Shown in pieces: positions 1 through 64,000 of a stretch of 64,000 bases of DNA (the stretch's first letter is position 1; each line of letters starts with the position of its first letter). A program made the translations under genes and the position numbers. This DNA is from Carettochelys insculpta (Eukaryota; Chordata; Testudines; Carettochelyidae), in NCBI RefSeq assembly GCF_033958435.1, contig NC_134147.1, forward strand, positions 46,246,001 to 46,310,000. Reading direction: 5' to 3'. The notes under the pieces were generated by a model, which was not told the DNA's origin, ran no database searches, and was given only the letters and a program-made list of their open reading frames with translations.

Positions 1-1338
1 GGAAGGGAAAGATGGAGTCTATGAGAACACAGAAGGGGTTGAGGCAGCTCAGAATCCAGCAGTGGGAGTAGGGCCGAAGAGAAGAGATTGGTGACAGGGA
101 GTGTTGGAATGGCGTAAGAGAAAATCATTGAGGAAGAAACCAGTAAAAAAATTCAGTAGCTGGAACCAGGCTTCAGATAGCCTTGTCAGGCTCCTGACCA
201 AGTGGGTGGGGAAAGCCCACAACACACTGGTTGCTTTGGAGTAAAGCATCCAAATAGGGGGAAAGGGCCAGTGTTTTTCCTTCTTCCCGGTCTGCTGCTT
301 GCAGGACTTACTGCCTTTCACAAAGCATCCAACTAAAAGCGCTCAGGCTTAATAAAGTTGTGGCCATATCTGTTCCCGTCTCAGTGGCTTGTGTATCATT
401 CGTATCAGTGCTTGCTTTCATAAAGTACTCAGAGATCCATGGATGACAAGGAGTATATAAGGGCAAAGAATGATCTTCTTCTTTTTTTTTTTTTCACACA
501 CACATATGTGTATTTCCACATAAAGATGTCAAGCAACCTGGCCTTACAGCTACTTATGCTCCTAACACTTGGGCACAATTCTCTCACAGTGGGGATTACT
601 GTAAGAAAGGCAGAAAACTTGCTCCGGTTGAACCCAGCCCCAGAACATTACCAAGTGCTGGCACATGGGGTCAGATAATTGTATGTCTGTGTATGAGGTC
701 ACGGAACTGGATTTATCCGAATACAAAGGGATTCACATTTATGGCTGTACAGTTTGTTCACTGTAATTGCAGCTTTGACTCTGGGATTTACTAGCATTTG
801 TCACCTCAAACAAAACCTTTAACACCGTCTGAAAGCATCTGGATGTACAGGAATATAATGAAGCTCTGCTTCCCAAAAAGTCTGAATAGCCCAGTTGAGG
901 ATTTATTTGAATTTATAGTCAGCAGCCAAGGCATATATTACTTTCTTCAACGTCTTACATAAGCAAAATGAACAGTTGGGCTATGGAAAGTTCAACTTAC
1001 CAATATATGCCACTCCTCATAAACACAGAAATTTTAAAAAGGAACTTTTCAAACAGTGGAAAATTTGGCAAATAAGCTCTATTCTTTAAGTGATAAAAAC
1101 TAATCAAAGCCTAGCTAATGAACTTCCTGAAGTAAAGCTCTATTTTGGATAGCCTCTGTGCTTCTGCTGCATGTACCCTGCCATCCATTATGGACCTGCC
1201 ATTAAAAGGAACTGCATTGAATTTTCTGATAACCCTCTGATAAAATGAATCAACTTTTCAAATAAAATAGTCTAAATTCTCCAGATTTGGGGCTCTCTCC
1301 TTTGTCAAAATGGACGGGCATATGTTGCTGCTTAATTT
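1..1338. other. AT-rich non-coding DNA
   Basis: No gene or recognisable repeat. A short T run and CA run lie at 479-505. The open frames at 49-321 and 439-678 have no protein-like features. Confidence 0.6.
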
Positions 1339-1387
1339 ACAAAATTAGCTACCGTACAGTGTCAGTCAACACCGTAGCTAATTTTGT
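1339..1387. repeat. Short perfect inverted repeat
   Basis: ACAAAATTAGCTAC at 1339-1352 is matched by its exact reverse complement at 1374-1387, with a 21-nt loop. It is possibly the core of a decayed MITE. Confidence 0.8.
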
Positions 1388-2867
1388 GGGGCAGACGGTG
1401 ATTCACATCTATGTTTATAAAGGCAAGATGAAGCCACTGGACATGCTCGGTGTTTAACTTCTACAAGCAGAATGTGCTCAGTATACAACACAGGGAGAAA
1501 TTTCCAAGTTCAAACTTCCTTGCAAAAACAAATGATTTCATATGGGGTACAAGGATGTAAATGGTGTTTGATTTTTCCAAACTTGCATGGATCAGCTGTC
1601 ACCACATAACATTTTCTAGTGCTATAACGCTTTCTCTAACTACAGAAATATTCTTTTTTTTCCCAAAATACACTAGTTCTAATAACCCAGATAACAGCTT
1701 TTAAATTTTAACACACACACGGAAAGAAGCGTATTCCAATTAGGACTTCTTCACCTGTACGACATCATGTTTCTAAGGCATTAATATGCACTTCATCAAC
1801 AGTTGTTGATAATGATGTGTCACCTATCAAGATAACAGTCTGGATGTAATAACATCTGTTACATTCCTGTGTTAGGAAACTGGGAACATAGATTCTGAAC
1901 ACATCAAATTTGACTTTTAATTACCCTATTACACCTTCTGTTCAGATATTTGCCAGCATTAACCCTTAAGGTCATTTCAAGTATTAAGAACAATAAAACT
2001 CATTCCTGTAAGTTAAATGTCTCCATGTGAGTGAAACAAAAAGGATTTTTCATGTAAAGTCATATTTCACTGGCAATTAATATTCTTTCAGAATTTTCAA
2101 GTCGGGTTGTAATGAACTGTCCTGGTGCAGCTTTATATTAGGAAGAAATCATATATACTAACTCAGGTGAAAGTATTAAATATAGCTGGACTAAGTGTAC
2201 TAAATTTTAATTGCCATAATTTAAATAGTAGCACAGTCCAGTAATTCAAACAATGTTGGTTAACTTTTTATATTTTATTATTTAATTAAACAAGATATCT
2301 TTTGGCAACGTACTTACAAGGTATAAACCAATAGTACCTTTATCAGGAAGAGCTGTACTTTGTATAATTACTTTCATCCAGTTATCACCAATGCTCTTTA
2401 CCAGACTAATCTTTCTATTTGTAACTGCCATACGCCCATTCCAATTTAAAAGAATCAATGAGTTATTCTACCAAACATTTCCCTCACTTTCTTCATCTGC
2501 TCTCACAAAAGGATGATTCACCAATACCATGGGAAAAGAGTGTCCTATTTCAATGAATTTCAAGTTACAAATGCAAGCTGGTGTTCCAAAAATCTTGAGA
2601 CTGTAAAAGGTGGAGGTGTCAGCTGTTGAAAACATCTACCAGGTTATTTGCTTCATGTTCTTGCCAATGCAGAATCATTCATTAAACTACGTTTCCTACC
2701 AGTGCTCTATTCAACTTGGTTTTAAAACTTCACCAAAGACCTGACTTCTACCACTTCAGTTTTATTGATCCTGTGTTTACCTCTTCCCCATCATTAAAGT
2801 TGAGAACACATACATCAGGACGTTAAGGGTTATCAGTGCAACTACATGCTTTTCACTGATGAGCTAT
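1388..2867. other. AT-rich non-coding DNA
   Basis: No gene or recognised repeat. A small ATCAACAGTTGTTGAT palindrome lies near 1796. Confidence 0.6.
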
Positions 2868-3045
2868 ATGGAGTGGTGCTGTAGGAATTTTTACACAGAG
2901 GGTGCTGAGAGCCATTCAGCCAACTATAAATCCTGTACATAACAGAAACCATTTCAAATCAGGGGGAAGGGACACCCACACCCACACCCACACACCCTCT
3001 ACTTTCAGAATCTATGGCCTTATCAATTCAGAAGTATCTATGAAA
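2868..3045 (+). repeat. Interspersed repeat, copy 1 of 2
   Basis: GGTGCTGAGAGCCATTCAGC, AACTATAAATCCTGTACATA and AACCATTTCAAATCAGGGG match the segment at 15770-15905 (about three quarters identical by eye). A CACCCA tandem run (2972-2996) sits inside it. Class unknown. Confidence 0.6.
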
Positions 3046-3329
3046 CCGATACCAGTAAGGCCCAACTACGTCAAGAAGAACTCTCAATACTCAAAGAGCC
3101 ACAAGACAGCTGACTCAGCATAAAGCATGAATGTGGACAATATGGGCTTATGGGACAAAAAGAATTTAGCAAAACACCTGCAATGAAATATTAAAATGCT
3201 GATAATAACTAAGACACAACTCTAACATTTCATATTTCCAAAGCGCCTTGCACTCACTAATCCAGTAAGAAGCAAACATCTTTGTTCTATAGGCTGCTAC
3301 AGCAAGGTAAAATCTTCATCTTAATGCCC

Positions 3330-3545
3330 ACAGGGCCATTGCTGCCCTACTACCTGAGCATCTCACAATCTTCAGTGCATTTACCCTCACAGAATACCTG
3401 CAAGGCAGGGCAGTCCTATTAGCCCCACTTATGGATGCAGAACTGAGGCACAGTCTACAAAATTTGCATGGATCACATAAGGACTCAGGGAAGTGGGAAC
3501 CGAACCCTCGTCTTCAGAGACCCTGGTTTCTGGCCTAACCCATGG
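3330..3545 (-). repeat. MIR-like SINE
   Basis: In reverse, it shows the TAGCCCCACTTATGGATGCAG and AACTGAGGCACAG blocks, and AAGTGGGAACCGAACCCTCG near the tRNA-like end. This is an old, diverged copy. Confidence 0.65.
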
Positions 3546-4035
3546 ATCGCTTTTCCATCACTAGCTTGGCCAACATCACACACTGAACAGCATTAGAACT
3601 CCTGAGTTTAAATCCACTGCAGCAAGCTCAACATTTGAAATGGAATAGAAAAAATACCTACAATGCCCTTTACTTGCCTCACACTTAAAGAAGGGGTTTG
3701 CAAGAACATTAGTTGCAGCCTTTTCTTCACACACAGACAATAGCAACTCTGTCTATGGTAGCATCTCATTGTGTGTGGAATAGACTGTGATTGCTAAAAC
3801 TGTTCCCAAGCCTCTCACTTTACTTTGCTTCATCCGAAAGGGAAGGAGAAAAAGCTGTGTTAAAGAACCTAAACCCAGGTGATTTACTAGAAAAAACACT
3901 TTATGGCTACCAAGTACAACTGCACAATGCTGGAAGAAGACACTGCCACCCTGCAGGGCTCCATAATGCCCATTGAAATGTAATAGTTCTGCCATGGGTA
4001 ATACAACAAAAGGAAACTTCACTTACTCAGTCTTA

Positions 4036-4326
4036 GTCCTAGTTTACACTTTGCCCTCCTCCTTAATCAAACTAAGGTGCACAATTTCAGCTATGCAGAT
4101 AGTGTAGCTGAAGTCAATATACTGCATGGAAGACACCACAGTAAGTAACGTTGGTGAGAACTGCTCTCCTGTTAACTCCCCACTACTCTTCCCTTCTAGG
4201 TGACGTACTGGAGCTGACAGGAAAGTGCTCTAAGATTGATTTATCACATCTGACCAGATGCAATAAATTGACTGCCAATGGATTGATCTCTGCAGCATCA
4301 ACCCACCATATACTGAAGACAAACCT
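4036..4326 (+). mobile_element. Degenerate MITE, TAGCTGAAGT family
   Basis: The order of motifs is TTTACACTT, a CTATGCAGATAGTGTAGCTGAAGT hairpin-like core, GATTGATTTATCACATCTG, GATTGATCTCTGCAG and TACTGAAGACAAACC at the right end. This matches the layout of other copies in the window at 13007 and 24295. Confidence 0.6.
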
Positions 4327-5066
4327 CTAGTGATCCAAAGCATGAAATATCTTGAAATACATCCAAACAAGCTTCAAATACCAAAGTGCGAACAACTAGG
4401 AAAGTCTTAATTGCTGGAGACATAACTTTTGTCATCTAAAAACTCTCATGTGGCAGATACTAACTTTTTCCATTACAGAACATAATCATTAATCTCTGCC
4501 AATGAAAACACAATACAATTTGTTAAATTAACAGTGCTAGTTTTGATTTGGCTTACCATTTCCATTTTATAAAAATAAACATTTCACCTAAACCTAAGAT
4601 GCCAAAAACCCAAAAAAAATGCTGTTATGAAATTCTTGTTTTGCCAATCCAACCCATTCAAAATGAATGAGTCAGACCTCTGAAAATAATGAGGTTGCAT
4701 TGAAAATCATGAAAGTTTTGCAAAAACAAGAACAAGACGCTTCGGGATCTTTCGCTTTGCCTTTGGTTCTTAAGCCCACACTGTCTACCTGGGTCGTGTT
4801 TCCCAATTCTTCTCCACAAATACCCCGTCTAGGAAATTCCTCATTTTAAATTAAATTAAGTTTCCCATGTATTCTTGTGGATCCTGGAACCAGCCATTTG
4901 AGGAAAACAACAAGGATCATGAGACTTGTGATCAAATAATGAGAGCTGAGAACACCAAGTTCATAAAAACATGAGAGTGAAATTCATTGAAAACCGAGGC
5001 CCTGAGCTGGCAAAGAGAACTATATAGATGCTACACAGAGCCCTGCTGACTCCAGTAGACTCCATG
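4327..5066. other. Non-coding DNA
   Basis: Nothing recognisable between a MITE and a Tigger-like element. Confidence 0.55.
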
Positions 5067-5068
5067 TA

Positions 5069-5602
5069 CAGGTTGCACTCCTCTTGTCCAGCACCCTCAG
5101 GACCTGACCAGTCCCAAACGAGAGAATTTGCTGGATGAAGGGAGGTCATCTACCTTTTTCACCATCCCACCCAGACTGCTTCCTCTCCCTGCCATTGGCT
5201 CCATGCACCCCTTGCTCTCTACTTCCAGCCCTGGTGGCTCCCTTACCTGTGACCCAGCCCCTGGCCAGGACCTGGATGCAGCTAGGTTGCCAAGCACAGC
5301 CCCAGCCACCAGACTGCAGAGGCTGGTTCCAGCCCTGGCTGAACTTCCAGCCCTAATCAGGATGCCAGCTCCAACCTGTGCTGCTGGTCCCTGACAGAAG
5401 CGCCACCATCCTCCCCGCACAGAGCCATTAGCCTCTCCCCACCTCCCTCCATCAGTAGACTCCTGCCAGGCAGGGCTCCTAGCCACTGGCTCTCCTCCTA
5501 GGAGCCTCCAAACCATGGTCTCTGGTCCAGTAACATCTGTGGTCCCACTGGACAACAGATATTGCTGGACCAGAGATTTCCAGTTTTGGGAAGTGCAACC
5601 TG
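5069..5602. mobile_element. 534-bp Tigger/pogo-like DNA element
   Basis: The terminal repeats are CAGGTTGCACTCCTCTTGTC and the inverse of CAGGTTGCACTTCCCAAAAC. TA flanks both ends (5067-5068 and 5603-5604), as for Tc1/mariner-type elements. The interior is GC-rich and has no transposase frame that I can recognise, so it is non-autonomous. Confidence 0.75.
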
Positions 5603-6348
5603 TATAGGCAAGGTTGGGCTACACGACCCTCTTTGCAGGATCTGTGCCTGTGGAACAAAGCAGAATGGACTAATCTACCAACAATTGTTCCAGAATGCAA
5701 ATGCAAAAATTAAGTGAGAGGACATTAAAAAGTAAATTATTTCTTAAAAATCCACACAAATATTTAGTTTTAGTATCTATGGTATTTCAATAACACAGAT
5801 TAGTAAATATGTTTTGTTAGATGTTATTTAATCCTAAGCAACACTGGAATGAACTCAGTGACATTTTATAAAGTCTCTCTCTCAGATTCAAAATTCTTGT
5901 TGAAAATAAAATGATAAAATAGCATCCAAGAATGCACAGCAGAGCGAAGGTGTATAATTGGTATTGTAGCTTTTCTGTGAATCTCTGTACAGACTCCAAT
6001 TCCTGACTAAATCTCAAACATATGTAATACCTTTTGGAGTTAAATGGTGTATGGCCAAGACAGTTCGCATTATCCACTGAAATCTGCAACAAAGACATTC
6101 TTTCAGCTCACACTATAGTTAAACTTGTGCTCCCACTAATTTAGCCAAGGGCAGACTTGCGTTCGTCCAATGTCTTGAGCAATTCCACACCTTGGTAGCT
6201 AAAGCACTTAGAACTCAGGTTTTTTTTTTAAAAGTGGAAGATTAAAAGAAAAGAACGAATTCACTTCCAGATGCATCATTCCATGGGAGGAATTAGAAAA
6301 TGAGAACTTCTTTTCATATTTGATTGGCAGGGTACACAACACTACATT

Positions 6349-6784
6349 GGCCATGTCTACACAAGCCCCAAACTTCGAAATGGCCATGCAAATGGCCATT
6401 TCGAAGTTTACTAATGAAGCGCTGAAATGCATATACAGCGCTTCATTAGCATGCGGGCGGCCGCGGCGCTTTGAAATTGATGCGGCTCACGGCCGCGCGG
6501 CTCGTCCAGACGGGGCTCCTTTTCGAAAGGACCCCAGCTACTTCGAAGTCCCCTTATTCCCATCAGCTCATGGGAATAAGGCGACTTCGAAGTAGGTGGG
6601 GTCCTTTCGAAAAGGAGCCCCGTCTGGATGAGCCGCGCGGCCATGAGCCGCGTCAATTTCGAAGCGCCGCAGCCGCCCGCATGCTAATGAAGCGCTGTAT
6701 ATGCATGTCAGCACTTCATTAGTAAACTTCGAAATGGCCATTTGAATGGCCATTTTGAAGTTTGGGGCTAGTGTAGACGTAGCC
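6349..6784. mobile_element. 436-bp fold-back Harbinger-type MITE
   Basis: The ends are GGCCATGTCTACAC and its near inverse, with an ATT duplication at 6346-6348 and 6785-6787. Nearly the whole element is one inverted repeat centred at 6566/6567 on AGCT. The arms carry AACTTCGAAATGGCC, GAAGCGCTGAA and CTCCTTTTCGAAAGGA. It contains no gene, and the open frames across it are products of the palindrome. It has the same length as the copy at 24832. Confidence 0.9.
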
Positions 6785-6799
6785 ATTATCTGCTTGATC

Positions 6800-6982
6800 C
6801 CTAATTAGAACTAAATAACACCACAGAACATTGAAAGCCAGAACTGGTGGCTGTAAACAAACTTCGTGGAACCACAGGAAACTTGGCCACACTCAGGATA
6901 AGTGTACATCCATCTAATTAAAATCATGCCGGATTATGGATGGTGCCAGATTAGAGAGTGCCGAACAAGAGAGGTTCAACCG
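6800..6982 (-). mobile_element. Tigger/pogo-like MITE fragment
   Basis: In reverse orientation it shows GGTTGAACCTCTCTTGTTC, the TTTTAATTAGATGGATGT block and CAGCCACCAGTTCTGGCTTTC, as in the copies at 16169 and 19438. The far end is missing. It begins just after a MITE. Confidence 0.7.
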
Positions 6983-7382
6983 ATAATGCATCTCTAGTGC
7001 ATCTGAGAACGATTATAGCATATCCAACTCATCCAATGTTTTCTGTACATACCAGCTAATAAAGATATCCCAGCACACTTAACATTTAAGAAACTCATGT
7101 GGATTTTGCCAGAATCCTGAGAGTAATTTGATTCCACAGAAACATTTTTGTGTGTATCTACCTATAAATTGTATGACAAAGCCACACTGTTGATCCTGTA
7201 TGTTTCTGGCTATTTAAATGGAAACTGTCCCCATTAGTCTCAAACCAGCGGCGTGAAATCTCAGAAGATAGGAAACAAATCAGTATGAATAAAGTACAAA
7301 GTATGCACATGAAATAATTTGGTATATTCTTTTGAAATGTAAGCATTTAGAGATTAACAAAATGGATATTGTTTTTTTGCAA

Positions 7383-7605
7383 GGCTATGTCTACACGGAC
7401 CATGCTGCCAGCAGCATGATGCAAAGGAGGGCTCTCAAAAATGCAAATGACTGCTCATTTGCATAGTCACATGACTAATTTGCATGCTCCCACAGGATCA
7501 CCCTGCCAACAGAGGCTGCTTTTGTTAGAAAATGTGCCATACAGGCTTGGTTCTGTCAGCGAAAACCCCCTTTGTCGGCAGCCCCTTATCCCTGATTTTC
7601 TGGGA
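7383..7605. mobile_element. Left part of a Harbinger-type MITE (ATTTGCAT subfamily)
   Basis: It starts GGCTATGTCTACACGG, with GCTGCCAGCAGCATGATGC and paired ATGCAAATGA / TCATTTGCAT blocks. No matching right end was found, so it is truncated or decayed. Confidence 0.55.
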
Positions 7606-8648
7606 CTAGCTGTCTATGAGAGGAAAGACTGGCGGAAATAAGAAAGAAATAATCAGGTTCTTAAATTCCCTTTAAAACTGGAGGTCAGAATTACTGTTTC
7701 TGTGATGCAAGAATTTCACCAGGGCAGAGGAATCACGGTTACATTTGTAATTAAGAAGGATTCTTACTCGCCTGGCTATAAGCTGCCAATATTTCATTGT
7801 GATCCCCACCAATAGCAAAAGGGCAGGCACAAGCAATGTTCTGTGTGCTCATACAACCCCTTCAGAAAAATGTGCCTTTGAAGGGCTCAAAGCAATTCTA
7901 ACTGAACATTTTTTGTGTCATATTCAGCTTTGCAAATCTACTAAGCAACACTTGCATTTCTGAATGAGTCGTGCATTTTAGATTCTAGTAGCAAGTAGAA
8001 GGCTGCACGGACAGCTCCTAAAAATTAAAATATTTAGTTTGGTGATTGCAATTCATCCCAGAATATGAAAAAGAGCTCTGACACAGATAGCGAAAACTGT
8101 CTCATACCAAAGTCCCACTTTGAACACCACAGAGATCTCAGGAACAACTTCTCTAACCTAATGAGCCTTGGCAGCCATTCAAATTAAACACTCTATTGTG
8201 CAAGGAGCTAATTATGCTGAGATTAAACCCAGAGACTGATGGGGACATTTACTGTACTTCTAGTAATTAGAACAGCCCTCAAGACTGAAGAATACAGCTT
8301 ATATTTCATAATTTTGAAAGATGTCACTGATAATCCAGTAAAATAAGCATGTGTCCACATGAGACTGACTTACTTTGCATTATGCAACTATTTGTGTCCC
8401 ATTTTTACTAACAATTATTACCAAGTATGTGTTATGTTGCACTAGTCCTGTCATATCAGAATGTTCATAGGGTACTCAGCTTGTTCACATATAGCAATCC
8501 CCATAACATTTTGATAAGTAATTACCGGGTAAGTTATCTCTTTTTCCTAAACAAGTCTAAGGCCATGTCTCTGTATATCAATACGGCTGTGCCACTCCAG
8601 CACGTCTAGTGAATACAGTCTATGCCAAAGGTAAAATAATCTCTTCTG
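7606..8648. other. Non-coding DNA
   Basis: No gene or repeat that I can name. Confidence 0.55.
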
Positions 8649-9029
8649 GGCTACATCTACACTAGCCAAAAACTTCCAAATGGCCATGCAAATGGCTATT
8701 TCGAAGTTTACTAATGAAGCGCTGAAATACGGCCGTGGCACTTTGAAATTGATGCGGCTCGCCACCATGCAGTTCGTCCAGACAGGGCTCCTTTTCGAAA
8801 GGACCCCAGCTACTTCGAAGTCCCCTTGTTCCCATCTGCTCATAGAGACTTTGAAGTAGCTGGGGTCCTTTCAAAAAGGAGCCCCGTCTGGACGAGCCAC
8901 ACGGTGGCGAGCCGCGGCTGCCCGCGTGCGAATGAGGCACTGAATATGCATTTCAGCGCTTCATTAGCAAACTTCAAAATGGCCATTTGCATGGCCATTT
9001 CGAAGCTTTGGGCTAGTACAGACGTAGCC
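8649..9029. mobile_element. Degenerate fold-back Harbinger-type MITE
   Basis: It is the same family as 6349-6784, with ends GGCTACATCTACAC and the inverse of GGCTACGTCTGTAC. At 381 bp it has internal losses on both arms. I could not see a clean 3-bp duplication, so it is probably older. Confidence 0.82.
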
Positions 9030-9144
9030 AGTATGAACAAAGACAACAATTATCTCATGCATTACAAGGACTGCTTCCTTTGCTTTGATGTTCATAATGA
9101 TCTCAGGCAAGACACTTAACATGCCCCACCCCTCAACCCCCTCT

Positions 9145-9330
9145 TTCAGTTCATATATTTGATTTGTTAGTTTTATTGCAATTTTTTGGACCTCTGTGCT
9201 ATATATGAGTCTGGACTGGAAATTCTATATATCTGAAGAAGTGGGTCTGTCCCATGAAAGCTCATCACCTAGTAAATCACTTTGTTGGTCTTTAAAATGC
9301 TACATGACTGCTTTTAGTTTTGTTGAATAG
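9145..9330 (+). repeat. Interspersed repeat with AAGAAGTGGGTCTGTCCCATG
   Basis: The order AAATTCTATATATCTGAAG, GTGGGTCTGTCCCATGAAAG, CTCATCACCTAGTAAATCAC and GTTGGTCTTTAAAATGC resembles the fold-back arm at 12319 but is a separate family. Confidence 0.55.
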
Positions 9331-12015
9331 TAGAGCATTCCACTTGCTAAAGCCTTTCTAGCACTCAAAATCTGCCAACCAGCTTTATTTTTATGGTGCT
9401 ACTGATAATCCGCAAAGTCAATGCAACCAGAGAGATGGGGCTTGACACTTCTGTCGCTTCCATACCGTAAAACCAGGAGTAGCTCCACTGAGCTGTCATG
9501 GACATAAAAGCTGTGAGATGAAAATTGCACCCTTCCACTTTTCCACTGATTGCTCATTTGGGGGACTGATTCTGCAAGATGCTGTTATGCACCCCCTTGC
9601 AAGACACTGATCTTTTGCTACTCCCACTAGAGGCAACACTCTTTAAAACCATGTAGGAGACACTCGGTGCCTGAACAGTTCATGCCCAGTGGCAGTTCTG
9701 AAGTTTCTAGGATTGGGCCCTTGTACAGAAGTTAAGAACAAAATTAAGAGGGTTAATCTTGTATGAGGGCAGTGAAACTTGTCTGAAGCAGTTAGTCAAG
9801 TGATGCCAAAGACTGGTTGTTTAACAACTGTGGAAGACAGTCTATCAAATTCAACCAAAAGAATATCCCTTACATTTTTGGGGTACTTTGAGGCACTCTC
9901 TTCAAGAAAGGGTTGTGTTACTAAGCTCTCATTCCTGGGTGCACAGCTTGTGCAGAAATTCCACTGTACATTTTCTCACACACACTGCTCTCCGTCATCA
10001 TGTTGCTTTCTTTAAAAAGATGAAACACATACATTTGAAAGACACATGGACCTCAATGGGACTGCAAGGGTGTAAGTCAGTGCAGAAACTAGCTCAATAT
10101 TTGCAAGCAGTCATTAACTTAAGTGAGACATCACAGGGTTTTGAGGGCAAAGCAACATTTACTATTACTAAATGGAACTCACTGTGAAGCAAAATCAATC
10201 ATACATAGGAAAGTTATGTGTGATTATTAATAGGACATCAATCAACAAACTACATTTAAATGCATTGTATAAAGCAACTACATAATTAGCTGTTTAACAG
10301 GAATGCTTTCAGTGAGAGAAAACAGCATGGAAGGTAATTGTTTTTATGAAAAAAGATCAACACTTTACATGGAATGCAAAGGAACAGATATGGGAAATGT
10401 AATATATTCATTTTCACCAGGGCTGTAACTGTTTTTCTGTTCTTTAACTCTTTTATGCCTGCCGCCCAGAAGAGTTTTTCCTTCAGTGGAATCCAAATCC
10501 CAAGTTAACATTTAGCATTTTATTTTGCACTGCATTAATTTTATTTCCTAATACTCTTCCTGCGTTTCCAAATTTCTGATAGAATGATTGTTCCACTCCA
10601 TCCCACCTCATTCCAATAACGTACAAAAACATCAACAAATAGTGAAATATTACTTTGTGTTCCACTAGTCAACATACTCAGTAGATCTACAATTGGTTTG
10701 AAGGTGAGCTCTAGCATTTCAAATAGTATTAGGGAAGGGATCAAGCAGGCCAACTTTTCTTTTTTTCTTAGCAGTAAAAAATATCCAGCATTATAAATTC
10801 TTGTCATTTCTAACTCTCATTGCTACAGATCTGTAATATTGTGACACAATACATTTCAGGCAAATTTGTTAAGCATTGTTAGATGGAAAACCCACTCTAC
10901 CTTATCAAGGGCTTTTGTCAGATGCAGACTCCAGAGCTTGCTGATTTTGTAGCCCTCAGTTATGGTTGTTATTCTGGGAATATTGCCTAAAATACTCTTA
11001 CTTCCTGCAAAGCCTTTCTGACCAGAATGTGAAAGTCCTGAATTTGCAAACTTTGTGCAAAACATATCATCTTGATTCAAAAAGGAGAAAAAATATTATA
11101 GGCCAATCTTATAGCATCTTTGTTTGGTTTAAGACAGACTGTAGCTGAACAGAACTTTTGAGAAGAGGTTTCATGGGGTTTTTTTCCCCCCAGTAGGAGG
11201 TAGCTGAATGTTCCTGTAATTATGAATTATTTTGGTCAAGAAGAGTTTATAAAACTTTCACATGATGTCATCTAATATCTGGTTACTGCTTGAATGAACA
11301 TGAGATCTTTGGCTGCTTGGATAATTTTTCTCCAGTTTCACTTTCTCTTGCACTTGTAAGTGTAATACCTGTAAGATAAACAAGCATTTTTCTACTTCCA
11401 GTATGGATAAATTGGATTAGAAATGTAGAGTTGAAGTTATCAAAACTTTTATTACTATTTGTGTGGATGTCATTAGTTTGACTGATTCATCCACTGGCTC
11501 AATAACAACAATCTGAATTTCATCCTTCTTAATTGGCAAATGAGAAGTTTTCCTGTTTTATTTCCTCCCCTCACCACCCCCATTCATATGCTCTTGCCTT
11601 AGAGAATTTTAAATATTTTTCTGTCCTTTCCAAGGCCAATTGTCTATCATCCTGTGTAACAGTATTTAAGTCATGAGTGTTCTCTCGTCAGTGTTTTTTC
11701 CTCTAATTGGTGGGCAGTGTATTTTTTTTTTGTCTTTGGGAAAAAAAAAAGATGCACATGAAAAAGTCCATATTCTCTCAGAACTTATTCCTTCATTCAT
11801 TCTCCATTCTGCTTAAAATGGAGTATTGACGGCAGAGATGAATTGATCCAGTATTGTTCCTTACCCCTCTATAGTTGTCTTTGGAAGTAAAGATCTGACA
11901 AGCATGTGCCTAAACGTAGTCACACTGCTTAAGGCACTAATGGAAGGGGCTGGATACTATAGTATAAGAACCCATGTAGATTAGAATAAAATCAGAAATG
12001 GGGGCATGGGAAGAA
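9331..12015. other. AT-rich non-coding DNA
   Basis: The frames at 9888-10187, 10541-10807 and 10856-11080 lack protein-like composition. T and A runs lie near 11724-11750. No repeat was named. Confidence 0.55.
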
Positions 12016-12300
12016 TCAGGCTATGTGTGTACTAGAGATAGAAGTTGACCGCTGATATGTACTTTTAGCTATGCCAATTGTGTAGCTAAAATCTATTTAT
12101 CTGCAGTCGATTACCATGTTGGTCCACACAGAGAAAGGTCAACGGGAGTGTTTCTCCCTTTAGCCTTCCTTATTTCCTTGCCTCTTGCGAGTAGTTCTGG
12201 GGTTGACGTCTACCACTGGGAGCATCATTTCATGCATGCGCGAAAAGAAACCCTAGAAGATTGACAATCAGCAGGTCAATAGTCCACCATATTGTGACTC
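12016..12300 (+). mobile_element. Diverged MITE, TAGCTGAAGT family
   Basis: It starts AGGCTATGTGTGTACTAG. A TAGCTATGCC / TGTGTAGCTA pair and GGTCAACGGGAGTGTTTCTC follow the layout of the family. The right part is hard to align. Confidence 0.4.
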
Positions 12301-12318
12301 TAATCTCAGGGAGTTGAT

Positions 12319-12408
12319 ACATCTGACGAAGTGAGTCTTTGCCCACGAAAGCTTATGCTCCAATAAATCTGTTAGTCTATAATGTGCCACAGGACTTCTC
12401 GTTGTTTA
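12319..12408. repeat. Fold-back repeat, single arm
   Basis: ACATCTGACGAAGTGAGTC, CCCACGAAAGCTTATGCTCC, TCTGTTAGTCTATAATGTGC and ACAGGACTTCTCGTTGTT match one arm of the palindrome at 61698. Confidence 0.75.
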
Positions 12409-13006
12409 TATGGGTAGCATACATTTTGGTGATCTTTTTCCTTTCTTCAGGGCTTACCACCTTTAAGTGTTATTCATGTTTTCATTGTTTCTTTAGCTTT
12501 TTCTTAATGCTGGAAAGCCAGTGACGAATAATCTAAATGATGTCATAGAGCAAGGCTGAAGTCTCCGGCAAATAAATATTGGCTTAGCAGCTTGGCAGAC
12601 TGTGAGAATAAATCATGGAAGATAAATTGCTGCCTCCCTGTTTGAGTATAAATACCATCTACTATGAATTTATTATTTATATTTGGGTGAGCCATCACAT
12701 TGTAGCTATTATTTATTTGTTTTTAATTTGAATAGGATGGAAATTAATTTGCCAACAGTACACACTCCTCCAATGTTAGCTAACCCGCCTGCTAAAAGAG
12801 CACATCATTTCAGTCTGTCAGGAAGGCCTTTATGAAGGTGCATTTCCTATAGGAAAATGCACTAAGGCCTGGAATGCTGCAAAGCACTCTGGGTGGGTGG
12901 GCAGGCTCTTCAACTGTACAGAGCACCACGGGAGTAAGTGGGACCATATGCTGGTGCAGGGATTCACCAGCACCAGCAGGAGGAGGCACTTATCTTGAGT
13001 GATTCA

Positions 13007-13250
13007 GGTCTTGTCTACACTTAACTTTTACCATCAGCCTACGTTGACATATCTACTGCAGTGTCTTCCAAGGTCAATGAGGGGGTTGCTCTCCCACTGA
13101 TGCCGGCTACTCTTCTCGTTTTGCTGGAGTACAAGCATTGACAGGAGCACATTCAGGGATGGATTTGTTGTGTCTCTTCAATCACATGATAAAACAATGC
13201 CTGGTGGATCGCTCTCTGCCGAGTTGACCCCTGGCATAGTGAAGACATAC
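13007..13250 (+). mobile_element. MITE, TAGCTGAAGT family
   Basis: The left end is GGTCTTGTCTACACTT. The interior has GGTCAATGAGGGGGTTGCTCTC, GGCTACTCTTCT and GGTGGATCGCTCTCTGCC. The right end is AGTGAAGACATAC. The hairpin region near the left end is shortened. Confidence 0.6.
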
Positions 13251-13829
13251 TATCAGGAAGCCTCTTTCTTCACTCGTTTATTATATCCTCTTATGTTTTA
13301 GGGACAAATATTATATTTTCTCCCCCAGCGATGGTAGCAGCATGTTTCCTATGTCATATATGAAGCTGTGGTATTTGATTCATAAAAATATAAGGAATAA
13401 TTATACAATAATACACCACATGTTTCTTTTTGCCTTGTGGAAAGCATGAATTCCTCATTCGCTATAGCACTCAGACAAATTTAATCAATGTAGATAATAG
13501 TTTAAAATTTTCAATTGCAGACCACAACCAATACTCACAAGAGCATCGATTATTTTGAGCACATTTGCACATGGAAAAGAATTGTGCTTGACTGAAAAAC
13601 AGAAATGACAAAGGGAACAAATACTTGCAGAAAAATATTTTCACAGAGCTTCATCTCTCACAGAATCAGCAGCTGTACTCCCCTCTTAAAAATGCTGCTA
13701 TACTGGGGATAGCATTATTTAGGTACAGATTAATTTTCCAAGAATTTTTTCTGCTGTTTCTTTGAGTCACACACACCCACAAACCCCTCCCATAAATGGA
13801 GATGGTTGGGTAAATGATTCAAATTTGAC

Positions 13830-14165
13830 TGGCATTGCATCCTAGTGGACCACACCTTCCCCCAAGGAATCGCTGCCAGAGAGCTGCACCAGTTGTTTTT
13901 ACGAGCCAGCCAAGGGGAGTGCCAACTCTCTGACCTGCTCCTGCAGTCCAACCCCCTGCACCAAGCTGGATCCTGCACCAGGCACTCAAACTCCCTCCCA
14001 GTGCGTGCACCCTGCCAAAGTCTGGTGAAAGCAAGCAAGGTCAGGAGAGAGTGAGTGATGAAGGAGAGGAGAGGAAATGAGGCAGGACCTCAGAGAAGGG
14101 GCAGGACAAGGATGGGGCCTCAGGGAAAGGAGAGGGTATGGATCAAGGTAAGAGGTCCTTAGGTT
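13830..14165 (+). repeat. GC-rich interspersed repeat
   Basis: ATCGCTGCCAGAGAGCTGCAC, ACTCAAACTCCCTCCCAG and GCCAAAGTCTGGTGAAAGC also occur, diverged, at 22900-23170. Its open frames have no recognisable protein. Confidence 0.45.
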
Positions 14166-14320
14166 TGTGCAATTAGACTGCTGGCAATCCTAGCAGGCTG
14201 GCATGTGAAAGCCATGGCCATGCCACAGCAGAGTGCCCCCCTGTCCAAGCATGGGTCCATTGCTCGTTCTGCCCTAGGACCTGGAATTGCTGTCTGTGCG
14301 TCTGAAAATACATGCTCAGA

Positions 14321-14535
14321 ACAGGTCTACAGTACAGTAGAAGGTCAAATTAAGGTACACAATTCCAGCTATGTTAATTACATAGCTGGAATCGACGTGC
14401 CTTAATTTGGGCTTCCATGCCGCCTCCACTAAGGTGGGGGCAGCAGTACCAGCACCAAAGCAGGCACCCTGCAAGTTCAATTTAGCATCTCACCACTAAG
14501 CACGCTAAATGAATGCCCTCTAGTGAAGACATACC
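14321..14535 (+). mobile_element. MITE, TAGCTGAAGT family
   Basis: It begins GGTCTACAGTACAGTAGA, has an AATTCCAGCTATG / CATAGCTGGAATCGACG hairpin at about 14360-14398 and ends AGTGAAGACATACCC. A middle segment is missing. Confidence 0.6.
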
Positions 14536-15769
14536 CTTACTTTAACCAGAAGTTACTGGGCGTGATGTAGGAATCACTGGATAAAATTCTCTGGTCTGTG
14601 CTACGCAGGAACTCAGAGTAGACTGATAAAAATCTAATCAGTCTGAAATTGGGACCAGATCCTCATCTGGAGCACAACAACCTAGTTCCATGCACTTTAC
14701 TGGAGCTACACTAACTTACATCATCTGGCAACCCAGCCCATTGTACGTACTTGTATTTCCAACTGAATCCTCCTGTCGCAAGAGAAGAAGTTTTTAAAAT
14801 CAGTATGCAGATCACGGTACGACTCACAGTAAACAAACCAATCCACAGGCTCTCATCTTCTCAATGCACCAGTTACAATCCAAACCCGACCTGCACTGTA
14901 AGGCTTTGCTGGTACAGGTATACTGGCAGAGTTCCCTAGTATTGACCCTGCTAATGATAAAAGAAAGGTTTTCCTTTTAACACAGTAACCCCACCACCCT
15001 GGACAGACAGACTCTGCTGTTGCCATAGTAGCTTCCACAGGGGACTTCTATTGGCATAGCTATTTGAACTAATGGTGTGGTGGTTGTATACCCCGATCAA
15101 TAAAGATATGCCAACAAGGCTTCACAGAGCAGACCTAGTTTCACTTATTGACAGTAACTGGAAGATAAGACTCTGGTCTCTCAGGAACATTTTCAAGCTG
15201 CACTGGAAAGTGTCTTTTTAATTAATTTCTAACTTGTCAGGCATTAGATAGCAGATCTTCTAGAATCGTGATTTGATCAAAAATAAAAAAGTTGTGATAA
15301 AACTCTGAAGTAAACCAAACCTTCAAAAAGACTGTTCCATAAACGGAGACATTAATTACCCAAAATTCTCTCTCATATCCTCTAGTTCCAAGTTTGCTTT
15401 GTTTTTAATTACTGATGAGATTAGATAAGGCTTTCACAGATTGATTTAATACATAAGTAGTGTAGAACCCTTTCCGGCTTTTGACTGTTCCCATATAATA
15501 TTGTATAAAAACATGCAAAATCTTCCCACCCTGCCATTAATCAAAAGTAGTACAAAGAAGTGCTCATGCAGTAAAATCTAATCAGCTGAAACATTTTCCA
15601 GCTGAGATTTTATCTAAAACCCTGACCATTTTCTTTTCACACATTTAAACCTAGACCGTCAGTTCTGAAGACTTTTCCATGAAAGCGAGTTATATGACCC
15701 TGATGGGTACTGATGGCCCATCCGGAATAATCCACTCAGACTCACAGCCAGTGCTGGAACAGTCTGTAT
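14536..15769. other. Non-coding DNA
   Basis: Sequence at about 14930-15130 (GGCATAGCTATTTGAACTAA) hints at another decayed DNA element, not defined. Otherwise nothing recognised. Confidence 0.5.
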
Positions 15770-15905
15770 AGTAGGGTGGCTGAAAGCCACTCAACCAAAC
15801 TGTAAACCCTGTATATAATGGAAGCCACTTCAAGGTAGTGGCTGTTGCAGAACCCCCTCCGTCCCCACATATATCTAGTTCCAGAACCTGTGGTGCCTCA
15901 TCAAA
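15770..15905 (+). repeat. Interspersed repeat, copy 2 of 2
   Basis: GGTGGCTGAAAGCCACTCAAC, CTGTAAACCCTGTATATAAT and GCCACTTCAAGGTAGTGG match 2868-3045. Class unknown. Confidence 0.6.
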
Positions 15906-16168
15906 GAGAGTACATACATACTGACAGCTGCTTGATCCCCATGTGACAGCAAGGATCGTTCTGGAGAGGAAGTATAAATGGCGTCAACACTCCCTCCTCC
16001 TCTCCTGCCCTCCTCTCGATGCCTGGGAGAATGCCTTGGAGACAAAGACCTTGTGCTGAGGAGACTGATCCCAGGCTAAGAAGGAAATTCCACCTGTGTA
16101 ATAAGAACTGAAAACTGCATGAAACATCAGTGGAGTGAGAAGCTGCTTGATTCAAATCTTGCTTAGTA

Positions 16169-16477
16169 CAGGTTGAACCTCTCTAGGCTAGAAACACCCA
16201 TAATCCACAATGATTTTAGTTAGCTGGATGTCCACTTATCATGGGTGTGGCCAAGTTCCCTGTGGTCCCATAAAGGTTGTTTACAGTCACCAGTCCTGGC
16301 TCTCAGTGTCCTGTGCTGTTATTTTGCTCTAATGCACCCCTAAATGTCTTCTAAGCCCAGTAAGCAGTGGCAGTGTTGTTACTATGCTAGACAATATTGA
16401 CTTCTTATGGTACAGCAAATTCTCTCATACAGCACCAGTCAGGTCCTGAGGTTGCTGGACTAGAGAGGTTCAACCTG
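16169..16477. mobile_element. 309-bp Tigger/pogo-like MITE
   Basis: The terminal repeats are CAGGTTGAACCTCTCTAGG and the inverse of CAGGTTGAACCTCTCTAGTC. The flanking TA is at 16167-16168 and 16478-16479. The interior matches the copy at 19438 (TTTTAGTTAGCTGGAT, TTGTTTACAG, CAGTCCTGGCTCTCAGTGT). Confidence 0.88.
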
Positions 16478-16914
16478 TATGTGGAATTTAGATGTCAAAT
16501 TCATTTTTATTTCTTCTGTAACCAGGTTTACTCTCCGTGCCCGCTACTTAAAATTCCTTAAAAACCATCTCTCTGTAGTTAATAAATCTGCTTAATATTT
16601 TATCTACAACTGTGTCATTTTGGATCAAGTGCTTGGGTAATCTCTGCTCAGGTTCACAGAGGATGTTGCATGCTCACTCACTACTCTGTTGTCAAAGTGG
16701 TGGAACTAACTAAAGGGCATGCTCTGTCCAAGAGATTCTTGAGCAGTGCAAGATGGTAAGTTTATGGAAGTGCAAGACCAAGTTGGCTGCCTGGAGCCTC
16801 TGTCCATCTGGCTCATGAACTACATAGAAAGCACACAGGCAGTTTAGCCAGGCCTGGGTCTCCACATGCTCATGAATGAATGCGCGCAACGTTTTGCTGC
16901 TTGCTACTGACTTA

Positions 16915-17145
16915 GGCTGGGTCTACATGGAGACTTCCTGCCGGCAGCTTCATGCTAATGAGCAGTCTCACAATTGCAAATGGCTGCTCATTTGCATATT
17001 CCCGTGGCTCATTAGCATATCCATATAAGATCTTGCTACTGGCAGGGTGTGAGTGCCAGCAGTAAACAGGCCATGTAGACATGCCTCTGCCAGCAAAAAT
17101 CCCCTCTGTCACCAGTCCTTTATGCCTGCATATCTGTGACAGTTG
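16915..17145. mobile_element. Harbinger-type MITE fragment (ATTTGCAT subfamily)
   Basis: It starts GGCTGGGTCTACATGG and shares GCCGGCAGC, GCTCATTTGCATATT and the CCATGTAGACATGCC segment with the copy at 7383. The right boundary is unclear. Confidence 0.55.
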
Positions 17146-19437
17146 GAAACATGCCATAACATTGGCCTAGAGTCATGTATTTTAAGACCAGTAAACCATT
17201 TACACCTGAACTCCTGAATAATATATGCCATTAGATTTTTACCCAGTTACCCCTATTCTAAGCTCAATAACCAGTGCTTGACTAAGCATACTTTCCAAAA
17301 AGGCATCCAATCTTGATCCAAAAACAGCAGTAATAGAAAAGCTTGGTAGTTTGTTCTCACTATCAAGATTTTATGGCTGAGTTCTAATTTAAATTTCTCT
17401 GATTAACTTTCAGACATTGATTCTTGCTGCACCTTTCTCAGCTAAATTAAAATGTCCCTTAATATTGGTTATTTTCTCCACTTCCCTACTAGGAATGAAG
17501 GATAGAATATCTACTTATTTCACATACAGCAAAACTAACACTGCAAAACCAACCCATGCTGGAAGTGAACTGAAGGTGAAAAAATCCTCAAAACCTATTA
17601 TCCATTTTTGAGCTATTCAGTACCATGTGTTTTAGTCCAAAAGTTTTAAGACGTTTGAAATCAGCTATTCTGATTTAAGATGGCACACTTCACACCAGCT
17701 AGATTTTCCATTTATTAAAATGCAAAAATAAAATAAAAAAGAGGAAGAAGAAGTAGAAGGCGGCTCTCTTTGGAAACGAATTATTTGATCAGAGAACAGC
17801 TCAGTGAAAAACCAGAGCTCTCGTTGGTGTTATCCAGATTATTACAAGAGTTAACTGAATAGCTGCTTATACTGAAAAATCTCATCTGTATCCCTGCTCA
17901 GATGAAGATTCAGAGTATCCTTGCAAAAATATTCCAAGCAAAGGCTGCTTACATGTTAACTATCTAGGCAAGATGTTACTTAAATGGTCACCCAGATGCT
18001 TTTGGGTACGGAGTACAAAGAAAAGAGAATGATTTTCCAACTGGAACTTGTAGTCAGGTGAGACAAAACTGGACAGAGGGCAGTGGTAATTATACAGTAT
18101 ATTGGTTATACTTCAATGACTGTCATTTATTTTTACAACAGATCTTGAACAGCTTCTCACATCCACTTTTAATTCAAGATGAGTCAGTAAAAGGCGCACA
18201 TCTATGTTGGTGCACAGAAATACTTCACCACATGACAGTGACAAAGAGACCCTGTTTTTTTCATCAGAGAGAGAGCAAGGAACTTATTTTGGTATGCCTG
18301 ACATGTCTGTTTGCATTTCAGTCAAGATGATGTTCCAGATGTGTTGTTGTTTTGCATTTTTTAAATATTTAACGACATAATGTTTTTTGATGATACCCAG
18401 ATAGAAACTGTACTGTGCACCCTTTCCCCTAACCCTCTTTTTTGTTCTCATCATGTAGTGAGCAAGGGTTTCACAGTCATCATTGTTCTGTGTGGTTATA
18501 ACTCATCAGGCCACAACACTGCAAATGTGAGTATTTTGCCAATTTAAAAAATGTTGCTACAAAATTCCCCAATTTGTTAATTTCAAAAACAGTTGCTGAA
18601 CACACACCCTTTGGAGAACGCGTATGAAACAGCACTAAACAACTCTTCCATCTTCCAGCAATGGGAACAGCCACAAAAGAGGCCACAGATGACCCAGTCA
18701 TACGCTCAAGAGATCATTTCTATGTAGCACTTGAAGGCCATATGATACTCCAATAAGCATAGGAAAAAATTGTGAATGAATACTGAACAAACATTTGCAA
18801 ATGCTTTTTAAATTGCATTTTATTCCTAGAATTACAATCTTCAATCTCAGAACTCCAACTGGAGGATTTGTACTACTGTACAAGCATTTAACTACATACA
18901 TATGTCTTTTAAATCTCACAAGACTGGGTTAAGCTCAGTTTGACCTACGCCTTTTGGGGGTTTTCATTTTGCATTTCTTGACCATAAGTCAGGAGTAATT
19001 ATCTTTTACAAATACCATTCTGTTCAGATTCCCTTGTATCCTCACAGCTGTAACACATTCTAAACAAACCAGATTTCCTGATCTCATCCTGACATCTTCT
19101 CAAAGGAATAATTTCCATTTAAAGACAAACAAATAAACCTCCAAAGACCACAATTCAGTGAAACAATGGATCAGACCATCTTACAATTCATGAAAGAAAA
19201 TAGGAAGGCAGAAAGTGTATGCTCTCAAGTCATCTTCACTACACTCAGTTTAAAGCAACTGCTAGAGAAGGTCTAAGCAAGAACCTGCTCAAATAGGAGA
19301 AATTATAACCATATAACTGCCAATGTGGATTTACTTTTATTCAGAATGCCAGGAAACTAAACTGGGAAAAGGCCACTGGTATTCCAAACAAAATTACTCA
19401 CACAAAGGAGCTATACCAAAACTGGTACACAGTTATG
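17146..19437. other. AT-rich non-coding DNA
   Basis: No gene or repeat identified. A GAAGAAGTAGAAG purine run lies near 17744. Confidence 0.55.
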
Positions 19438-19764
19438 CAAGTTGAACCTCTCTAGTCCAGCACTTTCTGGCCTAGCGACATCCATGGTCCAGTATGATTT
19501 TAGTTAGCTGGATATCCACTTACTATGGGTGTGACCATGTTTCCCATGGTCCTATAAACTTTGTTTACAGCCACCAGTCCTGGCTCTCAGTGTTCTGTGA
19601 TGCTATTCAGCTCTAATTTACCCCTAAATATCTTCTAAGAGCCCAGTAATCAGTGCAAGTGTTGATAATGCTTCTGGACAATATTAACTTCCCATGGTTG
19701 GGCAAATTCTCTGGTTTGAAACCAATCAGGTGCCAGTGGTTCCAGACTAAAGACACTCAACCTG
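19438..19764. mobile_element. 327-bp Tigger/pogo-like MITE, second copy
   Basis: It is the same family and orientation as 16169-16477. The left end CAAGTTGAACCTCTCTAGTC is intact and the right end has decayed. TA follows at 19765. Confidence 0.85.
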
Positions 19765-20233
19765 TATATCAATCTAACTGAATCAGAATCATAAAGCCAG
19801 TAAATTTTCCCCATGTAGACAAAATGGCTAGTGGGCTCACTGATTCCTCTCTTGTAAAGCAATGCAGATACAATAGATCTGTGAAGGATGGCTGCAACGT
19901 CAGGCAATAAGGAGACAGAATCGACAATTCACAGGTTCGTACATGCAGATTGGTTTAAACACTTGAGCCAAGAATCACCTCTAAAAATAGAGCCCAGGGA
20001 GAAATTACACTGGGGCAAGAAATAAACCTCGACTATAACACTCCATTCCTAAGGATCTCTTTGTGTCAAAGAGCAGAACCCCACCTTGATGCTGGTTTAG
20101 TCTCAACATTTTTCTGCTCAATGATCAAACCTGAGTTTACTCTTCTTACATGAAGACACAAAGATAATGCAGACAAAGGCCCTACTGGCAAGGAAAACGC
20201 AACTTGGTTTTCTGATGTCAATGGATTTATTCC

Positions 20234-20696
20234 GGCCGTTTCTACACAGGCCACTTTCTTCGAAAGTGGCATGGTAATACATGGCCCGAAATATGCTAAT
20301 AAGGCATGGATGCAAATTCCTCATGCCTCATTAGCATATGGTCATGTGATTTGGAGTCCGGAAGACCATTCTTCTGGACTCCAAAACGCCGTTTAGAAGA
20401 GTGTCTCCCCGGGGGGGGGGTGTCTTCTGGAAGGAAGTCCTTCTTCCGGAGGCCCCTTCTTCCCAAAAATTTTCAGGAAGAAGGGGTCTTTGGATGAAGG
20501 ACTTCCTTCCAGAAGCTCCCCCGGGGCTGCTCTTCTACACGGCGTTTTGGAGTCCAGAAGAATGGTCTTCCGGACTCCAAATCACATGACCATATGCTAA
20601 TGAGGCATGGGGAATCTGCATCCACACCTCATTAGCATATTTCAGGACATGTATTACCATGCCACTTTCGAAGGAAGTAGCCTGTGTGGAACGGCC
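20234..20696. mobile_element. 463-bp fold-back MITE of a distinct subfamily
   Basis: The ends are GGCCGTTTCTACACAGGC and the inverse of GGCCGTTCCACACAGGC, with a TCC duplication on both sides (20231-20233 and 20697-20699). The arms carry CACTTTCTTCGAAAG, GCTAATAAGGCATG and GATTTGGAGTCCGGAAGACC. The centre is near 20465. A run of nine or more G lies at about 20411. The interior is unlike the TTCGAA/AATGGCC family. Confidence 0.88.
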
Positions 20697-20699
20697 TCC

Positions 20700-22899
20700 A
20701 TGTTTACATTAGCATTACTTATAGTAGAAGTGGCACATAAAGTCCATTTCCAGAGATGTTGAAATGGTGGAGCCATACGGGTTACCTGTCAGACGTATTT
20801 ACTGTATTTGGGCAGGTTTATATCTCTCAAACCATAGGAACCAATTAACCAGGCTGAATTATAATTACATGGGTTTGCATATTTCAGACACTTGTGGAAA
20901 AATTACATATTTGCTGTCAGTTCACAAATTGGGCTTATTGTTTTGTTTTATTTTATTTTGCTAGAGTATCAAAAAATTCATATTTAAAATGTGTTTTCTG
21001 AGCACCACTTAAAATATTTTAAAGCCTCTGTCTTACAGCTTCACTAATCTATTTCTACTTCACTTCACAGGTTTATTCAACAGCTGTGTCTGATGTAAAC
21101 GCCAAATCTGGATAAAATTAAAGCCACTACACTACTAGATCGCTTTATTTTTAAAGACTTAAAAATGCTTGCTGTCTTGTGCTATTTAACATGACTGTAG
21201 TGTGTAGATTAGTATTTTTCTTGAAGTAATTGACTGGAGCATGTGGAAGGAAAGAAAAGTAACCTTTCCTAGGATAAGAACGTACAATTGTGTGAATAAT
21301 ATAATTAACGTATGGATCATGTACACAACACTGACTTTCTACATGCATTCGCTTATTTGGAATGAAGCTGTCATGGCAATTTTTGCATGCAGTATTGTGA
21401 CAATGCTGAAACTTCTGTAACCTTGAAAGTAATTGCATTATCACAGCCTGTTTTCCAAAGATGAGCAATAAAAAAAAACACATATGTAGCTCATTGGACT
21501 ATTGTTGGTATCAAAAACATGACAACATAAATCAATTTTTCTGTCTGATTTTGCTGATGTAAAACCATTATCAGAAATGAGTCTGCCCTTGGGTATGTTT
21601 AAAGTGCACAGTATAGCTGTCCTCTCTAAGAACACACATTCCTCGTCTAGTCAATTCTGTCCTTGTGGTATTATTTTTTTTCAAACAATGAGTTGAGGTA
21701 GTTTAATAAGAGCTACATCTTTCAGCCTTCTCTAACGATGGTCTTTGTAGAAGATTACTGTACAACAGTATTATTCTCCAGTTTAGGAAATGTTACACTA
21801 ATTGAGTATGCAAGCACATGTTCTCCTCATCTCTGATTAATTAGCACCACTCTAGGTCTTCACATCAATCTTGCGAAAACCACTGTGACTGATCTTGTCT
21901 CACTTGGAGCTGAAAATTACTTTGCCAATAGTATAACATAATACTTTGGGGGTATAAACAACAACAAAGACAGGCCTCTTTGGTGGCCCTATCACCATTT
22001 CTTTTATGTTGCACATTTCTTCTGAAGGCAAAGGACAGGACTTTACCAACAGCAGCCAAATGCAAGACAGTAAAATGTCTGCACCCTCTATGGCTTATTT
22101 TTGCAATGCTGTCTTTGCTCAAAGACATGATGTTTTTTCAGGCTTGAGTTTGACAGGGAGACAGGATCACATTTTTTTCTTCCTCATGAGTAGAAAGTCT
22201 ACTCTTGCTGTCCATGAGTTTGCTAGACTCATGCAATGTTACCTACTCCACTCTGACACCCTACAAAATACATCCCGTTGCCACAGCTGTTGTGTGGGGT
22301 GTTTTGGGAGGGAAGTTAAACTTGGGAGAAAACTTTTTTTTTCCTCCTGGACCTTCCCCCACCTGGCGGCCATTTCGAGGACATGTGAATCAACAACAGC
22401 TTTTTTAGGAGGTAAGAAATGGTTTCTCTCACATTGTTTTTAAGAGCTGACACATCAAAGGGCAAAACCAAAAATGTCAGAACTAAAAATGAAGTATGAT
22501 GATTTCAGGACACAGCTCAAGTTGTCAGGCAGGATTTCCTTAGTGGTCTGGTCTGCTTTCATCATGTATACTTAAACTCACAGCCTACCTGAGGCAGAAC
22601 ATCTCTGCTTTATACTGTACACAGCATGCTTCCATCCCCATTATTTTACACACACAGCTTTCTGACAAAGTAATCATCTCAGATTTCTCAGACCACGGTT
22701 CCTTACTTGGAATTCACTTACTGGTTCTACACAAAGTTTTCTAAGCTCTTTAAGCTGTGTGTTTCAAAACAAACCAGTGAGAAAGGTTCTGTATATGGAG
22801 CACTCTTTACTTAATCCAACTGAGGGCTCCTCTATTTTATTAGCCATGCTCTCAGAGGAGGAATAAAAACAAAGGAGAGGGGATCTGAGCCTTCCTCTC
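20700..22899. other. Non-coding DNA
   Basis: The 145-codon frame at 22006-22443 was examined and looks random. No repeat named. Confidence 0.55.
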
Positions 22900-23170
22900 T
22901 CTCCCCTCACTCCATGCTGCACGCACAAGCAGCTGGCACATCCCTACAGCTGCAAACGGCAGCAGTGTATGGCGATTCCCTGCCTCCTTCACTGGCATCA
23001 CTGCCAGAGAGGTGTGACAGTCGCTTTAGGGAGCCAAGCAAGGTAAGCGGCAAACCCTTGATCTGCTAATACACCCTGCCTCCTAAATCCAGCCTAGAGC
23101 CTCCACACCTCACACCCAAACTCCCTCCCAAAGCCTGAAGCCCCACCCCTTGTCAGAGTTTGGTGAATGG
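22900..23170 (+). repeat. GC-rich interspersed repeat, second copy
   Basis: CATCACTGCCAGAGAGGTGTG, CCCAAACTCCCTCCCAAAGCC and GTCAGAGTTTGGTGAATGG parallel 13830-14165. Non-coding. Confidence 0.45.
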
Positions 23171-24294
23171 GGCATCTTTTAACATGGCACTTCTCTGCAT
23201 AATGCACTGTGGAGGGGAAAGACCAGGCACTGGAAGCAGCGGTATTGGATTCCCGCACCATTTGGATGCAGAACCACTGCTCTTTGCATGTGAGGAGCCA
23301 TCTCCATTACTTCACCGAAACAACTGAGAGAAACTTGATGGAAGGATCCTTAATGAGCCTTTTCCCCCACAGGCACTCCTGTAGGATGTGGCAGTGCAGA
23401 CCATCAATTTTCAAGTCTTAAGAAAAAGGATGTCAGGTTTGGGACACACTCTCCTTGACAGTGTCCATTAAAGCTAATGGGTGGGCTGATCACAGCTTCT
23501 TAATAAAAGTCTTTATTATGCCAGCAGAAGTTATCTTTGCTGAAATAATGACTAGCCTCATGGGGAAAGTATTAACCTTGCTAATTGTTCAGGGAAACCC
23601 ACCAATTATTATGAAGAGACAGTAGTTTTCAGGTAGTTGAGAGGACATCTGGCTTCCACTGTAAACCCCAGAGGTTTAAAGGAGACAGCCACGGTTCCAA
23701 CAGATGGAGGTAAGGCAGGTAAGGCACAGCGGTGAGGGAAGCACAATGGCTCAAAACGAAGGGGTGGGATCTCCTTTCTCCTTTCAGTAAAGTATAGAGG
23801 AGGGGCATGTGCTGCAGCTACCCTCAGATCCCTTCCCATCCCCACTCACTCTAATTTTAACACACACACCCTCAAAGCCCTGTTTTCAAAGACGTGTTAC
23901 AGGGCTGCTAAAAGTAACTCGACTTGAATATTCCTCTGAAGGCAAGAAGAACAATTCTTCAAAGTTTGAAGAAAATCCGAAACAGTTCTTCAGTGACATG
24001 TCATTAAAGGTTATCTGCAATTACTTTGTCTCTAGCTCAGAAACAGCCAGCTACAAGTCCCCCTTACCTTTCATACAGTTAAGGTCCCACTGAAAACTCA
24101 TGTGCCACCCAGAGAATGATAAAAATAAGCAAATTAACAACAATGTTATGGGCCTTTGGGGCCCTATCCCAGTTCCACAGATTTCAATGCGAGTATTAAT
24201 TGACTGGAAGGAGGAACGGGTAATATTTATATTGGCCCGTTGCCCTCTACTGGCTTATAAAGAACAGAAGAGTATGGCTATAACTGACAGCTAC
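23171..24294. other. Non-coding DNA
   Basis: Nothing recognised; the open frames are short and unconserved in appearance. Confidence 0.5.
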
Positions 24295-24568
24295 AGTACT
24301 GTCTTCACTTACCTGCACCATTGATCTATTTCAGCTACACAAATAGCGTAGCTGAAAATGGCATACCTACTGTGGCATCTTGCATGCAGTAAGGTTGATG
24401 GGGGAGGCTCTCCACTTGATACTGGCTACTCTTCTTGTCTTGGTGGAGCAGTAGTATCAATGGGAGAGAGCTTGAAGATGAATTTGTCATGTCTACAATA
24501 GAAGGGATAAATTGAGAGCTGGTGGATCGATCACTGTGGTGTTCAGCCACCATGTAGTAGAGACAAGG
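24295..24568 (+). mobile_element. MITE, TAGCTGAAGT family
   Basis: It shows a TTTCAGCTACACAAATAGCGTAGCTGAAA hairpin near 24328, then GGCTACTCTTCTTGTC and GGTGGATCGATCACTG, ending AGTAGAGACAAGGCC. Layout matches 13007-13250. Confidence 0.6.
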
Positions 24569-24831
24569 CCTATGAGGGATCTCCCTTTAGTCACAGTGGT
24601 AGAGTTCCATTTCTAGAAATACATGATCCAAGTGCTGCAAGGGTAAGACTTGTTCAGCTGAGAAGAGGTGTTGGGATCTCCACAAAGGTCTCCTGACTGC
24701 TTTCAATAGTCACATGGAGATCAATGCCTATTCCAGGAAAGGCCAGTCCTGGAGGGATGGCAATCCTACTGGGTTGTGATGAACTATGTATTACTTTGTA
24801 CTTCGAATAATGTGGGTATTTAAGATTCATG

Positions 24832-25267
24832 GGCCGTGTCTACACGTGCTCCAAACTTCAAAATGGCCATGCAAATGGCCATTTCGAAGTTTACTAATGA
24901 AGCGCTGAAATGCATATTCAGTGCTTCATTAGCATGCGGGCGGCAGCGGCGCTTCGAAATTGACGCGCCTTGCCGCCGCGCAGCGCGTCCAGACGGGGCT
25001 CCTTTTCGAAAGGATGCCGCCTACTTCGAAGTCCCCTTATTCCCATGAGCTCATGGGAATAAGGGGACTTCGAAGTAGGTGGCGTCCTTTCGAAAAGGAG
25101 CCCCGTCTGCACGCGCTGCGCGGCAGCAAGGCGCATCAATTTTGAAGCACCTCGGCAGCCCGCATGCTAATGAAGCGCTGAATATGCATTTCAGCGCTTC
25201 ATTAGTAAACTTCGAAATGGCCATTTGCGTGGCCATTTCGAAGTTTGGGGCACGTGTAGACGTAGCC
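24832..25267. mobile_element. 436-bp fold-back Harbinger-type MITE, best match to the autonomous element
   Basis: An ATG duplication flanks it (24829-24831 and 25268-25270). The reverse complement of the right end, GGCTACGTCTACACGTG, is identical over 17 bp to the left end of the transposon at 51607. The centre is a 60-bp perfect palindrome around CCCATGAGCTCATGGG at 25049/25050. It is CpG-rich with little decay, suggesting recent movement. Confidence 0.93.
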
Positions 25268-25270
25268 ATG

Positions 25271-28200
25271 ATGTCCTAAACTACACATTACCTTGTATTT
25301 AAATGCTTAGGTTTTGTACATGATATGCTGGCTAACTAGATTCTCGTCCCTCCAAAGTCCTTACAGGAGTCTAGAACACAGGTCTGATTTATGTAATAGT
25401 CACATTACAAGTCACCATTTATTGATCTTTCCAACTTCACTTCAGATAAACACTTGGGACACTATTGTGCAACTATAAATTTCACTTGAATAGGTCTGTT
25501 GGCTGCAGTAGGATTACTTTCTTGAGTAAGAACTCCTTGTTCAGGTGTAGGAGCATGGCTGCATCAGTAATAAAGCAAATTAACACTTAAGATGCATTTT
25601 ACAAGGGGAGAAAGCCCTGTCATGGAGAGCTGTATTAAAAGGTCACACCAGCAATCAAAAGGGACTCAGAGACAAATATACGGATTTCCTTTGCTATGCA
25701 ATTCTTGCTTCCTTATTTGACCTAATAACTTAGCGTACCCCCCCTTCCAATATCCATATTTCCATGCAGCTAAGGTTAGCTTGAAAACACATTTTGTTTG
25801 CTGTTCAAAACGACTTGCCTACAATTGGTTTCAATGGGACCTGAGGTAGTAATATAACCAGCTACTCATCCAATGAGAAGGTGTCAAGACAGCATATTGC
25901 CACAATTCCCTAGACTTCTATTTTCTACTACTGTGACATTCTAAGTAAGAAGATTCAATTAAACAGATTCTTTAGGTTTACTCATCCAGCATTTTATGAA
26001 CCATCTCACCTCTTATCGGGCTAAACCAGATATTTATTTTAACAATAAGGAGTTTTTTTCTATTATTCACTGAAACCCAGCGATAGTAAACAAGGCCATT
26101 TACCAGTCTCTGTTGCCATTTGACGAAGTGCATTCAGAAAATGTTAGGTGTTAAAGGTTAATTTGGAAGAATGTCAGTGAGTTTGCTTCTTTTCCCAACT
26201 TTTGAACTACAGACTTCTGTAAAGCCAGGTCTTACACACCTACTCTGGCCAGTAGAGACAGAGCCTGTACACATGGACATGGAAAGAATTCCACTTCAGC
26301 CACATGCTTTACTGTCTCCCCTGATGCTCTGAAAGCTTCTCCAACACGGACTTCACAGGGTGTTCGGGCTGCCTAGGTTTAGGAGTGAAAGTGAAGGGAG
26401 GCTGTCAGATTTCCCTTTTCCAGCCTCTCAAACAAGCAAAGAAAACCTGATGTCATGAGTGACTCTAGCAACTTCTGCTGCTCTCTCCACACTACAGAAC
26501 CCCTTTCCAGCAGGAGTTCAGGAAGATGGCTGTATTCAGGGCAGCTATTGGAAAAACTCCTCCTGCAGGGCACCAAATAGTAGACATTCAAAGATGCACA
26601 TAAGACATAAGTCAGTGAGCTAAGGGAGATGAACCTCTGTTTAGTCCATGCAAGATGCAAATTCCACCCTCTGCTATACAGGGTTGAAAAATTCAGCAAG
26701 AAGTTTATAGTTGCCACATGCCCGCTGTTAGGCTGTGTGCAAGCTCCCCATTTATGAACTGACAACTGCAGACAAAGCCAGGAATCATTAGCAGACACCT
26801 AGGCACAGAAGACAGCCAAGCTGGACTTCAGCAACATCAGCATTAGGTTTTCTGTGGCATTCCTGCTTACTTAAAATCTGCCTGAACAAGGGAATGGGGA
26901 TGAAACACTGCAAGATGAGATTCAGAATTCCTTTTCTCTGGGTGGTGGCAGTGGGTGGTGGTTGTTCTACAGGGAACAAAGGACTAATGAGGTCAGCAGA
27001 GTTGGGTAAATGAAGAGAAAGCCAACTGAAATTAATGGGGAGATGAAATTTGAAAAGGTAGGCAAGACCTTTAAAAACGCCATTTTATGCACAAATGGCA
27101 ATTAAAGGCAAAGAGTAGTTTTTAAAAAACCATGAACATATACTTTATCTCTGAGACACGAAGTTTTGAGCTACATAGGGCTTTTATTTCAGGTCTGAGA
27201 AAGAAACTCTGAGTAAGCCTGAAAGCCCACCTCTTTCACTAATAGAATTTGGTCCAATAAAAATAACACCTCATCGCCTTGTCTCTCCAAGTATCTTGGG
27301 ACCCACAAGTCTACAAGAACACTACAAAAAATAGGACATTTCTTTATCTCTGAGTGCCATCCCTTATGACCTGTTATTCCAAATGTGCTATAGAGGCCTT
27401 TGGGATTAGTATGCCATCCTTTGTCAAGAACTATAGTTTATTTACCTCAGAAGAAGGCTTTACGTTGAAATAGCTAACCCAAAATGTTAACAAAATGCAG
27501 TTTTTCCAACTTCCACTTTTCTGACTACAAATAGAAAATGAAACATAGAGTATCTCTCAGTGCTATCCCTACTGAGCAGTTTGCAAAGAGAGGAGGAAGA
27601 AGGTAACTCCAGTATTAAAATGAATTGGTTCAAAGCATAGATGCACTGACAACTAGGATGTATTTATATGAATATAATGGTAAAAGTGTTGCAATGGCGT
27701 ATAACTGAACTGTCTTACTAAGAAAATAACAGCACTGAATAAAGAACCTGATCCAAAGAGCTTTGACTACAATGGGCCCTAGGTTAGGCTCTGAGGTAAT
27801 TGGAGAACAATTATCATTTTGCAGCACCCATAATGTTGTCAGCTTCTAAGTGCTCATCCAGAAGAGCTTACAAACAATGGATGACTGTGCAATTGAATTC
27901 ACAGAGGTGGGCACTTGTACCCCCGCAAGATCTGCCATCTTCAAGGGATGGGAGGGGGTGAGTGGAAGCATTAGTGCAGGGATAACGGCAGCTGCACGGA
28001 CCCAACTGCACGATCATGACCTAATTTCATACATGACACAAGAAAGTTGAGGAACAAACAGCAGGAGGGAATGGAGGCAGGAAGCTCGGGGGTAACATCA
28101 GAAAGATGATGCTGTTTCTCAGAAAAATCTGTTGTACAGCAGGACACAATAAAAATGTGTTTGGTTTGCTGATGCTCAAGTTGCGACCATATTTTCTAAC

Positions 28201-31193
28201 GTGTTATTCTTCACTTACGCAACCTACTTGAAATAGCATGCGAGCAGAAACTCAGCTTTCCAAAAAACCAAAAGTGGAATCTATGGGCCACAACAAATTT
28301 TATTTCCATCTCATCCAGAAACTTCCCTCCATAGGCTGATTCCCAAGCCACACAGCACGAAGCAATTGCAGAACCAAATCCAAGGATATAGCATAGAAGC
28401 CAGAGGCGTCTGTGCTGTTTGTAGAGAGGTTTATAACTCTGCAGCACAGAAAACAAATCTTGCTCGTGATAATGAAAGGAAATGTCATTAGCTTTCTATA
28501 TCGACTCTTTTAGGGGAAAAGTGCCGAGTGGTCCTATTCAGGATTGGGGCCCTATGATGCTAGTTGCTCTGCACAAAATAAGAGACAAAAAACTCTGGCA
28601 GAGCAGCAACTTATGAGGAAAAAAAGAGTAGCGAGAAGTACAGTCTGATGCTACTTTAAAAACCCTAACTGGCTTTGGATGGAGACCCAAACTCCCACTT
28701 ATGACTTTATAGGAATCCAACCATTACTGTGGTGGCAGCAGAACTATACAAAGGACTGACTGTCTCTGGGAGAAAACGTTTCAAAAAAAAACAAAAAAAA
28801 ACAAAAAAAAAAAAACCACACACACCCCTCCTCATTTTATTTCTTCTTCTTCTTCTTGCTTCCCATCATTCCTTGCCACTCTCTCACCTTCTGCCCAGAT
28901 TGGACTGTGCTATCTCCCTTGGAACAGGAGAGTATTTGACTGGGAAATGCTGAAGGAAATGACATCTGGCACAGAACTTCCCATTCTTCCCCGATCCAGC
29001 TGTCTGCTCCGACTGCAGCCAACTCTGCAACCATGTATCTTGTTTTCTGCCTCTGTGCAGAGCATTGTCAGGACCCAGGTCGCCAGTTACATCAATCTTT
29101 CAAATGCAGTGCCTCCCCTGACAGAAGTAAACTTAAATCCTTAGGTAATATTCTTCCCAACAGCCTCCTAGCTGCTGAGGGTTGGGAGTGGTGCAACGAT
29201 GCCACTTTAAACTCATCTTCTTACAGATTCAGACCAGTGGTTTTCAACAAAATTTTGGCTGAGGCCATCCATGCAGCCGCAGCAAATCCACCGTGGCCAT
29301 GGTTTTGACAGCTAAATTGTAAGACTAGCAGCAGTGCAGTCATGTGATTATTTGGAAGTGCTATGTAAATAAAATAAATCTTTTCCATGTCAAATGGACT
29401 ATGTGCTATTAGCACTACCACCACTCTTGTTACTATGTCAATTTAGAAAAAAAAAAGTAATAAAATTTCTTATGTGAAGTTCTGAATAGCCATATTGCCC
29501 CAAAAGTCCTGGAGGTGTAGACCTGATTTCAGTCTTCTGGGGCTGTTCACATTTAAGATACCATCCATTTGTAGGGTGACCGTATTTCCCTATGCTGAAT
29601 ATGAGACACTTGGTAAAATTACTCATAGCCAAGTGGCAATCAGCCAGAAGTATGCAGTACAAACATTCAAATTAGCATCAAGCGGACTGAGCTGCTGTTA
29701 AAAAGAAAAATAATGCATCATCCCAAAATACCGTAGTATCCAGAGAAGCAAGATTGTCACAAATGAACCTCAGCCAACAAAGCAGGACCAACCACCATAC
29801 AGTAAGCCCATATTTGTAATTCTTGATTTAACAGTCAGCTTGTTTCCAATGCTCAAAAACAACTGTAAAACGTTCTGTTTAGTCCACACTGTTCACATAA
29901 AAACAAGACAGTTAACATGGGGAGAATAAGGTTTTGAATTCTGAGAGCTAGTAACAGAGTGATACCAGATTTAACATTATCTTCCTTATTTTAGAGCAGT
30001 GACACATTCTACTAGGTACTCAGCGGACACTCTGATTAACCAGCCAGAGCACATGATGTACCATGATACTGGAAACAAAGTTCAAATATTCAAGTGCAGA
30101 CTCTTCATGATCTGTTGTGGGGGGGGGGAGAAATCCTTGTTCTTTTGGGTAGGAACCAAAGGCTGTTGCAACCTGACATTTCTTACTCAGAACCTCTTTT
30201 CTAAGAAAAAGCAACAATGCAATTTCTCACAGCTCTGCAATCTCCAAGGTTCTCCAGAAGAGTAAAGAAATTTCAAATTGTTCACCAAAGTTCCCACAGT
30301 CTCAAACTAAAGCTTATGAATTTTGGAAATCAAAGCCAAACCCTCATCTAGTAAGAATTTGGCAGGTATTAGTATGTCTGGCATCATTTGGTGAATTACA
30401 CACTTTCTACTTTATGAGGCGAGACTAAAATGGAAAACCAGCATAATCACTTTCCAGCTAATGGGACTAACAATGAAGTTTTAATGACTCCAGCTTTATT
30501 TTTAGTCCTTATAGAACAGCCCCATCTACTCAGAAAGCGTCACCATTCCTCCAAAAACCCTAAGTAAAAAGTGTGAAGGCTCTTTTTCTGTCCTAGATAT
30601 AGGTATGTAGTTCCCATTGGAAACTAATATGCATCCTCTGTTCAGAGACCAAACCACCAACTTACCAATATATATATGTAAAGACTCTTTTAGACTTGTT
30701 AGATATAAACTTAAGTTAAACAAACATTTATATTTATTGTATAACTAAACCAACTATAGTACCAGGTAATACATACCAACACCATCTAAAGACACTGGAT
30801 TTTTGAACTCTCCATTAGTTTGTAGTATTATAATACACTTCATTAGCAGATTTCGACTGCTGAAGCAGAACTCTAAATTCAATTGCACAACACAGTTGAG
30901 AATTCTCTCTTTTTAATTGTATCACTTCACTGTCTCACAGGGCCCACAATACTATTTACAACAGAAGATGGTTGCATCTACACTCTGTGTCATTTAAATA
31001 TCCCTACCATCATTTCTGCAAAGTCATGTGTGCTCTCAATCTTGTTTCTTAGGAATACTGTTATAAACTTTGTGTTTAGCCTGTTTTGCCAGCAGGTCTC
31101 TAACCTAAAATCAGAAAGTTCAAATACTGCATTTTCAAAAGTGAATTTCAAATTGATTGTTGGTTAAATTGATGCACTCATGTGAAAAAGGAG
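25271..31193. other. Long non-coding stretch
   Basis: About 5.9 kb with no gene and few repeats apart from the A-rich tract at 28782. A G run lies at 30119-30128. Long frames (for example 26379-26798 minus) lack protein-like features. Confidence 0.55.
28782..28856 (+). repeat. A-rich tract and TTC microsatellite
   Basis: Runs of A broken by single C (28782-28815) are followed by CCACACACACC and five TTC units near 28843. No retroposon body was recognised upstream. Confidence 0.8.
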
Positions 31194-31232
31194 TATTATA
31201 TATTATATTAAATATAATATATTATTATAAAT
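31194..31232. repeat. AT-rich palindromic tract
   Basis: Overlapping palindromes of TATTATATTAAATATAATATA type lie about 40 bp before the CR1 fragment. Confidence 0.7.
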
Positions 31233-31272
31233 CATATTACAAATATGAAAGGTTACAATTGTGGCTAGTGTC

Positions 31273-31548
31273 ATTGAATCATAGAATACTAAGGCTGGAA
31301 GGAACCTTGAGAGATCCTAAGTACAGCACCCTACACTCATGGCAGGACCAAGCACCAGCTAGACCATCCCTGACAGATGTTTGTGCTTAAAAATCTCCAG
31401 TGACAGAAATTCCACAGCCTCCCTAGGCAATTTATTCGAGTGTGTAAGCAACCTAAAAGTTAGGAATTTTTTCCTAATGACCAACCTAAACCTCCCTTGC
31501 TGTAATTTAAGCCCATTGCTTCTTGTCTTCTTGTATGTTTAAAGCAGG
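31273..31548 (-). mobile_element. CR1 LINE 3' fragment
   Basis: The reverse of the CR1 3' end is visible (TCATAGAATACTAAGGCTGG, AAGGAACCTTGAGAGATCC), followed by CCAGTGACAGAAATTCCACAG and the AACCTAAACCTCCCTTGCTG block. It is 3'-terminal only and non-coding. Confidence 0.88.
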
Positions 31549-33731
31549 AATGTTATATATTTGCATCCCGAATAAACTTAGGAGAAGCTGAGGTTTCCTG
31601 TTCTAGGGTGTTGTCCAAAAACTACTCAACAGAAGTCTGCAAAAATAATCTTTCTAGCTTTGTTTGAAGAGAAATACTTGGAACACTTCCCCGTTACGAA
31701 AGGAAATGGGCCCGTCTGAACTGCAAACCCTTCATATTCTTCAAAGAACATAAACAACTAAGCTTGAAGTTCCCCTACTTTTTATGTATTTATTTTTTTT
31801 AGAAAATGCACAGAAAACTAAATGACTGGAGTTTTACCTTGCTGCCATAAGTCAGTCTTAAGCCAAACAAGTATTATGGAAAGACTGCAATCCCAGAGTC
31901 TGACTGAAGTAATTCATTTAATATATAACATAGCTAGATGTCAGAAGAAAAGGAATGCCCCGTTTTAAATAAAAATGAATGGAAACTTTCTGGAATAACT
32001 TCAATCTTTAAAGATAAAATTGCTATTTGAATTTTCATGAGCAGAATATGAAATGCCTTCCTTAAAATATTCTGTGAAGTAACTACTCACTCAGAAGATG
32101 CTGCTAGACAGGAACCATTTTTTATTTTAAATTACCAGACAGACTTGCTACATTTTGGAATTCTGTTTTGGTTGAAGTGCTGTAGTGGGGTCCATCACTC
32201 TTCTGCTTGTTTCAAAAATAAATTATGCCCTACAACTGAAAGGGAGGCTGCCCCAGAGCTGGCTGAATAATGTACAGTACACATCTGGCTATAGTGCAAC
32301 TTACTATTTTACTGCAGAAGGGGGAGGGCAAGTAACATGGGAGGTATAGAATACATCCAAGGTACAAGAGGAAAGTCTATAAATTCATCACGCTGTCCTG
32401 GGGTCAGGCAGTGAAACTGTAAGATTTCATCCCTCGTTCAAGGGTAAGCCATGGATTTGCAGAGCTTTTCATTTGCGGTCACTGCTCCCATTTATGGACA
32501 AGAATAGCAGCGTTTGCCACACCAAGTTACTATGTGTGAGGTTTCCTGGCCACTGCAGTCCGGAATCAGGATATCCTCTCCTGCCTTCTCACCCCCACTT
32601 CAAATATCTGTAGTCCGCTCATCAGTAAGAGTCACTGCAGGGTTATCCATATGTGGATCCTCTGGCAGTAGGTGAATTTCACCCAAGAGGGTCCAAAATT
32701 GATTTATCGACATGTAACAGGGACAACATCTTTCACAGTCAGGAGGGCATTCCAGAGAAACCATCAACATAAGGCAGCTATACTGTACCACCATAGGGTG
32801 TAAAATGACTAAAAAGAAAAGCCAAACAGACCAAGAAGAGCACCAACCACAGCTGAAAAACAACCTGGAAATAAGCAATATTGTAGGTGCCAAGCATATG
32901 TCATCAGCTGTTCCAGTGACTTTGTTCTTTTATAAGAGCCAAGCAAAAAATATATATATCTATATATATACATAGAGAGTTAGACTCCAGCCTTGACTCA
33001 CATCTTGCAAATCAAAGAGATTACTCCATATTCATGAAGACTACATGCAAAACAGCTACAAAAAAAAAAACGAAGTAATGAAATCATAATCCATTGATGT
33101 ATGAAACGTGGATCGCAAACAGGAGTTTCAAAATGTTTCACTTAAAAAACAGTCCCACAAACAAGGACAGCCATACATATTTTATTTCATAAGGACAAAA
33201 CACCCTAAAATGTTTTGTAAAAATTAGTGACTGAAAAGACATTTTCCTTCATCTTCTGTGTTCCCTGATATGGCAAGATTGTTCCCAAGCGTATATTGAA
33301 AAGTACCATTAGATCTTAGGGAAAATTAATTAACTCCATAATTAAGTACGAAAGGCGGTGAGAAGCAAGAGTAATGGATGCCTACATCTAAATATTCTAA
33401 ACACACTTTACAAAACTACCTTTAAAAGAATTTCTCATGGCCTTCTGATGGGTATGAGGTCCCAGAAAGCAAGAGGACAGTTCAGTTGCAGAATGATGGC
33501 CCAGACCAAGAGGGAAGCTACTTCACAAAGCTAGGAAGAATGGCAGAGAGCAGTCACACTGCAACGGTAAGGCTTAAAATACTACTTGAAAACTCTTCAG
33601 CAGAGCTGGTTGCCTTTAAGGGACACCGGTAAACTAGCGTTAAGAACTTCCACGGGCCGACAGATTTGAGTCACATTTTCTCAGTTACTCATCGCTAAGC
33701 CCTTTACATGCAACTACTTCCTATGACTCTA
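31549..33731. other. Non-coding DNA
   Basis: The hydrophobic frame at 32600-32893 minus was considered and not accepted. A GGTGAATTTCACCC palindrome lies near 32671. Confidence 0.5.
32950..32971. repeat. TA microsatellite
   Basis: TATATATATC is followed by TATATATATACATAGAGAG. Confidence 0.85.
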
Positions 33732-33970
33732 AGGCCAGGTCTACACTAGACTTTAAAGTTGATTCTAGATACACAATTCCAGCAATGGCAAATGCATAGC
33801 TGGAATGAACGTATCTATGATAGACTTATCTGGCAGTCTTCACTGAGGGAGGTCAATGGGAGAGTTCAGGGGTCAACTACTGACCCTGATAGTTTGGTTT
33901 CAGGCATCCCCACTAGGCATACAAAAATCAAATCCCAGAAGATCAACCTTCCGATAACTATAGATGTACT
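33732..33970 (+). mobile_element. MITE, TAGCTGAAGT family, partial
   Basis: The left end is well preserved as GGCCAGGTCTACACTAGAC, followed by an AATTCCAGC / GCTGGAAT hairpin (about 33774-33806) and GGTCAATGGGAGAG. The expected right end is missing or decayed. Confidence 0.6.
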
Positions 33971-36581
33971 CTAAATTATACACTAACACCAGTAAAAAAA
34001 TCCCTCTGGGGCCTGATCCACAGAGACCTTTATATCCCTCCTACAATGCTCAGCTCTTCGCTTTAAATTGCACAGACTCATGCTTTCAACTGAGGAGGTT
34101 CATTCCCTGGTGTCAGCCAAAATGGGTCCCCTCACATTTTCACATTTTGAAGAGCTTTCAGTAGGATTTATGCATTTAATTAAATGAGAAAGCAGGTCCT
34201 GGCACAGAAGTGTATGTAAAGACAGTATGTCCCAATGGTTTCCCCTTCCCCTCTCTTGGTACCTATTTTCTGTTTGCTATGCAGAGAATTTAACAAAGGG
34301 TGCTTCTAATTGCTTTCTTGTACTTATCCTGCTCCCCCTGTTTTTCATCTGTTTCTAAGATCACTGGGGCAAGCCTTGATGTTCTTTGCCCATATTCTTG
34401 TGCACCTATGTTGCCTGTCTACTGTGCATAGAGAGGGGTAGGGCACTGCGCCCACTGCGTCTCTCACTACAGAACGCTTTGGATGTTTTGCCTGTAGCTA
34501 TGTGAAAAGCTTACAAGAAAGTCCGGAAGTTAAAGGAAGTTAAATATATTTACAGCAGCTTATGTCTAGGCTCTCAATGTAGTCAGATTTCACTTCTCTG
34601 TAAGTACTATTATAAAACAGGTACTCAAGGACGTGCAAAATATATGTGCAAATGCAAAACTGGTTTGATGCATGTACAGCGGCACCGCCCTTTACTGGTC
34701 AGGCTTTCTTCGATGCTGCAAATATTATCATGTAAAACAGCTCTCATAAGAGAAGAAAACAAATTATAGGGTACGATCCTGTAAGACCTTTAGTGTCCTA
34801 AAGTCTTATTCAAGCCAACAAGAACACAGTGCATGCAGAATCAGCCCATGCTAAGGTGTGTCTGTGCAAGTCATTTTCCCAAATGGCTCCTTATGGAATG
34901 ATAAAAGTAAACATGAATATAAACTCAGGCAACCTATTTGCCTGTAAACCCTATGTGTTTGTAGAACGCTGCAGAGCTCTAATTTGCCAGGGCACCAGCT
35001 GGATAAACCAAAGCATCAATTCAGTAATGGGACAGTAAGACACTAACTAGCATTACTGCTCACTCATACTGTGGCAGTCCCTAGATGTCGCAGTCAGGAA
35101 TCAGGTCCACACTGCACACACAGTCAAGTCACTGCACCAAGAGCACGGAAACTAAGTATAATTCTCCTACAGTAAAACTGATTTGATGAGACGATTAAGA
35201 TGCTGGGGGTTAAAAATTCTGGTTATACTGAAGTCCACGGTTAACTCCCCTTGGCTTCAATAGGGCCATGACTTCCCCGCTAAAGAAGAATAATGCTTGT
35301 GTATGATGACTAGCTGACATCACGGGAAGCTAATGCTGCTCCACTAACACGCCTCAGTTCTCATCCAGATTAGCCACTAGGGCAGCACAAGAATATTTCA
35401 ATGTCTGTGCTCAGTCATTGTCTCCCTACTAAGATATGATATGGAAGGCATCGTTGAAGGCCAGCTGAACTACATCCTTGACTGAGACCACCATCAGATT
35501 ACCAGCTAGCACTGGTTAACAATCAGTCCTCTCTACCAAGCCATGCATTAGTGGCCTACATTGAACAAACTTCACAAAGGATCTCCAGAGGTCTCCATTT
35601 CCCCCACCAACCATTGTGACAGGACCAATGCAACATACTTTGGGAATAAACACTGTTGTCCCTCACCTTGACACTAAATTATCCACCACCCTGGACAGCC
35701 TAACTGTTCAATCTGTGCAGAAGCAGGAGGCCAAGACCCTGAAACAAGATCAAACTCTCACTTTCTAGATTTGCCTGCTTGCATGTGAATATTTATCTTC
35801 AGCTGGGCTTTTAGCATGAAAATGATCACACCACATTTATTTGCATTTTTACCTTAAATAACTCTTGCTTGATGTGATACCTGACAAAGTTCTAATAAGA
35901 AGTTAAGAAAGAAGTTCCTTTCAAACGCTGCCTCAGGTTTGCACAATGCCCCATTAGCCCATGTAATGACTTTTTGCCTGCAACCTTTAGTGCGAGTATG
36001 CTGGAGTTCATGTGCAGGGCAGCATGGAAGCTAAAGGAATATTATCCACCTCTAGATTTAACCCATTCCGAACTATGCACCTTTTACTTTCCAATAATAT
36101 TTACCAGATAGTCACAAAACATACTTTCCTAACTTACCCTTTTAAATAACTCATATTTTACTTGCTGTTCAAATGAAAAGAATTAGAACACGTGACTTTC
36201 CTTGGTCATTGCGGTAATATTTTGAAGGTGGTTTTATTGAGTAGATATAACTGATCCCATTTAATTCTTTGCAATATTTCACAGCATCTTCACAGCACTT
36301 GGGAGACCTACTATTTGTAGTCAAGAAGGTACATGCTGGTTTTTTGCTCTTCCAGGTCAGAGAGTCATTTGTGGTTTCCACATGATAAAGGATGCCACGA
36401 CTAGCTCAAGGCAATACTGCTAATTCCTAGTGGTTCTTACTGAGAAAGGTGGCATGGGGCCTTCTTCTTTCTCCATCCATTCAGAGTGCTTTATAAAATG
36501 GATTTCTATTCCAATCACTATGCCTGCCTCTTCATACGTCAACTTCTGCTGGGGAGGATTTCAAACTTCAGAAAAGACAAT
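33971..36581. other. Non-coding DNA
   Basis: No gene, RNA or repeat that I can name. Confidence 0.55.
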
Positions 36582-36880
36582 GGCTATGTCTACACTTGCC
36601 CCCAACTTCGAAGTGGGCATGGTAATCAGGGTGATGAGAGATTACTAATGAAGTGCTGCATATCCATGCAATATTCATTTTGAGGAGTAAAGGCCCTTCA
36701 AAGTGCCCACGGCTACATGGCACACCAGCGCTTCGAAGTTTCACTCTTGGAAGTTGCCGCAGGGGAGAATTTGCCTTATGAAGTAGGTGCTGCATATTCA
36801 TTGCAGCACTTCATTAGTAATCTCCCATTACTCTGATTACCATGTCTCCTTCAATGCTGGGGGCAAGTGTAGATATAGCC
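36582..36880. mobile_element. 299-bp Harbinger-type MITE
   Basis: The ends are GGCTATGTCTACAC and the inverse of GGCTATATCTACAC. The flanks are AAT and AAC, an imperfect duplication. The arms carry CCAACTTCGAAG, TACTAATGAAG and GCAGCACTTCATTAG. It is shorter and more diverged than the 436-bp copies. Confidence 0.8.
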
Positions 36881-38389
36881 AACATGTTTGGACATTCACC
36901 ACCCTCTTTCCTCTCCCCTTACACAGTGATGAGGTCATTAATACCTCCCAAACATAGTTCAGATATGATGAAAGGAAAAAGACTTCTTTACAACACTTTT
37001 TGATAGCTTGAATTCTGAATCCAGCTAGGGACCAGAGCCAAGACTAGTGCAAATTAGAGCAGAGCAGTGGCTGCTCTAATTTACACATTGCAGCAGTATC
37101 CCTCTATGGACTGCTGTGGAAATCCAGACTACATCTCCCTCTCACCCCTGCCACAACTTGTTGAGTCACTGGCACAACCATATACCAAGGGCTGAAGAAG
37201 AAATAGGGGTAAACAGCATAGGACCACATGGCACCAAGGAATGACACTATGCTATCTGGAATGGAGTTCCACAGCCTTTCCAGTCCCTGTTTGCCAATAC
37301 AGCTGGTATAACCAGGAGCCAAACAACGCCACTAGCAGGGCTTAAATGTGGAATATACACTTGCTTGCTTAAATTGAGAGCTGGACCCTTACTGAAGCAT
37401 CTGTGATTTTACACTCCATTGAGTGAACATGTTCAAGTAATGCAGAAGCGTAGTCTTGTTCCCACTTTGTTGCCACCTAGGCATCTCAGGACTGTGCACC
37501 ATGTACCTTGTGTGAAAACTGAATCCCTCCCAGGGAAATACACACTTTTACTTCAACATCACAGTAAGTCCATATGAATGGTTAAAAAAAAAAGCTAACA
37601 CACTTCTAGAATTAAATATGTAAGCACCAATTGTAAAACAAACCAATTTATCCACATTAAATATTTATTAATTGCAGTTAAATCAATTGATTTATTAGAT
37701 TATCAGGCCACTATTTGTTTCAAAGGTTTAAAAAAAAACCACCACCAAGGTGCATTTACTCAACGCATAATTACTTATATTGGGTGTGTCCTGCTGCATA
37801 AACAGACCTCCCCTTGCTCCAAGCGCTTTGGGTGAGATCAGGAAATGGACAGAAGACAGCACCACTCTACTACATAAGCGTTTTCTAGATTAAGTTCGCA
37901 GGACAAAATCAAATCACATTTATTCAATCATAGTGAGAGCTGATGTCTCCCATTTAACTCATCCTATTCTAAACGCCCGCTGGAGTGCTAACATTATCCT
38001 TCACTTTCCTGTGCAAATTCATGTATTTTACTTTCTGATGAGGAAGCTGCAAATAGAAACCCTAGAAAATATGCATAAGAAGCAACATCCTGCTTGCTAA
38101 CTTAGCAAATCTTCCTGCACAACATTATAGTAGAATAAAATGTCTTAAGTCCCAATAACTTTGACACAAGGGTAAAGAGAATGGAAGAGGAACATATTAT
38201 GCCCTTTTTCTGGACATCAATTCACGATACTAATCAATTCAAAACATCCCAATCAGAATGAAAGGGTTTCTATTCATTAGCACGTTTTTGCATACAAATT
38301 CATAAGTCACAGGAAACAAAGACACATCACATTCAATTTTATTTACCAAAGCACAGGACAAGAACAAATTCTAAATTACAGTAAAGAGG
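36881..38389. other. AT-rich non-coding DNA
   Basis: Only the short hairpin at 37051 was noted. Confidence 0.55.
37051..37082. repeat. Short perfect inverted repeat
   Basis: AAATTAGAGCA pairs exactly with TGCTCTAATTT across a 10-nt loop. Nothing else identifies an element here. Confidence 0.75.
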
Positions 38390-39290
38390 AAAAATGAGTA
38401 CGTAAACATGGACATATTGGGACAGACCAATAGTCCACTTAACGCAGTATCCAGTCTTCTCATAGTGGCCAATGTCAGATACATCAAAGCGAATGAACAG
38501 AATAGGGCTATCAGCGAGTGATCCATCCCCTGCCATCCAGCTTCAACATCACACAGTCAGAGGTCTAGGCCCACCCAGAGCATCCCTCCCCTCCTGGCTA
38601 ATAACCAATGATAGAGCTATTCTCCAGGAACCTATCTCGTTCTTTTTTTGAAACTTGTTGAAGTTTTGGCCATTACAACCTACCCTAGCAAGGAGTTCCA
38701 CAGGTGTCGTTTGAAGTCCCTTCTGTTAATTTTTAAACCGTGATCCCCTGGTGGTTGTGTTATGTGACAGAGTAAATAATACTGCCTTATTCACTTTCTC
38801 TGTACCATTCATGATTTTATAGACCTCTGTCACTTACTCATCTCTTTACAGGCTCAGCAGTACCAATCTTTTTAATCTCTTCTCTTGTGAGAGCTGTTCT
38901 ATACCCTTAGTCATTTTCATTGCCCTGCACTGTATCTTTTCCAATTCCAATATATCTTTCTAGGGATGGGGTGACCAGAACTGAACAAAGTATGGCTGTA
39001 CCATGGATTTGTACAGTGGCATTATGGTATTTTCAGTTTTATGATCTACTCCTCTCCTAATGGTTCCTAACATAGTTAGCTTTTTTGACTGTCACTGCAT
39101 ATTGGGCTGACGTTTTCAGAGAACACTCCATGCTGATTTCAAGATTGCTTTCTTGAGAGATAACAGGTAATTTAGACTCCATCATTTTGTATGCAGGGTT
39201 AGGAGTATGTTTTCAAAGGTTCACTGCTTGCACTTAACAGTCAACAGTATATGCCATTTTGTTGCCCAGTCACTCATCTGCTCTGGTGAC
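38390..39290 (-). mobile_element. CR1-family LINE fragment, long
   Basis: Running in reverse, it shows GAATGAACAGAATAGGGC, GAGTTCCACAGGTGTC, TTTTATAGACCTCTGTCA, GGGGTGACCAGAACTGAAC, GCTTTTTTGACTGTCACTGC and GCCATTTTGTTGCCCAGTCA in the usual CR1 order. Many stops make it a dead fragment. Confidence 0.82.
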
Positions 39291-39519
39291 TTACTATTTA
39301 ACAATTTGTTCCAAATCTCTGTGATAGCTCCTCAGAGATGCTTTAAAAGATGTACTGATAACACCAAATGTTGAAGGATTTCTTTTGGGGTGGGGTAGCT
39401 CTGCTATATGTTTTAGACCATTAACATCAGTGTCCTTTAGCAAGTGGTTTGGGGTTTTTTTTTGCCACAAAGACGAAAAAAATGTCACTGGACTATCTCC
39501 AGAAATTTAGGTTGAAATT

Positions 39520-39710
39520 TGTGGGGTAGCCTTGTGCAAGTCACTTAATCCTTCCGTGCCTGAGAATTTCATCTGGAAAATGGGTATAAACTATTTCTCT
39601 TCTTCCACTCTTTTTGGATCTTGCAATTTATATAAACTCTTCAGCACATCTCTGTATTGCACCTAGCACAACAGAGCCTCTAAGAAATATTATGATACCA
39701 GTAAATTATT
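39520..39710 (+). repeat. MIR-like SINE
   Basis: CTTGTGCAAGTCACTTAATC, GTGCCTGAGAATTTCATCTG and AAAATGGGTATAAA follow the core order of MIR. The end is degraded. Confidence 0.7.
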
Positions 39711-40783
39711 TTTAAACATACCAAACAAAAGCGAATTTACTCAAGTCAGCACGATTACATGAGTAGAAGTGAGAACAGAATGGGCATAAGTCAACAGCAT
39801 TGCATTTGTTACCTGAATGTCACAGAATCGTTGGACAAAACAACTGAGGTTTTGCAGAATCAAGGTAATTTTCAATGTAATTATCTAATGTCAGGGGACA
39901 TGACCCTGTTTCTGGTAGCTGGGAGGGTTGAATAATTGAAGGTTGGATAATGGAATGTTTGTCTTTTACCACTTATCTGACAGAATACTGTACAGGTTCT
40001 TATTGAACAGCTTTCCCTGAAAAGAAATTCAAGATCAAATGAGCTCAGAGACCATTAATTTGACACAAGCAAAGCACTGCAACAAGCTCTTTTGTGCCAA
40101 ACCACATAGTGTTTATCTGCCAGACAACAGAAAAGTCTTTGTATCCAACACAGTGAAATCCTCCCTCTAAAGACTGTATTGTAAAGCTCATCACTTCAGC
40201 AGTAGAAGCAACATCAATAGCTTGCACCATGCTCCCAGAGGGTATCCCAATAGAGTAACATGCTGTATCTCTGAAAACTAAGATCCAAATCTTGTTTTAA
40301 TCACCAGAGAGATGAACTTCCCGGTGTCAGCCTTAGTATTGACCCCACCCAGAAGCTGCAATACAGCTGACAATTAATATTCTCTCTACAAAATAAGTAA
40401 AACAAGCATTTCTCACAGCAAGCTAAGTGAGCTTTGCCAGTGGACACATGAGAAAATCTCATCAGTACTCCAACTCGGCATGACCCCAACCAGCATGTAT
40501 GAGCATCGGTAACACTAGAGAAACTAGCGGATAGAAAAGAAAGCTTAGGATAGTCGGTTTTGTAACGTCTTCAAGTCAATCTGTTGTCTTTTTCTTTTAA
40601 AAAAGTCAATACTTACTGGATTGTGTTCTTCATAATGGAGAAGACATTTACGTGGAGATTTGCAATAGAGCTCAGCTGAAAGCTCTCCCTTAGTTCTCAA
40701 AACGTGGAGTTTCTCTTCACATATGACCCTGCTGCAGTGCAGCTCTACCATTTTAGTGAAGATGATACTATGCAGAAGCTAAT
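39711..40783. other. Non-coding DNA
   Basis: Nothing recognised before the local duplication. Confidence 0.5.
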
Positions 40784-41012
40784 TGAAGCTGCGTACCCTT
40801 TTCACCTACCTTGTTTTCAGACATGTATTTTACCCCATTTAGCAATGTAACAAATTGAAGTTTTACCAAGGAATCACCAATACAGTCAACAAACCAGGCC
40901 CTGCTTTGCTAAAAGATGGTAAATAAGCTCTTCGCTGATACGTTTTTACTCATGACAACATTGGCAGTAATTTGATTCAACCAGTAGCAAAAGCAATTTT
41001 GAATTATAGCTA
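40784..41012 (+). repeat. Local duplication, copy 1
   Basis: It aligns throughout with 41912-42221, for example CTACCTTGTTTTCA, GGAATCACCAA, GATGGTAAATAAGC and ATTGGCAGTAATTTG. It lies about 1.1 kb upstream of the other copy in the same orientation. No gene is seen. Confidence 0.85.
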
Positions 41013-41911
41013 GCTACCCATCAGCACAGCTAATCCACCTCCCTGAGACACAGTAGCTATGTTGATAGCAGATGCTCTTTCACCAACATAGTACTGTCCA
41101 CACAGGCAGTAGGATTTCACTCCCTTGGTTGACGTAGTTGTACTGAGCCAGGTCCACAGTACAGACCTGCTTTGTGTAACCACTCATAGGAGGACTTGAA
41201 CCTGAAACTTACTGCATGAGCTGCTACTGTTTGAACTCAAAACCAGCTGCCTCTCAGCTAAGGCTGTAGAGAGGGCTCACTCTGTCTCTGTGAGAGTGGG
41301 CCAAGTTCTACTACATAGGACAGTGGCCCATACCCCTCGGCATGTGAGCTACAGTTGCACTGAACTGCGATTGCTGTTCCCTTCTACTGCCTCCCTTGTT
41401 ACCACCTCCACTCCTACCCAGCTACTCCTCCTCCCTGCTGCACCAGCACAGACAGTAATACCAAAGTGCAGTTGTACAAGGCCATCATCTACCTCCCTCA
41501 CTGAGACAGACTATGAGGATGAGCTAGAACTAGGTTACTGGCTTGTAAACCAGTGCTACAATAGGCGTTATCACAGAAATTAATGTCATTTAATGCTTTA
41601 CGCCACAACTCCACAGGTCCCACCTTAAGCATTAACAATGTGCTTTGTTTTCTAACGTGACCTATGGGGAAAAGCTGACTTCAGCCACCTAGGGACTACA
41701 CCAGCAAAACATAACTGAGGCAATCTACTAGACCAAGACAGATTTGTGGCGGAGCACAACAAGAGTTTGTTATTTTCACCTACCCCTCCCTGAAGCAATA
41801 TTTTTGCTGCTGTATTTTATTGAGGACAGGGGTTTATACATATACACATACATAATGCAACTAGCTAACAAGATCTCTGCTTCATATAGCCCTTCTCTTC
41901 TTCCAAGGCTT
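41013..41911. other. Spacer between the two local duplicates
   Basis: A TAGCTATGTTGATAG / CAACATAGTACTGTCCACAC arrangement at about 41055-41105 suggests a decayed MITE. No gene. Confidence 0.45.
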
Positions 41912-42221
41912 GCTGAAGCCGTGAACCCTTTTCAGCTACCTTGTTTTCATTCATGTATTCTATCCCATTTATCAACTTAAGAAATTGAAGCTTTACAAAG
42001 GAATCACCAAAACAGACAACAAACCTGGCCCTGCCTTGCTAAGTAGGCATCCTTCAGTCTGCATAGACTATGGATCGCGCCCTTTATAGTTTCAATTGAG
42101 GACTTCATTTACAGCCTTGCTAAGACATGGTAAATAAGCCCTTGGTCAATACACTTTTACTTATGGCAATATTGGCAGTAATTTGCTTCAAACAGTAGCA
42201 AAGTCAACTTTGAAATATAGC
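41912..42221 (+). repeat. Local duplication, copy 2, with a 70-bp insertion
   Basis: It matches 40784-41012 with scattered substitutions. It is interrupted at 42044-42113 by extra sequence bounded by GCCTTGCTAAG on both sides. Confidence 0.85.
42044..42113. mobile_element. 70-bp insertion with 11-bp target duplication
   Basis: GCCTTGCTAAG occurs at 42033-42043 and 42114-42124. Copy 1 of the duplication has only one corresponding site (GCTTTGCTAAA). The insert begins TAGGCATCCTTCAGTCTGCA and has no terminal inverted repeat. A duplication of 11 bp with no inverted ends suggests retroposition of a small RNA-like sequence. The source is not recognised. Confidence 0.75.
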
Positions 42222-42754
42222 AACCAGGAACAGAAAACAGCAGCTTTTCTTCTCTGTTAACCCATGGAATCTCCTTGAATCTTAATACAAGTCCAAGAAC
42301 TTTCCCTGGCAGTGCAACTTGAACCAGCAATCAGAATAAGTGAAGCATGAGAAATATGTGTGGTGCTATGCCCCTGTCAAGGGAAGGCTACACAGGTTCA
42401 GCTGTGGAAACAGAAAGGTCATTCGCTACTCAGTGTGAATAAACAGATGGCACATTTTGAGATAAACAGTCATTATAAAACTACAACACACATCGAAGTT
42501 TTCTGCTTCATTGACGTACTGCACATGACGTACTCTATACTGCTCTTTCAACATTAGTTATTTAGTCTTGGATAACAGAGTACACAGACACCTACTTGGA
42601 ATGTAAACAATAAAGAGCCTAGATATCTGTATTATCATGTATACTGTCATGACAAGCATGGAATAAATCCCTCTATTTCATCAATCGTGGAAGAAACTGG
42701 ATTTAATATCATCTGTATAGCTGTTACGCACAGAGCCTCAGTCGCAGGCTGCGA

Positions 42755-42860
42755 CCTCACTGTGTCCCACTGTACCAACACAAAACAAACCCAGCTCCTG
42801 CCCCAAAGAGCTCACAATCTAAGACAAGAGATGGACACAGACAGACAGGAGCACAAGTCA
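42755..42860 (+). repeat. Possible interspersed repeat
   Basis: CTCCTGCCCCAAAGAGCTCAC and AATCTAAGACAAGAGATGG resemble a common amniote L2/MIR-like repeat phrase. Boundaries are uncertain. Confidence 0.35.
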
Positions 42861-43969
42861 AATATAAGACACTACTGGTCTCCATGAAGTGCAGCCGTCT
42901 CTGCACAGCAGCAGCCTAATGCTCACTAAGTTATCTGTAACCCTCAAAGCCAGGGAGTTGTGAGGAGAAATCAGAGGACAATGTCAGTTCTGCAGATGTT
43001 TACAGGGAGCTTCTCCCAGGTCTCAGGGACACCATGGCAGAAAGCACAAAGGTCCTTGTTGGAAAATGTAAAAAGTAGACAATGGAGGCTATTAACCCAG
43101 CTTTCGCCTTTGTGCGCACTTGCTTCTTACCCAATCACAAGGCCTCGGATGCTGACTGAGACCTTTGGGCATTGCTGGAATATAGATGATTGATAATAAT
43201 TAGAAGTGATGTGTAGGGAGCGGTGCATAGGAGGTCACATGAACACCCCCACCACATCAGCCCCCTGCACTCACCAGAGGTGATGTAGCACTTTCTCAGG
43301 AAGAGGCATGCAGGGGTGGAGCAAAGAGGGGAGGGGAATAGGTGGGGACAGAGCAGGGTAGGGGCATGTGGCCTGAGCCCCCCCTGGAATCCCCACACCA
43401 GTCACCTCTGATAATAATCCACCTCTGCCAGGAGATTCCTAAAATGTCAAGCTTTGTGCAGATGCCAAACAGCTAACTTTTCCAAAAATGACCTATCACA
43501 AAGTTCTCTCCAACTGCCAATGCTCCAAAATGGTGGTGGGTGTCTGGTAGACTGGGAGCCAGCTCAGCCAAAGACACTGATGAATACCTAGCTGGGAACC
43601 CATCTGCTCTACCTGTGTGTTAGTACTGTTAACACAGGCATTTGTGTTATAGGAACGTGTTCAGGATTTATCTTTTATGGAATGCCTGTAGGTTGCTGCA
43701 CAGATTCATCTTACTTATAATATCAGCATCCCAAGGTATCCTGTAGTGTTTAAAGGGTTTGTGCTGTAATTATAAAAAATGTTTGCTAAAACCCCAGGAG
43801 AAGTGTGAAATGCTAATTTACCACAAGAGTCATGCTCTTGTCCCCAACAAAATAAGGCCTACAGACATCAGACAAGCCGCTGAGGAACATTAATGCAGAA
43901 AAGACTGCTGACAGCTGATGGCTTTCCCCACACCTCTGAAGAAGTTACATGAACAAGCCCTTGTCCCAT
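42861..43969. other. Non-coding DNA
   Basis: A G/C-rich segment at 43200-43400 may be an unrecognised repeat. No gene seen. Confidence 0.45.
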
Positions 43970-44300
43970 CTCAGCTTAAACACTGGGGAAGGTCATAAAA
44001 ATCGCAGTTAAGGAGAAGTCACATCCCGATGCTGCCCGCAGTGGGAAAGGGGTTGCTCCGGCCCATGTAGCCCGCTGCAGCTGGAGGATGCCCCAACATG
44101 GCCAGAGCGTAGCCCCCATCTTCAGTGGGCCCAGCCAAGGCGCATGGCAGATGGGGGCATTCCAGCCCAGCTGGAGCAGCCCCTGTTCACGGTGGGAGAG
44201 CCAATCCAGGAGTGGCCTCCTCAGCTCTCCCCCAACCATTTAATCAGTTAGCTGGTTAACATTTAACCCAGTTAACTAATTAAGTGGGATGTTGCATCCC
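43970..44300 (-). repeat. GC-rich non-autonomous repeat ending in GTTAAC-rich sequence
   Basis: The right edge has clustered CAGTTAGCTGGTTAACATT and CAGTTAACTAATTAAG motifs and GGGATGTTGCATCCCTA. The interior is GC-rich and unlike its flanks. It looks like a non-autonomous DNA element, but the left end and duplication were not found. Confidence 0.35.
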
Positions 44301-47300
44301 TACTATCATCGTCTTTTGGAATGTATGACAGTATCTCATTTGTATATGTATGTTTACCTTCGTTAACCTTGTAATTTGAGCTCTGCAAACTGAAAAATAT
44401 CCACTTTATGCCATGGGTAGCCTTGTCTATGGATGCGGATGTGGACACCACAGACCAGTTCTGCAGACACAGATGCATATACCAATTCTATATCTGTACA
44501 GGGTTCTACCGTAATTAACTCTCTCGTTTCTTTTTCCTAGTTAGAAAAAAACTTTCATTTCTCACAACAACAGATACAAAACATTGTCGCTGGTTTGAGA
44601 TCAGAGCTACAAGCCTTATTTCAGCACAAAAGTAACCAATGTGTGTTTGAAGAACACACTGACACTTTCTCCTCTTTATATATTCAAAAGCAAAACCTTT
44701 CACTACCATGAATCGCACTAACTTCACATATATGACATTCGACTGCAATAACCCCACCATCATTCAGTCCTGTTGTACTTCAGACCACTTGTTTAGTGTT
44801 GGAGGCTACTAAACATATATTTCACAATAAAAAGCAACAGTTCTTTTTGAACTATTTTAAAATCAGGGACGATTTGTAATGAGACATAATTATTAGAGAA
44901 ATCAGATCACTTCCTGCACCCATGGCATCCAAACCGACTCTCAGACCTGTGCCTGATGCTACTGTTTAAGTCGGCAGCAATTAAAGTTCTGTCCCCAGTG
45001 CTAGATTTCAGCACTCCAGATAACAAAAGGTGTACAATTCAGTTTGTGGTTCTTTCACTTTACTGCCCAGTTTCTGCAATCAAACCTCTGCAGGTGAACC
45101 CTTTCTGGCTGTAGAGGGAACAAATAAAATTAACGGGTCTCTGCAGGAGAGAAAGGGTCCACCCCATGTGTCTGATTACCAGATGAGGCAGCACATGGCA
45201 CAGTCTTAAGTAGCCCAGAAACTCATTCTCTTCCATTGTAACTGTACCACACTACCTAGATGCGTAGCAGTGGTAATTCATTTTCATGGGGGAAGAAGGG
45301 AAAGTCCTGAAAGTTTGAATTCTTCCCAAGTTTGCCTATTCAACACATTCTGTAGGCTTAAAATAAGAAAGCAAAGAAGCAAATGATTTCCTGTAAATAT
45401 CAAGCAAACCCAGGTCATAATTCATAGCCACTGGAGTGCAAACCATCCAGTTAGTCCAAAAGAGTATGTTACCAAACAGATTTAGAAACAATGACCAGCA
45501 ACGAAGCCTCCTGAAAGTAAGAGATACTCAGTTGAGCATGTTATGTAACATGCAAGGATGAGGGCCACGATTACTGGGAGTAATGGTATGCACAGCAAGT
45601 GATACTGAGCATTTCATGCAGCCACAGACATCACAGAAGTTTAAGTGTAACCGACTTGTAGCTCTACAGCTAGAGGCAAAGTGGGTGCTATTAAAAATAA
45701 AATCTTCCTAATGACTTGAGGAAAACAGAGCTTAATTTTTTTTAAAGTCTTCTGTTCTCAGGTTGTTTTTTTTTTTTTTGTAATAATTTGAAAACTGGTC
45801 TAAAAACTTCAGCAAGTTGTCCAATTATAAACCCAACCGACAGACACATTTACGCAATTCTTCAGTCAGGTGCAACAGCAACACACATGCACACTAGCTT
45901 TTAAAGTAGCACTGGCTACATGTTCAAAGAAAGGCTTCTGAAACTGAGGGGGCTCAGCTCTGTAAACCGCCCCCCCGCACTCAGCCACCAGGCAGCAATG
46001 GCCCCTACCTCTATTTCCTTTAGTTTAGAAATGAAACCTACATACATCCATCTTGCTGTGTAACATCAGTCCTCCGCCTGAATTACTTGCCTCTCTCTCT
46101 CTTTCGAGGCTGAAGGGAGCCTGGCCTTCCCCCAGAGCTTCACTTGCCCCTACAGTAGTGACCTTCATGCAATTGTGCCAGGAGTTCGGACCTTTGTCTT
46201 AGGGCTTCTCCTAGCTCCTCTTTCTGTGCTGATCTTTCACAGCTTTCTTCCCTTCATCCTTCAACAGAGCAAATATAAAGTCAGTCGAAAGCTGGAACAC
46301 AAAGGCAAAGGTGATGTTCCTGTTACCACTGTTACCCCACTCAGGGTTCTCATCTCTCTCTATCCCATCCCTGCCAGGAAGGCAGTGGTGGTCTGGCCTG
46401 CAGTCTCCTCTGGGTCACAGACCAGGGATGGGATTGTCCACATCTCCTACAGCTTCACTGGGCTCCTTCCTGCTTTGGGACCTTGCAGGTTCATCCCACC
46501 TGGTCACGTTCTCTCTTCCGTCAGAGAACTGATTTATCTGGGCAGCTTCCTTCACTCTGACCCTATGGAGCGATTTAACTGAGTCTCTCCTGTAGGCACC
46601 CTCTTCTATCTGAGGGGCAGCGTTTTTTACCCCTGCTGTTCTCACTATGCCCAAGAGCTGCAGCTGAGAAAAAGATTGCTCCTTTCTTTAACTCTTCAGT
46701 GTCCACTTCTTTGTACTTTCTGTCAGTCGTCCCATCGCTGGTTACCAAAAGTCCCCTTTCTTCCCCTCCCCCTACTTCTGGAATCTCTTCCTAGCTCCAC
46801 AGATCTCCTTATTTTTGGTTATAGTTAAACCAGAGTTTCGCAGAATGAGAAACTTGGGGCACTGTTTTCAAAACCCAGGTATCTGAAGTTGGGTGCGGTG
46901 ATTCATAATTAGGCACTTCAGCATCAACCTTTAAAATGTTCAGCTTATATTTATTATTATTAAGGCCTATGTGTGTTACCTAAATGTGAACCCAAGCACT
47001 CCCAACACAAAGCAATCCACTCGGTTCAGCAGCAGTATTGGCAAGACATTCACAAAATGTCTGTCACTTACAGTATCTGGTGATTTTCCAGAGAGGTATT
47101 TGAATCCCAACTTCCTTAGGCTTCTAGGAAAGCTCCCACTCTACAGGTACAACTTGAGCTTCCACTTGAAGACTGAGTGTTTTGGTGTAACCCCAAAGCC
47201 CCCATTTGTAACACTGACAGACTCTGGCTGTCTGTGGGCAGAATCAAAGCGTGGACCTCTGGAGCATACGCCAAGAGGCAGCTGACTTTTTGCTTATGCA

Positions 47301-48549
47301 GTAGAATCTAATGTACTAAGTTCCAGAGGTGCCAGGTTCAATTCCATGGGCAGATGACCAGACTCTGACAGTATTAGATGGGCATTTTCCAAGTTCTCAG
47401 CCTGTGGCTTCTGCTAGCGCTGATCTTCCAGAAGTTCTTATGGTTCATCTCCAATGCCGAAATCAGAATTAAGAGGAATAAAACACCTCGGTAACTAAAT
47501 TTGAAGACCAAAGGCAACACCTTGCCCCCAATTCACTTTTCACACACAAGCAGATAAAGATGTCGCCCCTTTCCCAGAGCATCCATTCTAATAAACTGGA
47601 TGAGAGGAAGAAGACCACAGCATAACCGTTCACCAATGTAACCACTCCTCTTCACAGAGTAACAAATGCAAATAAGACACTAGATTATGAGAATTGCTCC
47701 AGCCACAGAGATTTGGGTAGGCAATGCTACTGAGAAAATCTTCTGCCATTGTTTGTTTTTTAACCCCATGGACAATAAAATGGATATGTTTAAGAGTCTC
47801 CCATTGAAATTGAAATTCCTTCAACAAAACAAATTCTAGCCAGGTTTGCTTGCCTCTGGCGAAAAAAACCCTGCCATTTTATATATTGCTATATCTGAAA
47901 ATATTACTATCCATTCTCTGTAGTTCAGAAGCTGGAATGGCAGTTGCTGTTTTAAATGCACCGACACGTTAAACAACCTATGCCTCTTCCAGGGTTTACA
48001 TGAACATTTTGTCATAGTGAAACTATAATGCCCTTTCCCACAAAAGGTCTTTTTTAAAAACCATGACATAAAAGACTCCAAAGAAAATGACAAGGGCATC
48101 AGCTATTCCATTTTTCAGCTGGAAGATCAGCCAAAGCATGGTTTTTCTTGCCAGCATATTAAAAGGTCGCTACACAAAAGGCCATCAAATATTTTTGACA
48201 CTGAAAAGCTACAGGCAAGTTTTAAAAAAAGAAGAAAAAAATCCATGGTTTGGAAGATACTCTTCCGCTTAAATTAAGACCAAAGTATCTGGTCCATTAG
48301 TCCTAACAGCAGAAGTACAATGCAGAATACCCTCAAGGACGTTATACCTGTACTGTCTCCATTCCGTTAAACGGTTGATTTATATTTCTTGTCTCATTGT
48401 TTTTTAGAAAAACAGGGAAGATTCTTGGGAGGATACAAAAAGATTTCCTTGGCTTAAGAATGCCACTATTATGCACCAGTCCCAAGTTACAGTTTTGGGA
48501 ATTCCCTTTGGAAAACTATTAGACCTATTACAACTGCAGTTCAGGAGTC
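44301..48549. other. Non-coding DNA with CT-rich part
   Basis: A T run lies near 45765 and a pyrimidine-rich stretch at 46080-46800. The 135-codon frame at 46175-46582 falls in the latter and is judged a composition effect. Confidence 0.5.
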
Positions 48550-51235
48550 AGTTGGGAGAGAGTCACAGAAAGGTTTGGATATGGAGAAAGAAATGAATGA
48601 GGTGAGAAACTAATAGAGGCTATGTCTACACTAGCACCCCGCTTACAAAAGGGGGATGCTAATGAGACACTTCTGGGTATGCTAATGAGGCACTGCAATG
48701 AATATGCAGCACCTCATCAGCATAATGATGGCTGCGGCACTTCAAAAGTGACGGTTTCAATCATGTGCAGCTCATCTACATGGGGTGTGCATATTCATTG
48801 CAGTGCCTCATTAGCATATCCCAAAGTGTCTCATTAGTAGCCATAGCCAGAGTGTGCTACAGAGCATGAGATGGTGAGCTGTGACATGGGAGGCCAACAA
48901 AAGGACTGTAGGACGTGGACATGGCAATTGAATGAAGGGAAGTCCAAGAAAATGATAGATTCAATTTTGATAAGAAGATGGATAACATCTGTGCCGAATT
49001 TTCCAAGGAGCATAGACTTGGACCACAGTCTAGTGATCGCAAACATCAAGCTAAAACTCAAAAGAAAGCGTAAGACACAATTCAAGAAAAGAAGAAATGT
49101 GGCAAGGCTAGGCAAGGAAGAAATAGGTAACACACACAGAGCAGCACTTGAAAATTAGGAAAGTGGATACAGAGAATGACCTAGATAAGAAAGTCAAAGG
49201 GATAGCCATGGCGACAGAAGAAGCAATTGAGCAGACTGTTCCGGAAGAAGAGAAGATCAATAAGAAATGGATTACACAGGAGACACTGAAGCTGGTCCAA
49301 GAGAAGAGAGTGCTGAAGATCAGAAGGGATGTTTCAGAGAGGGTGGAACATCAATATAGGGTGAAATGCAATGAGGTAAAAGCAGCTAGAAAAGATAAGG
49401 CAGAATGGTTACAGTAGCAGTGTGAAGATATAGAGAGGTATTACAGTGAATGTAAGACCAGGGAGGTATATAAGATAATTAGGAATATTAATAGGAAGTG
49501 GCAGCCAAAGCAGACAGCAATCAAAGATGAGAATGAAGAGGTGCTCATGAATGAGGAGAAGATTCTGCAGTGATGGGCGAGATACTGCACCAATCTGTAC
49601 AAAGCACAGTTGGACCCAAGTGTCTCAGAGAAACTGATAAAAGAAATGAAACAGATAACTCCACCAAGCATTGAAAGCAAGACCAATATTTTGAAGGAGG
49701 AAGTAGAAAGAGCAATGAAACGACTACATAACAACAAGAGCCCTGGAAATAATAAGATCACGGGAGAGATGATCAAATATGGCACAGAAAGTATAATTCA
49801 GGAAATACACCAACTATGTAATATAGCATGGAAAGAAAGGAAGGCACCTAAAGAATGAACAAGATCTATGCTAGTGACAATACACAAGAAATGAAGTACA
49901 TTGGAATGCAAGAACTACAAAATGACTGCCCTACTTAGTCATCTAGGCCCAGTGCTGCTGACAATACTGATGGAGAGACTAAGATCACAGATAGAAGAAC
50001 ATCTAGAGGACAAGCAAGAAGGGTTCGAGAAAGTAATAAGTACGATACAGCAGACACCAGCACTAAGACTGATAGCAGAGAAAGCTCGACGAAAGAACAA
50101 GAACTTCTACACTTGCTTCATCAACTTTCAAAAGGCATCTGACAGTATAGATCAGAAAGTGACTTGGCCGGTGTTGGAGTCGTATGGAGTGGATAGCAGA
50201 CTGATACAGTTGTTGAAGGATATCCGTGACAATACAGAGACAGCGGTAAGAATGTGCAGGGAGTTGGGAGGTTGGTTTAGAATGAGTAGAGATATGAGAC
50301 AAGGAGACCCAACATCTCCAAGTACCTTCATAATGCATCTACAGACAGCGATGGACAAGATCAAGGAAAAGACAGAACAAATATATGTGCATGGGAAAAG
50401 AATTAACAACTTGAGATTTGCGGATGATATAGTTATCATTGAGGTAGATGAGGAGAAGCTAGCAAAAACACTGCCGGTGTTAAATGAGGAAGGGAAGCAG
50501 TACAGACTGATTATGAACATGGATAAAACAAAAACAATGGTATTTGGAGATAAAATAGGAAGGAAGATCAGCATACATGGGACTGAACTAGAGAACGTAG
50601 AGAAGTTCCCATATCTGGGGAGCAACATGATGTATTACCTAGACTGTAAGAAGGATATAGGAACTAGAATAGCAAAAGCAAGAGCGAGTTTGAAGATGGC
50701 GGATAAGATCTGGAAAAGCAAAGCGATTAGTTTAGGAATGAAGCTGAACGTCTTGAAAACGTATGTATTCAGCAGTATGTTGTATGGATGTGAGACATGG
50801 GTGATCAAATATTTGAAGAGAAGAATATTGACATTCAGGAGGAGTTGTGAAAGAAAGATCCTGAGAATAGGATGGATGCAGAAGATCACCAAAGAGGAAT
50901 TATATAGGAAGATACAGCCAAAAGAGAAACTACTGCAGAAGGTTATACAACAGAAATTACAGCTATTCAGGCATATTTGCAGAATGAATGATGAATGAAA
51001 AATCAAGACCCTGGCATTTGACGGCTTGAACAGGAAAGGCAGACCCCACAGAGAATGGGGAGATGATATAGTAGATTGGTGCAGAGCTGTTCTACAGAAA
51101 CTAAGCCACTCTGCACTGGATAGGGAAAGATCGAAGGAAATTGTGAGAGAGGCATCAGACACAAACAGGTGCTGAGCCCACGGTTGTTGTTGTTCATGAG
51201 GATGATGATGACGATGATGATACACCACTCTGGTA
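48550..51235 (+). pseudogene. Decayed RTE-like LINE (endonuclease + reverse transcriptase), interrupted by a MITE
   Basis: The pieces in order are: the endonuclease C-terminal half (FGYGERNE at 48574, then RTWTW near 48910 and a DHSLV segment near 49021), a basic linker, and reverse transcriptase with RQGDP at about 50297 and FADD at 50417-50428. A C-terminal CETW block near 50790 and a GAT-rich tail near 51197-51222 follow. The family looks RTE-like because of the CETW region and the simple-repeat tail; another clade is possible. It is dead. There are stops at 48598, 49415, 49571, 49856, 49892 and 50996, and the endonuclease and reverse transcriptase parts are in different frames (shift near 49150). 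The start of the LINE is 5' truncated or too degraded to place. The MITE at 48618-48848 is a later insertion. Confidence 0.85.
48618..48848. mobile_element. 231-bp Harbinger-type MITE inside the LINE
   Basis: It begins GGCTATGTCTACAC. The right end reads ATAGCC, weakly matching the inverse. AGA flanks both sides (48615-48617 and 48849-48851). The interior holds inverted copies of GCTAATGAG and GCAATGAATATGCA. Removing the element plus one AGA restores the endonuclease frame (GEKLIECATEHEM), which confirms the boundaries. Confidence 0.85.
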
Positions 51236-51564
51236 GCATAAAGGGAACTCAAAGGAAGTGTAAACAACACATTTTTAGTAAAATTTACAAAATGAGCCAA
51301 ATTTACTTCAGAATGGGAAATGAACTACCCAAAATCTTACCTGAAATTCCACTGGTGAGGCACCTCTTTTTAAAAAGGAAGTATTCACATACCTTTGTAG
51401 TTCTAGACTATATCTAGATTAGGAAACAAATATCTCCAGAACAGCTTTCACTAGTACTTTTGACCAAGCTATATACTGGAAAGCTCACAATAAAGCCTTT
51501 TTTAAGAAGATGTATGGTCTAAAGAGAGTAAGGCATTTATTGAGATTCCACTAAGCATTTAAAA

Positions 51565-51606
51565 ACAACAAGAAGTCCTGAGGCACCTTATAGACTAACA
51601 GATATT
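51565..51606. repeat. Fold-back repeat, left piece, split by the Harbinger insertion
   Basis: The sequence from AACAACAAGAAGTCCTG up to AACAGATATT matches one arm of the palindromic repeat at 61698-61850. The missing continuation (GGAGCATAAGCTTTCGTGGG) resumes at 56207. This is the pre-existing sequence into which the transposon inserted. Confidence 0.8.
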
Positions 51607-51765
51607 GGCTACGTCTACACGTGAAGCCAACATCGAAATAGCTTATTTCGATGTTGCGACATAACGTCTACACGTCCTCCAGGGCCGGCAACGTCGATGT
51701 TCAACTTCGACGTTGCTCAGCCCAACATCGAAATAGGCGCAGCGAGGGAACGTCTACACGTCAAA
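51607..51765. promoter_or_regulatory. Left subterminal repeat array of the Harbinger element
   Basis: The 12-mer ACGTCTACACGT occurs three times in direct orientation, at 51611-51622, 51664-51675 and 51750-51761. Between them are inverted and direct copies of AACATCGAAATA or AACGTCGA (about 51629, 51649, 51690 and 51724). The right end has the related TTCGAAGT, TTCGACG and ATTTCGAAAT motifs (about 55980-56180). Such arrays are the expected binding sites for the Myb-like protein and transposase. Binding is inferred. Confidence 0.7.
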
Positions 51766-51941
51766 GTAGCACACATCAAAATAGGGATGCCAGGCACAGG
51801 TGCAGACAGGGTCAACGGGCGGACTAGCGCTTCCGGGGCAACAGCTAGCCGCTCCCTTAAAGGGCCCCTCCCACATACACTCGGCCTGCACAGCACGCGG
51901 TCTGAGGAGCCATAGGCACACAGACCCCGGGCGCCGCAGTC

Positions 51942-51950
51942 ATGGACCCC

Positions 51951-51981
<31 letters not shown>

Positions 51982-53321
51982 TACAGGTCCACCCAGCCCT
52001 CCTGGCAGGAGCAGGGCTTGCCCTGGCCCATGCCATGTGGGAGGCAGCTGACTACCTTCTTGCCCCAGGGGAGGAGATGCCCCCAGGGCAGCAGGGCTCA
52101 ACCCCTACCCCTGCAGCACCCCACTCCACCCCCCGCCTCACACGCCGGCGGCTGTGGAGCTACCCCACCAGCACCGACTGGTGGGAGCGGCTGGTGCTTG
52201 GGGAGTGGAACGACGACCACTGGCTCAGGAACTTCAGGATGACCCGGCAGACATTCCTGGAGCTATGCCAGTGGCTCACCCCCGCACTCAGGCACCGGGA
52301 CACTGCCATGCGGCGTGCCCTCCCTGTGGAGAAACGGGTCGGCATCGCTGTCTGGAAGCTGGCCACTCCGGACAGCTACCGATCCGTGGGGCAGCAGTTT
52401 GGTGTCGGAAAGGCCACCGTCGGGGCTGTCTTCATGGAGGTAAGAGAACCCACAGGGGGAGGCCAGGGCAAGGCAGGGGGGCCAGGGCAGGGCAGGGCAG
52501 GGCAGGGCCACGCACACCCTGCTCACCCCTCATTGGGGCTGTCCCATGTGCTTTCTCTGCAGGTCGTGTGTGCCATCAATGCCATGCTCCTGCACAGGCT
52601 CGTGAGGCTGGGGGACCCACATGCCACTGTCGCCGCCTTTGCCACCCTGGGCTTCCCCAACTGCTTCGGGGCTCTGGACGGGACTCACATCCCCATCCGC
52701 GCCCCGCATCACAGTGGAGGACGATACCTCAATCGGAAGGGCTACCATTCTGTCGTCCTGCAGGCCTTGGTGGACAGCCGGGGACGTTTCCAGGACATTT
52801 ACGTGGGCTGGCCTGGCAGCACCCACGACGCCCGGGTTTTTCGGAACTCGGGCCTGTGCCGCCGGCTGGAGGCGGGGACCCACATCCCCCAGCGGGAGAT
52901 CCCTCTGGGGGACACCACCATGCCCTTCTGCGTCATCGCAGATGCGGCCTACCCCCTCCGGCCATGGCTCATGCACCCCTACACGGGCCATCTCTCCGCT
53001 AGCCAGGAGCGCTTCAACGAGCGCCTGAACCATGCGCGCCAGGTGGTGGAGCGCTCATTTGGCCGCCTCAAGGGACGCTGGAGATGTCTCCTGACCCGCC
53101 TGGATGCGGGCCCCAACAACATCCCCCAGATTGTGGGTGCCTGCTGCGCCCTGCACAACCTCGTGGAGAGCAAGGGGGAGACCTTTCTGCAGGGCTGGGC
53201 CGCGGAGGCCGGCAGGGCACACGTGCAGCCACCTGCTGCCCCCAGTCGGCAGGTGGACCCAGAGGGGACCCGGGTCCGGGAGGCCCTGCGGGCCCACTTC
53301 AACCAACAGGCCGCGGGGTGA
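51942..53321 (+). CDS. Harbinger DDE transposase (DDE_Tnp_4 / HARBI1-like)
   Basis: This is the nuclease that would excise and insert the element. The open frame is 459 codons, or 418 residues if the intron at 52440-52562 is removed. In order, the unspliced protein shows a polyglutamine stretch (residues 4-13), a basic patch near residue 65, a helix-turn-helix-like segment near 144-165 and then the RNase H-like catalytic core. Catalytic residues are D246 in DGTHI, D334 in ADAAYPL and E370 in VERSFG (D205, D293 and E329 after splicing). Exactly 35 residues lie between the second D and the E, the D35E spacing of PIF/Harbinger enzymes. The conserved WPGSTHDARVF block is also present. The chosen ATG is the first in frame and precedes the CAG run. 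No frameshift or stop is seen. The gene converges on the Myb-like gene. Family assignment is firm; activity is inferred. Confidence 0.93.
51950..51979 (+). repeat. CAG microsatellite encoding polyglutamine
   Basis: Nine CAG codons and one CAA follow the third codon of the transposase, giving ten glutamines. A pure CAG run is prone to length change, so the N-terminus could vary between copies without breaking the frame. Confidence 0.9.
52440..52562 (+). other. Short phase-0 intron in the transposase gene
   Basis: The donor reads GAG|GTAAGA and the acceptor reads TTTCTCTGCAG|GTCGTG. The length is 123 nt, a multiple of three, with no in-frame stop, so retained and spliced transcripts both stay open. 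Splicing joins the segment ending in GAVFMEV to VCAINAML, giving a continuous Harbinger-like helix between the helix-turn-helix and the catalytic core. The intron peptide is low-complexity Gly/Ala/His and is unlikely to belong to the enzyme. The intron contains tandem GGGCA units (about 52487-52508). Confidence 0.8.
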
Positions 53322-53500
53322 ACTCTGCCCAGGCCCCCTACTGCCCGCCCCTTCCTCCCCCACACTCCTGCCCCAACGCCCACACCATGGAGCACCCCAC
53401 CGCCCCCCCCTCCCACTTGTCCTGGACAAATGACAGCACGAACTTGTGGGTGAACGTAAACTTTTTTTTCGTCTTTACGAAACTCTTTTTTTTTTTTGTA

Positions 53501-53510
53501 AATAAATAAA
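53501..53510 (+). terminator. Polyadenylation signals after the transposase gene
   Basis: Two overlapping AATAAA hexamers lie about 180 bp after the transposase stop, next to long T runs. A third AATAAA is at 53570-53575. I found no equally clear hexamer on the minus strand for the converging gene, so the two transcripts may overlap at their 3' ends. Confidence 0.6.
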
Positions 53511-53745
53511 TATGTGAAACACAAACCAAAAAGGAGGGACAAACGTTCAACCAAAGCAAGATGTGCACAAATAAAACAATACAACAACAAAGCAAAGAAG
53601 TGTGCGCCATCAACAAAAAAGAAAAGCAGGGAGGAGAACAGGGAGAACTATTTACATGAGGGGGACGGGGCAAACGGGGGCACCAAAAACAAACAGTCAA
53701 ACTATATACAACAAGGGGGGGGGCCACGTCCCGGGCCCCTCGCCC

Positions 53746-55840
53746 CTAGAGCCCAGCACTGGGCGTGCCCGGCCGGGAGCCCCGCCGTACCGGCAGTCTG
53801 GTCCGCGGCTGGGTGGGAGCGGGCTGCACAGGAAGGTATTGGTGCCGGCGAGTCTCAGTTGGCTCCAGGGGTCCCTCGGCGCTGTGGCCCTCGCGGGTGG
53901 GTGGTGGGGCGACGGCTGGAGCAGCTGGTGATGGGGCTGCAGGAGCGGGCAGGGCAGGCGATGGCTCGGCCGGCGTGGCATGGGGGGCCAGGTAATCAAC
54001 CAGCCGGTTAAATGTCTGCATATAGGCCCCCCATGCCTCCTGGCGCCAGGCCAGCGCCCGCTCCTGCAGCTGGAGGTGCTGCTCCGAGACCTCCAGCTGC
54101 CGGCGGAGGATGGCCAGCAGCTGGGGGTCCGTCGCCGCCGGCGGTAGTAGGCGCGGGGTCCACCGTCTTGCCCTCTGCGGGGCCGGTCGTTCCTCGGCCG
54201 AGGGGCTGCCCTGGAGCGAGGGTCCCGGAGGGCTCTCCGGGACGACTGAGGCCTCGCCGGCGCTCTCTTCCAGTCCTTCGGATGGTGCGGGTGCAGATGC
54301 AGGACACAGGAGAGGAGGGGGGAAAGAAGAATGGAGACAGGCGTTAGTGTGGGCCCCAAGCCGTGGCCTTTGTCTCCCCCGCCCTGTGCTGCAGGTTCCC
54401 CATCCCAGTCCCCGGGAGATGCTGCTGTGATGGATGGGGTTCAGGGGTCCCCCTGCCCTGCACCCCGTCCCCTGGTGGGAGCGACTCTCACTTCACCCCG
54501 CAGGGTCTGAGAGCAGGAGAGCTTTCTTAGGCCACAGATGGCCAGTTTCTGGCAGGAGTGACAGCACCAGCTGTCAGAAGAGACAGTCCTTCCAACCCAT
54601 CGTGGGGAGAAGACCCCAAGGGGGGCCCCTCTGGGATGCAGCTTTCCCCCTCCTCTGGCTGGCTGCCTACCAGCTCTCCCTTCCCCTAGCCTCTACCTGT
54701 GGCCCCCGCCCTCGCCCCCCAATTCCAAGCCAGCTCGGCTCCTCCCTCCTGTTTGTTCAGGGCAGAGGTGTCACCTGCCAGCTGTAGCGCCAGGATCCTC
54801 CTTTGGCCCTGGGAGCTCCTCGGCTCTTGTGGCTCATATGTAGCCTGAGTCTCCCTTTGGCACTCCCCCTACTCCATCACATGCTGCTGCTGCGGGGTGT
54901 CCCACCCCCTCCGCCCGGGGGCCCCTCGAGGTTCCGCTCCCCCCTGGCCCGGGGATGGGGCATGGCACTGTCATGCAGGGTGGGGGGGGGCAGGGGCTGA
55001 CGGCTGCAGTGCTGTGAGGGCCATGGCCCTGGTGTCCTTGGGGCCATGGCCATGTGAGCGTGTGGGGGGCCCTGGACACATCTCTGTTACCCCCGCCCCT
55101 CAAGCCCAGGGGTGTCCACCAGAGAGGGGTACCTACCTGTGGGTCCGCTCCCATGGTCCGGAGATCCCCGGGGGTCGGAGGCCCTGCTGCTGCTCCGGGA
55201 TGGCAGGAGGAGGATCTGCAGGCTGGATTCTGCGGAGGAGGAGCCCCCCTCCTCCTCCTCCTGCCGCGATGTCCCGGGGATGGCCTCCGGGGGGGGGGCT
55301 CGCCTCCGGGGCGGACTCCGGCTGCAGGGCCTGCTGGGGCTCGTCAGCCGAGGTGTCAAGGGTGGCCGGAGGGGAGGAGGTGTGCCGGGAGCCCAGGATG
55401 TCCCTGAGCTCCCTGTAAAAGGGGCAAGTGACGGGGGCGGCCCCAGATCGGCTGGCCGCATCCCGGGCCCGGGCATAACCCTGCCGCAGCTCCTTCACCT
55501 TACTCCGGACATGGTCCGGAGTGCGGGCAGGGTGACCCCGGGCAGCCAGGCCGTCGGCCAGCCGAGCGAACACATCCGCGTTCCGCCTCTTGCTCCCCAT
55601 TACCTGGAGCACCTCCTCCTCGCTCCAGAGCCCCAGCAGGTCCCGCAGCTCGGCCTCCGTCCAGGAGGGGCCCCGCTGCCGCTTCCCAGACTGGCAGGTC
55701 TTCTGGCTGGGCTGGCTGCCCTGGCTCCCCTTGGGGGGGGGTCCCCTGGGGAGCTGGGGGGGCTCCTGGCTCGCCATCACCGCTGTGTGGTGGGCTGAGG
55801 GCTGTGCAGGCTGCCCGCGTGTGCAGGCTGCAGCCTGCAT
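53746..55840 (-). CDS. Harbinger accessory Myb/SANT-like (trihelix) DNA-binding protein, two exons
   Basis: This is the second protein of the transposon. In studied Harbinger systems a Myb-like partner binds the ends and helps the transposase enter the nucleus. Exon 1 is 55840-55137. After a basic KRQR patch it carries a Myb/SANT-like domain at about residues 57-150, starting at GPSWTEAELRDLL and ending at FYRELRDILG. The donor CACAG|GTAGGT at 55137/55136 matches consensus well. Exon 2 reads in another frame down to the TAG at 53746-53748. It contains a Leu/Gln-rich coiled-coil-like stretch (LLAILRRQLEVSEQHLQLQE, near 54120-54061) and a Pro/Ala-rich tail. A phase-compatible acceptor would end at 54263, giving about 406 residues. 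That acceptor lies about 45 nt after the pyrimidine tract and is uncertain. The start could be 55840 or the internal ATG at 55777, which has the stronger context (GTGATGG). Confidence 0.82.
54263..55136 (-). other. Predicted intron of the Myb-like gene
   Basis: The donor is strong (CAG|GTAGGT). A pyrimidine-rich tract lies at about 54306-54330 on the minus strand. The first AG after it ends at 54276, but that AG would put exon 2 out of frame. The AG ending at 54263 restores the coiled-coil frame. The interval is GC-rich, and its open frames look like composition artefacts. Confidence 0.55.
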
Positions 55841-56203
55841 GTTGCCTCAGCTTCCTGCAGAGTCAGGGCGGGGGAGGGGACCTTTAAGGGGCCGCTCCAC
55901 GCAGCCACCAGTGAGCTGAGGGGCTGGAGAGAGCGTCTCTCAACCCCCCAGCTGATGGCCGCCATGGAGGACCCGGCAATTTCGACGTTGCGGGACGCGG
56001 ATCGTCTACGCTGTCCCTACTTCGACGTTCAACGTCGAAGTAGGGCGCTATTCCTATCTCCTCATGGGGTTAGTGACTTCGACGTCTCGCCGCCTAACGT
56101 CGAAGTTAACTTCGAAATAGCGCCCGACGCATGTAGCCGCGACGGGCGCTATTTCGAAATTAGTGCCGCTACTTCGAAGTAGCGTGCACGTGTAGACACA
56201 GCT

Positions 56204-56246
56204 ATTGTGGAGCATAAGCTTTCGTGGGCAAAGACCCACTTCGTCA
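56204..56246. repeat. Fold-back repeat, right piece after the Harbinger insertion
   Basis: It starts with the duplicated ATT and continues GTGGAGCATAAGC through ACCCACTTCGTC. It completes the arm begun at 51565. Confidence 0.8.
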
Positions 56247-56579
56247 TAAGCATTTAAGACCTCCAAATCTTCCAAAGCTTTCCTTGTGATATTTACATCA
56301 CACACATCCATATTTTAGAGGGTCTAAAAGTTTAAGTAATTTCCAAACAGGTCCCTACGTATTCTATCTAAGACATTTTGCTATTTGTGCTTTAGTCAAA
56401 AATGCACGAATATTTGAACTGGCAAAAAGTTGTCAGAAGCAAATCCTTGACTTGAATGTACAGAGATGACAGTTCACAGCTACACTCCTTTGGCACAAGA
56501 GAGCACTCTAAACCTTGGATGGGCAATAATTTTGATCGGGGCTCACACCATGAATTTGGAAAGTGATAAAGGTCTGCAC

Positions 56580-56990
56580 ATTTCCATTGTATTAATGGAG
56601 GGGTGTGGGGTCTGGGAAGGAGGTTGAGTGAAGAAGGGATTTTGGGATTTGGGATTGGCATGCAGGGGCTTAGGCTGTGACCTAGGGCAGGAGGGGGTTG
56701 TGACCAGAGACATGGCTGTGACCTATGGCAGGAGGGTGTTGTGACGAGGAGCAGGGGACTGGGGTGCGAGGTCTGGCAGGCAATATGAGGGAGGAGGGCC
56801 AGAGGGGCTGAGTTAGGTAGGCATGGGGAGAGGAAGGGTCTGGGGTGCCAGAGGCAGGCTCTGGCTGACAGACTTACCTGGATGATTCCCAGACAGCAGC
56901 CCAGCTGACTTCACAGGCAGGTTCTCTGCCTGACCAGTTATGGCAGGGACCATGTGCTTCTGTGAATAGCTTGGATCCTGAGAGGAGGAG
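56580..56990 (-). repeat. GC-rich interspersed repeat
   Basis: G-rich phrases such as TTGTGACCAGAGACATGGCTG and TTGTGACGAGGAGCAGGGGA are repeated with variation at about 56697 and 56739. It is probably a non-autonomous DNA element; the ends were not found. Confidence 0.35.
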
Positions 56991-57044
56991 AGAGTGCTTC
57001 AAAGAGCAATCTCCCATCAGCCAGAAAACAGCTAATGAGATAGG

Positions 57045-57216
57045 GGGGAGGGACAGCAGTGGTTTGAGCACTGGCCTGCTAAACCTAGGGTTGTGAGCTC
57101 AATCCTTGAGGAGGCCAATTAGGGCAAAGAGATGTCAGGGATGGTGCTTGGTCCTGCCAAGAGGGCAGGGGACTGGACTAGATGACCTCCAGAGGTCCCT
57201 TCCAGCTCTATGAGAT
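57045..57216 (+). mobile_element. tRNA-derived SINE with CR1-like tail (tortoise pol III SINE type)
   Basis: The head AGTGGTTTGAGCACTGGCC resembles an A box, and GGTTGTGAGCTCAATCC resembles a B box. The tail GGACTGGACTAGATGACC, then AGGTCCCTTCCAGCTCTATG, matches the 3' end of CR1. This head and tail arrangement is known from turtles and is the best single clue to the host. The element is non-coding. Confidence 0.85.
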
Positions 57217-58217
57217 GTGTACCTCCAATTATTTAAATTTAAATTGTGAAGCCTCTCCCTGTCTCGTAGCTATTAGAAAACAAGCAGGGCCCCACTGTTG
57301 CTTTTCTCTGCAGCACACAGGGCAGGCAGGGAACCTGCCTGAGGATCCCCACTGTGTCCGCAGGCTGGACCTGGAGCCTTGGTGGGCTGGATGTGGATTG
57401 GATTTTGCTCAGCCCTACTCTAAACACTAAGGGTAAAGCTGGTCTCTGTGGCAGCAAAATTTCTCAGAGCTGGCCTAAGGCTGGAACAACTCCCAGGAAC
57501 TAAGGACTACCACAAACCACCCCATCTTTCACTCAAAGTACAAGGCACACTTCCCCGACCTGCCTCCTCCAACCTGCCTAGACAACAGCTTGTTTATGTT
57601 AAAAAATTAACAAAGCCTCCTAAAAGAGGATGTTCCACTGCAGAATCTTCTTCCTCTGGGGGTGGGGGAGAGGGCAACACAACATCACGCAAGTTCATCA
57701 CATTGCTGCCAATGAAAGGTGCTCAGATACTACAATAAGAAAAGCAGTAGAGGAACCTATACGGTACAGAAAAGAATAAAATACGAGAAGAGAATGAAGC
57801 TTTTTGTAAATTTCTGTAAAGGACAAGAATTTGTTAATTACCATTAGACATGCCTGTAACTTTATTTTTGGGTTCCCCCCTGAAGAACACAACAGCTACT
57901 CTCCACATGAGTAAATGCGGCTCATGCCAGGGATGGTCTCCATAGCTCAATTCAGAAGGGCAGTTATGTACTTCACCCAGTGCTAACTATGTGCCAGGGC
58001 TTGCCAGCGTGGAGTACCTATCTCTCTGGACTGTCTGCATCAATTATGAATGTAGAAAGAAAGAAACTGCTTGGCCTCCAGTGCCTCCGTCATCAAAATT
58101 AAGCACCAGCTTAAACAACTTCAAGTGCACGACTGGCCCCATGACACCAGTGAGACTAAGGCATATACTTAATGGTTCTGCTTTGCAGGGATGCACTCAC
58201 AGTCCCGAAATTAAGTA
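57217..58217. other. Non-coding DNA
   Basis: No gene or named repeat between the SINE and the CR1 fragment. A GGGGGTGGGGGAG run lies near 57658. Confidence 0.5.
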
Positions 58218-58860
58218 GAATCATAGCAGATTAGAGTTGGAAGAGAACTCAGGTCATTTAGTCCACCCCTTGCTCAAAGTAAGACCAACCCCAACTAAAT
58301 CATCCCAGCCAGGGCTTTGTCAAGACTGGCCTTAAAAACCTCTAAGGATGGAGATTTCACCACCTCCCTAGGCAACCCATTCAGTGCTTCACCACCCGCC
58401 TAGTGACACAGTGTATCCTAATATCCAACCTACACCTCCTTCACTGCAGCTTGAGACCATTGCTCCTTGTTCTGTCATCGGCCACCACTCAGAATGGCCT
58501 GGCTCCATCCTCTTTGGAACCACCTTCATGTTGTTGAAGACTGCTACCAAATTCCCCCTCATTCTTCTCTTCTGCAGACTAATATGCCCAGTTCCCTCAG
58601 CCTCTGCTCATAGCTCATGCACCCAAGCCCCCTAATCATTTCTGTTGCTCTCTGCTGGACTCTCTCTAATTTGTCTATATCCTTTCTGTAGTGGGGGGGG
58701 CTCAAAACTGGAGGCACTATTCCCAATGTGGCCTTGCCAGTGCCTAACAGTGGGGAATAAAGGCTTCCCTCGATCTACTGGCTCTGCTCCTACTAATGTA
58801 GCCCAACTGCCGTTAGCCTTGTGCTGGGCTAAGTCACAGCCTATGCGAGTTAGAAGGCCT
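58218..58860 (-). mobile_element. CR1 LINE 3' fragment
   Basis: It starts at the CR1 3' end in reverse (AATCATAGCAGATTAGAGTTGG). It continues through GGCAACCCATTCAGTGCTTC, TTGCTCTCTGCTGGACTCTC and a run of eight G near 58692. Frames are broken. Confidence 0.88.
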
Positions 58861-60660
58861 ACAGTGGACTTGAGTTAACAATACCAAGTCAGACTACAGA
58901 TTATTAATTTGTTCTGGCTAACAGAAAAATACACACAAAGGGTGGGGGTGAAGAAAGGAGGGGGCCAAAGAGGAGAGAACCATCCTTCACTAACCTAAAG
59001 CTGAAGACAATTTTCTTCAGAGAAGGTGCATGATGTGAAATTTAAGTGGCTTTGGTTTGTTTATTCGCACATCCCCTCTCATTCACAGATAAAATCTGGA
59101 AGGAAGGAGGCTTTTTGTCTGTGCTATTAGTAGGGGTGGTTTGTTTTAAGAGTAAAATAAATTACAATGTGAAAAACACTGCCTGATGGAGAAATGGCAA
59201 GCCACCAGGTGGCCTGAATAGCTAACACACTTTTCTTTCACTAGAACTCTCTTGTTACTCCTATAGGAGTTTGTTCACAGAACTCCTATTTAAAAAAGCG
59301 GGGGAGGGACTGTAGATTTCAGAAGTTTGCTCTGAGTCATCCTTGCACGATTTGGGTGAGCGAGCTTCCAGGACATTACTAACAGAGTCTTTCATTTTCA
59401 GGCTTTTTAGAAAGAAAAGCTGCCTAATAGAATGAGGTTCCGCTCTGAGGCAGAATTTGCTGTTTGTTCTTCCCTCTCCAGCTGCTCAGGAGGTTTAACA
59501 ATGGCAAATTGGCTTACTTTCTACTATGGGTCACGGAGAGGTGAAATTAGCACTCAAAGAGGCAGCTGCGTCTAGTGGGTAAAGCACAAGACTGGGAGCA
59601 AGACTCTCAGACTCAATCTCAGCTCAGCCAACGACTCGCTAAGGCCCCAATTCAAAAGTGTGCTTAACCCACTAATATTACTGTCACCACGCGAGTAACG
59701 TTACCCATTTGGTTAAATGTAGCAGTGGTTCAGGACCAAAATGACCTGGCATTTTATGTAACCTCAGTGGGGTACTGAGAGGGTTACTTAATGTTTCTAA
59801 CACAATATGAAGCCCTTGAATGAATGTGCGTATCATAAACATCAATACTTACTACTCCTTGCCCCGAAACTAGCTGTATGTGTTCTGATGTTTCTAAAAT
59901 TGAAGTCAGCATGCAATCTTTTAAACCTATGTGTAATGCTGCTGTGGTGACCCCTTCTGGGAATATATTTTGTTATAAGAACCCAAGAGAACAGAGATGT
60001 CCATTCACCATAAAACGCCTTTCCTCATTCCTCTGTCTACCCCCTCCCCCACAAAAACAAAAGCCCCAGACAAGCAAGCAACCACCCCTATTCATCTGTA
60101 TATTGCACGGCACAAGCTGTTGGCTTACATGTTCTGTCTGACTCACTGTGTGCTGACACTCCTTCTTCCCTGTCACTTTTGGTAGCTTTCCATTATCACG
60201 CAATACACTGGAGCAGCAACTGGAAGGCTACGAGATACAGAACTGTACTTTGGAAGAGAACATCTGAGGTCCCGCAGCCTTAGCAAGCCTAGGCATATCC
60301 TTCCTTAGTTGCAACATGGACACAAACCGCAGATTCCCACTTAAGAGAACAGTTAGCTAATGAAGATTGGCACAGGCCAAATTGTAATAGCAAAGACAGT
60401 GGTTCAGGTGTCACCTAATGCAGGATTAGCACATTTTACCAAGGACAGAACAGCCACCAGAAGTGAAATCCCTTTCAAGGGCCAGCTGGCCTTAATAAAA
60501 CTGAACAAAGGAACAGTGTATTTTATATTTTGGCATTATAAAGAGTATGTTTCATGACTCACTAAATTAGTACAATGGAATCATTTACAGTAAGTATCTA
60601 CCTCTATAGCAGTCGTGCTTTGTCAACTGGTTGAGGTTACTAAAACAGAACCTTAGTGTC
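58861..60660. other. Non-coding DNA
   Basis: Only the MIR-like piece at 59561 was recognised. Confidence 0.5.
59561..59660 (+). repeat. MIR-like SINE 5' part
   Basis: The head AGTGGGTAAAGCACAAGACTG and the segment AGACTCAATCTCAGCTC resemble the tRNA-derived part of MIR. Confidence 0.5.
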
Positions 60661-60665
60661 CTCTA

Positions 60666-60996
60666 CAATGGGGTGAGCAAAGTGGGGAGCGGGTCCCCTT
60701 GGAGGGGTGTGAAATTTCAAAAGGGGGACATAGCATGATTGCGTTAGGCTCATCCATCTCATTAAAATGTTGAAATATATTACTGTTTTCATGTCTGTAT
60801 ATTCACATTTATGTGCCAATTAATTGTTTTTCCATTCTACAGACTTATTTTCTTACACATTCCAAAAGGCTTTTCTTTTTATTAATGTGAATGTAACAGA
60901 CATTTCTGTCAATTTGGATTACATTAAACCGTTTGGGGGTCCCTGCTAATCAAGGATGAAAAGTGGGGCCTGACATAAAAATTTTGCTCACCCCTG
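60666..60996. mobile_element. hAT-like non-autonomous element
   Basis: The left end CAATGGGGTGAGCAAA and the inverse of the right end, CAGGGGTGAGCAAAAT, form a short terminal repeat. CTCTA is repeated on both sides (60661-60665 and 60997-61001). An 8-bp duplication would be expected for hAT; only 5 to 7 bp agree. There is no coding capacity. Confidence 0.6.
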
Positions 60997-61012
60997 CTCT
61001 ACTAAACACACA

Positions 61013-61421
61013 GGCCATGTCTACACTAGCCCAAAACTTCAAAATGGCCATTCAAATGGCCATTTCGAAGTTTACTAATGAAGCGCTGAAATACATATTC
61101 AGCGCCTCATTAGCATGCGGGCGGCCGCGGCACTTCGAAATTGACGCGGCTCGCCCCCGTGCGGCTCGTCCAGACGGGGCTCCTCTTCAAAATGACCCCG
61201 CCTACTTCGAAGTCCCCTTATTCCCATCTGCTCATAGGAATAAGGGGACTTAGAAGTAGGCGGGGTCCTTTCAAAAAGGAGCCCCGTCTGGACGAGCCGC
61301 ATCAATTTCAAAGTGCTGTGGCTGCCCGCATGCTAATGAGGTGCTGAATATGTATTTCAGCGCTTCATTAGTAAACTTCGAAATGGCCATTTTGAAGTTT
61401 TTGGCTAGTGTAGACATAGCC
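61013..61421. mobile_element. 409-bp fold-back Harbinger-type MITE
   Basis: An ACA duplication flanks it (61010-61012 and 61422-61424). The ends are GGCCATGTCTACAC and the inverse of GGCTATGTCTACAC. It has the same interior as the 436-bp copies, with a deletion in the right arm near 61300. It lies 16 bp after a hAT-like element. Confidence 0.88.
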
Positions 61422-61627
61422 ACAGGGTGATTCAGGAGATATTGAGCCAACTTTGTCAATTGCAAAAGCTGTATGTTAGGGTAGGCCCTTGGGTAGGATG
61501 GTTACATCTTCTCCTGAAATTAGTGCAATCAGAAAAACGACGATGGATTAAAAGCGATACAGAAGTTCTGTTTATTCCAACGCAAAGCTTGCTAGTAGTT
61601 TTAGGCTTACAGTTGTGGAGGGGCAGG

Positions 61628-61648
61628 CAGAGAGAGAGAGACAGAGAC
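61628..61648. repeat. GA microsatellite
   Basis: A short run of GA units, imperfect at its right end. Confidence 0.75.
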
Positions 61649-61697
61649 AAGATTTTCTTTTTGAATTCACATTTGAGAGAACAGCAGCTGTTAAACA

Positions 61698-61850
61698 CAA
61701 CAAGAGCCCGGTGGCACCTCACAGACTAACAGATATTTTGGAACATAAGCTTTTGTGGGCAAAAACGCAAAGCAGGTCTTTGCCCACAGATGCTTATCCT
61801 CCAAAATACATGTTAGTCTATAAGGTGCCACAGGGCTCTTGTTGTTTTTG
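61698..61850. repeat. Fold-back repeat, both arms
   Basis: The left arm AACAAGAGCCCGGTGGCACC through TTTTGTGGGCAAA (61698-61763) and the right arm TTTGCCCACAGATGC through GGTGCCACAGGGCTCTTGTTG (61778-61845) are inverted copies separated by about 15 bp. It is the same family as the host sequence of the Harbinger insertion. Confidence 0.8.
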
Positions 61851-63725
61851 AAGATACAGACTCTCTCAGCCACATCTCTGATCGTTGTTAAAGAGCTTCT
61901 CTGTACCCCAGTCATAAGCAGGAATGTAGCAATTATTCTGACCCCTACAAAAAAACAGGACAAACTCTTATTTGGAATTACAGGTCCTGAAAATAAAGCC
62001 AATCTCCAATGTATTTTTTAAACTAATTGAGCCACCAACTAAACCAGCCATATACATTGAACTCAGGTCATCATGATGTAAGCAAGCATGAATTCACTTC
62101 TAATTAATTAGAAGGTCATGTAAGCAAAGTGTTATCATCTAAATCTCTAAATACGCATTTTCTTGCACAGCTGCCATTATTTTTAGATATCTACCGCCCT
62201 GTCAAGAAAATCTCCTGCTGAAATTGAAGACAAAGTGATAATATGGTTTTCTACTGCAAAGCACGTTACATAAAAGCCTTTTTCTAGAAGATTGCCGTAC
62301 TGCTCAATTAAATCATTTAAGCTACACAGTAACTAACCGAAAGGCCATTTAAAACTGAGAGGTAACAACGGGCAGTAATGTAAAAGTGCTAGATCTGAAT
62401 TTCAATACAATGATATTTTGATACTGGAACAGGAAAAAACAAATGTGAATTGCAATAGTAGTCAAAAGTACCTTATCACACTTTCTGAAGGGATTTTTGG
62501 CTTTGTTTCTAGAATTTTGGAAGGAAGCCAAAGGACAATTTTGCCTCACTTGGTTGACAAAGATTGCTATACCTTTAATTAAATCTATTACTGTATGCTG
62601 CCTCTGCTAGTAAGAATCAGGAATTAAAAATTAATTTTCTAGAGCAAACACCCTTCCTTCTCCCCACAGACATCCAGTATGACATTTTATAGGCATATGA
62701 TTAGCTGGCATTTCCAGAATAAAACTTAACAGCGTTACCATGTGTTCCCTCACACCTCAGAATTTGCACTTTTTTCCTGTTTGTTTCCACTGGAAAAGGA
62801 GAATCAACTTAAATAGAGAAGTAAAGGACCAGCTATTGTATAAACATTGGTATAAAGTGGACTACAGAATTAGACCATGTAAGCATAATCCACTTCTATA
62901 CCGTGGGTACTAGGACAACAGTATAAGTGTGAATTTACTACCTGGCTACAAAGATGGAGCCCTGTGGCTACTCTGGTAGCTAAATTTCCTACCAAAGTAC
63001 TGCACCAGTGAGACTTCCTTCAAGTACAGCAAAGAAAGCTTCCATATGCAGAATTTCTCTTAATAAATAACAACTGGATTTCTGCATATTCTACACAGGC
63101 AGGATTAAGTTTGCAGTAAAATGCTCTAACATAATAAAGATAAAGCACCACATCCTCCACACAATCCTCTGCTAAACAGAAGCAGAACAGACTCATGGCT
63201 ATTTGCCTGCCCTAAGGCTCTATCTTATGTCTTCACAACTCTGCACATCTGAGAGCCTCTCACATATTAAGCCTCAGGCTGTGAAGGAGGGCAAATATCT
63301 GATGTTGTCAATATCAGTCTGATTCTGGGTGAAGGAGGAAAGCCTGATTCTATAGAAAGGTTATTGGAGCAGCTCCTAAAGGCGGACACACTCTGGATTT
63401 ATGTAATCTCCTCTGGAGATCTCTAATCTCCAATGCCATATTCAGCTAACAAGAGTGGGAATCACTTTTGTTACCCTCTGAGAACAAGACTGATCAAGGC
63501 TTAGGCTACTTAAGTGCAAGTACTTAAGTACTTATGGTGCATCTGAGAATTTGTTGGATGCAGAAAGGAAACCTTTTTGTGAGGCTAGGGGGCAGAGGGG
63601 TGTCACATATTGTTTTAAAATGTGCTGCTCCTGTCAGGAAGATGCACTGGAAATACGTGAAGAACTACGCAATTGAGCTCTCCCTAGATTTCTGATCCTG
63701 ATGAACACAAGAAGAGCTTGCTCAC
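61851..63725. other. AT-rich non-coding DNA, possibly intronic
   Basis: No repeat or gene recognised. It lies just downstream (minus strand) of the candidate exon and would be intron if that exon is real. Confidence 0.5.
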
Positions 63726-63962
63726 CACGTGGGCTTCCTCTGGGATTTCATTAGGATCATCCATTTGTATGAATCTTTGACAGACTATAACATTTCCTAC
63801 TCTGGCGTTTACCACCATGGCATGCCCTCTCTCTGTGGTAACTTTTGAGGTAACTATACAATTACACTCTGAACTCTTTGGGAGAATCTGAGCAGTTTTT
63901 CTTCTGGCTTCAAATGTGCAGCCAGTGTAGCCCGTATATGGATTTTGCACTATGTATAGACA
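63726..63962 (-). CDS. Candidate host-gene internal exon, gene unidentified
   Basis: This is a 237-nt open segment of 79 codons. On the minus strand, the acceptor is a long pyrimidine tract ending CTTACAAG|TG and the donor reads ACGTG|GTGAGC. Both fall in phase 0. The peptide begins CLYIVQNPYTGYTG and ends NEIPEEAHV. It has five cysteines, two of them as CNC, and balanced composition unlike the spurious frames nearby. I do not recognise the gene or a domain. If it is real, the host gene reads leftward and some or all of the window could be its intron. The next exon was not found. Confidence 0.45.
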
Positions 63963-64000
63963 CTTGTAAGGAGGCATGTAGAAAGAGGAAAAAGAAGGAT

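What the first reader, a model, noticed from the sequence alone, without database searches (positions are those of the whole stretch)
51607..56203. A structurally intact two-gene Harbinger transposon in a vertebrate genome
Terminal repeats, a 3-bp duplication, an unbroken transposase with all three catalytic acidic residues and D35E spacing, and an unbroken Myb-like partner are all present. Most vertebrate Harbinger copies are defective, so an intact copy suggests recent or present activity. Combined with MITEs sharing its ends, the window may hold a working transposition system.
Basis: partly seen in the sequence, partly recalled or inferred. Interest (0 to 1): 0.88.

Follow-up and report, generated by a model that had tools for sequence, protein, structure and literature searches.

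The report
Turtle transposon that traps host genes
A 4.6-kb two-gene jumping element in the pig-nosed turtle genome has complete ends and a readable cutting-enzyme gene but a frameshifted partner gene, so it probably no longer moves by itself, while related copies lie in the same orientation just behind an exon of two host genes, where they would likely splice their enzyme part onto the host protein.

Summary
The element is real. Its borders (51607-56203) coincide with both ends of 37 of 39 other copies fetched from the same 2.18-Gb genome, which contig lengths identify as Carettochelys insculpta. The transposase is intact, but its 459-aa ORF contains a 123-bp intron that happens to stay open; spliced, it is 418 aa with D, D35E. 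The Myb-like partner is not intact: a 14-bp deletion private to this copy shifts its frame. Recent activity is not supported: the nearest of 16 aligned full-length copies is 2.7% away and this copy's own branch is 1.7%. Two things are more interesting. The family does not use the PIF/Harbinger TWA target (1 of 32 TSDs); it prefers a palindrome, ACWY-NNN-RWGT, and so does a MITE family. And the transposase's second exon, behind its own splice acceptor, is joined to host sequence in 8 of 153 listed relatives, all at the exon start; two of the seven genes, GLCCI1 and ANKRD13C, were read in DNA, and both have a sense-oriented copy just downstream of a host splice donor. No RNA was seen.

The parts
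51607..56203 (.). whole transposon, 4597 bp
   Evidence: both ends coincide with the ends of 37 of 39 other copies fetched; TSD ATT
51604..51606 (.). left target-site duplication ATT
56204..56206 (.). right target-site duplication ATT
51607..51623 (+). left terminal inverted repeat GGCTACGTCTACACGTG
   Evidence: exact in 26 of 38 copies, one or two changes in the rest
56187..56203 (-). right terminal inverted repeat AGCTGTGTCTACACGTG (read on minus)
   Evidence: exact in 29 of 38 copies, one or two changes in the rest
51629..51732 (.). left subterminal array of small palindromes with motif AACDTCGAA (4 copies); candidate Myb-like protein binding sites (inferred)
55981..56116 (.). right subterminal array of motif AACDTCGAA (5 copies)
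51942..52439 (+). transposase exon 1 (166 codons)
   Evidence: relatives continue without insert
52440..52562 (+). phase-0 intron, GTAAGA...CTGCAG, in frame by chance in this copy (predicted, no RNA seen)
   Evidence: no insert in 153 relatives, 9 of which do not span the point; length not a multiple of 3 in 15 of 17 copies
52563..53321 (+). transposase exon 2: whole DDE_Tnp_4 match with D205, D293, E329, to the stop codon
53501..53506 (+). AATAAA signal downstream of the transposase stop (a second one at 53570)
55137..55777 (-). Myb-like gene exon 1, with intact SANT domain
   Evidence: Myb_DNA-bind_4 E=2.3e-13; exon limits
55288..55297 (-). site of a 14-bp deletion private to this copy; shifts the Myb-like reading frame
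   Evidence: 35 bases here, 48-49 in 15 of 16 other copies, a larger loss (16 bases left) in L018
54276..55136 (-). Myb-like gene intron (861 bp, phase 1)
53746..54275 (-). Myb-like gene exon 2 (open, but out of register with exon 1 because of the deletion)
6349..6784 (.). palindromic MITE, TSD ATT
8649..9029 (.). palindromic MITE, no matching TSD
24832..25267 (.). palindromic MITE, TSD ATG; query that listed 39 other genomic copies at 95-96% identity
36582..36880 (.). palindromic MITE, AAT against AAC (imperfect TSD)
61013..61421 (.). palindromic MITE, TSD ACA

Best explanation
This is one copy of an abundant two-gene transposon family of the PHIS (Harbinger-like) superfamily in the pig-nosed turtle, with complete ends and an open transposase but a frameshifted Myb-like gene, so it likely cannot move by itself and at most could be moved by other copies. 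Inferred mechanism: the Myb-like protein would bind the AACDTCGAA palindromes at both ends and recruit the DDE transposase, which would cut at the ends and join them across an 11-bp palindromic target, ACWY-NNN-RWGT, duplicating the middle three bases. The target preference and the duplication are shown; the protein roles are carried over from zebrafish Harbinger3_DR. The same kind of machinery would have moved the palindromic MITEs. The sampled copies point to a past burst: they differ by 2.6-4.7%. A side effect follows from the gene structure: transposase exon 2 holds the whole DDE domain match behind a canonical phase-0 splice acceptor and ahead of an AATAAA signal, so a sense insertion in a host intron would act as a natural gene trap that replaces the end of the host protein by a DDE domain. 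The layout is shown in DNA for two genes; that the fused mRNA and protein exist is predicted from public gene models only.
For: Borders, ends and 3-bp TSD: 32 of 38 copies. Target palindrome: 28 of 32 sites score at least 6 of 8 half-site positions against 3.6% of background; position +3 is G in 27 of 32 (consensus read from the same sites). MITE copies, an independent set: TSD in 25 of 30; of these 25 targets 21 score at least 6 and 21 exceed the background 95th percentile with the element-derived matrix. Motif AACDTCGAA: 20 hits in the window, 9 in the element's ends and 11 in the five MITEs, none elsewhere; 0.38 expected (pattern chosen after seeing the ends). Intron. Myb deletion. Divergence. 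Fusion: 8 of 153 listed relatives (7 genes) have unrelated sequence upstream and join at the exon-2 start; in seven of the 8 the alignment begins at exon-2 residue 1, in ANKRD13C at residue 2 after an A that the DNA shows to be its first codon. Host domains by Pfam in five of the seven genes: FAM117 (GLCCI1), ankyrin/ANKRD13_C, tectonic, butyrophilin-type PRY and V-set, patatin. GLCCI1 (L048): host exon ending at 3210 with donor CAG|GTAAGC, full-length sense copy from 3378, TSD TCA, acceptor TTTCTCTGCAG|GTCGTG, AATAAA about 180 bp after the stop. ANKRD13C (L049): host exon ending at 3999 with donor GAG|GTGAGC, sense copy from 4397 (88% identical), acceptor intact.
Against: No RNA or protein evidence was reachable; the fusions could be gene-prediction artefacts. 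The predicted structure of exon 2 is of low confidence (pLDDT 64) and matched no solved structure at E<=0.001, so a self-contained fold is not shown. Two of the seven fusion models carry only a partial DDE match (HLF, PNPLA4), two have no Pfam host domain (HLF, LOC142023941), and exon 2 in HLF, PNPLA4 and the butyrophilin is only 58-77% identical to this copy's, so those come from other lineages. A ninth odd model, P0164, does not use the exon-2 start. The ANKRD13C copy has no perfect TSD (TAT/CAT). The MITEs share no interior with the element, so another transposase with the same specificity could be their partner. Only 40 of 3396 candidate copies were scored, the best by likeness to this one, so a younger subfamily elsewhere is not excluded. 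6 of 38 copies and 5 of 30 MITEs lack a perfect TSD.
Confidence: 0.72

Rival explanations
1. One reading: a complete, recently or currently active two-gene Harbinger that drives itself and the MITEs.
For: Complete ends and open transposase; only 2 of 252 exon-2 residues private to this copy against 6-22 in seven relatives; 11 of 17 copies keep the transposase open.
Against: Private 14-bp deletion frameshifts the Myb-like gene; nearest full-length copy 2.7% away, this copy's branch 1.7%; singleton substitutions in the transposase have N/S 1.72 against 2.20 expected without selection, close to neutral.
Confidence: 0.07
2. The MITEs were amplified by a different Harbinger-like family of the same genome that has the same target specificity, not by this one.
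For: No internal homology between MITEs and element; other transposase lineages exist in this turtle, 52-65% identical (P0009, P0055, P0104, P0120).
Against: Shared ends, shared terminal motif and the same palindromic target; the target of the other lineages was not examined.
Confidence: 0.35
3. The host-transposase fusion models are artefacts of automatic annotation that chained a transposon ORF to a neighbouring host gene.
For: They are public gene models and no reads were seen; the element carries a canonical acceptor that a predictor could also pick.
Against: The 8 joined models use the natural exon-2 start in frame, and both loci read in DNA have a canonical host donor and a sense copy 0.2-0.4 kb downstream. 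These facts show that the splice is possible, not that it happens.
Confidence: 0.4
4. The copy is a domesticated host gene kept by selection.
For: Open transposase with conserved triad.
Against: Transposon ends and TSD remain, many other copies with the same ends, near-neutral substitution pattern across copies.
Confidence: 0.02

Closest known systems
PIF/Harbinger group sensu Han et al. 2015 (PMC4482050; passages, sections 6 and 7)
   Same: DDE transposase alignable to the same Pfam family, D35E, second gene with Myb/SANT domain, 3-bp duplication
   Different: Its stated TSD is TWA; here 1 of 32. Target is an 11-bp palindrome ACWY-NNN-RWGT
Pangu and NuwaI groups (same paper)
   Same: PHIS superfamily; Pangu ends usually begin AG or GG, as both ends do here; NuwaI has a Myb/SANT second gene
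   Different: Pangu TSD ANT (8 of 32 here) and no known motif in its second ORF; NuwaI TSD CWG (1 of 32 here)
Zebrafish Harbinger3_DR (Sinzelle et al. 2008; seen only as cited in passages of PMC9710019)
   Same: Transposase plus Myb-like protein; the Myb-like protein interacts with the transposase and recognises a 9-bp subterminal motif
   Different: Its motif was not compared; here the motif's binding is inferred
Harbinger-Snek of sea kraits (PMC8437027; passages, section 13)
   Same: Reptile Harbinger expansion with short non-autonomous copies and insertions in genes
   Different: Horizontally acquired within 15-25 My according to the passage; no terminal-exon trap in the parts read
Host-transposase fusions by transposase capture (Cosby et al. 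2021; seen only as a reference entry, otherwise recalled)
   Same: Host exons spliced to a transposase exon
   Different: As recalled, the classic cases capture a DNA-binding domain; here the catalytic exon would be added, at the end of the host protein
L1 and Tigger elements as intronic gene traps held back by SAFB (PMC10901741; passages)
   Same: Intronic element offering splice acceptor plus polyA signal
   Different: The passages call those elements intronless, single-exon genes; here the acceptor is that of the element's own intron, ahead of the catalytic exon

Membership tests
PHIS superfamily (Harbinger-like) | transposase alignable over the catalytic region (DDE_Tnp_4) | tested here: met
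   E=8.4e-42, profile 1-158 of 158
PHIS superfamily (Harbinger-like) | D, D35E triad | tested here: met
   D205, D293, E329, 35 residues between the last two
PIF/Harbinger group | second gene with Myb/SANT domain | tested here: met
   Myb_DNA-bind_4 E=2.3e-13; frameshifted in this copy, open in 4 of 17 copies
PIF/Harbinger group | TSD 5'-TWA-3' | tested here: not met
   1 of 32 perfect TSDs; MITEs 1 of 25
PIF/Harbinger group | terminal inverted repeats | tested here: met
   17 bp with 14 matching, constant in the family
Pangu group | TSD 5'-ANT-3' | tested here: not met
   8 of 32
Pangu group | no known motif in second ORF | tested here: not met
   Myb/SANT domain present
NuwaI group | TSD 5'-CWG-3' | tested here: not met
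   1 of 32
NuwaII group | TSD TNA inside C|TNA|G | tested here: not met
   2 of 32 TNA
autonomous active element | both genes open in the same copy | tested here: not met
   Myb-like gene frameshifted by a private 14-bp deletion
autonomous active element | near-identical copies or polymorphic insertion | tested here: inconclusive
   best other match 98% over 601 bp among 40 scored of 3396 candidates; polymorphism not testable
host-transposase fusion | host exon joined in frame to transposase exon at a splice site | tested here: inconclusive
   gene models 8 of 153 and DNA layout at 2 of 7 loci; no transcript seen

The most novel reading that the evidence does not exclude
The family and its close kin are a natural, in-frame nuclease-adding gene trap of a new target-site group: because the transposase gene is split by a phase-0 intron so that the second exon carries the whole catalytic domain and a polyA signal, their burst gave the pig-nosed turtle alternative isoforms in which host proteins such as GLCCI1, ANKRD13C and tectonic-3 end in a DDE nuclease domain, and element and MITEs together define a further PHIS group with an 11-bp palindromic target ACWY-NNN-RWGT.
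Probability: 0.35. Interest if true: 0.75.

Novelty: new variant of a known kind. Interest (0 to 1): 0.55.

Why it matters
A vertebrate Harbinger-like family with a non-TWA, palindromic target shared with MITEs would extend the known range of target choice in this superfamily. Its split transposase gene suggests step by step how a DNA transposon could hand a ready-made catalytic exon to several host genes, so the birth of host-transposase fusions can be looked at in a living genome for which RNA-seq has been produced. It also shows that 'intact by eye' can mislead: one open frame was an intron read-through, the other an out-of-register tail.

Tried and rejected
Structure route: AlphaFold2 of exon 2 gave pLDDT 64 and no significant PDB match; PDB sequence searches found nothing at E<=1; not used as support. 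BLAST of the element against the window gave no sign that the MITEs are deletion derivatives. Pangu was considered because ATT fits ANT and the ends begin GG and AG; rejected after 32 sites. A one-base slip in the poly-C run was considered and rejected: it is a 14-bp deletion. Of seven ORFs of at least 130 aa outside the element, one has a Pfam domain above cut-off, a reverse transcriptase; host exons in the window were not otherwise sought and the host gene, if any, was not identified.

Limits: protein searches listed the best 120 of 433 hits, all 38 hits, and the best 120 of 501 hits; the 153 transposase relatives are the union listed. In one search exons were cut by alignment columns, so counts of open genes depend on the alignment; one of the two copies with both genes open has a GC splice donor in the Myb-like gene. 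Of 39 other copies, 2 (L009, L025) lacked an end and were dropped before the TSD count; gene-intactness, distances and tree used the window and the 16 copies that matched end to end, not the 19. Of 39 other MITE copies listed, 30 were read for flanks; nine were not requested, most of them because a match stopped short of an end. The target consensus was read from the same 32 sites on which it was scored; the MITE set is independent. No dating in years was computed.
Full report
What is there. The window lies at G000:C11:46246001-46310000 of a 2,179,932,312-base genome. Contig lengths of that genome (for example 383128740, 282189452, 212173194) are those under which close relatives of the two proteins are listed as Carettochelys insculpta, so the host is the pig-nosed turtle. 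The nine best transposase relatives are all from that species. Its published assembly has 310 Mb of DNA elements, 14.23% of the genome (PMC10960847, passages).

Ends and target. The element runs from 51607 to 56203. In 37 of 39 other copies fetched both ends are present. Counting this copy, the left end GGCTACGTCTACACGTG is exact in 26 of 38 and the right end AGCTGTGTCTACACGTG in 29 of 38, the rest differing by one or two bases, so the three mismatches between the ends are a family feature. Around this copy the duplication is ATT, and three other copies of the interrupted host repeat in the window, 85-91% identical, show the uninterrupted site. Over the 38 copies, 32 have a perfect 3-bp duplication; 1 of 32 is TWA. 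The flanks form a palindrome: -4 A 22/32, -3 C 24/32, -1 C 20/32, +1 G 18/32, +2 T 19/32, +3 G 27/32; 28 of 32 sites reach 6 of 8 half-site matches to ACWY...RWGT, against 3.6% of random flank sites. This copy's own site scores 6. The consensus was read from the same 32 sites, so the MITE test below is the independent one.

MITEs. Five palindromic MITEs of 299-436 bp lie in the window; three have a perfect TSD. They share no interior with the element at E<=1e-3 but share ends (15 hits in the window to GGCYRYGTCTACAC with up to 1 mismatch, 0.00 expected; 9 of the 10 MITE ends, both element ends and four single ends) and the motif AACDTCGAA, which occurs 20 times in the window, 9 times in the element's two ends, 11 times in the MITEs and nowhere else, with 0.38 expected by chance (motif chosen after inspection). 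For the MITE at 24832-25267 the genome search listed 39 other copies at 95-96% identity; 40 of 4654 candidates were scored. Of 30 whose flanks were read, 25 have a perfect 3-bp duplication (1 TWA); of these 25 targets, 21 reach the half-site score of 6 (background 3.5%), and 21 exceed the background 95th percentile under the matrix made from the element's sites. Element and MITEs thus used the same unusual target, which makes a common machinery likely.

Genes. The transposase ORF of 459 aa (51942-53321) is an intron read-through. No insert shows at that point in 153 aligned relatives, of which 9 do not span it; the intron has canonical ends, and in 15 of 17 full-length copies its length is not a multiple of three. 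Spliced, the protein has 418 aa, with D205, D293 and E329. It is open in 11 of 17 copies, this one included. The Myb-like gene (55777-53746, minus strand) has two exons; its SANT domain is intact, but at 55288-55297 this copy has lost 14 bases. The stretch compared has 35 bases here, 48-49 in 15 of the 16 other aligned copies and 16 in L018, which has a larger loss of its own. Everything after it is out of register. Myb-like genes are open in 4 of 17 copies and both genes in 2 of 17.

Age. The 17 full-length copies differ by 2.6-4.7% (mean 3.8%); the nearest to this one is 2.7% away. The tree is star-like with terminal branches of 1.5-3.1%, 1.7% for this copy. Singleton substitutions in the transposase have N/S 1.72 against 2.20 expected without selection, and shared ones 1.53: near neutrality after insertion. 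This fits a past burst. The sample was chosen for likeness to this copy (40 of 3396 candidates scored, best other match 98% over 601 bp), so a younger branch is not excluded.

Gene trap. In 8 of the 153 listed transposase relatives the sequence before exon 2 is not transposase, and these 8 join at the exon-2 start: GLCCI1, ANKRD13C, tectonic-3 (two isoforms), LOC142023941, HLF and PNPLA4 of the pig-nosed turtle and a butyrophilin of Pelodiscus. In ANKRD13C the alignment begins one residue in; the DNA shows that its exon 2 begins with an alanine codon. A ninth odd model (P0164) starts inside exon 2 after an out-of-frame stretch and is not counted. Exon 2 is 83-96% identical to this copy's in GLCCI1, ANKRD13C, tectonic-3 and LOC142023941, but 77% in HLF and 58-59% in PNPLA4 and the butyrophilin, so the trait reaches beyond this family. 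Pfam finds host domains next to DDE_Tnp_4 in five of the seven genes; none passes in HLF and LOC142023941, and the DDE match is partial in HLF and PNPLA4. At GLCCI1 the DNA shows a host exon ending at 3210 with donor CAG|GTAAGC, a full-length sense copy from 3378 with TSD TCA, its acceptor, its exon 2 and an AATAAA about 180 bp past the stop (L048). At ANKRD13C the host exon ends at 3999 with donor GAG|GTGAGC and a sense copy, 88% identical and with TAT/CAT in place of a perfect duplication, begins at 4397 with its acceptor intact (L049). The other five genes were not read in DNA. That these joints occur in RNA is a prediction.

Comparison. In the scheme of Han et al. 2015, where TSD composition defines groups, TWA marks PIF/Harbinger, ANT Pangu and CWG NuwaI (PMC4482050, passages and sections 6-7). 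This family fits none, though its two-gene anatomy is that of PIF/Harbinger; it is best filed as PHIS superfamily, Myb type, group unassigned. Broader usage would still call it Harbinger-like: 3-bp duplications are general there (PMC9179366, passages). The role of the Myb-like protein is taken from zebrafish Harbinger3_DR as summarised in PMC9710019 (passages). Intronic elements acting as gene traps through acceptor plus polyA signal are known for L1 and Tigger (PMC10901741, passages). I saw no report of this target or of these turtle fusions in the listings of the searches, which cover open-licence papers only; apart from the papers named here the listed papers were not opened.

Noticed in passing
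window 49901-50998 (+): 365-aa ORF with a reverse transcriptase domain (RVT_1, E=2.6e-22), a LINE-like fragment ending about 0.6 kb before the transposon.
   Followed up: no
window 7383, 20234, 33733, 48618: Four single ends matching GGCYRYGTCTACAC (0-1 mismatch) with no partner end among the matches; possibly truncated or more diverged relatives.
   Followed up: no
protein P0187 (Carettochelys AIRE model): The annotated autoimmune regulator begins with part of the transposase (end of exon 1 and about half of exon 2) before its HSR domain; could be an annotation artefact or a real alternative start.
   Followed up: partly
protein P0027 (Emydura macquarii): A KRAB box followed by a Harbinger-like transposase in one gene model, resembling (as recalled) the classic host-transposase fusion layout.
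   Followed up: no
window 52440-52562 and the same intron in L010-L028: The transposase intron differs in length between copies (113-166 bp by alignment columns); it holds a short G-rich repeat.
   Followed up: partly
window 53301-53800: Two AATAAA signals lie on the plus strand; no AATAAA or ATTAAA was found on the minus strand there for the convergent Myb-like gene.
   Followed up: no
Myb-like relatives P0126, P0135, P0141, P0143: Several other annotated Myb-like proteins appear to leave register in the same low-complexity stretch after the SANT domain (alignment, read by eye), so this stretch may be prone to frameshifts.
   Followed up: no
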